Shown in pieces: positions 1 to 64,000 of a DNA stretch of 64,000 bases; the first letter of the stretch is position 1, and each line of letters opens with the position of its first letter. A model generated the notes under the pieces. It made no database searches. It saw only the letters and a list, made by a program, of their open reading frames with translations, and was not told the origin of the DNA. The position numbers and the translations under genes are program-made. The DNA lies in the NCBI RefSeq assembly GCF_028583425.1, contig NC_072801.1, positions 15,582,001 to 15,646,000 of the forward strand, read 5' to 3'. Source of the DNA: Eublepharis macularius (lineage: Eukaryota > Chordata > Lepidosauria > Squamata > Eublepharidae).

Positions 1-240
1 AGGAAATTCACAAATACTTCATGCCCTCCCACACATACTCAGTTGCCCTTACTCCATGCCCAGAAGATGGCAAAACACCATCAGGATCCCTAGCCAAACT
101 GGCCTGGGGAATACTGCTACCTGACCCCAAGGTTGCAATTGGCCTTACCCTGGTCATGTAAGAAGGGCTCACAAGAAGTAAGCACTGATGTAACCCTTCC
201 TGCCCTCCCTCTCGTGATCTGCCTAGGTTCACAGAATAAG
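1..240 (-). mobile_element. CR1 LINE 3' region, left piece
   Basis: This matches, as the same family, the longer CR1 copy at 36453-37215: shared stretches include the 'cagaagatgg..aaacaccatcaggatccctagcc' region, described here only by position (59-100). The element runs on the minus strand and is cut at the window edge. It is interrupted at 240 by a retro-insertion and resumes at 976. Confidence 0.8.
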
Positions 241-975
241 TTCAAGTTCAAGTTAGCCTTTATTGGCATATAGCAACAATTCAGGTTCACAGAATAACTG
301 AAAAAAGAAGAGGCTATCCTCCTCAAAAGTACTGGTGCAAAGGAACGGGAAACTGCAGGAGGAAAGATCCAGAGAAGTTAGCTGTGTTAGTCTGTAGTAG
401 CAAAGACGAAAAGAGTCCAGTAGCACCTTTAAGACTAACCAACTTTATTGAAGCATACCCGCATCTGACGAAGAGAACTGTGATTCTCGAAAGCTTATGC
501 TACAGTCACGTTGGTTAGTCTTAAAGGTGCTACTGGACTCTTTTTGATTTTGCAGGAGGAAAGACATGCAATTATACTCAGTGAAAAGCATTTAATATCA
601 TGGAATCATCCTCTTAAAGGGCAATACGCCTAATCAATTGTTCAATCAATAAACATAGGAGTTATACAATTATATTCAAAAATGGTAACCGCCAATGTAA
701 TTCGTGTATGATAAGTATACAGTAGGTGCTCTATTCCAGACATCCAAGGATCAAAACAAAAGTCTTTTGTGTAGCGTAACTGCCAGTTCATTCGACAGGT
801 ACAGTGTAGATCCAGGATGGACATCAAAAGTAAGCATTCTTTAGGTAAGTATCTGGTTTATATAGAAACTTGTATAGAAGAATTCTTAGTTTAAATATAC
901 TTATGGTGTGCTGCTTATTTTGCAGGTGGTGTGAAATGTAAATGGGTCACCCAAGACATCGCGCATCCGCACCAG
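241..975. mobile_element. 735-bp retro-insertion inside the CR1 copy
   Basis: The 17-bp string taggttcacagaataag stands at 224-240 and again at 976-992, a perfect target-site duplication of the length LINE machinery makes. A third, slightly shorter copy of it lies at 282-297, so the insertion may be two successive events (241-281, then 298-975). The content is A/T-rich and includes a hammerhead-type unit at 368-550. The source family of the rest is not recognised. Confidence 0.6.
368..550 (+). mobile_element. Penelope-type hammerhead unit, fold-back form
   Basis: Flanked by a 14-bp duplication tgcaggaggaaaga (354-367 and 551-564). Inverted arms lie at 411-443 and 510-542. Between them is a hammerhead-like core: GCAT (461-464), CTGACGA (465-471), a stem-loop, GAAA (489-492), then GCTTATGC whose ATGC can pair with the leading GCAT. 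The arm sequence recurs at 4611, 30900, 31090 and 31560. Assignment to PLEs rests on the ribozyme architecture, not on coding sequence. Confidence 0.65.
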
Positions 976-1066
976 TAGGTTCACAGAATAAGTTTGCTGT
1001 CAGATGGCCGTCTAGCCTCTGCTTAAAAACCTCCAATGAAGCAGAGCCCAGGATCTTCTTGTATTA
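976..1066 (-). mobile_element. CR1 LINE 3' region, right piece
   Basis: Continues the CR1 copy of 1-240 after the insertion. The region around 997-1040 (gtcagatggc, tctagcctctgcttaaaaac) matches 36778-36815 of the longer CR1 copy. Confidence 0.75.
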
Positions 1067-1181
1067 ATTGTTCCCCTTGAATTTGCCATTAATGCCTGTT
1101 GCTGAGGCAGCAAGCAGGGAAAGGCTGTTGTGTTCATACCCCTTCTTCTGGGCTTCCTGAGGGCAAGTGGTTGGTCAGTTT

Positions 1182-1428
1182 GGTGTAGTGAGCCAGTTTG
1201 GTGTAGGAGCACGGGACTCTAATCTGGAGAACCGGATTTGATTCCCCACTCCTCCACTTGAAGCCAGCTGGGTGACCTTGGGTCAGTCACAGCTTCTAGG
1301 AGCTCTCAGCCCCACCCACCTCACAGGGTGTTTTGTTGTGGGGATAATAATAACATACTTTGTAAACTGCTCTGAGTGGGTGTTAAGTTATCCTGAAGGG
1401 AGGTATATAAATCGAACGTTGTTACTGT
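1182..1428 (+). mobile_element. tRNA-derived SINE (Sauria-SINE-like), full length
   Basis: Has a tRNA-like head with B-box-like gatttgattcccc (1226-1244 region), a body with 'ccttgggtcagtcacagctt' and 'ccccacccacctcacagggtg', and a tail resembling ggaggtatataaatcgaa. The same family lies in reverse at 46984, 61545 and 63934. The subfamily name is uncertain. Confidence 0.8.
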
Positions 1429-1633
1429 GGGAAACAGGATGCTAGCCTCAATGGGCCCATGATGTGGTCCGGGCAAAACCGTTCTTAATGTTCTTATTGA
1501 CTACAATCGTTGGGACAGTCTGAATATCCAGTAATGGGGGCTGGCAACAGAAAATGCCTGGCCTTCGTGGCGCTTCTTGTAGGCTTCTCAGCACCTTGTC
1601 ATGAAGCCTAATCTCTTATTGAATGGCTTAGAA

Positions 1634-2112
1634 CAAGGGTGGCCAAACTGCAGCTCAGGACTCGGAGTCACATGCGGCTCTTCTAGACATATTGTGTGGC
1701 TCCCAGATGTCTCTATCGCCGTGGCTGTACAGTTTATTTTATTTTAGTTTATTTCCCTCCCTCCCTTCCTTCTTTCTTTCCATTTCTTTCATATTTTCAG
1801 TAAAAATGTTGGGGCTGCCAGGTCCGACTCAGAAAATACCTGGGGACTTTGGGGGTGAAGCCTATCAAGGATATGATATCACTTTTGTCAAAGGCCAGGT
1901 GATGGCTCTTCCCAAGCTCCACCTCTTCCGATTATGTCACTTCCAGCATTCTGCACCAAAACCCCACCCCTTCCTGTGATGCCACTTTCAAGACACTCCC
2001 CCAAACCCACCGCTTCATCTGAAGTCACTTAAATGCATCACGTCTTGCGGCTCTCAAGCATCTGACGTTTATTCTATGTGGCTCTCACATTAAGCAAGTT
2101 TGGCCACCCTTG
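1634..2112. mobile_element. non-autonomous hAT element, CAAGGGTGGCC ends
   Basis: Terminal inverted repeats CAAGGGTGGCCAAACT and AGTTTGGCCACCCTTG bound 479 bp. Flanks gcttagaa (1626-1633) and gcttaggt (2113-2120) match at 6 of 8 positions, a worn hAT-type duplication. No transposase frame is visible. Confidence 0.8.
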
Positions 2113-2904
2113 GCTTAGGTGGTGAGGTCAGTGGGACTGTGATTACGTTTGAGGAAGTGTTGGACTAAAGGGGCACCTGCTTTTTGTGGGAAGTACTGCT
2201 TTTGTGTTCAGCTATATGTATTTTGAGATTTCTGTATATATACCTGCTAGTTGAAGATCGCTCTCTTGATGCATTTAGCAAAATAAACTAGTCCACAAAG
2301 GCTTACAACGTAATAAATCTATTAATCTTTAAGGTGCCTCAAGTATCTTAGTCTCTCCCCCTTTTTCTTTTTTATCCTTTGGAATTTATCAAAGCCCCTC
2401 AAGACTCTTCTGTCTGGCTTTAAGTGCCTTTGGCTACAGTATTCTTCTTTAGCATTATTTCAGGTATGAAGAAGTTCAGACAGCCAGGCATATCCCGTGC
2501 TGTAGTTTCAGGAGGACTCTTGCTGTATGCTTGCTGCCCACTGCCGAAGGGTTTACAACTGCTCCCTGTGTACCATCGTGTCTGAGAAAAAGAATTTGTG
2601 GGGAGAGAGCATGTTCAGAACATCTTGGCTTCTGAAGAAAGGCCCGATTAGTCCCAGCATAGCTGCACATCCCAGGTTGCTCCAGAGATTTGATCTTGGT
2701 ACACAGACAGGTGCTAGGCTGCAGTTGCTTGTTCGCAGCCAAAGGTTTTATGCCAAATTGACACACATACACCCCAAAGTCTGCAAATTCGCTTAATAAA
2801 TCTGTGCGTGAACAGTTCCTCTGGATGAGCACTGCGTGCACTACTGCACAGGTGCACTGCATACGTTATACAAGATATGTAACTGCATATGGCCAAACTT
2901 ACAG
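2113..2904. other. unassigned stretch before the L1 fragment
   Basis: No gene or repeat boundary recognised. The open frames at 2476-2862 and 2527-2796 overlap each other on opposite strands and resemble nothing known. Some of this may be more L1 body that has decayed beyond recognition by eye. Confidence 0.3.
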
Positions 2905-3282
2905 TGTTCACTGGAGATAAAACAGTCTCTATATTTATGGCAGATTGGAAACCCTTTATGGACTATCTGCGAGAGGCAAAGAAAAATGAATTAATGATTA
3001 GTGGCTTTGATTTTTAAGAATAAAGTTCTGAGATATCAAGAAGAAGAGACAGAAAAAAGATATTAATGAGACCACAAGTTGATTGATAATAAAGAAGGAA
3101 GTGCTGACGGCGAAAAACTGTAATGGATTAATAATATGCCTATTATGTTTCTTACTGTTTTTACTTTGTAGATTGATTTGTAGACCATTCTTAGCCCTTT
3201 GTAGTTGTCTTCTTGTTATGTTCCACTTTCTTTCTCTTGTTCTATCTTTTAACTTTTTTACAATAAAAATTTAAAAAGATGT
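2905..3282 (+). mobile_element. L1 LINE, ORF2 end and 3' UTR
   Basis: Reading + from 2905 gives an ORF2-type tail containing WKPFMDYLREAKKNELM and ending ISGFDF-stop near 3016, typical of vertebrate L1 ORF2. A T-rich 3' UTR follows with an AATAAA signal near 3262. 5'-truncated. Confidence 0.7.
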
Positions 3283-3620
3283 AACAGCAGATGTGTGCCT
3301 TTACAATTCTGAATGCATCATAGGGAACTTTTGCAGGAAATACATTTTAAAAACATTATGCAAATATCCTGTATTTCTGCAGATTTGTAGGGCAAACTTT
3401 CATTATGCACGTCTAAAGTTTGGGATTCCATTGTCATGTTAATACCTTTATCTGTGTCATTGTCTATTGAAGGATAGGCTACCACTACAGTCACAAAGCT
3501 GGCTTCTTTAGTAATTGACCCCATTTTCTGGAATGACTTACTGATGATCAAAAGGGGTATAGTGCAGACATCAGCATGCACTGGCTATCTGGCTTTCTTC
3601 CTCCACCACTGACTCTAAAT

Positions 3621-3964
3621 TAGAGATGGGCACAAACCGGAAGAAAACTGAACCATGTGGTTCGTGGTTCGTCAAATTTCACGAACTACGAACTTTCATG
3701 AACCTGCCCCTGGTTTGCAAACTGGTTCGTTTGGTAAGTGAAAATGTCACATCCAGGTCAGAAAATAATCACTTCCAGGTCAGCAGAAGTTCTGCAGGAA
3801 GTCCATCCCCTGTTGCCTAGGAAACTGATTGATTGGCACCAGGCTGTCTGCAGTGACGAACCAAAAAACAAACCAAACAAACCAGCCTAAAAGAAATGGG
3901 ATCTGACAAACCGGCCTGGTTTGTGCTTAATTTTGGTTCCTATTTTGGTTCGTGCCCATCTCTT
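3621..3964. mobile_element. non-autonomous hAT element, TAGAGATGGGC ends
   Basis: Ends TAGAGATGGGCAC and GTGCCCATCTCTT are inverted repeats. Flanks ctctaaat (3613-3620) and ctcttaat (3965-3972) match 7 of 8. The interior carries repeated GGTTCGT/ACGAAC motifs in both orientations. Confidence 0.85.
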
Positions 3965-4610
3965 CTCTTAATGAAAAAGAAGACAGCCTCATGGTCACTA
4001 ACTCTCCCTTCCTACCAGCTATGACAAGCCACACCCCTTCTGTTTGATTCACAAAGGTGCTAGAATGGCCTTCTCTATTGCCAGAGGAGGCAATAGAGAA
4101 CTCCTCTTTAGGTGCCTTCCACAAACCATGTAAAGCAGTCTTATTTTAGCGGGCTTTAATTTGCTTAATGAGATTGTGCTTTTTTATTGGTTTAGTAAGT
4201 TTTTTGAGCTGCATTTTATAGTTGTGTGGTGCTGATGTTTTTTAAATAACTATTTTTATTTTATAATTCCTCCCCCAACATTAACAAAATATAAACTTTT
4301 AACACCAAACAAGTTATTTATATAACAACATTTAAGATACTGATCTAAACAACCTGATATACAGATTTTTATACAATATACAATTAATATAAGAGAAAAT
4401 CCTTATTTATTTTTTTTTGGTACAGAGTTGTCCGTTGTAGCATAGTTGGTTACATATTCAAGACATGGGGACCATTTTTCTATATATGAAGATTGATAAT
4501 TGGGATTATTCATAGATGTAATCTGATCTGTTATTTTCTCCATTATCAACAGGTCCCAACCTTCAGCAACCACTGTTCGACAGCGGGGATCTCATCTGTC
4601 TTCCAGTTTT
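3965..4610. other. A/T-rich unassigned stretch
   Basis: No gene seen. From about 4240 the sequence is long A/T-rich text that looks LINE-derived, but no reading frame or terminus allows a family call. Confidence 0.3.
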
Positions 4611-4692
4611 GAAGAGTCCAGTAGCATCTTTAAGACTAACCAACTTTATTGTAGCATAAGCTTTCGAGAACCAAAGTTCTCTTCGTCAGATG
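4611..4692 (-). mobile_element. Penelope-type hammerhead unit, minus strand
   Basis: On the minus strand 4662-4689 reads CTGACGA, then a perfect hairpin AGAGAAC-TTTG-GTTCTC, then GAAA. The adjoining minus-strand arm (4611-4650) is the same arm as in the unit at 368-550. No clear duplication of the flanks was found. Confidence 0.6.
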
Positions 4693-5790
4693 TCCAATCT
4701 TGAGCTAACGAAGTCTTAGCTGCTGACAACTATAAAGAGACAAGATATTTTCTCAGTTTTGAAACACCATTATCATAGGTGCTGATGTTTTTATAGGGTC
4801 TAATAATTTTGGCCTCGTTAGTCACTTGAAGCATACCGATGAAGCAGAATAATTTTCTCTTAATAAATACAGAAATGTAAGGAATTGTTAGAAAGGGTCC
4901 AGCGGAATCCCACTTGTCTTCAAACCAGCACACATTATAACTTCAGATAATTTATTTTTAATGCTGGTTTTGCAGTTTATGAAGACAGGATGTGGGTATT
5001 CTGGGCAATGAAGTATCAGCAACTCTGGCTGTATCATAAAACCCTCTGATTATCAAACACTTCCTGACCGGTCCTCCTTTTTCACATCAGCTGTGACTGC
5101 AATATGAGTGTGAAAGAGAAAGGGGGATGGTGCTCACACCACACTTCCTGTTAGCTAAAGGACACCAGCAAACTGAAAATAGCCATGCAACCCTTGAGTG
5201 TGAACAAGGAAGTGGAGTCTTGCTCTTGTATGTACTTTCGTACCCCGTACCAATACCACCAGGTCTCTGTGTTCCTGCATGCCTGTGTGTGCACTTGCCT
5301 GTATTGGAAATGGTCATAAATTTCAGAAGGAGGAGCCAAGATGTTCTCAAGATGGTCAGTTCATGATCTTGTTGCAGATGTGAAATATGAGAACAGATGG
5401 GGGCTCGCTCAACAAGCAGTCGCTGAATTTCAGGCAGGGTGAGCCCAACAGTGCATATTTGGATGGGGATATCATGGGAGTTTCTACGTAATCCTTCTTT
5501 ATACCTGAAATAGCAAAATATGTCAATGAAAGCAGTTGATATAGCATAAATACAACTTGTGACTTTTGGATGCACTTCAAAGGTGGTGCTTAATTTCTAA
5601 ATTTATGAGGGATGTTGGGCATTGAGCCTTCCTTGGAAGCTGTGTAGCTGTGACCCAGAAAGCCTTCATCCGAGATTTTTGCTAGCTGGCCATGGCTAGT
5701 CAGCAGTGAAGAGAGTCACTCTTGCAAGTTCTCTGATCTTGACAAATGCTTGACAAATTGAAGAGCTAAACCTTAGTTTTCACATGTTCA
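4693..5790. other. unassigned stretch
   Basis: No gene, RNA gene or complete repeat recognised. The minus frame at 5087-5575 (162 codons) overlaps a plus frame, lacks recognisable domains and is taken as chance. Confidence 0.3.
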
Positions 5791-5791
5791 A

Positions 5792-5838
<47 letters not shown>

Positions 5839-5910
5839 GAAGGAAGGAAGGAAGGAAGGAAGGAAGGAAGGAAGGAAGGAAGGAAGGAAGGAAGGAAGGA
5901 AGGAAGGAAG
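5791..5910. repeat. (AAAG)n then (AAGG)n microsatellite
   Basis: About 45 bp of AAAG units pass directly into about 75 bp of AAGG units. Confidence 0.97.
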
Positions 5911-6347
5911 ACTCCCGATATTGCTTTGGAACAAAGCTGTTTTAAGAGATTGGCATGCTGAGCAGCTGCTGAGGCCCAAGAGTGTAATAAAATATTTCAG
6001 TTGGTTACAGAGAAATCATCGGTTTTTCTTTTGTTCTGTTGACCTAGGAAATGTCTGCCATGAAATATGGCAGGCCGCCAATCAAGGAAAGGCTCGATAT
6101 GGCCTTGTTAAGTGTATCGCTCCAGACAAGATAAATCTACCCAACTTCTAAAAACCCTGAGAATTCTGACGAATGACAAGGTTATTAAGTCTTAACTGGA
6201 TTTTAATAAGGCATCCTCAGAGGATAAAATAAGGACAGGTATTTTTCCCAGGGATGATATACTCAGGCCTTTCCCAGGTGAACAGGGATAGTACATGCAA
6301 TGGAAAGGTATAAAACAGCTTTTTATGCCTATAGTAACAAATACAGG

Positions 6348-6745
6348 AATAGGTAAAGGTAAAGGTGCCCTGTGCAAGCACCAAGTCATTACTGACCCAT
6401 GGTGGCACGTTGCATCATGACGTTTTCTTGGCAGACTTTTTATGGGGTGGTTTGCCATTGCCTTCCCCAGTCATCTACATTTTACCCCCAGGAAACTGGG
6501 TACTCATTTTACCGACCTCAGAAGGATGGAAGTCTAACAGTGCAATGCTATGGAGAGTTACTCCAGTCTAAGCCCATTGACTTCAATGGACTTAGACTGG
6601 AGTAACTCTCCATAGGATTGCACTGTGTGTCAACCTTGAGCTGGCTACCTGAGCCCAGCTTCCGCCAGGATCAAACTCAGGTCGTGTGAGCAGAGCTTGG
6701 GCTGCAGTGCTGCAGCTTACCACTCTGCGCCACAGGGCACAAATA
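6348..6745 (-). mobile_element. tRNA-derived SINE, minus strand, with an inserted MITE
   Basis: The right end reads, on the minus strand, as a tRNA-like head with A-box-like tggcgcagagtggtaagc and a B-box-like motif. The body has ttgccattgccttccccagt. A second copy lies at 15925-16212. The copy is split by a palindromic miniature element at 6538-6625: comparison with 16100-16125 shows continuous SINE text once that is removed. Confidence 0.8.
6538..6625. mobile_element. 88-bp palindromic miniature hAT-like element
   Basis: Starts CAGTGCAATGCTATGG and ends in its near-complement CCATAGGATTGCACTG. The two halves are mirror complements around cattgacttcaatg. Inserted in a SINE. The flanking duplication is not clean. 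A shorter relative lies at 61275-61326. Confidence 0.75.
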
Positions 6746-6854
6746 CACACAAATACAAATCGAAAAATAATTTGTGGCAAGCCTGCAGAATTTGGGTTTG
6801 CAGTCAAAGGAACAAGCATCTGTGATTCCATGATAGACTGTGATACGTGTTTTG

Positions 6855-7018
6855 ACTCCAGAATGGTCCCAGGTTCAGTCCTTTACATCTCTAGTTGAAA
6901 GCGTGTCTCAGGTTACAGGTGCTTAGAAAGGCATTTCTTGGAGAACCTCTGCTGCTCAGAGAGGCCAATACCGGTCTTGGTGGGCCAGTGGTCTGTGTTG
7001 GTATAGCACAGCTTCATA
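6855..7018 (+). mobile_element. tRNA-derived SINE fragment
   Basis: Contains the B-box-like ggttcagtcctttacatctc and the tail 'gtgggccagtggtctgtg..cagcttcatac', shared in structure with 20283-20465. The head is worn. Confidence 0.6.
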
Positions 7019-7642
7019 CATTAATTGCAAGATCTTTCAAACCCAGAGCAGTTCATCATTAATGCACTTTGGGGGGGGGGGCGGCTGTGGGTGCTTCATA
7101 ACACACCATAAAAAAGGAGGTCTACAAAGGCCTTGGTGGAATGCCTTACATGTTGGAGGGCTGCTTTTAGCTTGGTGGGTTGCAGGCTGGGAAGGCAGCG
7201 GATACAGAAACATTTGCAAAAGGTGCAATAGTGCAACAGCACTGGAAAATATCTGACTGCCCCCCTCTCCCCTCCTTTGTACAGCCAGCTTGCATGTTCA
7301 TTATGAGAGAGTCCAATTAACAATGCTGCCTTGCTTGCTCTCTATTTCTGACATGTCATAAACCAGCACTTTGATGTTAAAACAGCAAACGACATTGTTA
7401 ATATTCTGCTTCTGCCCAAAGGTAGACAGTTCTTGTCAGCTACAGAGACTGTCTGCCGTGTCTTATGAAAGTGTTCTCTGCCCTGCCAGCTCTCTGCCCT
7501 GAGCCCTCCTCTGCATTTTAGGAGGCTGGAATTCATCAGCTTGTCTCAATGTTGGCAGGCAGGCAAGAGACATTCATAGGACATCACAGCCTGTACCTGA
7601 AGCACAGACCATGGTAATAAATGCTACGGAATGGTACCCTGA
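7019..7642. other. unassigned stretch
   Basis: No gene seen; the small frames on both strands overlap one another and match nothing recognised. A G-run lies at 7072-7081. Confidence 0.3.
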
Positions 7643-7760
7643 GGGCCAAGCTACACATGACGAATGACACTTGAACGGCAAGTGGATTGAGTGGAGGGCA
7701 AGTGAACAGGGAGAAATACACTTGCCGTTCAAGTGTCATTCATCATGTGTAGCTTGGCCC
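7643..7760. mobile_element. fold-back element, GGGCCAAGC family
   Basis: Inverted ends GGGCCAAGCTACACATGA and its complement, with TGA on both sides (7640-7642, 7761-7763). A three-base T-N-A duplication fits PIF/Harbinger-type elements. Relatives: 10581, 26587, 27585. Confidence 0.7.
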
Positions 7761-7843
7761 TGAGTCTCTGTTACTTAGCACCTGTCTCTGCAGCTCTGCC
7801 CCTGTGCGCTGGTGTCTCGAAGACTTATTTCAGTTGTCTATAG

Positions 7844-8164
7844 CAGAGGAGGGCAATTGTTTTGGCTCGGGGGCCAATTTGTGGGAGCGGAGGTTAGCGG
7901 AGGGCCGCACCTTTTAAAATGATTGCATTCATTAGTTAGCTTTGCATTTCAGAAAAGGTATAAATTGTATCATAAAAATCAATAAATATAAATTAAATAA
8001 AATAGTGGTAGTTTTATTCAATTTAATTGTTGTGCTAATTTCATATCATCTATAGCTGCAAGCACATTTAATTTTAGAATCAGTTTAATGACTGTCTTGG
8101 AGGGCCACAAAAAACTCTGTAGCGGGCCACATGTCGCCCGCGGGCCGCAATTTGCCCACCCCTG
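7844..8164. mobile_element. non-autonomous hAT element, 321 bp
   Basis: Ends CAGAGGAGGGCAATTG and ATTTGCCCACCCCTG, with a perfect 8-bp duplication gtctatag at 7836-7843 and 8165-8172. GC-rich subterminal blocks (gggccgc motifs) flank an A/T-rich centre. Confidence 0.9.
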
Positions 8165-8349
8165 GTCTATAGTAAAAACCTGAGGTGCTAAGGATTTTCT
8201 TTTTTAAAAAAAATTAATCATAACATTTTACTGTTAAGTTTTTTTTAATTAATCATAACATTTTACTGTTAAGCAAGACAGAATTGTATGGGTTTTTAAC
8301 CTAATTATATGTCTGCTTCATACATAGATATTTCTCTCTTGATAATTTC

Positions 8350-8865
8350 CATGGAGGTTCATAAGAACATAAGAGAAGCCATGTTGGATCATGCCAATGG
8401 CCCATCCAGTCCAACACTCTGCGTCACACAGTGGCCAAAAAAACCAGGTGTCCTCAGGAGGGCTGCCAGTGGGGAAGGGACAATAGAAGCCCTCCCACTG
8501 ATTGCCCCCCCCCCAAACACCAAGAATACAGAGCATCACTGCCCTAGACAGAGAGTTCCATCTATACCTTGTGGCTAATAGCCACTGATGGACCTCTGCT
8601 CCATCAGTTTATCCAATCCCCTCTTGAAGCTGTCTATGTTTGTAGCTGCTACCACCTCCTGAGGCAGTGAATTCCATGTCTTAATCACTCCTTGAGTGAA
8701 GAAGTACTTCATTTTATCCTTTCTAACCTGACTGCTCAGCAATTTCATTGAGTGCCCATGAGTTCTTGTATTGTGAGAAAGGGAGAAAAATACTTCTTTC
8801 TCTACCTTCTCTATCTCATGCATAATCTTGTAAACCTCTATCATGTCACCCCTCAGTCATCGTTC
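8350..8865 (-). mobile_element. CR1-clade LINE 3' end with an open ORF2 tail
   Basis: The minus frame 8844-8575 encodes an uninterrupted ORF2 C-terminus with HNTRTHGHSMKL, FTQGVIKTWNSLPQEVV and FKRGLDKLM, the usual closing region of Jockey-superfamily reverse transcriptases. The 3' UTR runs left to about 8350. 5'-truncated near 8865. Confidence 0.85.
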
Positions 8866-8873
8866 ATAACATC

Positions 8874-9298
8874 CAGGGCTCATTTCAAGGGGGAACGCAG
8901 AGGAACACAGTTCTGGCAGTTCCCCAAAGAGGTCACATGTCATGTGGCCCCGCCCACCTGACTGTCGGCCATTTTGGGCCCATTTCAGCCTGGATTGGGG
9001 CTGAAACGGCCCGGATCGGGACTCTGACCGGTGGTGGATCACTCTCCCACTCAGCAGCGGCCCGATCCTGACCATTTGGGGCCCCTTTTCAGCCATTTTC
9101 AGCCCCTTTTTGGGCCCAATTTTGGCCCTGAATGGCCAAGATTGGGTCCAAAACAGCCAGGTTAGGTGATGTCAGGGTGTGTGGCATATGCAAATCAGTT
9201 ATGCTAATGACACTTCTGGTGATGTCAGGGGATGTGGCATATGCTAATGAGTTATGCTAATGAGTTCCTCCAGCTCTTTTTCTACGAAATGACCCCTG
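8874..9298. mobile_element. non-autonomous hAT element, CAGGGCTCATTTC ends
   Basis: Ends CAGGGCTCATTTC and GAAATGACCCCTG. Flanks ataacatc (8866-8873) and ataacacc (9299-9306) match 7 of 8. The left subterminal part (ggaacgcag..ggaacacagttc, tcacatgtcatgtggccccgcc) resembles one end of the palindromic family at 13561 and elsewhere, so the two families look related. Confidence 0.85.
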
Positions 9299-9344
9299 AT
9301 AACACCTATATTATGTTTGAAAGCCAGCATGATATATTTTGTAT

Positions 9345-9540
9345 AGAGTGTGAGACCAGGATGTGGGAGACCCAGGTTCTAATTCCCTCTGGGCCACTGA
9401 CGCTTGCAGGATGACCGTGGGCCAACCCTACACACTCACCCTAACCTCTCTCACAGGATGCTTGTTGTGAGGATAAAATGGAGGGAGAATGTAAGCTTCT
9501 TTGAGACCTCATTGGAGTTAGGGTACTAAAATTAAGCAAT
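9345..9540 (+). mobile_element. tRNA-derived SINE
   Basis: Head with ggttctaattccctctggg (B-box-like), then 'tcacaggatgcttgttgtgaggataaaatgg' body text. Same family as 21613, 49905 and 53420. Confidence 0.7.
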
Positions 9541-10580
9541 AAACAAACTCCAACAGCAGTTGATCAGAGAGGGGCTGGGGTTCGGTGCCAGAGCATCTGC
9601 TTGGCATGGTGAAGCCCCCCTGGCATCTTCAGCTAAAGTGTACCGAGCAAGAGAGGCCCCGCAAAGTCTTAGAAGACCGCCAAGTACGGCGGTTCAATGC
9701 TGGGATTTGGTATGCAGTTTCCTTGGTCCATCTGTTCCCTCCACCCCAAACAATAATATGAGCATTTTTAAAAAAAAAACATATATTTTATTTTCCACAT
9801 TACACAAAGCATTACAGTGCTTTATAGTTGGTTTACTTTTTAAAGGATATTTCTATCCTGTGGGATAAGTTCCCAAGGCACCTATCCGAGGTTTAACAAA
9901 ACAAATGTAAAACCACCAAGTAAAACATAACAAACGATAAACCTAGCTCTAAAACAGACATAAAAACAGGAGGAAAGTAGTTTCATGTGTCACGCTGTTA
10001 ATTCCACTTTATTATTATTGTATTTTTTCTTAATTGAGACAGTATAATATGAGTATATTTTCTAGCTGTGGTTGTTAATGTCCTGGCACATTTATGTGTT
10101 AAAGTGGGGTCTATTTCTTGGGCCTTCTCTGGTTTGGTTCCTTTCCACCTCTTTACACTTTACCCTTTCCGATTTTACCTCAGGAACATCAAATCTTTTT
10201 GCCCCACCTGTTTTGCTTCTTTTAAATGCTCTGGGGTATTTACTGCAACTCCTCCTTACCTTTTACTATACATTTTGCCTCAGGACGAAACCCCCTTTTT
10301 ATTATTATTATTATTTATCCCAGCACGGCAAGGAAATGACCTCTGTGTGGAGCTGATTTGATGAAAATCAGCCCCCAAGGGGTAAGGTAAATTGGCCCCC
10401 ACACGTGCCCCCCCCACTTTGGGGGCCTGGCAACCTTATATAGAACATAGGAGTGAATGATTTCAAAACTCATAGATCTGTTGTGGTTAAACAGGGAATG
10501 ATTACCATGTAACAGTGCAGGGGTTAACAACCAGCAATCTCTCTGCAGCCTCTCTTAGCAGCCTCAAAATCTTTCTTCCT
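9541..10580. other. A/T-rich unassigned stretch
   Basis: Two overlapping plus frames (10068-10361, 10072-10356) lie in T-rich DNA and look like chance. Nothing else recognised. Confidence 0.3.
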
Positions 10581-10902
10581 GAGAGCCAAGCTACAAGTGA
10601 CGCCTGACACAGGTTGGACACTTGTCAGCTTCCCTCAAGTTTTGATGGGAAATGTAGGCATCCTGGTCTTACAGCTTGGCTCTCTGTTTAATTGAAGTTT
10701 ACAGAAACCCACACACACCCAGCAGAGGGGAAGGGGGGCGCCCGGCAAGACCTCGATGCCTGCAATCCCCTCCCAAACGCATGTTCTCCCTCCCATAGAC
10801 TACCGCTCTGTAAACTTCAATTAAATGGAGAGCCAAGCTGCAAGACCAGAACGCCTACATTTCCCATCAAAACTTGAGGGAAGCTGACAAGTGTCCAACC
10901 TG
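10581..10902. mobile_element. large fold-back element, GAGCCAAGC family, left and main part
   Basis: Arms at about 10610-10701 and 10808-10902 are mirror complements around a C-rich loop of about 105 bp. The left end GAGAGCCAAGCTACAAG has its partner only at 12450-12478, because a PLE has inserted at 10902. Confidence 0.75.
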
Positions 10903-11000
10903 CAGAAAAAAGCAAACAAGCCGTGAAATCTAACTAATAAATGTTTCTATTGTAAATCAATCAAATTTAAAGCAGTATTATAGTCAACTTGAACAAAAGA

Positions 11001-11004
<4 letters not shown>

Positions 11005-11043
<39 letters not shown>
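11005..11043. repeat. (AT)n microsatellite inside the PLE
   Basis: About 39 bp of pure AT dinucleotides. Confidence 0.97.
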
Positions 11044-11046
<3 letters not shown>

Positions 11047-11299
11047 GGTGGGTGATTACAGAGGGCAAAGTATCATATAAAAGTAATTCAAATATAATTC
11101 AACAAGAATTCCTGTGCAATATTAAAGTGCTATGTGCCTAGAATTGACCAGAGATCTGTACGGTAATCACCAAAGTCCCAATAAATTTATGGTATAACAA
11201 TGCAAGAAGGTCTTCAGTGCAATAAATTCCTTTAAAGGAACAGTGTATATGGTCTCATATGATAACAATGAGAGGCTGCAGAGAAGAATTGATACACAA

Positions 11300-11349
11300 C
11301 TGCGACGGGAAGCCAGCAATCTGCCCGTTTCATCTCTTCATCCTGGCAG
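11300..11349 (-). ncRNA. hammerhead-like fold with variant core
   Basis: On the minus strand: CTGC, then CAGGATGA, a short stem II region, GAAACGGG, a loop, CCCGTC, GCAG. CTGC pairs with GCAG (stem I) and ACGGG with CCCGT (stem III), leaving GTC at the expected cleavage place. The core CAGGATGA departs from the usual CUGANGA. Stem II is weak here. Confidence 0.5.
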
Positions 11350-12449
11350 TCATTATATCACAGTCCAAGCCTAAGAGGTCCATCATATAATTAGTTTTAT
11401 ACATATAAGACAATAATTAACAATATTAGTTGTAATTATACTCACATATACACTTCCACTAGTCACTCAATATTCTTGTCTTTAGCATCTGCCTTCCATT
11501 TTGGCGCATGTGAAGTGCAAGACCTTAATTGCAGTATATCAAGGGACTGGGAGAAAAACCCAAAGCACATTCAGAAAGTAATTAAAGGGCCAGAACTATT
11601 AGCACTCACAAATAAGGTGTAAAGTCAAGATCTATGTTCAGTCCTCTGGGATGGATTGTATTGAGTTTAAAGATTCACCAGGTCTCCTTTTGATTCAGTT
11701 CTCTCTTAATGAGTTCAATTTCCTTATGATGAGTTACAAAGATAACTGTGTGACTTAGATCCCTCTCTCTATGTTTTTCTTGAATATAGTGATTAACCAA
11801 GGGGGCATCTGCTGTTTTACAGCGTATCCATGAGAGATGTTCCTGTAGTCTTATTTTTATTGATCTTGTTGTATTCCAATATAAAATTTATTGCAAGGAG
11901 AACGTTTCAAAGATACTACATTCTGTGTATTGCAGTTAGTAAAAGGCAATATTTGTAAATTCAAATTAGATACTTCAGTCTTAGGCATTGCCAAATTGCA
12001 TGTTGAACAAGTGCCACAGCTGTGATGACCTCTAGGTAGATTGTTAACTGGAACCACTTGTCGATGTAAGTCAGAATGTATGAGTACATCCCTAATATTC
12101 TTGGTTCTCCATAGTGCTATTCTTGGTTGCAACTGACAGCCTGGAATGTCTTGAATCAGTGGCCAATATTTGAGTATGGTTTTCCTAATGGGATTCACTA
12201 AAGGCGAATAATCTAATGCAAAGGCCAGTCTGTTTTCTTTTCGCTTCTGTTTATCTATTAGAATGTTTTTCCTATCTCTGGTGTCCGCTTGTAGTTTGCA
12301 CTCCCTCACAACTGCACTCCGGTATCCTTTGTTTAGAAACTCATTTTCTAATCTATTACTATTGATCCTGTAATCTCGTATCAGGGTGGAATTCTATTTG
12401 ATTCTCGAGAACTGACTGTAAGGCAAATTACATCTTAGTGTGCAACCTG

Positions 12450-12478
12450 TGTCAGGCATCACTTGTAGCCTGGCTCTC
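12450..12478. mobile_element. right end of the fold-back element split by the PLE
   Basis: Complementary to 10581-10609. It restores the right arm of the palindrome once the PLE and one copy of its duplication are set aside. Confidence 0.75.
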
Positions 12479-12654
12479 AGTAACTGCTTTCCAAGGGACT
12501 TTCCAACTGTCCCTTGCCCAGGGATTTGCTAGGTCTCATTGGCTATTTCCCAAGAGAGGCAGAGCTGGAATGGGTCGTGTCCATCACACAGAGTATGGCT
12601 GGATGCAGAACCATGGACATGCTAGCATGGGAGACAGTGCAGCAGAGGGGAGTA

Positions 12655-12825
12655 CCAGTGGGTCAGCCAAAGTGTCAGACAGATGAAGCTTGCTGGTTGA
12701 CCTTGGACTGGTCATTAGCCTGCCTTATAGGGTTGTTGTGAAGATAAAAAATGGGAGAGGGGGAATTATGTAAGCCACCTTCTGCTCCATGGAGGAAGGG
12801 TGGTATAAAATTTTACTAGATAGGA
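12655..12825 (+). mobile_element. tRNA-derived SINE fragment
   Basis: Contains 'gttgaccttggactggtca' and 'tatagggttgttgtgaagat', then a gtaagccacct..ggtggtataaaa tail. The head is lost. Confidence 0.6.
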
Positions 12826-13552
12826 AGGAAGAAAGACTCCTGGGATATTTGTGTCCTGTGCCCCGAAGAGCATCTTTTTCAGGAGCAACTCTGTTGCTCT
12901 TTTGTGCCATGAATGACTACTGATAATGAAGAAGAAAAAAGAAAAAGAAGTCTAATATATACAATGTTTTATCTTTGTGATGCAGACCAACTTAAGGAAA
13001 AGTTGATTTCCATTTTACACTTCATATACAATAATACCCCTTACCTTTAAAAAAAAGCCGGCCTTTTCGTTTCTATAAAATGCGATCGCAGATCCTTCTG
13101 ACTGTAGAGTAGTGAGGACATCTAGTGATCAAAGTACTTATTGCTAGCCAAACAACATTCATATTCTTACTTTGGTACGCAAAAAAGCTTTTAACTTGCT
13201 TTGATAATACACCCTGTTGCAGACCTTTAGAAGACAATAGGTTCAAAATACTTTCACATAAAAAAAAAAGCAGATCATGCATAACAATCCTAAAATGCAA
13301 AGCCATATTAAACTGTGGTTGCCAAAAGCAATGCTTGCTTGCAACATACTAAAAAATTGCTCTAGCTTAGACTGTGATTTCGTCCTCATGGGCAGGTGTT
13401 GAAGAGCTACAAGGGAAGCCATATGGATTTGAAGATGTCCTTTCATTAATGCCAAAGAAAGGCTGTGTCGGAATGCGAATGAATTTGCGCATATGCGTTT
13501 TCACCCTCTTTCATAGAACTGTTCTCCATTCAGTCTGGCAAATTCTTATTGG
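12826..13552. other. unassigned stretch
   Basis: No gene or repeat family recognised. Frames at 13073-13306 and 13125-13352 overlap on opposite strands and are taken as chance. Confidence 0.3.
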
Positions 13553-13560
13553 GTTAAAAC

Positions 13561-13813
13561 CAGGGCTTTTTTTCAGCTGGAACGCGGTGGAATGGAGTTC
13601 CGGCACCTCTTGAAAATGGTCACATGGCCGGTGGCCCCGCCCCCTGATCTCCAGACAGAGGGGAGTTTAGATTGCCCTCCGCGCCGGAGCAGAGGGCGAT
13701 CTAGACTCCCCTCTGTCTGGAGATCAGGGGGTGGGGCCACCAGCCATGTGACCATTTTCTCCGAGGGCAACCCACTGAGTTCCACCACCTCTTTTCCCAG
13801 AAAAAAGGCCCTG
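13561..13813 (-). mobile_element. palindromic hAT miniature element (family P), copy 1
   Basis: Ends CAGGGCTTTTTTTC and AAAAAAGGCCCTG, with a perfect 8-bp duplication gttaaaac (13553-13560, 13814-13821). The interior is a long GC-rich mirror: tcacatggccggtggcccc, cagacagaggggag and their complements. Strand is set by the two end types: the 'ggaacgcggtggaa' end (R) is left and the 'gggaaaagaggtggtgg' end (L) right. Confidence 0.95.
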
Positions 13814-13821
13814 GTTAAAAC

Positions 13822-15550
13822 TTTGCTCTACTAACCAAGAGGGATCTCAATGTCTCATGTTCTTAACTCATCACATCCACGTGACCTCGGGTGTTTAATA
13901 GGAAAAGCAAGCAAATTGTTCAGATCAGGATTAATTTGTGCTTGCACTGCCTCATGAGAGTCACAGTTATTGGTTACGGGAGGACTATTGTCCCCTTTCC
14001 AACTTTTGTCCTCTGCCATGATTTCTAAGGGAATTAATAGGTTTATGTTTGAACCCCTACCTGATTGTTCTTGTGCATTCCAGTTCTATGATTCTGTTTT
14101 GCCACTGGACCTGTTAAGGTAGCATTTAGCCTCCGAGTTTCATTAGGGTGGGTTGCTTAGCAAACCAATGGCTGTCATGTGGCCCTGAGTAATGGCACTC
14201 AGCAGGCTTTCTGAACAGCAAAGTGGGGGGGCTGAGTGATTGATTGTGTTGAGATTCTTTTTTGGATTACCATTTCACACAGGTGCTCTTGTGGTTCAGT
14301 GAAACACCACATAAAAAGAACTTGATTCAACAGTATGTACAGTCTCATCAAAATTGATTCTTTGTGGTACGCAATCAGTGCTCAGTGCTCACACATACAC
14401 GTGCATATTAATAAAACATTGCCCCAGGGGAATCTTGATACAATCATGTAAACACGCACATAAAAATTGCTTTCGTGCAGTGGCTTATCAACACACCCAT
14501 ACATGCATCAAAACTGTAACGGGGAGGGAAATGAATTACAACAATGAACTTGCGTAGTACTTGTTATATAATTCAGAATAAAAGTCCACCTGATGGTAAT
14601 GCATCAGTTACACTTTGGCAACAAGACCAAAAATGGATAAGCAATCCAGATAAGAATTTTGGAAGCACCCCTGTTTTCTAGGTGTAGCTGAATAGGGAAG
14701 ATGTCATTGTCAACAAGTGTACTCTTTTTTCTGTGTTTGGTTTATGTGGAGATTTTATAGTTGCTAGTTTAATAATACATTTTTCTTGGTTTTTGTTCTG
14801 TTGCTTTGCTGTAATGCCTGAACTCTGTCACCAGGTGTCACTATAATGCTAAATTTTAATGATTAAGCATACAGACTCTTGCAACATAGCGTCCACTTTT
14901 CTCTGCAGTACTCAGCAGGTGCCAGAATAGGTCTGAGCATGGTGCAGTTATCAGATTGTTCCATACCAAATTGTACCATGTTAAAGAAAGCCCATTTCCT
15001 CCATAAATAGATTTCCCCTCTTGATGTAGTGGTTGACAGTTATTTTTCATATTTTGTGCAATTGCACAAAACTGTCCATTGCATGAATTATATTCTTCAA
15101 AAATATTAGAAAGGACAGGGGTGTGGAATCTTTATGTGGGCAGGTACCAACCCTTGAATAATAATGTGGCCAATTTGCAATCATGCAAATGTGTGTGGGT
15201 GAAACAGGAGAGCTTGCCAGCCATCGTGAATCATTTCACAAGCCAGATAATCCAGTCTTGAGTCCCAGACTTTGATGGGATTTCACTCAAGGAAGAGAAT
15301 TTTAACAGCAGAGGCTCAAACAGAGGTATGGTAAAGGGAAGCAGATACTAAGATGGAAGCGGGGGAGTGGGGGGTGGGGAGGGAGTGTAAATTGGGTTGC
15401 TTGTCAAACTGATTGTCCATTCCAAGGTTTAAGTTTAGGTGCTCTGGTTTTAGTGTTTTTTGGAGAGAGCCTGGGAGAGTTACGCTTAAAGTTGTTTCAC
15501 TAAATACTGGAGGCCTATACTGGTTGTCTAGCATGTGTATATGCAGCAGG
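13822..15550. other. unassigned stretch
   Basis: No gene, RNA gene or repeat boundary recognised in 1.7 kb. Frames are short and overlapping. The DNA looks like ordinary, old, single-copy intergenic sequence. Confidence 0.3.
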
Positions 15551-15690
15551 AAAAGTGCATTTGTGCCATTCGTACACCCCAAATGTTTTACATGTATCCA
15601 TAAAACTTTAACATGTGCATTTTGTGCCAAATGCAGATGCTAAAGTTTTATGGATACATGCAAAACATTTTGGGTGTACAAATGCAAAAT
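15551..15690. repeat. 140-bp inverted repeat
   Basis: Arms of about 60-70 bp (15551-15621 and 15630-15690) are near-complements with a loop under 10 bp, e.g. tgtatccataaaacttta against taaagttttatggataca. No flanking duplication identified, so its class is unknown. Confidence 0.75.
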
Positions 15691-15924
15691 ATAATGTAAT
15701 GATAATGAATCAAGTGATCTGGAAAAAGGAATCTCTGCGCAGCCACCAGAGGGAGAGCTAAACCCACATAAGAAGCCTCTTGTTCAGAACTGTAAAAGTG
15801 TTTTTTCCCTTCATGAACACAATTTCTTCCAGAACTTTCAGCTCTTTTGAGTTTGCCAGAGCGGTTCTGAAAATTCAAATATCTCTGAATTTTTTAGGTT
15901 ACAGCCAGCTCCTGCTGCTTGTAC

Positions 15925-16212
15925 TGTTATTAGGTAAAAGGTGTGCAAGCACCGAGTCATAACTGACCCATGGGGGGACGTCGCATCACAACGTTTTCTT
16001 GGCAGACCTTTATGGGGTGGTTTGCCATTGCCTTCCCCAGTCATCTACACTTTACCTCCAGGAAACTGGGTACTCATTTTACAGACCTCGGAAGGATGGA
16101 AGGCTGAGTCAACCTTGAGCTGGCTAGCTGAAGCCAACTTCTGCCAGGATCAAACTCATGAGCAGAGCTTGGGCTGCAGTACTGCCACTTACCACTCTAT
16201 GCCATGGGGCTC
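15925..16212 (-). mobile_element. tRNA-derived SINE, minus strand
   Basis: Uninterrupted relative of 6348-6745, with a tRNA-like head at the right end (accactctatgccatggggc on +). Confidence 0.8.
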
Positions 16213-16458
16213 TTTGTAGTGTTATTACTTATGGTTTGTGTGACTTCATACAACAATCCTTTCACAATCCATTGCTTGGACTGCATGCCATTCAGGGCAT
16301 CTCTGCTAATCATACAATCTAACTCGTTGGACTGGGGGGAGGTACTATGGGGATTGTCATAGCCTCTGTGTGTCCGGATATTTGTCAGGCAAGCTGAATC
16401 TGTACTTTTGGCATCCAAAAAAAACCTCTCCATGAATATGAAGGTGCTTTCTGCCAGG

Positions 16459-16677
16459 TAGGGTTCTCAGCCTCCAGGTAGTGGCTGGAGATCTCCTGGA
16501 ATTACAACTGGTCTCCAGGCCACAGAGATCAGTTCACCTGGAGAAAATGGCTACTTTGTGGGGTGGACTCTGTGGAATTATGCCATGCCAAGGTCCTTTC
16601 TCTCCCCAAACCCCACTTTCTCCAGGTTTCACCCCCCAGATCTCCAGGAATTTCCCAACTTGGAGCTGGCAACCCTA
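16459..16677. mobile_element. hAT miniature element, TAGGGTTGCCA family, copy 1
   Basis: Ends TAGGGTTCTCAGCCTCC and GGAGCTGGCAACCCTA, with a perfect 8-bp duplication ctgccagg (16451-16458, 16678-16685). The interior is mirror-like around ctccagg/cctggag motifs. Relatives: 58087, 59430. Confidence 0.95.
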
Positions 16678-16744
16678 CTGCCAGGTCAGGCCATCTAAGC
16701 TTGGTATTGTTTGGTGTTGGTTTGGCCTTGGTTCTCTATGGTCT

Positions 16745-16862
16745 CTGGCAGAGAAACATCTTTCGTAGCACCTGCCACATAAGATACTTTCCCTGGAAGC
16801 ACCACTGATTGATCCCAGGACCTTCTGCATGTCAACCAGGTCCTCTGCCCAAGTACACATCA
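16745..16862 (-). mobile_element. tRNA-derived SINE fragment
   Basis: Reads on the minus strand as a tRNA-like head (+ text tgatcccaggaccttctgca, cctctgcccaagtac), the family seen at 55150 and 63590. Confidence 0.55.
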
Positions 16863-17104
16863 GGCCATGTGAAGTTGTCTCGTGTCTGCACCCAGGAAGG
16901 CATGTAACAGATCACATTTCAGAGGACATTTGTTAGATGGTAAGCTGTTTTGGAAGGTATGGCTGTTCTTTTGTCTTGTGTGTTGTTTTTATCCAGTGTA
17001 GCGCTGTTTTTGATCTTTTTTTTTTTTAAAGTGTTTGCAACTTGTTGCTTTGTTAGCTGCCTGGACCTTAAGGAAATAAGGTTGGGTATAAATATTTTAA
17101 ATGG

Positions 17105-17232
17105 ATATCAAATCAGGCCATTGGCTCTCCAAGATCTCAGGCCTTTTCCAGCACCTTGTACCGGAGACATTTTAACTGGGTTGAACCTGGAACCTTCTGC
17201 ACACAAATATATGCTGCACCACTAAGCAGCCG
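17105..17232 (-). mobile_element. tRNA-derived SINE fragment
   Basis: Same family as 16745: + text ttgaacctggaaccttctgc and caccactaagcagcc mark the reversed head. Confidence 0.55.
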
Positions 17233-17464
17233 TCCCTGGAATTGCCTTAAAGTATGCACATGTGCTCAGTGGTTGAATACCTTAGCAACTATACTCCCAG
17301 AAATGGCACATTCCTTGCGTCATCATTGGCTGATGTTTGGTGGGTTATCCAACACAGGCATTCTTAGTCTTCTGTCTAAGGCCTCGGTTTTACTTAATAC
17401 ATTGAGGGATTTTTAAATTGGCCAGTAGGAATATTTCTACTGCTATTTCTACTATAGTACTACC

Positions 17465-17718
17465 CAGGGCTTTTTTTCTGGGAAAAGAGGTGGTGGAACT
17501 CAGTGGTGGAACTCAAGACTGAACAATGACATCACGTTGGGTCAGCTGGAACAAGGGGGGAGTTTTTTAAAGTTTAAATTGCCCTCAGTGAAAATGGTCA
17601 CATGGTCGGTGGCCCCGCCCCCTGATCGCCATCAGGGGGCAGGGCCACCGGTCATGTGACCATTTTTAAGAGGTGCCGGAACTCCATTCCACCACGTTCC
17701 CGCTGAAAAAAAGCCCTG
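17465..17718 (+). mobile_element. family P hAT miniature, copy 2
   Basis: Perfect 8-bp duplication gtactacc (17457-17464, 17719-17726). L end left, R end right. A long-form copy, with the extra block containing TGACATCA (17527-17534). It ends only about 26 bp before the duplication that opens the peroxiredoxin retrocopy. Confidence 0.95.
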
Positions 17719-17840
17719 GTACTACCTAGTCCATCTAACCCCACAAGATCTTGCTTCGTTATGGCTGGTGCCACGCCTCCCGAGGACAGGTCGTTTTGCT
17801 CCGGACTGCTGCCTGGCCGTGGTGCGAGGACTAGTCGAAA

Positions 17841-18437
17841 ATGTCTTCTGGTAATGCTCATATTGGGAAGCCAGCTCCAGACTTCAGTACCACAGCAGTG
17901 GTGGATGGAGCCTTCAAGGAACTGAAGTTGTCGGACTACAAAGGCAAGTATTTGGTTTTCTTCTTCTACCCACTGGATTTCACCTTTGTCTGTCCCACGG
18001 AGATCACAACTTTCAGCGATCGAGTTGAAGAGTTCCGCAAGATCAACTGTGAGGTCATTGCTGCCTCTATCGACTCCCAGTTCACCCACCTGGCTTGGAT
18101 CAATACTCCAAGAAAGGAGGGGGGCTTGGGTCCCACAAGTATCCCACTGTTGGCTGACATCAATCACAGTATTGCCAAAGACTATGGAGTGCTCAAGGAG
18201 GACGATGGCATTGCCTATAGGGGTCTATTTATCATTGATGGCAAAGGCATTGTGCGACAGATCACAGTAAATGATCTTCCTGTGGGACGCTCAGTAGATG
18301 AGACACTGCGCCTTGTGCAGGCCTTCCAGTTCACAGACCAGCATGGTGAAGTGTGCCCAGCTGGCTGGCAACCTGGTGGTGACACTATCAAGCCCACTGC
18401 GAAAGACAGCAAGGAATATTTTGCCAAGCAGCACTAG
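17841..18437 (+). CDS. PRDX2-like: peroxiredoxin-2-like protein, intronless retrocopy
   Basis: The frame encodes 198 residues, the length of PRDX2 (PRDX1 has 199). Typical 2-Cys peroxiredoxins reduce hydrogen peroxide as head-to-tail dimers in the cytosol, recycled by thioredoxin. Seen here: active-site P44-x3-T48-x2-C51 in FVCPTE, R127, resolving C172 in EVCPAGW, the GGLG loop (94-97) and the C-terminal YF pair (193-194) that make the enzyme open to over-oxidation. Cysteines at 51, 70 and 172 only, and [20 protein letters not shown], fit PRDX2 rather than PRDX1, whose extra cysteine at 83 is a threonine here. The start is the first ATG after the retro-duplication. No frameshift or stop is present. 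It could be a young silent retrocopy or a working retrogene. The GC-rich 5' leader came with it, but no promoter can be asserted. Confidence 0.9.
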
Positions 18438-18628
18438 GCCTCTTCTGTTGTGTGTCTGCCATGCTACTGAGAAAATCTTCAAACGTGAAAGGGGTTTGAT
18501 ACTGAATCTTCCACTCCAGCTTCTAGAAGAGTTCGTTCTGGGGAGCTGATCTAAAAAAATCTCCCATGAGTAGTTCATAGAACTAGCTTGAATATAAGTC
18601 TGGATAGAGAATTTGATGTTCATGCCTC

Positions 18629-18634
18629 AATAAA
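18629..18634 (+). promoter_or_regulatory. polyadenylation signal of the peroxiredoxin retrocopy
   Basis: AATAAA about 19 bp before the start of the A-rich tail and the right-hand duplication; inherited from the parent mRNA. Confidence 0.8.
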
Positions 18635-18670
18635 AGCATTGATCAAAATAAAAAGATCTTGCTTCGTTAT

Positions 18671-19915
18671 CTTGAACACAGTGTACCACAAAATGAGAGC
18701 ATGCAGAAGAGTTCCAGGGGATCAAATGAGTTTGGGCGATGATGACTTCTTTTTAGTGAACAAGCATAATGCTTGAAGGGAAGCCAATCTACCGGTCAGT
18801 AGCCTGTCAGACCTTAGAAAGAAATTCTATTCTGAGCTCAGATATAATGATCCATCAGATAAAGATACGAGGATCAGACTTCCTGAGACAAATAACATCA
18901 TATGCCTTTGCTGGTGGCAATCTGTGATACCCTCCCAGAGATGTGGGTGATGCGAGAACTCCAAACAAAAGGATGTCACTCAGCCTCTGCCATTGTCCAC
19001 ATGGTCACATCATGCTTTGTTAGCCACTTGCAGTTCAACTGCTGCATATGGAAGAAGGTCTGATGGAAGACTTCAGCCACGCCAGTGCAATTCCCGCCCC
19101 CGCCCCCCAATCTTTTGTGGTTGAATTTCCCTTTACTGCATACCAATGGCTTTCGATGAGGAACTGTTTTTATACAGTTGTGTTTCAAGCAGCTGCCAAG
19201 CTGAAGAAACATTTTGGATGCTTCTGAAATTCTCTGCAGGTTTTCAAATTACCTGTCCCATTTCTGATGATGAAATGATTCATTAGTAATCCTCCATCGT
19301 TCTGCTTTTTGTCCCAAATTTCTGTACTGAATTGCGCGGGTGCAATTTGCAACAGGTTTCAGTGAATTTAGGCATTCCTTCCTTTTAAGTTCTTAAATTG
19401 CCAGTGCATGTTATTGCATGGATAAAACACTACAGCATAGCAAAGTTGGTATGATCTGTGTATATAATTGCATCAAAATTCTTTTTGTGCAGTGTTCCAC
19501 CCATGCACAGGAGTATACACGCACAGTGCTAAAACACAGCACAATTTTTTTCTAGTGAATCATAAACACACACATCACATAAAGACTCTTTTGTTGTTGT
19601 GCTCATCAGTAAAATGTGTGTGGGAAGATGCAAGTGAGCCAGCAAAACTAGTAGCTGCGAGCCAGTTGTTGTGAGTGCCCAAATTACAGAATTAATTTTA
19701 GAAATTTTCTTAGCTAAAATGGAATTTGGGACAACTGGAATGCAGTGCAAAGCAAAATTTCAGAGCAATTAGGAAACTGAATGAGGACAATTCTTTCTTC
19801 ACTTAAAAAAAAATCTGTATGTTGGGCCCAAGTTCTGCAAAATCAGGAAATATACTACGTTGGAAAAGTTCAATTGCTTTAAAGAGGCCAATTAAAAGTG
19901 GGCACTTGTATTAAT
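18671..19915. other. unassigned stretch
   Basis: No gene or repeat recognised. A C-run lies at about 19093-19108. Small frames look like chance. Confidence 0.3.
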
Positions 19916-19919
19916 ATTT

Positions 19920-20095
19920 TAGTTCCAGGCGCTTTATGTATATTATCTTCTTGATTCTTGCAATACACATGTAGATTAGGGCAATTTTATTATTCCCCCA
20001 TTGCCAGATTGGGGAAAGGGAGAATGAGGCTGAAAGAAAACTTGTCCAAGATCACTTGATGAATTCCTAGCAGAGGCGAAGTTCAAATCTGAGAC
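19920..20095 (-). mobile_element. MIR-like ancient SINE
   Basis: The + text runs gcgctttatgtatattatct, attattcccccattgccaga, gaggctgaaag, ttgtccaagatcact, matching a reversed MIR/CORE-type SINE. Strongly diverged. Confidence 0.6.
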
Positions 20096-20282
20096 TTTAT
20101 ACTCTCTGCTAGGTAAGCCTATTTTCTCAATGCGGTCCTCGAGAAGAGCTTTGAGTGACATCCTTAGAACCCATCCTTTCATGATGAGCAATCAGTAAAT
20201 AATGTTTAGATTTGAGGAATGATAATCTCAATCTCTTTTGTTGACAGACAGTTTGGCTTCCTTCCCCAGACATGGGTTCTCA

Positions 20283-20465
20283 CAGCACAATTCCTTGGAT
20301 CAGTGGTAGAGCAAATATTTTCTACAGCAGGAGGGCCCACATTCAATCCCTAGCACTTCTCTATTTTTGTTTTTTTAAAGATCTTGCTCTGCTTAAGGCC
20401 TGGGAGACGCACTGCCAATTAGATTAGACAACGGTGAATTCGATGGACCAGTGGGTCAAGCCGTA
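20283..20465 (+). mobile_element. tRNA-derived SINE
   Basis: Head 'atcagtggtagagcaaat', B-box-like cattcaatccctagcactt, and tail 'attagattagacaacggtga..gatggaccagtggg'. Same family as 6855 and, reversed, 55150. Confidence 0.7.
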
Positions 20466-20469
20466 CCTG

Positions 20470-20612
20470 GTAAATTTCTATCCTGCCCTTCCGCCAAGGA
20501 GCTCATGGGGAGGGGCACATATTGTCCTCTATTTTTTAGGCTAGGAAAAGTGAGTGTGACGGACCCAAGGTCACCCAGCAAGCTTGCTTGGCAAACTGGG
20601 GATTCGAACACC
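20470..20612 (-). mobile_element. MIR-like ancient SINE
   Basis: The + text 'ccaaggtcacccagcaagct' followed by ggggattcgaac is the reversed head and body of a MIR-like SINE. Confidence 0.55.
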
Positions 20613-21400
20613 TATAGATCATTCTCAAATGGTGAGGAACAGGAAAAGTGAGATGAAGTCTCTGAAGAGAGCCAGTTTTCTGTAAAAAGAGACAGAGGCC
20701 GTGCAGTGAGGTAACCACACCCAGTTTGATTGTGTTCAAATCTGCACATTAATTCCTACCACGAAGGTGTGCTGAAGATTTGTGCGGGGGGGGGGAGCTT
20801 TTACACTGTGTTGTCAACAGCCCCAAGGGCAGTAGGACTTCAAAGGGACCAGGCTGCCTCTTTCAAAATCATAGGGTGTGTGTCAGGACCTTCATGGGGG
20901 TCAAAAGAACACCCCACCTGATGGGGGCATGAGCTCCTATTGAGCCACCTTTTAGAGGGGAGCAGCTTTTTGGAAGGACCCACTGCTAGTGCATATGTGA
21001 CGAGAACGAGTGAGTCACACCTTTTTCCTCTGCTTGTGACACACCCTGGGGATTCTTTGCAGCACAGACAAGTCCAGAGACCCCCTTTCTCACAAAAGCT
21101 GCCTCTTTCCTCCTTTGTCTCCCCCAACTCCAGCCTACGCTCCCTGCCAGGCAGCGCTCCGTCTCTCTTGCCGCATGGTGCTCCCCACCCTGCCATCTAC
21201 AGGTGTGGTCACATTTCTGGCGGTTCTTCTTCCAGTCCCATTGCATAACTTTCTTGTGGTATGTTTGCTGCTTAATGGATCTCATGCTGCCACTTGAGCA
21301 TTCAGGGTGAATCCTGAAACCACTGATTTAGGGTGCTGCTAAGGGCTCACTGTATTCTTTATTTCTCTCTGTCTTTTGTCAGGGTGGTTATTCCTTAAAC
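20613..21400. other. unassigned stretch
   Basis: Overlapping frames at 20840-21285 on both strands have no recognisable product. No repeat boundary seen. Confidence 0.3.
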
Positions 21401-21612
21401 CAGGGCTTTTTTCCAGCTGGAACACAGTGGAACGGAGTTCCGGCACCTCTTGAAAATGGTCACATGGCCGGTGGCCCCGCCCCCTGATATCCAGAGGGCA
21501 ATCTAAACTCCTCTCTGTCCGGAGATCAGGGGGCGGGGCCACCGGCCATGTGATCATTTTCAAGAGGTGCCCGAACTCCGTTCCACCATGTTCCGGCTGA
21601 AAAAAAGCCCTG
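21401..21612. mobile_element. family P hAT miniature, copy 3, with two R-type ends
   Basis: Ends CAGGGCTTTTTTCC and AAAAAAGCCCTG. Both subterminal regions are the R type (ggaacggagttccggcacc and its complement), so the copy is almost a perfect hairpin. Flanks ccttaaac and ggttagag do not form a convincing duplication. Confidence 0.9.
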
Positions 21613-21832
21613 GGTTAGAGTGTTGGACACAGACTGTGGAGACCTGGGTTCAAATCCTCTGCTCAGCCATGTCACTCACCAAGTGACCTTGGACCAATCA
21701 TTTTCTCTTTCAGACTAATCTACAGGGCTGTTGTGAGGATAAAATGGGAGAGGGTAGGAGAGCCAGATGCGTCGCCCTGAGCTCCTTGGAGGAAGGGGCA
21801 AGATTAAAATGTGATAAAGGAAAGCAGATGGA
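21613..21832 (+). mobile_element. tRNA-derived SINE
   Basis: Head with gggttcaaatcctctgctc, then 'acagggctgttgtgaggata' and a 'gccctgagctccttggagga' tail. It begins directly after copy 3 of family P. Confidence 0.75.
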
Positions 21833-22461
21833 TGGGGGAGTCAGTGGGGAATGTTTTGTGAGCTGCTCGTTATCCACCCCGTTGTGTGAACCTGCCCTCG
21901 GTTTTAATTCCGCCCCATTTCTGAGCATACTCATTACAGCCTCGTCAGACAACCACGGGAGGACCACTGCTTTATTGTGCAATAAATGTGCAGGTGTTTC
22001 TGACTGGGGAGGGGTGAGTGGGCAGAGATGCTGAAATACTTGCTTCAGTCAGCACTTTTTGTTCAGAAGAGATTGTGTTCCCCCTGTGTCCAGACTGCAG
22101 CGTGTTGTTGAGAGGAGTGTTTCCCCCATCGCCAAGTGACCAAATGTAACTTTTTTTTTTGCATTTTGATTGTGAGATGTGGTTGTGTGCACCACAGGGA
22201 TCTCAAATAAGGCCTCTTTGGGGTCTTTGCTGAAGCAGAGTACACGGTCCTCCTCTCGAGTCAGGAGGCAAACTTGATTTCAACCGTTCTGTGGCCCACT
22301 GAGTAGGGCTGGAAAATGAATGCAGGGCCATGTCTGAGGTGTCACGGTTGGGAGCCTGAAGATATCTGGCAGATCAGCAGTGGAACCAGCATAGAATCCA
22401 GACTTCTTCTGGCTTTTCTTTTTTAAAAATTTATTTTATTAATTTTCCCTATAGATAGAAA
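21833..22461. other. unassigned stretch
   Basis: Nothing recognised. The A/T-rich text at 22418-22461 and after 23098 may be one older A/T-rich element split by the hAT insertions. Confidence 0.3.
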
Positions 22462-23097
22462 CAGTGCTTTTTTTCTGGGGGGATGCAGGGGGGCACGTAC
22501 CCCTAAACATTTTGTGAATCTAACGGGAGAAAGTAAAAATTTTAAAATGTTGGAATGCCCGCTAAACCAACTCCAAACGTATTATGGATATTTATGTGAT
22601 TTGTTAAGTTTTATGTAGTGTATGTTGGCAACAAAGATGTTTAGTTATATTTAAACTCGCTAGGAGCGCTGTTCGTCTTACAAAAAATGGAACGTCTTTG
22701 AGCCTCGAACACGCCACCGAGATCGCTGGCATAATCGGTGATTGTTAGGGTGCAGACAAATACAAACAAGTCTTCTCTAAGCCACTTGGAGCTCTGGTAG
22801 TTAGAATCTAGCACGGTGATTGGTCAGTCTTGTTGCTACCCCTGATGGCAGCGACCAATTTGTGCATTTGTGTACGTTTTGCGCAAAGAGTGCAAAGAGT
22901 CGGGAAGATGTTAGTGAACACAACCTCATGCCAATCTGGAAGTTATTGTGAGCTGTGTAATATGAGGTAATACATGTTCTTGGTAATTTTGTCCATTGAC
23001 TGCATTTATTTTTTCCGATTTGAACTATAAAATGGTGATTTTCTTGAGTCAAACTGAGAGTACCCCTAAACATTTTTTTTTAGAAAAAAAAGCACTG
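22462..23097. mobile_element. non-autonomous hAT element, CAGTGCTTTTTTTC ends, 636 bp
   Basis: Ends CAGTGCTTTTTTTCTGG and AGAAAAAAAAGCACTG, with a perfect 8-bp duplication gatagaaa (22454-22461, 23098-23105). A second inner inverted motif, acccctaaacatttt, stands near each end. The interior is not palindromic and lacks a clear transposase frame, so it looks like a deletion form of a larger element. Confidence 0.92.
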
Positions 23098-23288
23098 GAT
23101 AGAAATAGGAAAGGGGAAAATGGGAAGAAAAGATAAGAAAGAAAAGAAAGAAGAATACAAAAATTCATTGAGTCTGCTTACATCAACATTCTAGTTTTCC
23201 ATACCTCATAGTTTATCCTAACAAATATTGGACTGTGGTTACTGACAGTTCATTACAATATTGCCTTTATGTATTTATTACATTTTAG

Positions 23289-23452
23289 CAGGGCTTTTTT
23301 TCAGCGGGAATGTGGTGGAACGGAGTTCCGGCACCTCTTGAAAATATTCGGCAATAGTGCATGAAAATATTATTTCAAAGAATCCCATGTGTTTCTTCCT
23401 CATTTCCCTCTTGAGAGTTCCGCCACCTCTTTTCCCAGAAACCCCCCCCCTG
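23289..23452 (-). mobile_element. family P hAT miniature, copy 4, core replaced
   Basis: Starts with the R end and closes with a worn L end. Flanks cattttag (23281-23288) and cgttttag (23453-23460) match 7 of 8. The GC-rich palindromic centre is missing; about 80 bp of unrelated A/T-rich text stand in its place. Confidence 0.8.
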
Positions 23453-23460
23453 CGTTTTAG

Positions 23461-25046
23461 TCTCTATATTTCTCTTTAATCCAGTTGTAGAAGGGAGTCC
23501 ATAAAGCAAAAACGACTTCTTCCATTTGTCCTTTCGTTAGTGTAGTTAATTTATCCATTTCAGCCTCCAGAACTGAGTATTGGCCAGAAGCAAGCTTTAC
23601 CAGTTGGGCCATGAAAAACCTGGCTGGTTGGCAGCCCTAGCCTTTTTGGTATGGGGGCTTCAGCTCTGGAACTAGATGAAGCGTCGCCTTGTGCAAATCA
23701 TCATCCCACCTCAGTGTTCGGAACTGCCCTTTGTGTGTGAGTGAGTGATGGAAAGTTTGGAGGGAGGAGTCTTTCTGTACCCTCCTTCCTTCGCCCTAAA
23801 ACCAGGGTAGATTTTTCTACACACCATCCCGAGAATGGCTGTTCCTAAGAACTTCAGAGGACCGCCTCTGTTGTGAATAGGCAGTGCACGGAGGGGAGAG
23901 TCTAGGAGGATTCGGAATACTGGAACAGATTATCTGTGCCCTTAATCCTGGGAGCTGGCGGTACCAGTGCTCTGCTAGCACCTTACATAAACTGTCTCCC
24001 GTGTTTAGCAGCTACTGTTTCATGTGATACTGATTGTGTGGGCTGTGAAGGGGGGAATTGAGATAGGCCTTCTGGGAGAGGGGGTTTGGGAGGGTTAATT
24101 CTGAGGCTGGCTGGGCACTTGGAACAATGTGAATCCACTCCCAAGACCATCGTAACAGTTCCTGCCCAATGAATGGTTGGCAAGTATGCCTTGTGACCTC
24201 TCATTCCTGCAAATACCAATGCAATGACTTTCGCTAGCAATCATATTGCAGGTGGCCTGCGAGAGGATGACGGAGATAAATGGAAAAGGGTGGCGAGAAG
24301 GGAGGAAGAGGAAAGTTGGACTGAGGTCCACTAGAGGGGGCCGCTGGGATTATTAACTCCGTTGCTAAACTGGCAAACATCACACTCTCACATCCCATGC
24401 CTTCCTTTCTTTGCTCCAAAACAAATACAATAAAAGAGTACAACATTAACAAATACATTGACTCTGTGCTGTAAATCCTCTGCACGCATCGTGGTATGGA
24501 GGAACATGATGGAAAGGAGATTTTAATGTTTGGCTTGCTTCAACCAACAGTTCAGACTGGGAAACGGAGGGCCTCTCCCCCACTTGGTTGGCAGCTTCTA
24601 TATTGTCTCAGTTTAAAGCAAGCGTGCAACTTGATCAGTGTGGACGATCACGTGGGGAAATTCTCATGTGCTGAGGGTGGTGCATGTATAGTTGTGTTCC
24701 CTTTAGTACAACTTGCTAATGGTTGTTATGAACATAGCAAATGCAACTCATCTTACACGTTTTTATACACTCATATTTTAAAAGGGGGGTTACAAAACAA
24801 ACTAGCTCTTGAAAAACAGTCTTGAAATACTCATTTCTGAAATCATGGATGGAAGGGACAAATAAAACCTCAGTGAACTGGGGTGTGTCTTTAATTGCAT
24901 CCTTTCTTCCAAACTTTTGTTGTTTTGCCAATTATCTTTCCATATCTGTGATCATCTGGACTAGAAATTTGACATTACTTTTTAAAAGTGGAAGTTGGTC
25001 TTCTCGAGCTTGCAGCTGGATCCCAAAGCCCGTTTCTTGCATAAAA
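23461..25046. other. unassigned stretch
   Basis: No gene seen. Frames at 24495-24825 and 24822-25223 match nothing known and the second runs into a LINE remnant. Confidence 0.3.
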
Positions 25047-25262
25047 CCATTAAGAAGCAGCCGACTAGGTCAGACCAAATTGGTGCATCTAGACCAGTAT
25101 TGTATTTCCCCACAGAATGGCCAGCCAGAGGTCCCCAGGAAACAACGGATAGGGAAGGAAGTCAACGGATTCCACTTGTTTTTGCTCCTTGGCATCTGTC
25201 ATTCAGTGGTAAACTGCCTCTAAACATGCATGGCTAATAGCTATTAATAGACTTATCCCATA
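25047..25262 (-). mobile_element. CR1/L3-like LINE 3' remnant
   Basis: The + text 'ggtcagaccaaattggtgca..agaccagtattgt' and 'aaactgcctctaaacatgca' resembles the closing part of CR1-clade repeats such as 8350-8865. Worn. Confidence 0.5.
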
Positions 25263-25595
25263 TACTTCTGATTTAAGGAATAATTTGTCATTAAAACGGC
25301 ATGCTGAGTCAGATCAGAGATCCTTCTGGTCCAGCTTTCTCACCCCTAAGACATCCTCATCTGGGGAAACCTTCCTTGCCTTGATATTCTCGTTTCTTGC
25401 TTGTTTGGATCCAGTATCTGGTAATCAGAGGTCTCCTGAACATGGAGGCCTAACCACTCGTTGACAGAATGTGTGTGATCCAAATCCACTAGTGGCCATC
25501 ATAATATGTTGTGAGACAGTTTACTGCCTATTTTCCGTCATGTATTCTATATAGTCAGCAGCCAGCTGTTGAGCCAGTTTTTTGTGAGTGCTAAC

Positions 25596-25902
25596 CAGGG
25601 CTTTTTTCTGGGAAAAGAGGTGGTGGAACTCAGGACTGCACGATGGCATCACTTTGGGTCAGCTGGAACAAGGGGGGAGTTTTTTAAAGTTTAAATCGTC
25701 CTTGGTGAAAATGGTCACATGGCCGGTGGCCCCACCCCCTGATCTCCAGACAGAGAGGAGTTTAGATTGCCCTTCGCAGAGTGGAGGGCAATCTCAACTC
25801 CCCTCTGTCTGGAGATCAGGGGGCGGGGCCACCGGCCATGTGACCATTTTCAAGAGGTGCCAGAACTCCATTCCACTGCGTTCCAGCTGGAAAAAAGCCC
25901 CG
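25596..25902 (+). mobile_element. family P hAT miniature, copy 5, long form
   Basis: Perfect 8-bp duplication gtgctaac (25588-25595, 25903-25910). Carries the extra block between L end and palindrome. Confidence 0.95.
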
Positions 25903-25910
25903 GTGCTAAC

Positions 25911-26586
25911 TAAAGAAGGAAATGTGGAACTCAAATACCAACAAGATCCAGGTCAGCACTCCCATCTTGTGGTTTTGGAATGCACTATCACTTCAAATTC
26001 CCAGCGTACTTCAACGAATGGTCTAGAAAGCTTTTGTCGAGATGGGAAGAAAAAGTGCTGCCCTCTTCAGTTTCTTTGCCTAATGTGAGACGGTAACTAG
26101 TTTGTTGTTGCTTATGGACTTCCAAAATGCGAAGGAAGAACCATGCGAGTGGGTGTTTGTTGTTGTTACAGAAGACGTGTCATGTGGAACTGTGTATGCC
26201 CTGCAGGAACACAGGTCAATATATGTTTGTATATGTATGCTATGCTATGTATGTCTCTGCATGCATGCAACCCAGAGGGCATATTGTTTAGCTAGGGAAG
26301 AGTCACATGAACGTTCTCTCATTTAGATAAGACGCCCCCCGCCCCATCGCCCCTGCGCAGAAAGCCACAGGGGCAGACTGCTTCAGTCCAGTCCAAGCTG
26401 GTGTCTGGGTCTGCCATAGTTTTTGTCATCCACATAGCTGGATTCCCATTGTATGGATGGTCATATGATGGGGGAATGTGTTTGTGCCTTGTCACATACC
26501 ATGGAACACTAAATTCAAGGTTTGCAACTGAATTCACATCTTGACATCTGTATGAGACGTCTGTTTCCGACCATGTATTAGTCTCA
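25911..26586. other. unassigned stretch
   Basis: Nothing recognised apart from a TATG-rich tract at 26220-26275. Confidence 0.3.
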
Positions 26587-26747
26587 GAGACAAGCTACAA
26601 GAGTGATGAATTACACTTGCCTGGCAAGTGAACAGACTCACGTGTATTCCTCCCTGTTCACTTGCACTCCACTTGTGAACAGGCAGGAATACACGTGAGT
26701 CTGTTCACTTGCCAGGCAAGTGTAATTCATCACTTGTAGCTTGGCTC
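26587..26747. mobile_element. fold-back element, GGGCCAAGC family
   Basis: Arms mirror each other (e.g. cttgcctggcaagtgaacag and its complement) around a short centre. TCA flanks both sides (26584-26586, 26748-26750). Confidence 0.75.
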
Positions 26748-26750
26748 TCA

Positions 26751-27394
26751 TTCACACATACATTTTAGGTGTACACTTTAAAAGAACGTGTGAACTGGTT
26801 TCTAGGGACTTTTTCTTACATGTCTGACTGTGCTCTTCACATGCTTCTAAAATTAAACAAAGAAGTTCTACCTAGTCTAGAAGATATGTTCTTTGACCTT
26901 CTCAAGGTGATGCAAGTTTGGACTTTGCTGCTTGAAATAGCTTCTGGGTTTGATTCTGCATGAGCCGTAAGTAAGAGTAAATCCTAATTTTCTACCAGGT
27001 TTGTTACAGCAGCGAACCTGGAGGGTGTTGCATGACATGGATCTCCCTGTGTTTACAGGAGTGCATGTATAAAAGAGATAATTCGGCTTCTCATTCGGTG
27101 GACATATTGGAATACAGAGATGCCTATTTTTTTACTTAAGCTTGCTGGCTCCTTTCTGATTTCATCCCCCCTCCCCTTTTCTTTCCTCCTTTGGAAATAC
27201 TTTAATGGGGGATTGCAACATGTTTTCCTCTGATGTTACTTTGCATGACAACTGACCATTGCATCGGATGGTTAGTTGCATTCCTTGGGATGGTGGAGTT
27301 CCAGTGTGACAAGCCAGGAATAATTTGCACACCACTAAGCGTGCTGCGGTGTTGAAGGATGTGGTGCTAACACTGCCTCGGGAATAGTTATTTA
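26751..27394. other. unassigned stretch
   Basis: Nothing recognised. Confidence 0.3.
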
Positions 27395-27555
27395 CTGGGA
27401 TTGTGTTCCACCCTTCCTCCAAGGAACTTAAGGTAGTACACACTTTAACCCTCACAAACCACTATATGAGGGAGGGAGGGACTGGCCTAAGGCCACCCAG
27501 CAAACTGTGCAGGGTCTGAAACTTGGTTCCCGGCAATTCTGATGCTCTTAACCTC
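27395..27555 (-). mobile_element. MIR-like ancient SINE
   Basis: Reversed MIR-like order: 'accctcacaaaccactatatgaggg', 'cctaaggccacccagcaaac', 'aacttggttcccgg'. Confidence 0.55.
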
Positions 27556-27584
27556 CCAGTTAGCTCAACAGAATCAGGGACTGA

Positions 27585-27802
27585 GGGCCAAGCTACAAGT
27601 GAGGAATGACATTTGAGTGGCAAGTGAACAGACTCGGGTGTATTCCTCCCTGTTCACTTGCGCTCCACTCGCCCTCCACTGGATCATGTAGTGCAAAAGT
27701 TGATCAAGTGAAGTGCAAGTGGAGCGCAAGTGAACAGGGAGGAATACACATGAGTCTGTTCACCTGCCATTCAAGTGTCATTCCTCACTTGTAGCTTGGC
27801 CC
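27585..27802. mobile_element. fold-back element, GGGCCAAGC family, 218 bp
   Basis: Ends GGGCCAAGCTACAAGTGAGG and complement, with TGA at 27582-27584 and 27803-27805. Both arms hold caagtgaacag and ggaggaataca motifs also present at 7643 and 26587. Confidence 0.8.
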
Positions 27803-28014
27803 TGAGTCATAAATCTCCTTCGGGAGCCCCAGCTTCAAATCTCTCAACCCTCTGGGTGGTCTTCTGGGCTGATTCTTCGTCTTCCAGCCCCCTTGTTTCC
27901 TGTCCATACGGAGAGGCTAATAATAACCACCTTAAATGAACGAAGGAGTTGCTGCAAAGTACAGGAAAACTTGTGTGGCCATCAACCCGGAGGCCTCAGA
28001 TCGCGCTTGGAACC

Positions 28015-28112
28015 GTTCAAAGCACCTCCCAGCCCTGTGAGGTAGGCCATCCGCACTGTGCCCGTTTTGCAGTGGATGCTGAGGAGGAGCAGCTCGCCCG
28101 AGGCCGGCCAGC
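28015..28112 (-). mobile_element. MIR-like ancient SINE at the edge of the CpG island
   Basis: The + text 'ccagccctgtgaggtaggcc', 'cccgttttgcagtggatgctgagg' and 'agctcgcccgaggcc' follows the reversed MIR order. Confidence 0.55.
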
Positions 28113-28582
28113 CAGAGCCCTCCAAGGAGTGTAGCGGTACGCCCGCATCCCACTGTTGGCGTGTGCCCAGGCGGCGGCTGCAGTCACCTGCTGGGCCCGA
28201 CGGCTGGCAGCCCGCAGAGCCCCTGCAGAGGCCAGCCTCGAACGGCGGAACGGCTTCAGGCGCCCCGCTCCATCCTCTCCCCGGGGCGCGGCTCGTTGCG
28301 CCTGGGATGCGGGCTGCCCGGCTCCCGGCCCACCGGCACCCCTTGCCCACCGGGCACCCCGGCCCGCGCCGCCTCCCCTCTCCCGGCGGGCGTTCCCCCG
28401 GCTCCCCCCGCGACCCTCTCGCTGCGGGCGAAACTCCCCCTGCGCGGCCGGCCCCTCCTTTGTCAATTTCCTAGAACCTCCAAAAATCAGCAGCCTGTGA
28501 AGGCAGGACCCAAAGCCCCCAGCCCCACTTCCCCCCGGGAAACTCCGGCTTCCCCTTCCAAATTCCTTTCCGCATCCTCACC

Positions 28583-28583
<1 letters not shown>

Positions 28584-28658
<75 letters not shown>

Positions 28659-28660
28659 TC
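28584..28660. repeat. (TTTC)n microsatellite inside the CpG island
   Basis: About 19 uninterrupted TTTC units between the GC-rich core and the proposed first exon. Confidence 0.97.
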
Positions 28661-28979
28661 AGGGCGCTAGGGGACTGACTCCCTTTGCAAGAGTTCTGCA
28701 AAGAGGGGAGGTCGAGGAAGAGGAGGCGAATCCAGCAAGGCAGGCTACAGACACCCCCCCCGCGCACCCCCCCCCCCTGCATGTGATTAAATGTCTCGAA
28801 ATCTGCTTCTGATTTCCTCGGGGAGGTGCGCCCCCCCCTCCTCCTTTGCTATCCGTGACTTTATTGAAAGCTTTTCGCTCCATTGAAAAGCAGCCGCCGC
28901 TGCAAGCGGGGCTCAGTTTCTCCACTGTTGCGTTGCTCTCCCCTCCTTCCTTCCCTCGCTTTCCCTCCCTCCTTCCCTC

Positions 28980-29335
28980 CTTCCCTCCCTCCCAGCAGAG
29001 CAGCCCTTCATTGGGCAGTTGGAGGGAGAGCGAGAGAGGAGCGCAGCAGCTCGAAGAAGCCGGAGACTGGGCAAAGGACTGCGATCCACGCTGCGGGGCT
29101 TGAAGCCGCTTCCCCAGCCTGGCTGCATTCGGTGGCTTGGCTCGTTTTCCCTTTTTCTCCCCCCACCCGCCTTTTTTTTGCAACAGCCGATTGTTTTTTT
29201 CTCTTTCCAAGTTCCAAATTCTGGTCCCCCCCCCCCCTTTCCATAGCCAAGACGATTTGGACTGTCTGGAATTGTGCTGCTTTGACATCTCTCAGCTGGG
29301 TGTTAAAAGCGGAACTTTCTACCTTTTCCTTCACA
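28980..29335 (+). other. candidate non-coding first exon (5' UTR)
   Basis: GC-rich sequence passes into pyrimidine-rich sequence and ends at a good donor, ACA|GTAAGT, with the intron starting at 29336. No ATG occurs anywhere from 28861 to 29340, as expected for an upstream non-coding exon. The start is a guess: the purine-rich block at 29020-29060 looks transcribed-leader-like, but no TATA or initiator fixes it. The following DNA becomes A/T-rich at once and no later exon was recognised. Confidence 0.45.
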
Positions 29336-29340
29336 GTAAG

Positions 29341-30858
29341 TTGCTTTTCTTCTCCCCCCACCCCACATAACTGTTCAGTATTCTTTCTACGGAGGGATGG
29401 ATTTGGGATCACTTTTAACAGCATTTTAAAGACTTGTTTATATGGAAGTGGAAAAAGCCCACCCTTTTTTCTTACAAATCCGCTTTTCCACACCCTCTCT
29501 GTTAATTCTTCCCTTTCCAAGTTAAATAGGATTTAATTGGCTTTTTTAAAACTTTCCTTTCCATCTCTTCTCCCTCTTGTTTTTCTTTCCCCTCCTCCTT
29601 TTTTATTTCCTGTTTAATCCTTTCATAGCTTCATCTTGGAATTTCAATAAAGAGATGGAACTTTTAAAGCCATTTCCATTGGGTAAAGGGCAGCTGTGAT
29701 GTGTGTGTTTGTATACACAAATGGATGATGTGGGTTTGTGTGGTGAGAAAAAGCTCGTATTATATAACATATTGGCAGCTTTCAACCACGATACCTTGTG
29801 AAATCTCTCTTGTTATGTTGTATGGATAACTTTCCTGTAAGGGAAGCAGGGTGTGCTTAGCACGGTATAGCAACAGTTGGACAGGTTCTGAATTGAAACT
29901 TGGAAAGGAAGGTGGGTGTGTTTAGATCATGCGTCCACTGAGAATCAAACCGTAGTCTGGTGCTCTGCCGTTGCAAGCGGGCACTGGGAGCTGTTTATGA
30001 CTTGACATTGGCTAGGGCATAATGTCATAAGTGCTTGAGAGGACAGCTTTGCCAAGCAGAGGTTTTGCAGATGGTGTGCATGTGTGTGCACGCAAATCCA
30101 TGCAATATTCTAGTATCTGCCTCATTAGAACACATGTGCGAAGTGGGGGGTGGTGGTGTGCGCATAGGGGTGCCAGATGTCTTTGAAAAGGTCACTCCTT
30201 ACACCGCACTTCGGGAACGTGCAACTGTTGAGCCAGCCTCTTGGAATGAATGAGGCTTGTGTGAGGGCACAGGTGTGTTCTCGTGCAAGCCCCGTCTGTT
30301 TCTGCCGGGATTGTGGAGGTGCCCTTTCTCTCTGAAGTATGCCGATCTCCTGTTTCTCCAGTAAAATACACAGTGCAGTCCTTAGAGCATCTGTTTCTTT
30401 TTGGCCCTTTGATCTGGTGTCCTGGTGCTTTTGGGGACAGGGTGCCTTTTCTAAGGCTGTTTGGAGGTTTGCATTATTTACCCTTGTTTCTCCGGGCATG
30501 GATGCCCCCATACCCCAAGGCAGGTGGTTCTAGCGGCTCTCTAATGAACAACATCGACCCTAAGGACCCTAATCTTAAGGATCTTGCCTCCTGGTTTCCT
30601 ACAGAATGTATCTTTGGACCAGCGGCTAGTAACCCTTCCTCCTACAGTTTAATGCTAGGAGATTTCTTTCCTTCGTCATCATTCCCAGGAGAACCGAAGC
30701 ACTGATTTAATGAAAGGGCTAACATGTGTATGTTGGCAGTATAAAGTTGGCGCATGAAAACTTCAAAAACGACAACTTCTGAAGCTGTAGTCATTTAAAA
30801 AAAAAAACTCCTCTATAAGCTTCACGAAGCCCTTAAAACAGGACTTCCTCCTATAAAG
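29341..30858. other. probable start of a long intron, no element recognised
   Basis: T-rich DNA after the donor, then mixed sequence. The frame at 30283-30705 (140 codons) resembles nothing known and is treated as chance. Confidence 0.3.
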
Positions 30859-31143
30859 ATCCAGAGCATCTGACAAAGAGAGCTGTGATTCTCGAACGCT
30901 TATGCTACAGTAAAGTTGGTTAGTCTTAAAGGTGCTACTGGACTCTTGTCCATTATCAGAAGCAAGCTGATCCCATTATCAGAAGCTACTGATTGCATCT
31001 ACTCCCCCCTTCCCTCTCCACCTATATATCTGACCAGTTTCTTCTTACCCGCCATGCATCTGACGAAGAGAATGTGATTCTCGAACGCTTATGCTACAGT
31101 AAAGTTGGTTAGTCTTAAAGGTGCTACTGGACTCTTTTCGATT
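30859..31143 (+). mobile_element. tandem dimer of the Penelope-type hammerhead unit
   Basis: Two head-to-tail copies about 190 bp apart (cores starting at 30870 and 31060), together flanked by the 14-bp duplication ttcctcctataaag (30845-30858, 31144-31157). Both carry GCATCTGAC at the core start, CTTATGC after it, and the arm ggttagtcttaaaggtgcta. A dimer between duplications suggests a single insertion event of a dimeric RNA. Confidence 0.75.
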
Positions 31144-31509
31144 TTCCTCCTATAAAGGGTTGTGTGTTTCTCAACCGTAGGCATAGCTGTCATTGCGCCA
31201 TGCTAGGATGCATGTTCTATGCTTTGTTTGGGGGTAGTGGTCTTTGAAAGAGTGAACTCCGTGCTGCATTGATGTTTGTTACTGTGGGATGCCGCTTTAT
31301 ATTTGCCAAATGCTGTGCAACCCTCCATCTCAAACAAACCTGTGAGGCAAGTCTTTGAGGTGGACGTTGCAAGGGAGAGAGAGAGACTTCGGTCATGTGT
31401 TTGTTGTAGCAGACTCAATATCAAGCAGGACTACCAAAAGGGAAGAATATGGGGGTGTGTGGAAGCCGTGCACCTGGGTCACCCAGGGGTCCATGGAGCT
31501 AACCAAGTA

Positions 31510-31594
31510 ATGCCACTGACGAAGAGAGCTGTGGTTCTCTAAAGCTTATACTACAATAAAGTTGGTTAGTCTTAAAGGTGCAACTGGACTCTTT
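31510..31594 (+). mobile_element. Penelope-type hammerhead unit, single
   Basis: Core CTGACGA at 31516 with a stem-loop gagagctgtggttctc, then AAAGCTTATACTAC and the shared arm. Flanks not resolved. Confidence 0.6.
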
Positions 31595-34038
31595 ACTATG
31601 TGTGTTATTTTCATGTTACAGTATGGTCTGAGTGGAAGGAGGTGAGTGGAAGAAGCCTCATCCTCACCTTATTGCTCAATGGAGGTGACGATAGGCCAGG
31701 TACTAAACCTCCGCTCTACCTACTTCACAGGGTCGTTGTGTAAAATGGAGGCGATCCCATGTACACTACCTATAATAAAATAACAACAGTTAAAATAAAA
31801 TAATAACATAACTGATTTGTCTCCATCATGTGGTACATATTGGCTATGGCTGGCACAGTTCCTTTGTGTGTAAAGGTATTTGTCTTTCTAATGTCCCTGT
31901 CTCATGTTGTGCCATCTTACAGGTGGCAGTGTACTAATGTACACTTAAAGAGATTTACATTCCCCCCCTTAGTATATATTGTGTCCCGTTTTGAGCAGGC
32001 AGCACTTATACCGTGGCAACATCTCTGGCAAATGGTATGTGCCTTCTGTATGCGTGCATCAAAAGAATTGGTACCTTACAGCGTGTCAAAATGGATATGT
32101 GCATTTGTTAAACAGGAATGCATGTACATGGCACGAATGCTTTTTCCTGCAAAGAAGCAAACCAGCTAGAGGATTGTTACAGATGAAGCAGCCCAGTGAT
32201 TTAGCAAAGGTCATTTAAACCAAAGTTTCCAAACTACCGTCTTGTCTGTTGTTCTGCATCTTCATTTGCTATTTGCATTTCAATTAGTTTTTGCTTCTCT
32301 TTTGAATTGTGGTTTCGTGCATATGCTGCAGGCTCCACTAGCGGATGCTTCTTGGTAATATTTTGCTTCCATCCATTCTTTATTACTTCTGTGTCTCCCT
32401 TTCCTACTCTTCACCTTTGCATCATAAGAATCTGTAGGTTTCTTGGGGCAGGGACTTGTTTTCGTACATGTGGTGCTACATAAAGTACCACCTACATTGA
32501 GGCACATTGAATTATAATAATAATAATTCCTCCCTCTTTTCTTTTCTGATTGGTTCAGTGTTCCTTGTGCTCATTTAGCAGTTCTTGTTCATGGCAAATA
32601 TCTTTTCAAAGTATCCGCCTCCCTCTTGCAGTTTTGCACCTTGGTTTATTAAACCACAAAGGCAACCACTTTTGTGGCTGTATGCCAATTCCACTCAGTT
32701 TTAAAAGGTGTCAAAGCCCAAAACTTGCCCCTAAAAAAGGTACAGCCCAGTTATTTGTGGAAGAGCAAACGGATGCGTGGACAGTAACATGAAAAGGAAG
32801 AGTTCGTGGAAGCAAATGGCTAACAGTTGCAGTGGAGGGGGGGCTGCTCAGTGCTCAGTACAGACACAAGGCATCAAGTAGAAAAAAGCTGTACTATGCT
32901 TTAAGTGACTCACCCAAGGTTATGCACAAAGTCTGTGGCTGCAAGGAATTTTTAACGTGACCCTCCTGAACCCAGCCCACAGCTTCCAGCAGTCAAAACA
33001 TCTGTCTCATAGCCAAGTTAACTCATTTGTTACTGTAACAATGCTAGAGATTGTGTAAAACGGCTGTCAACAAGGCTTAATTTTTACCTAAGATTCCAGC
33101 CTGGGAGATGTGAGTAATCCCTGTAAAAATGGAAGTGTTTCTGAGCAAATGCAGAGTGCAATTCTCCCTTCTACTGAGCAACAGTCAGCAAACCACAAGA
33201 CTCCTGGAATTAGGGGGGCACAACTGCTGGGGCAGGCCCAAGCCTCCCCTCCCACCTTACTTCAGGCACCTCTCCTTTTACAGCTTGACTCTCCGCATAA
33301 AGCAGAGCAGCTCCGGTGCTAAGTCCCCATAGAGGGTGTCTCTCCAATCCATACTGGAGAAATTAATTGCCAGGTTCTGGCTTCAGGCGCTGTATTAAAA
33401 GTGCCCTTATAGGAGTATTTCTTTGGCGATGCTGGTCGACAGTACCTGTTTTACGGCACCTGTTCCCTTTATATGTGCTTCATTTCTCTTGGCATGAACT
33501 ACATTTGTACATAATACTTTGGAGCATATTTGCTAAATTCGGTCCATTTTTAGTGCATGCCGACCTGCTTGACTGATTTGGGCGTCAACTCGCCACTCTT
33601 TTGCTATGGTGTGTTTGATTTTGTTTTCAAATCCTGGAAAAAATGTGATTTCTTTTTTGGTCCGGGAGATGATCAGTGAGAAAAATATGTGTAACTAAAT
33701 CTAAACATGTAGGATGTAAAGAAAATATATGTTTAGAATTAATACAGATTCAATTACCAAGGCTGCACTGTTTGGTCCTTATAATTTAAACGTTTTTGAC
33801 TGGTTGGAAAGGGGGTCCTCATTATTTGTTTTTATTTATTTATTTATTTATTTATTAAAATATTCACAGCCTGCTTTTCCTCGTGGTTAAAGGCAGCTTA
33901 AAATTCACAATTTAAAAAATACAGAATAAAATAAAACCCCAAATAATCCACCCTAAAATATTCCTGCAGTCTGTACCCCAGTAAAAGTCTAAGTAAATAA
34001 CATGTCAATGCAATGCCTCTTTAAAAATTTGTAGAGAC
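31595..34038. other. intronic or intergenic stretch with faint SINE and LINE traces
   Basis: A worn SINE body lies near 31675-31770 (acttcacagggtcgttgtgt) and a MIR-like piece near 32880-33000. From 33860 the text resembles a reversed LINE 3' end. No gene. Confidence 0.4.
33828..33857. repeat. (TTTA)n microsatellite
   Basis: Short run of TTTA units, probably the A-tail of a reversed LINE remnant to its right. Confidence 0.9.
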
Positions 34039-34086
34039 AGCATCTTACTTACGGTTGTTGTGGATTTTCCGGGCTGTATAGCCGTG

Positions 34087-34160
34087 GTCTTGGCATTATA
34101 GTTCCTGACATTTCGCCAGCAGCTGTGACTGGCATCTTCAGAAGTGTAGCACCAAAAGAC
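34087..34160 (-). ncRNA. hammerhead-type fold, left arm
   Basis: Mirror of 34222-34295: on the minus strand CTGAAGA begins at 34141 and GAAA ends at 34111. Confidence 0.6.
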
Positions 34161-34221
34161 AGAGATCTCTGAGAGATCTGATTATTTCCCTCTATTATTT
34201 CCCTCCCTCTGAGAGATCTCT

Positions 34222-34295
34222 GTCTTTTGGTGCTACACCTCTGAAGATGCCAGTCACAGCTGCTGGTGAAACGTCAGGAACTACAATGCCAAGAC
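34222..34295 (+). ncRNA. hammerhead-type fold, right arm
   Basis: CTGAAGA at 34241-34247, stem II from gccagtc/gctggt, GAAA at 34268-34271, then CGTC: the self-complementary ACGT can make a minimal stem III between two units, followed by the GUC site. Stem I forms from cct/agg plus an outer gtctt..gg / ccaagac helix. Confidence 0.65.
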
Positions 34296-34374
34296 CACGG
34301 CTATACAGCCTGGAAAATCTACAACAACCATCGTTCTCCGGCCGTGAAAGCCTTCGACAAAGCATCTTACTTAC

Positions 34375-34964
34375 CTTCTCATAGGGCTGCAATCAAAAAG
34401 AAATTAGTTGATACCAGGAGGTCTACCCTAAGCAGGGGCCATCATGAGAATGATGGTTAATCCATACGTGCTTTGTTAAACAATGTTTTTTTAAATGTTG
34501 CATTTACGAGTCTATGGATGGCAAACCCACTCTATTCTAGAAAAGGCGCTCCTCCTTTAAGGCCACTGGGAATAGTTCCAGCGAGCTGATGGCACGGGGG
34601 CCACCTTCCCCCACTGTAGCACTTGTGCAAGGGGTGGCCAACACCCTGTTTGGGGTGGCCCTTGTAGCCGCTTCTGTGGCAAGCCGGCAGCAAGCAAGAC
34701 AGCTGCACAGGCTCCATGCAGGAAAGGCAAGCAACAACAGCAGAAGCGAGGCGGCTACATGGGCCCCACACTGGGTGGGCGAGCAGCTGCAGAGCTGAGA
34801 GAGCCTGCTTTTGCTCCCCCCACGGAGGTGGGACTGTGGGCAGGCCAGGGGCCGGGGCCCTCCCAAGAGCCGTTGATGCTTCCTGGCCCACCCTGCCTCC
34901 TTTTACAGAAAGAATTGCCTCTTCTGTGAGATGGTGCTTGTGGTGACGCGTGGCGGTGGTGTAG
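34375..34964. other. unassigned stretch
   Basis: Overlapping frames of 76-147 codons on both strands at 34532-34975, GC-moderate and without known domains. No repeat recognised. Confidence 0.3.
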
Positions 34965-35338
34965 AGTGCTCTCAAGTCATAGCTGGCTTATGGTGACCCC
35001 TGGCGGGGTTTTCATGGCAAGAGACTAACAGAGGCGGTTTGCCATCGCCTGCCTCTGCAACCCTGGTCTTCATTGCAGGTCTCCCATCCACTAACCAAGG
35101 CTGACCCTGCTTCTGACATCGGATGAGATCAGGTTCACCTGGGCTGAATCCACATTACCTCCGCGCGTCCCGGTGTTGCACTAAATGTTCGCTAAACACC
35201 CGGAAGTATAGCGTCTTTCAAGCGCGATTGCACTAGAAAGATGCTATACTTCCGGGTGTTTAGCGAACATTTAGTGCAACACCGGGACGCGCGAAGGTAA
35301 TGTGGATTCAGCCCTGGGCTATCCAGGTCAGGGTGTGG
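34965..35338 (-). mobile_element. 5S-rRNA-derived SINE, minus strand, split by a fold-back
   Basis: The + text 'ggtctcccatccactaacca', 'gctgaccctgcttctgacat', 'gatgagatcaggttcacctgg' is the complement of the 5S rRNA internal promoter region. The body has 'ttttcatggcaagagactaa' and 'tttgccatcgcctgcctctg'. The 5S text stops at 35140 and resumes at 35315. Confidence 0.85.
35141..35314. mobile_element. 174-bp near-perfect palindrome, PIF/Harbinger-like
   Basis: Ends GGGCTGAATCCACATTACC and complement. Arms of about 80 bp mirror one another (e.g. gtttagcgaacatttagtgc). Setting it aside restores the 5S SINE text. A 3-bp CTG duplication is possible but blurred by the C/G run at the junction. Confidence 0.85.
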
Positions 35339-35767
35339 TGATGCATAGAGGGAAATAATCTTTTTAAAAAGGCATTCTCCTACTTCAAGATGGTTATTTT
35401 AATCATATATACAACATGAAAATTCCTTAATCAGTTAATTTACTATGAGGAATCTACTAAGATTTCTTTAATCAAGTGACTACTGTTTAAAGGTGTACAC
35501 CTAAGAATTTTTAAATATGCACCTTTTAAAATATGAAAATTATGTTAGCAAACAGGCTCCTTGGGCAGGGAGCCAGGTTGGCTGCAGTTCTCTGGATACA
35601 CTTGGTGGCAGAGCTTGGTGCACTGCTACGTTAACGTGTGAAACGGCTGTTAAACAAGTCTTCCCTGGGTCACGTTGCTTGTCCTGCCCCTCCTCGCTGG
35701 TGTGTTGTAGCTCCCTGGTTTACTTAGTGGAACACAAATATGTCTATTTTCTTTGGTCTTGAATATA
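35339..35767. other. unassigned stretch
   Basis: Nothing recognised. Confidence 0.3.
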
Positions 35768-35775
35768 CCTTCTCT

Positions 35776-35983
35776 CAGGGCTTTTTTCTGGGAAAAGAGG
35801 TGGTGGAACTCAGTGGGCTGCCCTCGGAGAAAATGGTCACATGGCTGGTGGCCCCGCCCCCTGATCTCCAGACAGACGGGAGTTTAGATCGCCCTCCGTT
35901 CTGCCTGGAGCTCAGGGGGTGGGGCCATTTGTAAGAGGTGCCAGAACTCCGTTCCACTGTGTTCCTGCTGAAAAAAAGCCCTG
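35776..35983 (+). mobile_element. family P hAT miniature, copy 6
   Basis: L end left, R end right. Flanks ccttctct (35768-35775) and ctttttct (35984-35991) match 6 of 8. Confidence 0.9.
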
Positions 35984-36452
35984 CTTTTTCTTGAGTCCTT
36001 TCTGGCTAGTTCCTTCCTCATTCTTTAATGGAGGCGGTTTCCCACCCACAGTGCCAGGATTACTTTCTTTTCCTTTTGTGCCTGTTTGTTTTACTTATTA
36101 AAATCCTGCTTTCCTAGAAATTAGTGTTCACAACAATTCGTGTAATTTGCAAGTCACATTTTTTTAAAAAATCAACACACTTAGTTTGCCCCAAACAAAA
36201 GAATTAAAATCAACAGTCATAAAGTAGGTTACCAACAGAACAGGTCAAGTTAGGGAGAGTAGAATTTCTTTAAAAAGCAATTGGAAACAAAAAGATTTTT
36301 GCCTGGCACCTGAAAACCACCTCATGGGGGAGGGAATTCCAAAGATGTGGAACCACTTCCAAGAAGTCCCCGTTCCTGATAATTATCCACCACCTTAAAT
36401 GGTGGAATTGCCCACTGAAGGATTATCAGCAGTTATTAATCATGATGGCTAA
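35984..36452. other. A/T-rich stretch, possible old LINE/SINE tail
   Basis: Text such as 'cttattaaaatcctgctttcctag' at 36095-36120 looks like a reversed SINE or LINE tail, too worn to name. Confidence 0.35.
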
Positions 36453-37215
36453 ATCATAGAATCAGAATCATAGAATTATAGAATCATAGGGCTGGAAGGG
36501 ATCTCTAGGGTCGTCTAGTCCAACCTCCTGCACAATGCAGGAAATTCAGTTACCTCCCCCACTACACAACCAGTGGCCCTTACTGCATACCCAGAAGATG
36601 GTAAAACACCATCAGGATCCCTAGCCCAACTGGCCTGGGAAAATGACTACCTGACCCCAAGGTGGTAATTGGCCTTACCCTGGGCATGTAAGAAGGAGCC
36701 ATGAGAACTAAGCACTGGTGTAACCCTTCCTGCCCTCCCTCTTGTGATCTGCCTACATTCACAGAACCAGCATTGCTGTCAGATGGCCATCTAGCCTCTG
36801 CTTAAAAACCTCCAAAGAAGATCCCACCACCTCCCGAGGAAGCCTGTTCCACTGAGGGGGCCGCTCTAACTGTCAGGAAGTTCTTCCTGATGTTTAGAGT
36901 TTTTAGCCAAAAACTCTTTTGATTTAATAACCCATTGGTTTTGGCCCGACCTCCTGGGGCAGTGGAAAACAACTCCATGCCATCCTCTATATGACAGCCC
37001 TTCAGGTACTTGAAGATGGTTATTATCATATCACCTCTCAGTCATCTCCTCTCGAAGCTAAACATACCAAGCTCCTTCAACCTTTCCTCATAGGACTTGG
37101 TCTCTAGACCCCTCACCATCTTCACTGCCTTCTTCTGGAAACGTTCCAGCTTGCCTATAGCCTTCTGAAATGGAACCTCCATCTTCAGAAGCAGCATACC
37201 TTTCTCAACTCTAGG
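36453..37215 (-). mobile_element. CR1 LINE, ORF2 end and 3' UTR
   Basis: The minus frame at 37180-37042 gives FQKKAVKMVRGLETKSYEE, RLKELGMFSFERR, the well-known closing region of CR1 ORF2. The left edge has repeated atcatagaat units, the CR1 terminal repeat read in reverse. 5'-truncated near 37215. The best-preserved CR1 in the window. Confidence 0.9.
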
Positions 37216-37589
37216 ACCTGACTTTGGAATAGGGTGGAAATGATGCACTACACACTCATTCCTATTCCTTCCAAAGGCAAGGTATGGGATTATGAAGGAG
37301 AAGGTGATGTGGTTTGGGCACATAACTCTCCCCACATGTATCCCATAGGGAATCCCTGTGCTGGGAGTTGGTGGGAGGGAGCATTCCTGATATTTTCCTC
37401 AGTGCTTGGAGCTCAGAAGTATTTTGGGAGAGCAGAGACATGAAAAAGCAGGCAAAATGAGGAAGAGGGGTACTAGTGACTGAGTGGGGTCAGAGGAGAT
37501 GATTCCCAGACGTCCCTCTGCCTATGAAGACTTTTTAAAGAGAGTTTTTCGGTTCCAGATATTAAAATTTGGCTGTAACAACAAAAACA
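37216..37589. other. unassigned stretch
   Basis: Nothing recognised. Confidence 0.3.
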
Positions 37590-37800
37590 GTGTGCTTATA
37601 TACTGTTCTTCTGGACAGGTTAGTGCCCCACTCAGAGTGGAGAATAAAGTCGGTGTTCTTATTATGCCCACAGTCCATCTGAGAAGCTGGGGCTGAGAGG
37701 AGTGGCTTACCCAAGGCCACCTGCTGAGCTCATGGCAGGAGTGGAAGTCGAACTAGCAGACTGCTGATTTGGAGTCCACTCACACATTACCACAACACAA
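37590..37800 (-). mobile_element. tRNA-derived SINE, minus strand, worn
   Basis: The + text 'gtgcttatatactgttcttctgg', 'cactcagagtgg', 'acccaaggccacctgctgag' and 'gtggaagtcgaac' is the reversed order of the SINE at 46984. Confidence 0.6.
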
Positions 37801-38215
37801 TAGCATTTAAGCACTATGTGAAAATGGCTGATAGAACCACCCGGTAGCTGTCATTGGCAAATAAAACTTGCAAAATATTCACTCTCTTCATCTTAATTTT
37901 AAAAATCCTTTAAAAAATCTTTACAGAATATGCCGTTATAGAAGCTCCCCTCCCCCTTTGTTCCTGGATGCGGTAAGGCCAAAAATGAAACGAAACAACA
38001 CAGCAGCAGAGATTTTGTGGTAGGGACTATTTTTGGGGTGGGGAAAGACAAAAACTCGCAGTCACAAAAAGCGGGATCAGAGCACTAGTCACAAAGCTCT
38101 TTGCATACCAAGTACTATTCTCCAGGACACGTGACACTGTGAACAATGCCGCAGGAATGTGTGAAAGGGTTTAGGATGGCTGGGCAGGGATTAAAGGTCT
38201 TGTAAAGCAACAAGT

Positions 38216-38610
38216 GGGGGGAAAAGAGGTGGTGGAGCTCAGTGGGTTGCCAGAACAGGGGGCAACTCTTGGCAGGAGGTAGTGCCCCTGGTACCACATG
38301 TGTGTGCGCAAAGTGCACACATGCTCCCAGGACTGCACAATGACGTCACTTTGGGTCAGCTGGAACAAGGGGGAAGTTTTTAAAAGTTTAAATCACCCTC
38401 AGCGAAAATGGTCACATGGTTGGTGGCCCTGCCCTCTGCTCTCCAGACAGAGGGGAGTTTAGATTGCCCTCCGTGCCGCTGGAGCGGCGCGGAGGGCAAT
38501 CTCAACTCCCCTCTGTCTGGAGATCAGGGGGCTGGGCCACCAGCCATGTGACCATTTTCAAGAGGTGCCAGAACTCCGTTCCACCGTGCTCCAGCTGAAA
38601 AAAAGCCCTG
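38216..38610 (+). mobile_element. family P hAT miniature, copy 7, long form, left tip lost
   Basis: The right end is complete (GAAAAAAAGCCCTG to 38610). The left begins at the gaaaagaggtggtgg part, without CAGGGC. An extra block at 38250-38335 makes it the longest copy. It holds a perfect TGACGTCA at 38341-38348. Confidence 0.85.
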
Positions 38611-38950
38611 GGTGATAGTGAATGTTAATAAAAGGCTGAGTGGTCAGGGTGGCTGCTGGAGCCCAGATTGCAGTTTCTTAATGTACTCCCTTCACCCAAG
38701 TGTGTCTGAGGAGGCCGTTGCTCAGCCAAACAACTCGGTGTGCAAACTGGTTCAACAGCCACCATGCCTTGGTTTAGACCCATATCCAGCATTCAGGCTA
38801 TTCTTTATCCACTGAAGATGATCTAGGGAAAGTTCAACTTCCATGCTTAGCTTCTTGCTGGTTGTCACTTCATAGGCCTTTAGGCTCAATGGTGGAGTAG
38901 ATGCCATCAGCGTAGGAGGTCGCAGGCTCAGCCCTCGGATTCTCAAGGCT
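38611..38950. other. unassigned stretch
   Basis: No gene. Text at 38875-38945 (aggctcaatggtggagtaga, cgcaggctcagccctcgg) is tRNA-SINE-like. Confidence 0.35.
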
Positions 38951-39164
38951 GCAAAAGAGACCTGGCCATTTCCCCGCATCATAAAAATAGTGCCCCACTC
39001 ACAGAACACTGGTGGCTTCTTTGCATGATTTCTGACGTCACTCAGATGCAGGCAGCCGTTTTTGTGGCGTCCAGGTGACATCAGAAATCACGCGAAGAAG
39101 CGGCCAGTGTTCCATGAGTGGGGAACTATTTTTAAGACGTGGAGAAATGGCCCTGATCTCTTGG
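38951..39164. mobile_element. 214-bp inverted-repeat element of unknown class
   Basis: Arms of about 95 bp mirror each other (gaaatggcc/ggccatttc, aaaaatagt/actattttt, cactggtggcttctt and gaagaagcggccagtg). It holds TGACGTCA at 39033-39040 in one arm and TGACATCA in the other. No clear duplication. Confidence 0.7.
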
Positions 39165-40539
39165 TGGAATGCTTGTCAGGAGGCTGTCAGTCCTTGGCAG
39201 GTAGATCCCCAAGCCCTTAACAGCAAACACCCAGGTGTATTGGTTGAAGTAACTTTATTAGAGATCCATCAAGTTCAAGGCGCTCAGACAATGGAAATTG
39301 GCAGAAGTGACGTAAATGGGATGGTAGTGTTAGTTATAGGGAAGCTTCCCGCCTTTGGGACAGGGGCCGTTGAGGTTTGAGCATGAAGGGGCCAAGGGGA
39401 AAAGATCGGTTTGGGCCAGACATGAAATCATCCCAGTTCTCAGGAAAGATACATCTCGAGCCGGCTGCAGCTGGCATTCAAGGACACTTGCCCGAAGCAG
39501 CTGGTAAAGCGAAAGTACATACTTGTGAGATGCCAAGCTAGCATCAATAAGGAACTTCCCATGTTCTCAGAGGACCGGTATCCAACACAGACACTTTACT
39601 GGCAGATATGCAGGCAGGCATACATGACAGAGGCTCTGACAGTAGTGAGTGGCCATTGTTCAGAAGCAGAAGATACCCTTTTCATGTGAAAGATCCTGAG
39701 TTCAGTCCCCAGCAGGTAGCAGGTGCTGCCTGAAATCCTGGGGAATGACCATCAATAAGCTGGGGAGACCTCAGGTCCGACAAGTTTAAAACAGCTCCAT
39801 ATGTTCATTTTGCCCAATGTGACGTTCAGATCCTGTTGTCATGCATTCCAGGTGTGGCGGAAGGGCTTCCGAAGGCGCTTCTTCTGCCTTGAAAACAAAA
39901 GACTCCGTGCCGTGCCTTTAGATTACTTCTGCCGCCCTTGTGGAACGCTCTGTGTATGCAGGAGGCTTGTGTAGAACTTCTGGCCCAATCCATTGCTCAG
40001 CAAGCTGCAGTGCCCTTTGGATTTCCTGGGGAGGCTGAAAAAATTAACATGGAGCTTCCCGCTGTGACACCTCCTCCCCGGTACAGTTCCGTGTGGAACT
40101 ATGCTGAGAATATGAATGGCCTGATCAGGAACTGTCTTTATCTATTAGAGAATTCTATACTGTGCTTAGAACAGTGCGGGCATAAAGCAGCACTTTCGAA
40201 AGGATGTGCAATTGCTGCTACTGCGCCCTGATCTTAGAGAAAGCCTTCTGGGGCTGGGAGCACAGAGCTTTTGCCTGTCTGTTCTGTTGTTGAACTGGTC
40301 CACTGACCCTTTCTTATTTGACTTCAGACCCATGAGGTCAAAAGTGAGCATTTCAGGGAGACACCAGAGAGCAGCTTCTCAGGAGACAGGACTACCCAGC
40401 CTTCATTTTATAGGACGGTCATCTCCTGTTCCATAGCCCTCTGCAGAAAGCCCCTTCTCTGTTTGGAGACTGCCCATCTCCTGAGGCTCCTGTGAGCCTT
40501 GGGCCGTGGAATTTGGGCGCTAAGGAAGGGTGAACCCAA
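39165..40539. other. mostly unassigned, one SINE trace
   Basis: A worn tRNA-SINE lies at about 39640-39770 (gttcagtccccagcaggtag). The rest is not recognised and small frames look like chance. Confidence 0.35.
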
Positions 40540-40740
40540 GGTGCTGTAGGGTTAGGACATCAAGCTCGAATCTGGGAGATCCAAGTTCAAATCCGCACTT
40601 CGGTGGGTGGCCTTGGGCCAGTCGTACACACACTCCACCTAACCTACCTCACAAGGTTGTTGTGAAGATTAAGAGAGCAATATAAACTTCTTTGGTTTCC
40701 CTTTGGGAAGAAAGGTGGGGTATAAATTAAGTAAGTAAAT
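40540..40740 (+). mobile_element. tRNA-derived SINE
   Basis: B-box-like agttcaaatccgcacttcgg, body 'cctcacaaggttgttgtgaa', tail 'aaggtggggtataaatt' with GTAA units. Confidence 0.75.
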
Positions 40741-42150
40741 AAGGGTGCCTTGTAGGTCAGGAGGTGGCGCTGGGTTGAGTAGTGGTGGAGCCTAGCAGTG
40801 CCCGATGGTAGCACACGACATCTCGGGAGGAAGTTAGTGATGCCTGGAGCTTCAGGGGTAGAGGCTGATGGGAATTAAGAGTGGGGTTCACAGCAAAACC
40901 TCTTGCGCCAACTCCAGCTTCTCCCCTTGGGATTTTGCCTGTGCTCCAGAGACCCTGGGAAGGAAGCTACCCTGTAACCCAGTATCCCAGTTAAGGCACA
41001 TAGCATAGCTTCTCCTGGTGGCCATGGACTATAACTGCAGGCACCTAACAACAGGAACATGGGCTGTAATCAAGAGAAAGCAGTAGTCCCAGCGGTGCAT
41101 GGCACAAGCTGTGTCCCTTTCATTGACATATATTCCAACTGGCCCTTTTTACCATGACATGATCTGCACTTTACCCCTTATACTTGCCCCGTTCAGTCCC
41201 TGTTCCTATTTCATTGTGATCTTCCAAGGAACACCTTGTTAAAATTCCATTTGGGGGGGATTCTGTTCTTCAGGGTTAAGCCCCCCCCCGCCCCATTTCT
41301 ACAAACGAAATCTCAGAATGGGAGGAGAGGATTCATTTGGTCTCAAATGCATGCGCAAGAACATGATGGCATTTATGTCGCAGAGCTCTCGGCTTGCCGT
41401 TTGACACACTGCAGCTGCTGATGTATATTTTGAAGACCTGTTTTTGGACATCCTTAACATAAAGGTGAAGTAGCTTGGTTTTTATAACAGTACAAGGCAG
41501 AACAAATAAATCCAGCAGACTGACTGAAGACTTCGGCAATGTGTAATGTGGGAAGCGTTGGAGAGGAAGAAAAGGGTTTACAAGAGTCCCTGTGCCCCAA
41601 TGTTCATCTGTGAAATGTTAGATGGTATACATTTATTGTGGGGAAGTTGGGGGGCGGCAGGAATCTTTACAATCTCATCCAGTAGTATTCTGGAAAGTTT
41701 CTGGGAGGATCTGGTGTCTTCAAGCGGAGTTGTTTTTGTAAACAAGCGTAGCTCTTTCTGTTCTTAATCCAACAAATGAATGCTTTAACTATTATTTAAC
41801 CACTCAATTGACCCAAGTGGGTTTTTTTGCTTTTGGACCAGCCAAACAGTCCAAATGCATCTCTGGTTCCATTTCCTCAGCTCTTTTAGCCAGCTTTAAT
41901 TCTCAAACACCCCAGAAAAAATTAATTGTGTAGGCTGGGTGGATCAAGCAACCTCTGTGGGAAAAGCTGCCAATGCAATAAATCGGATGTCTGAGTGGAG
42001 CAGAAGTGGGCTCAATTAGCACAGGGCGGAAAAATCCTATCACCCTGCACCCATATAGGGAGGTGATTTTGCTCAGGAATTCTGGTGAAGAAAGCCTGAG
42101 TCAGTAGAAGTTACACACGCACGCACACAAACACAGATTCATGATCACAG
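40741..42150. other. unassigned stretch
   Basis: No gene or repeat recognised in 1.4 kb. Confidence 0.3.
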
Positions 42151-42540
42151 TTTCAGGTAGGTAGCCTTCTTGGTCCACAATAGAACAGTAGGATTTGAGT
42201 CTCAGTATCTGAAGAAGGGAGCTTTGACTCTCGAAAGCCTATACACCAGGGCTTTTTTTCAGGGGGAATGTGGGGGAACGGAGTTCCGGAAGCTCTTGAA
42301 AATGGTCACATGGCTGGTGGCCCCGCCCCCTGATCCCCGGACAGAGGGGAGTTTAGATCGCCCTCCACCCGTGCGGAGGGCAATCTCAACTCCCCTGTCT
42401 GGAGATCAGGGGGCGGGGCCACCAGCCATGTGACCATTTTCTCCGAGGGCAACCCACTGAGTTCCACCACCTCTTTTCCCAGAAAAAAAGCCCTGCTATA
42501 CACTAAACATTGGTCTGTAAGGTGCCTCTGGACTCAGGTC
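42151..42540 (+). mobile_element. Penelope-type hammerhead unit split by a hAT insertion
   Basis: The left part (42151-42246) has CTGAAGA at 42209-42215, a stem-loop and GAAA at 42233-42236, then GCCTATACAC. The right part resumes at 42496 with ctatacac, then ggtctgtaaggtgcctctgg. It is a further sequence variant of the units at 368 and 30859. Confidence 0.65.
42247..42495 (-). mobile_element. family P hAT miniature, copy 8
   Basis: Perfect 8-bp duplication ctatacac (42239-42246, 42496-42503). R end left, L end right. Inserted in the hammerhead unit. Confidence 0.95.
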
Positions 42541-43357
42541 CTAGATTCATCACAGCTATTGTGGCTTGGAGAGAATGAACGCTTCTCCGTGCGCACTCGC
42601 TCACAAGCCAGTAACGCTGTTAAATAAACCGATAGATAGGGCAGGGATTGTTGGGAAGTTCTCTTGTGTGATCCTCGCTGAAATAAATGGGCGTGCCTTG
42701 AGAGCTTTTTGCTGTTGTTCCCATTCATATGCAGGAGAACTTTGCAATGGATTGTGTGTTTTGAAACAAAGGGGAAATTGCACCCAGAAATTGCACCCAA
42801 TGGGAAGAATGGCCCGTGGCCTCCTTTTGACAGCAGCTTCTGATGCATGTCTTCCTAATGCCTTTGTGTTCTTCCTGGTTCCTTTCCATTGTGTTTCGTA
42901 ATTTAAGAAATCTGGCCTCTTTTTAGAAAGATGCTAATCCCGCCCCCCCTCCCTTTCCATGGGGCCAATGTTAATTTAAGGCAGGTTTTAAAACAGAAGG
43001 ATTAGGCGATGATGGATGCTTAGGGCAGTATAATAGACCAATACGGAGAGTCTACTTTAGCCCAGGTGGTGCAAGGGATAAAATGATGGTGGGTGTGTCA
43101 GCTGTAGATAAAGTAGATTCCTATTCTGCCTGAGTGCAAACAGGTATCTGTTCATCCCATCATTTTAGAAACTGGGCACTGGCATCAATCTTGGGCATAG
43201 CTGTTCACAACCAGTGCCAGGTCAACCACAGGCTTTCTGCCAAGCTGTGGGCCACAGCAGAGGCCCAGCATAATCTCTCTGCAGGTTTTCTGCCTTGCTC
43301 CTCTACGCCTCACTATAGTGGATCCCTGCTTTGTTTCTGCATAACTTTATATTCAAA
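42541..43357. other. unassigned stretch
   Basis: Overlapping frames on both strands at 42534-42901 show no known domain. Nothing recognised. Confidence 0.3.
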
Positions 43358-43442
43358 CACTGTTATACCCCGATGTATTGTCGAAGGCTTTCACGGCCGG
43401 AGAACGATGGTTGTTGTGAGTTTTCCGGGCTGTATTGCCGTG

Positions 43443-43516
43443 GTCTTGGCATTGTAGTTCCTGACGTTTCGCCAGCAGCTGTGGCTGGCATCTTCAGAGG
43501 TGTAGCACCAAAAGAC
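43443..43516 (-). ncRNA. hammerhead ribozyme-type fold, PLE left arm
   Basis: Mirror of 44322-44395; minus-strand core from 43497 (CTGAAGA) to 43467 (GAAA). Confidence 0.65.
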
Positions 43517-44321
43517 AGAGATCTCTCAGTGTCACAGTGTGGAAAAGATGTAGGTCATTTGTATCTACTCAGGAGGGGTGGGGTTGAGCTGAGTCATCCT
43601 GTAAGAGTTTCCCAGGGTGTGGAAGGCTAATGGCAGGAGGCTTCACTGTATCCTGAGGAGGTTCTTTTGCATATGGATTGGTACTTGATGTGCTAATCTT
43701 CTCTGCAGGGCTATTGTCGGGTGTGGAGTGTTTTGTTAGCCTGGTGTTTTTCATAACTGGAAACCATGCTCTGTTCATTCTTAAGGTTTCTTCTTTCCTG
43801 TTGAAGTTTTGCTTATGCTTGTGAATTTCAATGGCTTCCCTGTGCAGTCTGACAAAGTAGTTGGAAGTGTTGTCCAGTATTTTGGTGTCCTGGAATAAGA
43901 TACTGTGCCCTGTTTGAGTTAGGCTATGTTCAGCCACTGCTGATTTTTCAGGTTGTCCAAGTCTGCAATGTCTTTCCTGTTCTTTTATTCTTGTCTGGAT
44001 GCTACGCTTTGTGGTCCCGATGTAAACTTGTCCACAGCTGCAGGGTATACGGTATACTCCTGCAGAGGTGAGGGGGTCTCTGCTGTCTTTTGCTGATCAT
44101 AACAAAACATTCTATCCCCGACAATAGCCCTGCAGAGAAGATTAGCACATCAAATACCAATCCATATGCAAAAGAACCTTCTCAGGATACAGTGAAGCCT
44201 CCCACCATTAGCATTCCACACCCTGGGAAACTCGTACAGGATGACTCAGCTCAACCCCACCCCTCCTGAGTAGATATAAATGACCTACATCTTTTCCCCA
44301 CTGTGACACTGAGAGATCTCT

Positions 44322-44395
44322 GTCTTTTGGTGCTACACCTCTGAAGATGCCAGCCACAGCTGCTGGCGAAACGTCAGGAACTACAATGCCAAGAC
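44322..44395 (+). ncRNA. hammerhead ribozyme-type fold, PLE right arm
   Basis: CTGAAGA (44341-44347), stem II gccagcc..gctggc, GAAA (44368-44371), then CGTC, giving a self-complementary ACGT minimal stem III and a GUC site, then AGG pairing with the CCT before the core. An outer stem forms from gtctt..gg (44322-44330) and ccaagac (44389-44395). All core positions fit the consensus CUGANGA/GAAA. Confidence 0.7.
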
Positions 44396-44442
44396 CACGG
44401 CAATACAGCCCGGAAAACTCACAACAACCACTGTTATACCCC

Positions 44443-44590
44443 CTTACCCTGGTTAATTCTTGGATGGGAGACCACCAAGGAAGTCCGGAGTCGCTACGCC
44501 GAAGCAACAGCAAACCACTTCTGTTCCTCTCTTGCTCTGAAAACCCCATTTGGTTGGCATAAGCTGGTTGTGACTGGATGGCATTTTACA
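44443..44590 (+). mobile_element. 5S-rRNA-derived SINE, plus strand
   Basis: Opens with the 5S-like 'ccctggttaattcttggatgggagacc', then the shared body 'agcaacagcaaaccacttctg' and 'gaaaaccccatttggttggc'. It begins directly at the PLE's right duplication; the 5S head is short. Confidence 0.8.
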
Positions 44591-45172
44591 TACACACATC
44601 TACCTTTCTTTGCCCAGGCAAACCCAGTTTCTCTGGCCTTTGCCTGTGCAGTGAGGCACCTCTATTCATCGACTCTGGCTCTGCAAAGCTTTTTTCCTCT
44701 GGTTTCCCAGCCTTCAGCCTGCTCTTCTGTCTTCAATTGCCAGATCCCTTTTTCCAGGAGTTCACCTTAGCTTGCCTCCTTGACTGACAGTTGTGCTGCA
44801 GCCTTTGATTAGACTCTGAAAAGAAAAACAAAGGGCGGCCCCAAGTCCAAACAGAGAACACCAACAAACCGGGGAACCACAATTCTGGAAAATACTGTTG
44901 TATATTTTTCAAAGTGCAAGGTGCAAAAGTGCTAAGTAAGTTTAACATGCATCATGAATATATTTACAAAATACAAAGTCCATCCAATAGAACATCGAAG
45001 TCATCATAATCTCAAAGTCCATCCATTTATGAACTGAATCTTCATCGTCCGGAATATGTATGAAACTTTTAAAGTGCAAATGCTGAATATAATGAAAAAA
45101 GCCGGTGGGAGGGGAGACTTGTGCAGGTTGTTTGTTCTTTCACGGTCCAAAGTAGAAATAATTATTTAATAG

Positions 45173-45248
45173 ACGCCGACGGGAGTTTGCAGGCAAAATG
45201 TTGTTTACCCGTTTCGTGAGTGGAAAAAACTCACTTCATCCTGGGCAT
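45173..45248 (-). ncRNA. hammerhead-like fold with variant core, left arm
   Basis: Mirror of 45337-45412. Confidence 0.5.
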
Positions 45249-45336
45249 CCTGGACTCAGTCCGTGAATCCTTCTGTTGCAAGCGGTGGGGGAGTGTGTTG
45301 TGCAACTATGGATATGTTTCCGGTCTGATTATGTTT

Positions 45337-45412
45337 ATGCCCAGGATGAAGTGAGTTTTTTCCACTCACGAAACGGGTAAACAACATTTTGCCTGCAAAC
45401 TCCCGTCGGCGT
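45337..45412 (+). ncRNA. hammerhead-like fold with variant core, right arm
   Basis: ATGCC (45337-45341), CAGGATGA core (45342-45349), stem II gtgag..ctcac, GAAACGGG (45370-45377), loop, CCCGTC (45402-45407), GGCGT. ATGCC pairs with GGCGT (one wobble), ACGGG with CCCGT. All three stems form, but the core has an extra base relative to CUGAUGA, as also at 11300-11349. Confidence 0.55.
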
Positions 45413-45744
45413 CTATTAAATAATTATTTCTACTTTGGACCGTGAAAGAACAAACAACCTGCACAAGTCTCCCCTCCCACCGGCTTTTTTCATTATATTC
45501 AGCATTTGCACTTTAAAAGTTTCATACATATTCCGGACGATGAAGATTCAGTTCATAAATGGATGGACTTTGAGATTATGATGACTTCGATGTTCTATTG
45601 GATGGACTTTGTATTTTGTAAATATATTCATGATGCATGTTAAACTTACTTAGCACTTTTGCACCTTGCACTTTGAAAAATATACAACAGTATTTTCCAG
45701 AATTGTGGTTCCCCGGTTTGTTGGTGTTCTTTGATTAGACTCTG

Positions 45745-46554
45745 GCAGTATGTTGTAGTCCTCCTTTGATAGATTGTGGTTTGTGTGAAGTCAGAATTGA
45801 CTGTAAAGATAATGGCCCCCCAAGGAGATGCTCCATCTTGGTTACGTTTGGTGACATATGTACACCATCTTGCGCATACCCCATTAGTTCTGTCCCAAGT
45901 GTGCCATTCTGATGCTATTAGACTTCCCATAAGAGTGCTGGAAACCCTATGGCTATAATTCAACACAGAGTTAGGTGCCCAGTGGGATCAGGAGGCATTC
46001 CTGACTGTTGGATTATGGCCAGTAGTAGTTTTGGTGTGTCCTTTTTGATCATGCCCCTGTTCAGTTTTCCCTAGACAGACGATAGTCTGACTCAATGTAG
46101 GGTAGCACCATATGTTCAAAGAAGCCAGCTGGGTCCTCGGTTTGAGGAGGGCCCCACGACTTGGTGGCTGAGCACATGCTTGGCATTCAAATTCCTGGGT
46201 CCAACCCATCGCCAGCAACACGGCTGAGGCAGTCTTCTGCTGGAAGGCCGAAGGGTAAAGCATGTTCACATTTGCTATGCCAGTTTTGCTGAGCCTCTGG
46301 TATGTGTGTTTTAGATGTTGTATTGAGTCTGACCATCTATGCTAGTACGGTCCATGCCAACTGGCAGCACGTCTTGGGGGTCCCCTGTAGAAATCTATAG
46401 GAGATGCCAGTGATAGACCCCAGGAGTTTCTGGATGCAAAGCCGTGAGCCCCTCCCCAATTAAACCCAAGTACACAACGGGTCTCCTCCACCTTCAGTCT
46501 GGTAACTTGCAACGGACTTTCTGACCTATGAAGTTGCATTGTCCTGAGCCAAGC
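45745..46554. other. unassigned stretch
   Basis: Possible LINE or SINE traces only. Frames at 45646-45966 and 45988-46269 match nothing known. Confidence 0.3.
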
Positions 46555-46677
46555 CGCTGGTCATTCTAGACTGGCAGCAACTGTCCCTGGTCTCAAACAG
46601 AGGTCTCTCCTAGGCTCTGTTGGGGTTGTTCTCGATAGATATGTCAGGGATAGAACCTGGGACACGCTGCGTGCAAA
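46555..46677 (-). mobile_element. tRNA-derived SINE, minus strand
   Basis: The + text 'tagactggcagcaactgtcc', 'tggtctcaaacagagg' and gatagaacctgggac is the reversed body and head of the family at 55150 and 63590. Confidence 0.6.
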
Positions 46678-46733
46678 TCATAGAATCATAGAGTTGGAAG
46701 GGGCCATACAGACCATCTAGTCCAACCCCCTAA
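46678..46733 (-). mobile_element. CR1 LINE 3' tip
   Basis: The + text tcatagaatcatagagttgg and 'catctagtccaacccc' is the CR1 3' end in reverse, only 56 bp long. Confidence 0.8.
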
Positions 46734-46983
46734 TCTTTTGCTCTCCCGCTACTCTGAGGTGCCTCTCAGTCCTGATGCACTGTTCACCATGTGTGTGTGT
46801 GTGTGGGGGGGGTGTCTCCCTCTCCTTTGTATTTAAATATTTGCCTCTACGCGTTAACCCCTGTGACACATCGGATGATTGATCTGTGTCCGGATCTGAG
46901 ATTTGGCCTTGGAACAGTCTGTTTGTTGGATGAAGGCAGAAATGTTCCACAACTGGTGCTGGGCTTAACGTGAAATGGAACTA

Positions 46984-47245
46984 GAGTTGAATAATAATAA
47001 TAATAAATAATAACATTTGATTTATATACCGCCCTTCAGGATGACTTAACACCCACTCAGAGCAGTTTACAAAGTATGTCATATTATCCCCACAACAAAA
47101 CACCCTGTGAGGTGGGTGGGGCTGAGAGAGCTAGAAGCTGTGACTGACCCAAGGTCACCCAGCTGACTTCAAGTGGAGGAGTGGGGACTCAAACCCGGTT
47201 CTCCAGATTAGAGTCCCATGCTCTTAACCACTACACCAAACTGAA
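46984..47245 (-). mobile_element. tRNA-derived SINE (Sauria-SINE-like), minus strand, full length
   Basis: ATA-repeat tail at the left (46990-47010), gatttatataccgcccttca, then the reversed body and a complete tRNA-like head ending 'ttaaccactacaccaaac'. Mirror of the + copy at 1182-1428. Confidence 0.85.
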
Positions 47246-47840
47246 GAGGGCTCTTGGCTGAGAAGTAGGTGCTTGAGGCTAGACTCTTACTGTGTGAGAA
47301 AGCGACCCCGGCTTTTCCTCCAGAAATAGGGTCTAATAAGTTGTATGCAGAGCATGTGACGATGATGGTATAACTTACACCGGCTGAGGTGCTGGTAGAG
47401 AGAGCTACACATTTGCAGCTGCAGCTGGCCGAGCATAGACATTTACTGTACATTTTAACAGCCAAAAATGTTTTTCTATCTGCCCCCCCCCGGTTAAATC
47501 TGATGTTCCCTCCAGTTGAAGAGTTTGGGGGGGCATACACGTGGCAATGAAAGTATTCCCCCTGCCCCTCTCACTAGGTCAGAGTGATAGAAGATTCCCC
47601 CACTCAACCTGCAGTGCCTTGTCGGCTGGAGTCCTGCTGTGGTGTGCCCACCTTCAGAAGTTGGGCAGATTGCTATTACTGGCAGGGCCTTTTCTCTGGC
47701 AGTGCCCTACGTATGGCATATTCCTCTCCCCCTCCCATTAAAAATTTGTGCTTGTCATCAGATTTATTTTCATTTAAGGCAGGTGAAATCTCACGATTTT
47801 AAGCAGGATATGCTGTAAAGCTCTTTCAGTTTTTTTATTA
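47246..47840. other. mostly unassigned, LINE trace
   Basis: 47675-47720 on + (cagggccttttctctggcag) resembles a LINE ORF2 closing motif, too short to place. Confidence 0.35.
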
Positions 47841-47848
47841 CCTGTTGC

Positions 47849-48104
47849 CAGGGCTTTTTTTCTGGGAGAAGAGGTGGTGGAACTCAGTGGGCTGCTCTCG
47901 GAGAAAATGGTCACATGGCTGGTGGCCCTGCCCCCTCATCTCCAGAGGAGAGTTTAGATTGCCCTCCGCACCACTCAGCGGCATGGAGGGCAATCTAAAC
48001 TCCCCTCTGTCTGGAGATCAGGGGGCGGGGCCACCAGCCATGTGACCATTTTCAAGAGGTGCTGGAACTCCGTTCCACCACGTTCCCGCTGAAAAAAAGC
48101 CCTG
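47849..48104 (+). mobile_element. family P hAT miniature, copy 9
   Basis: Perfect 8-bp duplication cctgttgc (47841-47848, 48105-48112). L end left, R end right. Confidence 0.95.
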
Positions 48105-48112
48105 CCTGTTGC

Positions 48113-49044
48113 TTACTGTGCTGGTGTTTTCTTGCTTTTTTCTGAACTTTTTGGTATGCATTTCAGTCCTTGCTTCTATTCAGTGTCAACTGAATTATTG
48201 ATTTTAAAATGTGTTCACTTTTACAATGATCACATCCTCCTAAAACTTACTTAACAAAACAGTTGTAATCCAGCAAACCAAGGCAGGTAGGGTAGCTAGG
48301 ATTGCAGACAAAGTGTCAGTATTGCCTGGCTGTTCACTGGGGGAGACACAGCAGCTCTGTACCTCCCAATCTTCAGCGTCTTCTCCAAGTAAAAATGCCC
48401 TTGGCCATCTTCATTAATGACCCTAGGCCAGCCCTTCCCTGTGCTGTTACCTTCTGATTTCCTTTGCCACCCCAGGAGACAGTCTGATATGGTAGCAGAG
48501 GGCACCCTCTGCACTGTTTTCATCCATTGAGATAAACAGAGGCTGCTCTTCAGCTTAAGGGTGCCACATCTTCCCTTTGTGAACCTCCATTGCATCACAA
48601 GGCATGGGACACTTTTTAAAAACAATTATCTTTCAAGCACCATTTCTTGGAAATTAATTTGTTGCATATGTGTCTGTCTGTAAGTGCAAAAGGAGCTCTG
48701 CCCAGAGGGAGAGGCCACCCCCTTTGTTTCTATATCAGTTCCAAATAAGGGAAAATGTTTCCCAGGAGAGACAGGAGGAGAGGGTAAATATGAATATCCT
48801 CAGGAAATTGAACTTCTCTTCCCAGGTGCCTAGGAGGAGAGAGGATGGAGGAAGACTGCCCTCTGCAGAGCCTTGGAATTGATCTTGTAGGGCAGGATTC
48901 TGAACCCCTGGGATGGAGGTCACGTCTGCCTCCACCTGGAATCTTGCTCTCTCTTGGTATCATTTCTAGTTTTGGTATAGTCCTGTCACCTTTGCAACTA
49001 CTCGATCTGTTTAAGGGTGTATCTCTGTGTTAAATGCAGTTCTG
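48113..49044. other. unassigned stretch
   Basis: Nothing recognised. Overlapping frames at 48670-49033 on both strands look like chance. Confidence 0.3.
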
Positions 49045-49046
49045 TG

Positions 49047-49049
<3 letters not shown>

Positions 49050-49077
<28 letters not shown>

Positions 49078-49078
49078 T
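49050..49078. repeat. (TTTA)n tail of the L2-like LINE
   Basis: Seven or so TTTA units, the reversed terminal repeat of the LINE. Confidence 0.9.
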
Positions 49079-49214
49079 ATTCGCTTTATATTCCGCCGCC
49101 CCCCACCGGCAGGCTCAGGGCGGATTACAACCATATACAATCAAAACACATTAAATAATTCATACCAATTAAAATCATAAAACAATTTAGATTTACAGAG
49201 TTAAAAATACGTAA

Positions 49215-49472
49215 CAGGGCTTTTTTTTAGCAGGAACGCGGTGGAACAGAGTTCCGGAACCTCTTGAAAATGGTCACATGGCTGGTGGCCCCGCCCCCTG
49301 ATCTCCAGACAGAGGGGAGTTGAGATTGCCCTCCGCACCGAGCAGTGCGGAGGGCAATCTCAACTCCCCTCTGTCTGGAGATCAGGGGGTGGGGCCACCC
49401 GCCCATGTGACCATTTTCTCCGAGGGCAACCCACTGAGCTCCACCACCTCTTTTCCCAGAAAAAAAGCCCTG
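49215..49472 (-). mobile_element. family P hAT miniature, copy 10
   Basis: R end left, L end right, long GC-rich palindrome. Directly abutting flanks (atacgtaa / catatata) do not match, but attcgtaa stands 16 bp further right after an AT-rich tract, 7 of 8 like the left flank. A later microsatellite gain may have pushed the duplication away. Confidence 0.9.
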
Positions 49473-49904
49473 CATATATATACAGATTCGTAACGGCACA
49501 GCAGCCAGCCAACCGACCTTCACCCATCAGCAGTCCCCCATCATCGTGGGGACTGTTTATTTGATGGAGGTACTGCCAGTAGGGAGGGCATATTCTGTAA
49601 TCTACCGGCCAGGGGGCTTCGCCTAGCACTGCCCAAACACCTGGCGGAAGAGCTCCATCTTACAGGCCCGGCGGAAGAATAACAAATCCTGCCGGGCCCT
49701 GGTCTCGTTAGACAGAGCGTTCCACCAGGCTGGGGCCAGGACCGAGAAGGCCCTGGCCCTGGTCAATGCCAGGCGGGCCTCCCTGGGGCCAGGGACCCTT
49801 AGCAGATGTTTATCACTAGTTTTTTCTCCCATTACATTTTTAGCAGAATAAAGCCACAAGAGACTGTGGTTTAAAGGAGGTTGACAGAAAGGGCTATTTG
49901 AGAG

Positions 49905-50128
49905 GCAGTGTGTGGGGTGGTTAGAGTATTAGACTAGGATCTGGGAGACACAGCTTTGAATCCCCCCCCCCACTCAGCCATGGAAGCTTCCTGGGGGATC
50001 TTTGGCCAGTCACACACTCGGAGCCTAACCTGCCTTGCAGGGTTATTGTGGGGATAAAATAGAGGAGAGGAAAACAATGTAAGCCCTTTGGGGAGAAAGT
50101 TGGGGGTCTAAGTGAAGGGAAATAAAAT
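49905..50128 (+). mobile_element. tRNA-derived SINE
   Basis: Head 'gtggttagagtattagacta', B-box-like tttgaatccc, body 'ttgcagggttattgtgggga', tail to about 50128. Confidence 0.8.
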
Positions 50129-50934
50129 AGTTAACTCCCCTTGTGCAGCTTTCCTGCTTAAAATTGCTCTCCTGCCAGCTAAAATGTTTGTGTTCATATA
50201 TCACTGTTAAACTTAAAAGCACCCAACAAAAATGTAAATATGAAACTTGTCACTAAAATTGGCCTCCTTATCTGATAATAAACTATTTCTTGAAATATTA
50301 TATATATATATATATCACTGTTAAACCAACTGTTAAACCAAAACAAAATGTCTTTTATCTGTTCCTTTTCTCATCTATTCGTTTTTTAAAAAACATCCTA
50401 ACATAGCCACATACGTCCCCAGATAAGGCCAGGATGAAGAAGGAAAGCCCGTCTCACGAAGTTTGATCATTGCTTAACAAATGCGTCGCAATCTTAACTT
50501 TTGCAAAACCAGCTTAAAGTGGTAGGGGGTGGAACAAAAACCAGGGCAATTCTGTCCCCTGTGGGATGCGGTCTCCATTCCTGACTTTCATTCCCACCCA
50601 TTAAAAAAATAACATTGCAACTCCCATTCTGGGCACGCAGCCCAGATTCCAGGCCCACCTCTGATTAATGTGGCTAGTTCCACTTGTGGTACACCGACAT
50701 CCTCAGCCCGATTGTGGAAAAGGAGGTGTCGGAGCAGAGAAATGGTAAAGTGATACATGCTGTCCTGCTTAGCCTAGTGTGTATGGATGGCAGCGTCCCT
50801 TCTGCAGTCTTTGGGGCTTTCCGTGAGCACAGAGAATGAGTAACTAAGCAGGGACCGGATAGAGGTACATACAATTCTGCATTCCCTTTAATACCAGAAA
50901 TCGTAGGAACCCTGTGAAATAAATGGCTAATGGA
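50129..50934. other. unassigned stretch
   Basis: A/T-rich with a TATA-repeat at 50299-50314. No gene seen. Confidence 0.3.
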
Positions 50935-51600
50935 TTCAGGGACAGAAAAAAAGAAAGTACTTCTTCACTCAAAGAACAATTACCTTGTGGAATTTACTGC
51001 CCTAGGATATAGTGATGGTCCCTTGTTTTAGGAGGGAGGGTAGACAAATGCATGGAGGATGGGTCTTTCAAAGGTTATTACCCGTGACAACTAAATGATA
51101 CCTCCAGGGATTTTTTTCTGGGAAAAGAGGTGGTGGAACTCAGAGGTGGAACTCAGGACCGCACAATGACGTCACTTGGGGTCAACTGGAACAAGGGGGG
51201 AAGTTTTTTAAAGTTTAAATCGCCCTCGGTGAAAATGGTCACATGGCCGGTGGCCCCGCCCCCCTGATCTCCAGACAGAGGGGAGTTTAGATTGCCCTCC
51301 GCACCACGGCGTGGAGGGCAATCTAAACTCCCCTCTGTCTGGAGATCAGGGGGCGGGGCCACCAGCCATGTGACCATTTTCAAGAGGTGCCGGAACTCCG
51401 TTCCACTGCATCCCCACTGAAAAAAAGCCCTGGATACCTCTATGTTTGTAACTCTCTGAATACAAGACTGGTGGGAGGCACTTTGGCCTCTGTCCCCAGT
51501 TTGTAGGTCTTCCAGGGCCTCTGCTTGAAATAGGATGTTAGGCTAGATAGACCATTGTTCTGATCCAGCACAGCTGCTCTTGTGTTCCTAGGACAGAAGA
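50935..51600 (+). mobile_element. CR1-clade LINE 3' end, plus strand, split by a hAT insertion
   Basis: 50950-51020 keeps a worn version of the 'YFFTQ..I..WN.LP' ORF2 motif (gtacttcttcactcaaagaa, gtggaatttactgccct). The right part has 'taggctagatagaccattgt', the counterpart of text seen reversed at 25090. Interrupted at 51105-51432. Confidence 0.7.
51105..51432 (+). mobile_element. family P hAT miniature, copy 11, long form
   Basis: Perfect 8-bp duplication gatacctc (51097-51104, 51433-51440). Holds a perfect TGACGTCA at 51167-51174. Confidence 0.95.
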
Positions 51601-53419
51601 AAATAGATATGTCTGTTTCTTATTACATAAATAAGGAATTAGTAACTCTGAAACGGTCAAGCCAAATGCCTTTGACATGAGGACTGGTAACATGCCCTGC
51701 CAAAGAGGTTTTGAAATTTTAACCAAAAAAATATGCTTGCCTGTAGTGCAGAAAGCACACTGTTCAGATGGAGATGCCACAAATTTGCAGTTGCTTAATT
51801 GTTGCAAAACGTCCGATTCCCCAGGGATGAGCCTCTCACCATCTCAAAAGCCAGAGTGTATGAGTCACCCTGGGATCACGTCCCCATTGAGCTTGCTCCC
51901 CTCCCCAGGCACGACGCCCAAATCTCTGGAAATTTTGTGTGCCAGAGTTGGCAGCTGTAATATTTAGGAATCGTTTCACCCCATATGCCCTTCCACATCC
52001 CTTGATATCTGCTAAGGAGCAAGCCTTTCTCGGGGTTCTGTGAGCTCTGGGCATGCTCAGGTCAGGGCCTTTTCTGTGGTAGCATCACAATTCAGGAATT
52101 GTCTCCACAGTGAAACCTATTCTGTTCCATCTTGATTTCATTGTAGGCATCAGGCCAAGCTGTATTGTCTCTAAAAAGTTTTTCCAGCATGAGCTCAGCA
52201 ATCTTTTAGAGCTGCTCTGCAACAGCCGCTGCTGAACCCCCCTTCAGGGCTGTCTTTGATATGCTCCCCTTTGGTTCCCAGGATGCTTCCAACGGCTCTT
52301 TTGATGATGGGCAACCCCCCACCCCCAACATGTCACTAGTGATAACAAAGGCCTGATTTATGCATGCCAGGGGGTTGGATGCTGTGGAAAAGATCAGCCC
52401 TTCCAAGGGAGTGGTGTTTTTTCCCCAATTCTCCTTGCTCCCCCTCCCATTGTCCCCCAGGAGCAGCATTTCAGGCTGCAGGGAAAGAAAGAAGACGGGG
52501 AGGGGGGGTCAGACTTAGATCTCTTAGATAGGCTCCAACCCCAATGTGTGGGTGGAAGAATGTTGAGGTGGTAAAATGGAATGCACCCCTTCAGGCTGCA
52601 GGTGATGGATTCCTAACTTGAACGGGCTTTTTGAATACAAAATAGAAAACCAGCTTCCACCCCCTTCTCTTTGCCAGGTTGGTTTTCTGTTTGTGAGCAT
52701 CTTTGAACATAAGGGGAGCATCTCAAAAGGTGACCTCCCACTGGCAGTCGGAAGGGCGGCCATCCAGTTCACTGCCTGAATCCCACTTCCGTCTCCTGCG
52801 GATGTGAGTCAGGTCTGGCCTCCCCTGCTGGTGCTCTTGAGCTGTCTTCTGAACCGGTTTTGCACATGGCGCAAAGGCTCTGTGGTCTCACTGCGTTCCA
52901 GATTGTCTCATCTGAGACGGCTCTCCCAGCTGCCCTCCCTATGTTCCCCATGCTGTTGCAGACAGCCAAGGATTCATGGGACAGGCCACTGTCTCCACTC
53001 CTCCTCTGTCCTTCGGATCCAAAAAAAGGTGGACGGTGCAGAAGAGGGGTGTGCCTTTCTTTTCCGGACCCCTTCCCCAAATTCCATCCAGTGCCTGTCC
53101 CTTGACTCAGTGGAAAAAGTGGTAGAACACATACTTAGGCATCCTGGATGTCTGAAGGGCTGTCACTCTGTCCCATCCTTAAAGTACTGGTTCCAAAAGG
53201 ACCGCTGCTTTCCCCGTCCATTACAAGGGCAAATGCAACTCTTCACAAAGTCTTCCTGGGTAGGTAGCTGTGTCACCCGAGTTGCTTGCAAACAGGACGA
53301 ACCATTACCCTTAAGAAGCTGCGGTGGCATCATTCTTTTTGGGGAAGAACAATGCAAGGCTGCCGCTAGGACTATTCCGTTTCTGTTTGTTCAGTGCTAT
53401 GCCTCTGAACATGGGAGGT
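51601..53419. other. mostly unassigned, LINE trace
   Basis: 52070-52130 on + (cagggccttttctgtggtag, attgtctccacagtg) resembles a LINE ORF2 end. The 209-codon frame at 52804-53433 has no recognisable domain, is cysteine- and leucine-rich by composition, and runs into a SINE. Confidence 0.35.
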
Positions 53420-54115
53420 TAGGGTCAGACTAGGATGTGGGAGACCCAGGTTCGAGTCTCTGCTTTGCTGTGGATGACTTTGGATGACCTTGGGCCAGCC
53501 ATTTGTTCTCAGCTTAGGATTGCCTGGTCCCCTCACCCTCCGGGCAGGAGGTGGGAGACCTGATACTCACCATCGTTGCGTCCCTTCACTCCTGGATTGC
53601 GCGATGATGTCACTTCTGGGAAGTGATGTCATCGTGTAGTGCCTTGTGCTGCTTCTGGAAGCACTCCTGCGATCTGCAGTGGGATGAATAGGGCCATTTG
53701 GGGTTTAAATTGGCCCGCTGTGAATCACAGGAGCTCTCTAGGGCCCTCCCAGCAGCACTCTTGCACTCCACAGCGGGCCGAATCAGGCCCATTTGGGTTC
53801 AAAATTGGCCTGCTGTGGAGTGCAAGAGTGCTGCTGGGAGGGCCCTAGAGAGCTCCTGTGATTCACAGCAGGCCAATTTAGGCCCCGATCGGGCCCAATT
53901 CAGTCTGCTTGGGGCCCAAATCAGCCCACTGCAGAGTGTGGGAGCACGCCATGCCACCCAGAAGCGTGCCCCAGGAATCGTGTTCCCCTCTGGCTAGGTA
54001 AGCGGGGATGGAGGGTGGGAGCGGGAGATCCCCCGCCCCTAGCGAGGGACTGGCAACCTATCTCAGCTTGATCTACCTCGCTGGATTGTTGTGGGGATAA
54101 AAGGAGGAGGAGCCA
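53420..54115 (+). mobile_element. tRNA-derived SINE split by a hAT element
   Basis: Head and B-box-like ggttcgagtctctgctttg at 53420-53514, body resuming at 54061 with 'ggattgttgtggggataaaa'. The split is exact at tctcagct. Confidence 0.85.
53515..54060. mobile_element. non-autonomous hAT element, TAGGATTGCC ends, 546 bp
   Basis: Ends TAGGATTGCCTGGTCCCC and GGGACTGGCAACCTA, with a perfect 8-bp duplication tctcagct (53507-53514, 54061-54068). A second palindrome of about 200 bp lies inside (about 53700-53900; e.g. ctagggccctcccagcagca and complement). Confidence 0.93.
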
Positions 54116-54805
54116 TGCGTGCCACCCCTGAGCACAGATAAAAATGTGTAGGGAGATAGATTGGCTGTATTCAGGAGAGCTGGCTGGGGAGGGGTAATTT
54201 AGAATAGTTAAGTAATAGATGGGGAAAGGGGCACGCACCCCACTGTTGTCTCTCCACCCTCTTCTAAAAGTGGGGTTCCTCTCTTTTTTTAAATAAAAGT
54301 TGGGGTTCGTTGCATGCAAAAGTTTAATTAGGCTCTTAAACACATGCCCAACCTCTTCTTTCTTTGCACCCCATGAACACATAGCTAGAGATTACTTATG
54401 CCTTTGTGAGTGCACAGAAATTTTTGGCTGTATATGTCAGCTCAGTGGCCTGAGTAATAGCAACAGAAGTGAGAATTGAAACAGTAGAAATGATTTGGGG
54501 CCCCAGGCTTTGACCTCCGTTGCTGATTCATCTTCCTTCTAGGGAGGGATTGCGAGAAACGCTGCGTCTTTGTTAATAGAGAAAATATTTACTTAGCATG
54601 ATTCAACCAAAAAGAACAAGAAAAAAGGAGAGAGAGAAGTTGGGGTGGGGAAGGGTGTCCTTCCTGAGGTCACTCTAGTGCCTCAAGGGGGAAGGCCAGA
54701 ACTTTGGCCACAGCTTTGGGTAATGGCTGTCCTAGGAAGATGCTGGGCTTTGTCTCCTTTGTAGCTCATAACCAAGGATATCTTCACACATTACATTACA
54801 TATCA
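54116..54805. other. unassigned stretch
   Basis: Nothing recognised. Confidence 0.3.
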
Positions 54806-54813
54806 GGTGCATC

Positions 54814-55056
54814 CAGGGCTTTTTTTTCTGGGGAAAGAGGTGGTGGAACTCAGTGGGTTGCCCTTGGAGAAAACGGTCACATGGCTGGTGGCCCCGCCCC
54901 CTGATCTCCAGACAGAGGGGAGTTGAGATTGCCCTCCGAGGGCAATCTCAACTCCCCTCTGTCTGGAGATCAGGGGGCGGGGCCACCAGCCATGTGACCG
55001 TTTTCGAGAGGTTCTGGAACTCCGTTCCAACACGTTCCCGCTGAAAAAAAGCCCTG
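54814..55056 (+). mobile_element. family P hAT miniature, copy 12
   Basis: Perfect 8-bp duplication ggtgcatc (54806-54813, 55057-55064). The palindrome closes with almost no spacer at gccctccgagggc. Confidence 0.95.
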
Positions 55057-55149
55057 GGTGCATCTGTTTTGAAGTTTCATCTACGGCATATTTCGATCTC
55101 TCTAACGGAAATCAGTAGGATTTGGAAGTGCTGAATCTTGCACTAAACA

Positions 55150-55285
55150 GTCTGTGCAGACTGGCAACAGCTTTCCAGGGTCTCAAGCAAAGGATTTTCC
55201 CATCACCTGCAACCCTAACTGGAAATGCTGGGAATTGAACCTGGGGCCTTCTGCATGTCAAGCAGATGCTCTGCCACTGAGCCAG
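55150..55285 (-). mobile_element. tRNA-derived SINE, minus strand
   Basis: The + text 'agactggcaacagctttcca', 'aattgaacctggggccttct', 'agatgctctgccactgagcc' is a reversed tRNA-like head with both box regions. Confidence 0.75.
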
Positions 55286-56137
55286 TGAGGCAGATGCCCG
55301 TCAGCTACCTTTCTGATATTTTGCAGTTGTGGTGTTCTGAATGTGCAGATTAGGGCTAGCTCCTGGTTTCGGGAAGGCCTCGGCGACATACCCGTGCTAG
55401 GCCTCCCCATCATTGGCCCCTCTTTTCTCAGTATGGGTGCCTGCAACAGTGGAGTTCAGCAAGAGAGCTGGTGAGGAAGCTGGCACTGGAGGCAGGTAAC
55501 TACAACAGCTGTCATCCCCCCCCCGCTTACCTGTCCTCTCCCTTGGGACAGCAGTGGGTATTGGACAGGGCGAACCTATTCCTCCCCACTAAAGTGGATC
55601 AGCCGGGTCTAACGTGTGCTCCCAAACTCAATGCCACGTCATCAAGCCAAGAAAACTCCCATTAACATCTTATCCCAAAGTAAAGTCGTAATCCTGCCCC
55701 GTCGTTCTGTCATAATCCCATACAGCAGAAATGCCTTACGGTTCTTCAGGAAATAGGTCTTTCCTTTGTAGAATGCGGCTGCAGCAACATGGTAGAGCCC
55801 TGTGGCAGCCGAACTGACTGTACCACTTCAAGCGAATGGAGAAATTGTGCTTTCGGATGTCCCTTCTGACAGGGGTTCCCAGATTTCAGCTGGACTCTGT
55901 ACCGAGCCATTATTTGTAATCACCATCGCTGACCTCCCCCCTCTCTTCTGTCTTCTGGCATAGACGGGGTTGAGTGTGTGTGTGTGTCACCCTTGCACAA
56001 AGCCAGGCAGTGTTCTGGAGTAGCAAGCGAGGTTCTCAGCCCAATGTGAGATGAGAAGCTGAGCCTTTCCCCACCCTCTTTGTTTTTTGCAAGCGCAGAG
56101 TCATCCACCAGCCTTACACCCATAAGACAGCTTCTGA

Positions 56138-56185
<48 letters not shown>

Positions 56186-58078
56186 TGGTGGTGGAAGTCT
56201 GGGAGAGGGGATGTGGCGCAGACACGGGTACATCAGACTGTCTATTCCCTCAACTGCCTGGGAAGCCCATGAGCCAGAATGTGGTTCCTGAAACCACAGC
56301 TGGGCCACCCCGGAGATCTCGTTAGCTCCCGTACAGCTTTGGCAAGAAGGGAAGATCAGCAGGCGGTGTTTCCCAGTGTCCTCGGGTTAGGCTTCAGCAC
56401 TGATCTCATGCACTCTTTTGCTGGACAGTTCCCAGCGAGCCCTGGATGGGAAGGGAAGGAGTAGAGGCGATGTTGCGCTCATCCCGGCAGCCCCAGACGG
56501 AGGACAGGAGGAACCAAGATCTTGCTGTCCTCCCCTTGCTGGGCTGAGTCCAAATGCCAGGCTGGGGCCTAGTGAACCCAGAAAGGAGAGTAAGAAGGTT
56601 ACATCTGTGTTGCATCTCCCTTCTTGCCGGGCAGGCAGTCGGAATCCCCTTTCGGATTATTGAGCTGTTGCTGTTTACAATGCTGAGATAAACTATTAGC
56701 TGTTTTGAAAGTGTGTGTTGCTTAAACAAGATGGGGATGATTGTTTATTTCGCAGGCTGTGGGCCATGCCCCAGTGAACATCACTTCGATATTGCAAAAA
56801 GCAGCTTAGATCTATAAACGGGGAACCTGCCCCCCTTCCCCCCTTGTCTGATGGAACCTGGCTCAGATTACCAGCTGCCCAGGGACTATGGAGGTCAGCC
56901 CAAGGATCCTCTTGGCCTCTGCTGCTGGCCACAGGGCCAGAGGTGCTGCATGGTTGCACTTCCTCCTTTCCTTCCTCCACAGCCTTGGAAAGACCAGCCA
57001 GGCCCCAACTGGGTGTAAATACAGACACTGTCAGACTGATGTTTCGCCTCTATCTCCTTCCTGGCTTTGTGACCCACCTGCAGTACAGGTGTGGCTCATT
57101 TTAGGGTCCTGACCCAGTTCTTCTTCTTTTGAGGCATTGTTCCTTGAAAAGTCCACACACACACAAACACACACCCCAGGTCCCCCAGTCTTTGGATTTT
57201 TCTGTAAGCATAGGGATCTCTCCAAAACGCTTTCACCTTTCCACGTTAAGCAGGTAAGTCTTATGGAAAAGACGGAGTATGTACTGAGAAATCTTTTGCA
57301 TGCATGCACAAACACACATGCCACACACTTTGTTTCTGGCTCCATGATCTCTGTAATTGTTTGCTGGAAAGCTTTTTGGAAAGGAAATCCCCCACAAAAT
57401 CACTTGATGGATTAGTTCGGCTCTGCTGTGCCTCTCCCCCTAGGGATCTTCCCCGTATTGTTCCTGCAACTGGCATTAGCGTATTCCTCACCCCCCCCCC
57501 ACACACACACTCTTTGCATGCTGCTTAAACTCAGCGGTGCTGATGCTGAGCTGGTTGTTGGAAGGGGAGCTTTATGGTTCATTCAGACCGAGGCAGCGCT
57601 AGAGAAAGGTTGAGTAAAGGATCAGAGGATTTGAGACTCTAGAGTGCTTGTCTTCAAGAGGGGAGCTGGCACCGTTTGTAAGAGGCAGCAAGGCGCTGGC
57701 CTCTTCGGGACCGAATGCCAAGATCCTCGGAGGAGCTTCAGCTAGCTGGCCAAGCTTTGAACTTTGGCCAACTCTTTCTGTGGGCTAATTGCAGGTTCTC
57801 CACGTTGGCTCCGAGTCTTGTTTTCAGAATGGCAGGATCACACGACAGAAGCTGTCTTGGGTCGCATGAAGCTGTCTTGCATCAAGCCCTTGCTCTGGCC
57901 TCTCTAGCTCAGTGTGTTGTCTAGTCAATTTGGCCTTCTTGGGCAGCGGAAGATCGTTCCGAACACCTGCAGTCTGTTAACTGCATTGCCAGGGGCTGAA
58001 CCGTTGTATGCAAAGCATGTGACCTGCCTCTAAGCCCAGATCATGTTCATCGCAGGTCTGGAAATTACATCAAGGTCA
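55286..58078. other. unassigned stretch with microsatellites
   Basis: No gene recognised in 2.8 kb. Holds (TC)n at 56144-56181, CA-rich tracts near 57155-57175 and a short C-run and CA tract near 57488-57510. A worn reversed SINE head may lie at 57980-58025. Confidence 0.35.
56144..56181. repeat. (TC)n microsatellite
   Basis: About 19 TC units. Confidence 0.97.
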
Positions 58079-58086
58079 CAGCGTTC

Positions 58087-58307
58087 TAGGGTTGCCATCT
58101 TCAAGTTGAGAAATTCCTGGAGATTTGGGGGGTGAAGCCAGGAGATGGCAGGGTTTGTGGAGGAAAAGGACCTCAGCATGGTATAATTTCATAGAGCCCC
58201 CCCCCTCCAAAGCAGCCATTTTTTCCAGGTGAACTGATCTCTGTGGGCTGGAGATCAGTTGTAATTCCGGGAGAACTCCTGCCGCCACCTGGAGGCTGGC
58301 AACCCTA
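58087..58307. mobile_element. hAT miniature element, TAGGGTTGCCA family, copy 2
   Basis: Ends TAGGGTTGCCATCTTC and GGAGGCTGGCAACCCTA. Flanks cagcgttc (58079-58086) and cagcattc (58308-58315) match 7 of 8. Confidence 0.93.
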
Positions 58308-59421
58308 CAGCATTCTCACCCCAAGCTGCTCGAGCCATCTTTCTTGATCCTGGCTCCCATTTTTCTTGGCCTTTCAAACTGAGGTTAATTAGAGTGGAGG
58401 CTCATAGTTCAGTTCCCCACCCTGCCTCTCATATCCCAGCTTGACCTAACCCGCAGGGTTGTTGTGAGGCTAAAGTAAGGAATCAGAATTCCTCTTTGGA
58501 GGGGAACAGAGTCCAAACAGTTCTGCAGATGTTATAGCAGATGGGTCTTCTTTCCAGGGTGGTCCATGACAGACTACGGTGCTGCTTGCCCTTTAGGAAG
58601 CAGAATAAAGACGAATGGGGAGGGGGTGGAGGCAAATGACTTCAAAGGACAAAATACTGCAAGGGGCGCATGGGAAAATCGGCACTATCTACATCAGGGT
58701 GTGTGAACAATGCCATAAGGAGGGTATGTAACCTTTCCAATAGCTCCAAAGGCTTGTTGAGTTGTGTGCTTCTGAATACATCTTCAAATCCCTTTTTTAA
58801 CCATTGCTATGCTTTCCTCTGTGGCTTGCCTTTTCCATCCCGCAGCCCTGTGCATTTGTCCCCTCTGTGGCAGCCTCTTTTACTCTCCTGCCCTGGCCTT
58901 GCTCTTTTCAATTATGCCCAAAATTCAAGTCTTTCTCTCCCGAGGGCAGTATGTTCCTGCCTGCCCCATGCCGGGAGAAAATCAAAGGTTTAATTAGCTC
59001 CTAATACCCCCAGTGGGGAAGCCAGGCAACATCCTACATCAAAGGCGGAAGGGGAAGGTGTGAGCACAGCTGGACTCGTCCAACCCCACTGGGCAGCCAT
59101 TCTCTGGGAGGACCAAAGCTTGTTCCCACCCACTGCAAAGCCAGGCCAAGAGTTTACTCTCTGAATGGGATGTTAATCAGGCAATTTCCCACCCGCCTCC
59201 CCCTTCATCTTGCCTTTGGTTCTCTTTAAGCTGCTTGTCCTTTAGATTATCCTGCAGGAGCAACCCTAATCCAGGAGGCTGCAAAGGAGGGGCTGACGGA
59301 GCGGGGAGAAGACACCAGCCTCCGAAACAGCAGGCTCGCTTCTGATCCACTGGTTTTAACTTGCAATGGGATATCCCGGCAGCGGGCTCTGGGGGAAAAA
59401 AATCAAGGAATGACACAATGG
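58308..59421. other. mostly unassigned, SINE trace
   Basis: 58380-58500 has a worn SINE body (cgcagggttgttgtgaggct). No gene. Confidence 0.35.
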
Positions 59422-59429
59422 GATGGCAA

Positions 59430-59658
59430 TAGGGTTGCCAGCTCCAAGTTGGGAAATTCCTGGAGATCTGGGGGGTGAAACCTGGAGAAAGCTGGAGAAA
59501 GTGGGGTTTGGGGAGGGAAAGATCCTTGGCATGGCATAATTCCATAGAGTCCGTCCCCCAAAGTAGCCATTTTCTCCAGGTGAACTGATCTCTGTGGCCT
59601 GGAGACCAGTTGTAATTCCGGGAGATCTCCAGCCACTATCTGGAGGCTGGCAACCCTA
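59430..59658. mobile_element. hAT miniature element, TAGGGTTGCCA family, copy 3
   Basis: Ends TAGGGTTGCCAGCTCC and GGAGGCTGGCAACCCTA. Flanks gatggcaa (59422-59429) and aatggcaa (59659-59666) match 7 of 8. Confidence 0.93.
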
Positions 59659-59666
59659 AATGGCAA

Positions 59667-60225
59667 GCAGCCTGGATGAGTCAAGAAACTTGTGTGGTAT
59701 CATGTCGCCTGGGGGTTGCTGCCAGGCCGGGCCTGGACTCTCCCTCAAAAGCCAAAAGAGCCCTGGAAATGGCCCTGCCCCCTACGCCTAGCTTTTATTG
59801 ACAGAACCAAGGCAATGTTGTTGCGATAGCCAACCAGTGGCCAGTGATAGAATTAGTTCCTTAAAGCTATAGGCGCTGCTTCTATTGGGGGGGGGGATGT
59901 TACCCCCAGTTTTTTATCTTTATTTATTTTTCTGCAAACCTGGGGCTTTTCTCAAACCCAAGACGTGGTCTTGTCTGTTCACAGCTTCAGGCACCAAGTA
60001 CTGTCTTGGCTTTTAAATCTATGAAGGGCAGGCTGCTGTGAAGAACACCGCAAGAAAGAGTAGAATCTTTACCAAATGTTATGGGAAGTGTGTGTATGTG
60101 TGGTGAGGTTCAAGCTTGGTACAATAGATATGTTGTTACATGCATGTCTCTGTTTCCATCGATGATATACTGGAAGGTACGAGATTCTGACCCCTCACTT
60201 ATCATGCAGCACGCGTGCGCGCGCA
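59667..60225. other. unassigned stretch
   Basis: A G-run lies near 59887-59897. Nothing else recognised. Confidence 0.3.
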
Positions 60226-60233
60226 CATGCACA

Positions 60234-60560
60234 CACGGGATTTTTTTTCTGGGAAAAGAGGTGGTGGAACTCAGTGGTGGAACTCAGGACCACACAATGA
60301 TTTCATTTTGGGTCAGCTGGAACAAGGCGGAGTTTTTTAAAGTTTAAATCACCCTAGGCGAAAATGGTCACATGGCCGGTGGCCCCGCCTCCTGATCTCC
60401 AGACAGAGGGGAGTTTAGATGGCCCTCCGCGCCGCTGCGCAGAGGGCAATCTCAACTCCCCTCTGTCTGGAGATCAGGGGGCGGGGCCACCGGCCATGTG
60501 ACCATTTTCAAGAGGTGCTGGAACTCCGTTCCACCGCGTTCCAGCTGAAAAAAAGCCCTG
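60234..60560 (+). mobile_element. family P hAT miniature, copy 13, long form
   Basis: Flanks catgcaca (60226-60233) and catacaca (60561-60568) match 7 of 8. The left tip is altered (CACGGGATTTT) beside a CA/CG dinucleotide tract. Confidence 0.92.
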
Positions 60561-60568
60561 CATACACA

Positions 60569-61189
60569 TACCATGGAGTTTGGCATCTTTTTCAGCAATT
60601 CATCAATACCCGCTTTTAGGGGCAAGAAACTAACCAGCAAACAGTCGGCAACTGTCTGGGGTGGACCCCTCAGCCCTGCTTAACTGTTTTAAGGCTACAA
60701 ACAGTGGGCCTTATGAGTTGGAGGATGAGCATTCTTGGCTGAAGGGTCCCTGGATGAGTCAGATTGCATTACAGGGCAATGGAAAGCAGAAAATAGACAC
60801 TCCTGACTCACATGAAGGGAACAAGAGTCTCTTAGTTTGACAGGATGCGAGCAACAGGCTGGTGGTTCGCCCCTCGCCGCCAAACTGTTTTTGAAAGATT
60901 AATTTCAATATATACATTTCCCTTCTAAACCAAGGAAAAGTGAGCGCTTTCCCTCCCATTTGGATGTCATAAACGTTTGCCTTCTTATGATCACACAATA
61001 TCTCACTCCCCATTCAGGGTTTTAGAAAAGGGAAGGACTCTGTCATAACCCTGATCTATTGGGATAAAAATGATATCCGTATCTTATATAAACCACATCA
61101 TAACTTCTCAGACCGCTCTTTTATATGCCAATAATGGCAAAAAGGAGCCCAGAGAAATACAACTATGTACACATTCCAGGAGTTGGAGA
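60569..61189. other. unassigned stretch
   Basis: Nothing recognised. Confidence 0.3.
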
Positions 61190-61480
61190 GCCAGTATAGT
61201 CTAGTGGTTAGAATGTCAGACGAGAAGGGGGAGAGATCTGGTTTGAATTCTTACCCTGCCATTCAACTCTCTAACAGTGCAATCCTAAATCGACTTACTC
61301 CAGTAACTCTGCTTAGGATTGCACTGTAAGTGACTTTGGAAGAGTCCCTCATCCTGGCCGTTTTTTCCAGGGTTGTCATGAAGATAGAGGGGAGGATGCG
61401 AGAACACATAAGTTGCTCCAGAATGGCGAAGAAAATGTCGCTTGTCTGATAGTTTTAATAATAATAACAACAGCAACATT
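61190..61480 (+). mobile_element. tRNA-derived SINE with a nested miniature element
   Basis: Head 'gccagtatagtctagtggtt', B-box-like gtttgaattcttacc, body 'ccagggttgtcatgaagata'. Interrupted at 61275-61326. Confidence 0.75.
61275..61326. mobile_element. 52-bp palindromic miniature element
   Basis: CAGTGCAATCCTAAAT at one end, ATTTAGGATTGCACTG-type complement at the other; a shortened relative of 6538-6625, also inside a SINE. Confidence 0.7.
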
Positions 61481-61544
61481 TGAGTTATATGTGACTGTAA
61501 TCTGCCTTGAGCCTGCTGGTGTGGGGAGGGTGGAATATAAATCG

Positions 61545-61548
61545 AATA

Positions 61549-61591
<43 letters not shown>

Positions 61592-61805
61592 AATACTGCT
61601 CTTCAGGACAACTTAATGCCCACTCAGAGTGGTTTACAAAGTTACTTATTATTATCCTCACAACATTCACCCTGTGAGGTGAGTGGGGCTGAGAGAGCTC
61701 TGAGAGAGCTGTGACTGACCCAAGGTCACCCAGCTGGCTTCATGCAGAGGAGTCAGGAATCAAACCTGGCTCTCCAGATTAGACTCCCACGCTCTTAACC
61801 ACTAC
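61545..61805 (-). mobile_element. tRNA-derived SINE (Sauria-SINE-like), minus strand, split
   Basis: A (TAAA)n tail at 61548-61592, then the reversed body, head at 61790-61805 and, after the insertion at 61806, the last bases accaaactacc at 62264-62274. Confidence 0.85.
61548..61592. repeat. (TAAA)n microsatellite
   Basis: About eleven units, forming the SINE tail. Confidence 0.95.
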
Positions 61806-62249
61806 CTCAGCCGAAAAGGAGGAGTCTCTGTATAAGAAGAGAAACAACCGAAGGAGGAATACTCCACAGAGACCAAAAGCAATCTAGTATAAATTTGATT
61901 ATATAATTATTATCAAAGAGCAAGTGCTCAAGTGCCATATAATTAAAGTGCAATCATCATTATGCATACAGTTAAAATTTTGGTCACATTCAATCAGGGT
62001 AATAATTAGCCATAATCCAATGCAAGAAAAGTCCATATGAAAGGTAATTCCCACTGTACATACAGTTCCAATAATCCTTGTCTTTTCTTTTTTCTTTGCC
62101 ATGATAAAAAAAATGTCACGGTACATAATGTTGATGATTGCACTTTAATTATATGGCACTTTTGCACTTGCACTTTGATAATAATTATATAATCAAATTT
62201 ATACTAGATTGCTTTTGGTCTCCTTGGAGTATTCCTCCTTCAGTTGTCA
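61806..62249. mobile_element. inverted-repeat retroelement, PLE-like layout
   Basis: Flanks ctcttaaccactac (61792-61805) and ctcttagccactac (62250-62263) match 13 of 14. After about 39 bp of single-copy text, arms at 61845-61960 and 62130-62246 mirror each other around a loop of about 170 bp. Same order of parts as 44819-45728 (duplication, short unique block, arm, loop, arm, duplication). No protein frame. No hammerhead core was found here. Confidence 0.75.
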
Positions 62250-62275
62250 CTCTTAGCCACTACACCAAACTACCT

Positions 62276-63094
62276 CTCTTTTGTGGTGCCGTATGGACTT
62301 TCTTTGAGCTATATTTGTGTACCACCTTTCCCAGTATTCATCTTGATATGTATTTTGAGTATGCTTTATGCATATTCAACATATGTTGGGACCCAAATTG
62401 AATCTCTGAATGGGGGAGTGGATCTGCCTCGTCTGCAGAGCATTTGCATGTAAATACCTGCTTCGCTCAGGAATGTTAACGCACATGCTGACGAACTTCA
62501 TCCTGAACCACTGCGAACAACAGATTGTAGAACCATTATGTTTTTCTAGCGTATCTTTAACCTAAAGAACAAGAACAAGGGAACACTGGCTATTATAGTG
62601 AAGAGTTGAGTATATATAAAAAAGAGTTGAGTATACAGCACCCCCACCCCTTCAGCCATGCTTAGGGAGGGTGCTTAGCAGTGTTCCCGCTAATGTGAGC
62701 ACATGAGCAATCGCTCACAGATTCTGACTCCTCCGCTCACAGCTTCTCAGCTGTAGCTCACAGATTCTAACCCTCAGGCGGCCCCGCCCTCCCACTCAGC
62801 CAGCATCTGCAGGTGGGCCCTATAGGGGTGGAGCAGGGATGGAGCCTCATCCCACTTCTCTCCTCCCTTCCTGGCTGTGGCTGGTTTGGCCCCCAGGGTG
62901 GTGCCAGAGAGCGCCTCCAGCCACTAGCTGGGGAACAGTGCAGAGCTGAGTGATTGGGTCTGGCCTGACCCATGCAGCATGAAATCGCTAGTATCCCCTC
63001 AGCCCCAGAGAGCAGAGGTGGTGGCCTTCACCTCAGCCACCACCATGGTGAAGGCATCATTTAACTTGGCCTTGGTGCAGAAGGAGGCTGAAGA
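62276..63094. other. unassigned stretch
   Basis: No gene recognised. 'gtgttcccgctaatgtgagc' and 'gctcacagattctgact' near 62680-62770 may belong to a worn hAT-like element whose other end (agcttagagggaacattgg) lies near 63407, but no duplication was confirmed. Confidence 0.35.
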
Positions 63095-63206
63095 AGTAAG
63101 CATTGACTCACAAAAGCTCATCTTGAAATAAATGTGCTAGTCTTTAAGGTGCCATTGTGTGCCTGCTTTATTTTGTAGCAACAAACTAATACAACTACCC
63201 CTTTGT
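63086..63206 (+). mobile_element. worn hammerhead-unit relative
   Basis: 'gctgaagaagtaagcattga' then 'ctcacaaaagctcatcttga' and 'gtctttaaggtgccattgtg' follow the order CTGAAGA, hairpin, A-rich core, arm seen at 42209. Strongly diverged. Confidence 0.5.
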
Positions 63207-63589
63207 AATCAGCATGGACATAGCCATTTTTATACAGAAGTATACTCTGATTTTTGTGGCCCTTTCACCTAAAGGCTTTTATTGTTAAATTGTTTTGATT
63301 GTAATCAAAACAATTTGATTGTAATTTTTTTTTAAAAGGAGGTGCACTCAAAACTTTAAGCTGTTGTTTCGGCTCACAAAGTAGATTTTTAGCTAACAAC
63401 ACTGCAAAGCTTAGAGGGAACATTGGTGCTTAGGCAGTAATACTTGATGTGCAAACTGGCATGTTACAAGCATGTCCCTATTTGCATCCATGAAATGTTG
63501 AATGGTACGCTAGGTAGCCAAGCAGGCAGCTTCATTCAGCACTGCTTGCTGTTTCTGAACAATCTCCAAGAGTGGTAGTGGTTGCTCCT

Positions 63590-63760
63590 TCCAAGTCCAG
63601 TATTGTCTGCTTTGAGTGGCAGCCGCCTGCCAAGGTCTCAGGCACAGAGAGGGCTCTCCCAGCACCTGCCACCTGAGATCCTTGAACCGGAGATGTCAGT
63701 GACTGCATCTGGGATCTTCGGTATGCAAAGCAAGTGCTCTGCTTTTGAGCCACAGTCCCT
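63590..63760 (-). mobile_element. tRNA-derived SINE, minus strand
   Basis: The + text 'gccaaggtctcaggcacaga', 'gatccttgaaccggagatgt', 'gcaagtgctctgcttttgag' is the reversed family of 55150. Confidence 0.7.
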
Positions 63761-63933
63761 CAACATTTGCAATATTATCCAAAATGCTTAACCATCTTTT
63801 TAAAAAAGACATTATTCCACAAATTCCCTGGGGAGATGGTTCTGTTCCTGACCTGCTTTACAGTTTTACCGTTTTTCCTAATATTTAATGGTTAGTTTCT
63901 GCTTTGTAAAGTTCAAAGCCTTTCTTCAGCCTA

Positions 63934-64000
63934 ATAATAACATAACATTCGATTTATATACCGCCCTTCAGGATGACTTAACACCCACTCAGAGCAGTTT
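63934..64000 (-). mobile_element. tRNA-derived SINE (Sauria-SINE-like) tail, cut by window edge
   Basis: 'aataataacataacattcga', then accgcccttcaggatgactt and 'cactcagagcagttt', identical in order to 46990-47070. Confidence 0.85.

Follow-up and report, generated by a model that had tools for sequence, protein, structure and literature searches.

The 910-bp insert at positions 44819-45728 of the window (the whole stretch of 64,000 nt of Eublepharis macularius DNA that was analysed) is very probably a young copy of the pseudo-LTR (pLTR) region of a Penelope-like element (PLE), non-coding and inverted in head-to-head (5'-to-5') order, primed from both strands of its target. It combines features described for PLEs: inverted arms arranged head-to-head, a tail of 36-38 nt present on the left only, and an exact 16-bp target-site duplication (TSD). 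The integration of PLEs is still poorly understood, and an insert of this kind would provide a clean natural record of the extension of both target strands. The young copy with its perfect arms shares the 64 kb with three inserts of two other families built on the same plan, and the main interest lies in the one-sided tail, which is consistent in four inserts of three families. In addition, the altered hammerhead of the insert bears on the need for ribozyme cleavage in the movement of such elements.

Anatomy of the insert

The insert is located between exact direct repeats of 16 bp, CTTTGATTAGACTCTG, at 44803-44818 and 45729-45744, detected by the direct-repeat and flank search; the two copies match at 16/16 positions, as the first-pass annotation had claimed. 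Its left arm (44857-45248) and right arm (45337-45728) are 392 nt each and, according to the exact alignment that was run, identical at 392/392 positions with no mismatch, which bears out the exact complementarity proposed for them earlier; the 393 bp initially given for a near-perfect inverted repeat is correct within a 2-nt 'CT' ambiguity. The arms are separated by a loop (45249-45336) present as a single copy in the window, and its previously noted length of 88 nt was obtained again by the automated repeat search. This search placed the arms at 44844-45248 and 45337-45741, with 99% complementarity, and thereby extended them into the duplication; the three mismatches of the extended pair are all at its outer edge, at 44848, 44851, and 44854.

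Both arms read from the hammerhead outwards to the end, the left one on the - strand and the right one on the + strand, hence their head-to-head arrangement. Beyond the left arm lies the 'tail', 44819-44856 (- strand), which is unpartnered on the right, the inverted match beginning at position 39 of the insert. The tail comprises 38 nt, or 36 nt if the two nucleotides 'CT' common to the arm end and the duplication are assigned to the arm. The copy is non-coding and contains no ORF. By eye, no poly-A tail is seen in the insert, and its left end is rich in A when read on the + strand, i.e., rich in T in the hammerhead-to-tail direction.

Two controls concern the chance occurrence of such duplications. 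When boundary pairs were drawn at random 200,000 times, pairs less than 100 bases apart being skipped, none had at least 14 bases in common, and when the flank search itself was applied to 1000 random pairs, none reached at least 12 bases and five reached 10. The age of the insert can be judged from the arms: there are 0 differences per 392 positions vs. 12 per 329 in the neighbouring insert at 43372-44428, which points to a young insert, unless gene conversion acted between the arms or the neighbour's two arms were copied from different templates.

The hammerhead-like motif

Each arm carries a hammerhead-like motif, in line with the earlier claim. In the right arm (45337-45412, + strand), where all three stems had been expected to form, stems I, II, and III are of 5, 6, and 5 bp, and in the left arm (about 45171-45250, - strand, the outer positions being derived from the scan output) they are of 7, 6, and 5 bp. 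The three stems and GANGA...GAAA are present in both motifs. The core reads CAGGATGA in both arms, one RNA or source having served as the template of both; as already pointed out in the first-pass annotation, it departs from CUGANGA, being one base longer and carrying at least one further change, and is not a canonical core. The loop of stem III is 24 nt long, and from the putative cut site, which would follow the GUC at 45405-45407, about 320 nt remain to the inner end.

The motif was found by a hammerhead-geometry scan based on GANGA, stem II of at least 5 bp, GAAA, stem III of at least 4 bp, H17, stem I of at least 5 bp, and a core of 7 or 8 nt. The only matches in the window are the two arms, and 0 of 100 simulated first-order Markov windows gave any; with any 5-mer replacing GANGA, two matches were obtained in 20 simulated windows. 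An earlier version of the scan, allowing a 7-nt core only, gave no matches in the window, this motif included. Under the null used, chance does not account for the hammerhead geometry, though the thresholds were chosen post hoc, after the motif was seen. Since the geometry is confined to the two arms and does not occur in the simulated windows, the motif probably descends from a real hammerhead.

Neither in the window nor in the element is a hammerhead reported by Rfam. This result is uninformative, since Rfam also misses the hammerheads with canonical cores in the neighbouring insert. In the minimum-energy structures calculated with RNAfold stems I and II are retained and an alternative stem III is preferred; compared with shuffled sequences the folding is not clearly better (z = -0.66 for the right arm and -1.70 for the left arm). 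Positions C3, U4, G5, and A6 of the hammerhead core hardly vary, so a hammerhead with the core CAGGATGA is probably weak or inactive, and its departure from CUGANGA suggests a decayed copy.

Inverted inserts and other repeats of the window

Parallels to the insert were found starting from the other inverted repeats and hammerhead cores in the window. The flanks were checked for 26 inverted repeats, i.e., the 25 longest of 41 pairs and, additionally, 368-550; six of the 26 have a flank word of at least 14 bases, and four were counted as inserts. The words of the repeats I12 (19 bases) and I13 (16 bases) were rejected as TSDs, as in both cases the word on the right begins within the right arm and represents repeated sequence in interspersed copies; the 17-base word of I3 was likewise regarded as repeated sequence. 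All four inverted inserts bordered by TSDs of at least 14 bp carry a hammerhead and exactly one tail, located downstream in the hammerhead-to-end sense, and they represent three families.

The insert at 43372-44428 is located about 390 bp to the left of the one described above. It is bordered by a 14-bp TSD, CACTGTTATACCCC, has a tail of 36-38 nt on the left, arms identical at 317/329 positions and a loop of 361 nt, and contains canonical CTGAAGA...GAAA cores at 43467-43497 (-) and 44341-44371 (+). Inside it lies an ORF (43569-44096, - strand) with a GVY-(9)-YIG motif, which makes it GIY-YIG-like. Its Pfam match is a weak one (E = 0.03, 15.3 bits, below the cut-off of 20) to T5orf172, which we take to be a GIY-YIG relative, and a search of solved structures with this ORF gave 0 matches. 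The ORF crosses the loop into the left arm, so the tail-bearing cDNA would be the longer one in this insert.

A smaller inverted insert, 34053-34360, is bordered by the 14-bp TSD AGCATCTTACTTAC and has a 31-nt tail on the right. This tail is contained unchanged in the 38-nt tail of 43372-44428, and the tail-less arms of the two inserts end at most one base apart; on these sequence grounds both are assigned to one family, within which the centres measure 361 nt (43372-44428) vs. 31 nt (34053-34360). The remaining insert, 368-550, has a 14-bp TSD, TGCAGGAGGAAAGA, three bases of which are common to the arm, a tail of 32-35 nt on the left, and a canonical CTGACGA core; its family differs from that of the preceding two.

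Not all hammerhead copies in the window follow the inverted plan, as a direct pair and several copies outside the count of four indicate. At 30859-31143 two hammerhead copies (30873 and 31063) are arranged in direct, not inverted, order and are flanked, by eye, by two copies of TTCCTCCTATAAAG (30845-30858 and 31144-31157). Outside the count are the copy at 42209, with an 8-bp TSD candidate; the copy 4612-4686, for which no inverted arm was found and whose 10-base word is of a length that occurs occasionally by chance in the windows used; and the copy 31519-31594, with 7-base words only. The inverted repeat 61837-62254 (93%) shares 79% over 57 columns with the arms of 44819-45728. The motif GCACTTTTGCAC-TTGCACTTTGA is common to the two as well, and 61837-62254, with a flank word of 8 bp only, is also outside the count. 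Another inverted repeat, at 54869-55005, is a perfect one of 68 nt with a 1-nt centre and an 8-bp flank word, TGGAACTC.

It is also worth mentioning two further ORFs. The one at 11857-12393 (-) ends near CNKFYIG after a CGTCSTC stretch and by eye resembles the region before a PLE endonuclease; it has no Pfam support, and neither of the two PLE-like ORFs in the window gave a Pfam match at E up to 0.01. At 17835-18437 there is an uninterrupted peroxiredoxin-like ORF (AhpC-TSA, E = 2.8e-39), perhaps a retrocopy.

Origin of the insert and its relation to known systems

The 16-bp duplication, the tail on one side only, and the three parallels in the window support, short of proof, the preference of the first-pass annotation for target-primed insertion over a DNA transposon; the earlier reading omitted the Penelope-like architecture, which accounts jointly for the inverted arms, the duplication, and the ribozyme. 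DNA transposons usually generate TSDs that are fixed in length and shorter than 16 bp. The arms, being long, perfect, and inverted, would suit a DNA transposon of the foldback or MITE type whose termini are long inverted repeats. This origin is extremely unlikely and was rejected: the duplication is too long for it, the left terminus of the insert is the unpaired tail of 36-38 nt, which makes the left arm non-terminal, and each arm has hammerhead geometry. Twin-priming inversion of a LINE was also rejected, as the arms duplicate one sequence and not two different parts. Perfectly identical arms of 392 bp are what a fold-back chimera introduced during sequencing or assembly would produce. Judged by the sequence, such an artefact is unlikely in the highest degree, since the mirror symmetry ends at the 16-bp direct duplication and does not continue into the flank, and nearby inverted inserts with diverged arms follow the same plan.

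PLEs, whose pLTR copies occur in either direct or inverted head-to-head order, carry hammerheads in many cases though not in all. Mechanistic data come from Poseidon (PAc) of Anolis carolinensis, for which PMC11167929 reports that the purified protein cuts and extends both target strands. Reverse transcription begins there at two adjacent internal RNA sites, the spacing of which equals the 30-40-bp tail, and mutants of the hammerhead are unaffected in insertion in vitro (PMC11167929). In the insertion at 44819-45728 the hammerhead was probably dispensable. From the anatomy, the duplication, the arms, the tail, and the three parallels observed in the window we infer an enzyme, priming on both strands, and an order of events as follows. 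The element RNA, with the hammerhead in its last-copied part, would be bound by a PLE reverse transcriptase/GIY-YIG endonuclease, and the two strands of the target would be cut at points separated by about 16 nt. The ends so produced would each prime reverse transcription at an internal RNA site, on the left at the outer site, yielding the tail, and on the right about 36-38 nt further in, yielding none. Both cDNAs would run through the hammerhead, and another 88 nt would be added to one, probably that on the left; finally, the far ends of the cDNAs would be joined and the gaps filled. Stem I of 7 bp on the left vs. 5 bp on the right suggests that the 88-nt loop is an extension of the left cDNA, the one bearing the tail, as would also be the case in 43372-44428.

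Nearly the same product would be yielded by the snap-back of a single cDNA, and this tells against priming from both strands. An element of the same class could have moved by self-priming, the left, tailed cDNA folding back after the 88-nt loop, copying 392 nt, and stopping 36-38 nt short. This course, possible but unlikely, accounts for the loop and for perfect arms derived from one template, and in PMC3846280 it is favoured for inverted Penelope copies on the basis of palindromes at the junction. It demands, however, that copying stop at the same place every time, and the loss of the tail at points at most one base apart in 43372-44428 and 34053-34360 better fits a second fixed start, a comparison of two inserts only. 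Moreover, following the reasoning in PMC3846280, a sense template would give tail-to-tail arms, and head-to-head arms need an antisense one. Alternatively, the transcript of an older, already inverted locus may have been retrotransposed, so that the mirror form itself multiplies; this is very unlikely, as the centres of 361 vs. 31 nt within one family are those expected of separate joining events. The assignment to PLEs has further points against it: the copy codes for nothing, so no enzyme, such as the telomerase-like reverse transcriptase and GIY-YIG endonuclease of endonuclease-containing PLEs, is tied to the family by sequence; none of the other three inserts gives a match to its arms at E up to 1e-3; and the distance between the tail-less end and the start of the hammerhead is about 385 nt vs. 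about 90 nt in 34053-34360. The preference reported for the anole protein, cutting at ATT in AT-rich DNA (PMC11167929), may also weigh against the assignment. A search for relatives with four patterns in viral contigs (one of them for the family of the neighbour) and one in genome contigs gave 0 matches; since vertebrate DNA is not expected in these collections, the result has no bearing on rarity.

A more far-reaching interpretation, which we regard as doubtful, makes the one-sided tail a rule: the subunits of an enzyme dimer would start at two fixed RNA sites 31-38 nt apart, one per target strand, and, as part of the same proposal, CAGGATGA could be a working hammerhead core of its family. 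If true, inverted PLE copies would arise directly from paired reverse transcription rather than from self-priming by accident.

Among the elements of known organization, the insert resembles the endonuclease-containing Penelope elements of Adineta vaga, such as Pen2a, in which inverted pLTRs are most often head-to-head; an optional 31-bp tail is found on one inverted pLTR, and the TSD is of 8-10 bp in the cases described (PMC3846280). The insert likewise has head-to-head arms, a tail on one arm, and a TSD. It differs from the cases described in that source, which combine the pLTRs with an ORF or captured gene, in having no ORF, a tail of 36-38 nt, and a duplication of 16 bp; it also carries a hammerhead-like motif, whereas the word hammerhead does not occur in the main text of PMC3846280. 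With Poseidon it shares hammerhead geometry near the pLTR end and a tail of 30-40 nt downstream of it. In PAc, however, the core retains C3 and G8, whereas that of the insert reads CAGGATGA; the cut site of PAc is at 26 bp of the ORF and the starts of reverse transcription follow about 90 nt later, at 111-118 bp of the ORF (PMC11167929), as compared with about 320 nt from the putative cut site to the inner end in the insert. Within the window, the TSD, head-to-head arms, a tail on one side only, and hammerhead geometry upstream of it recur in 43372-44428 and 34053-34360, but these two form a separate family with the canonical CTGAAGA core, and the arms of 43372-44428 have diverged (12/329). 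The insert most likely represents a new, non-autonomous member of an already described PLE arrangement.
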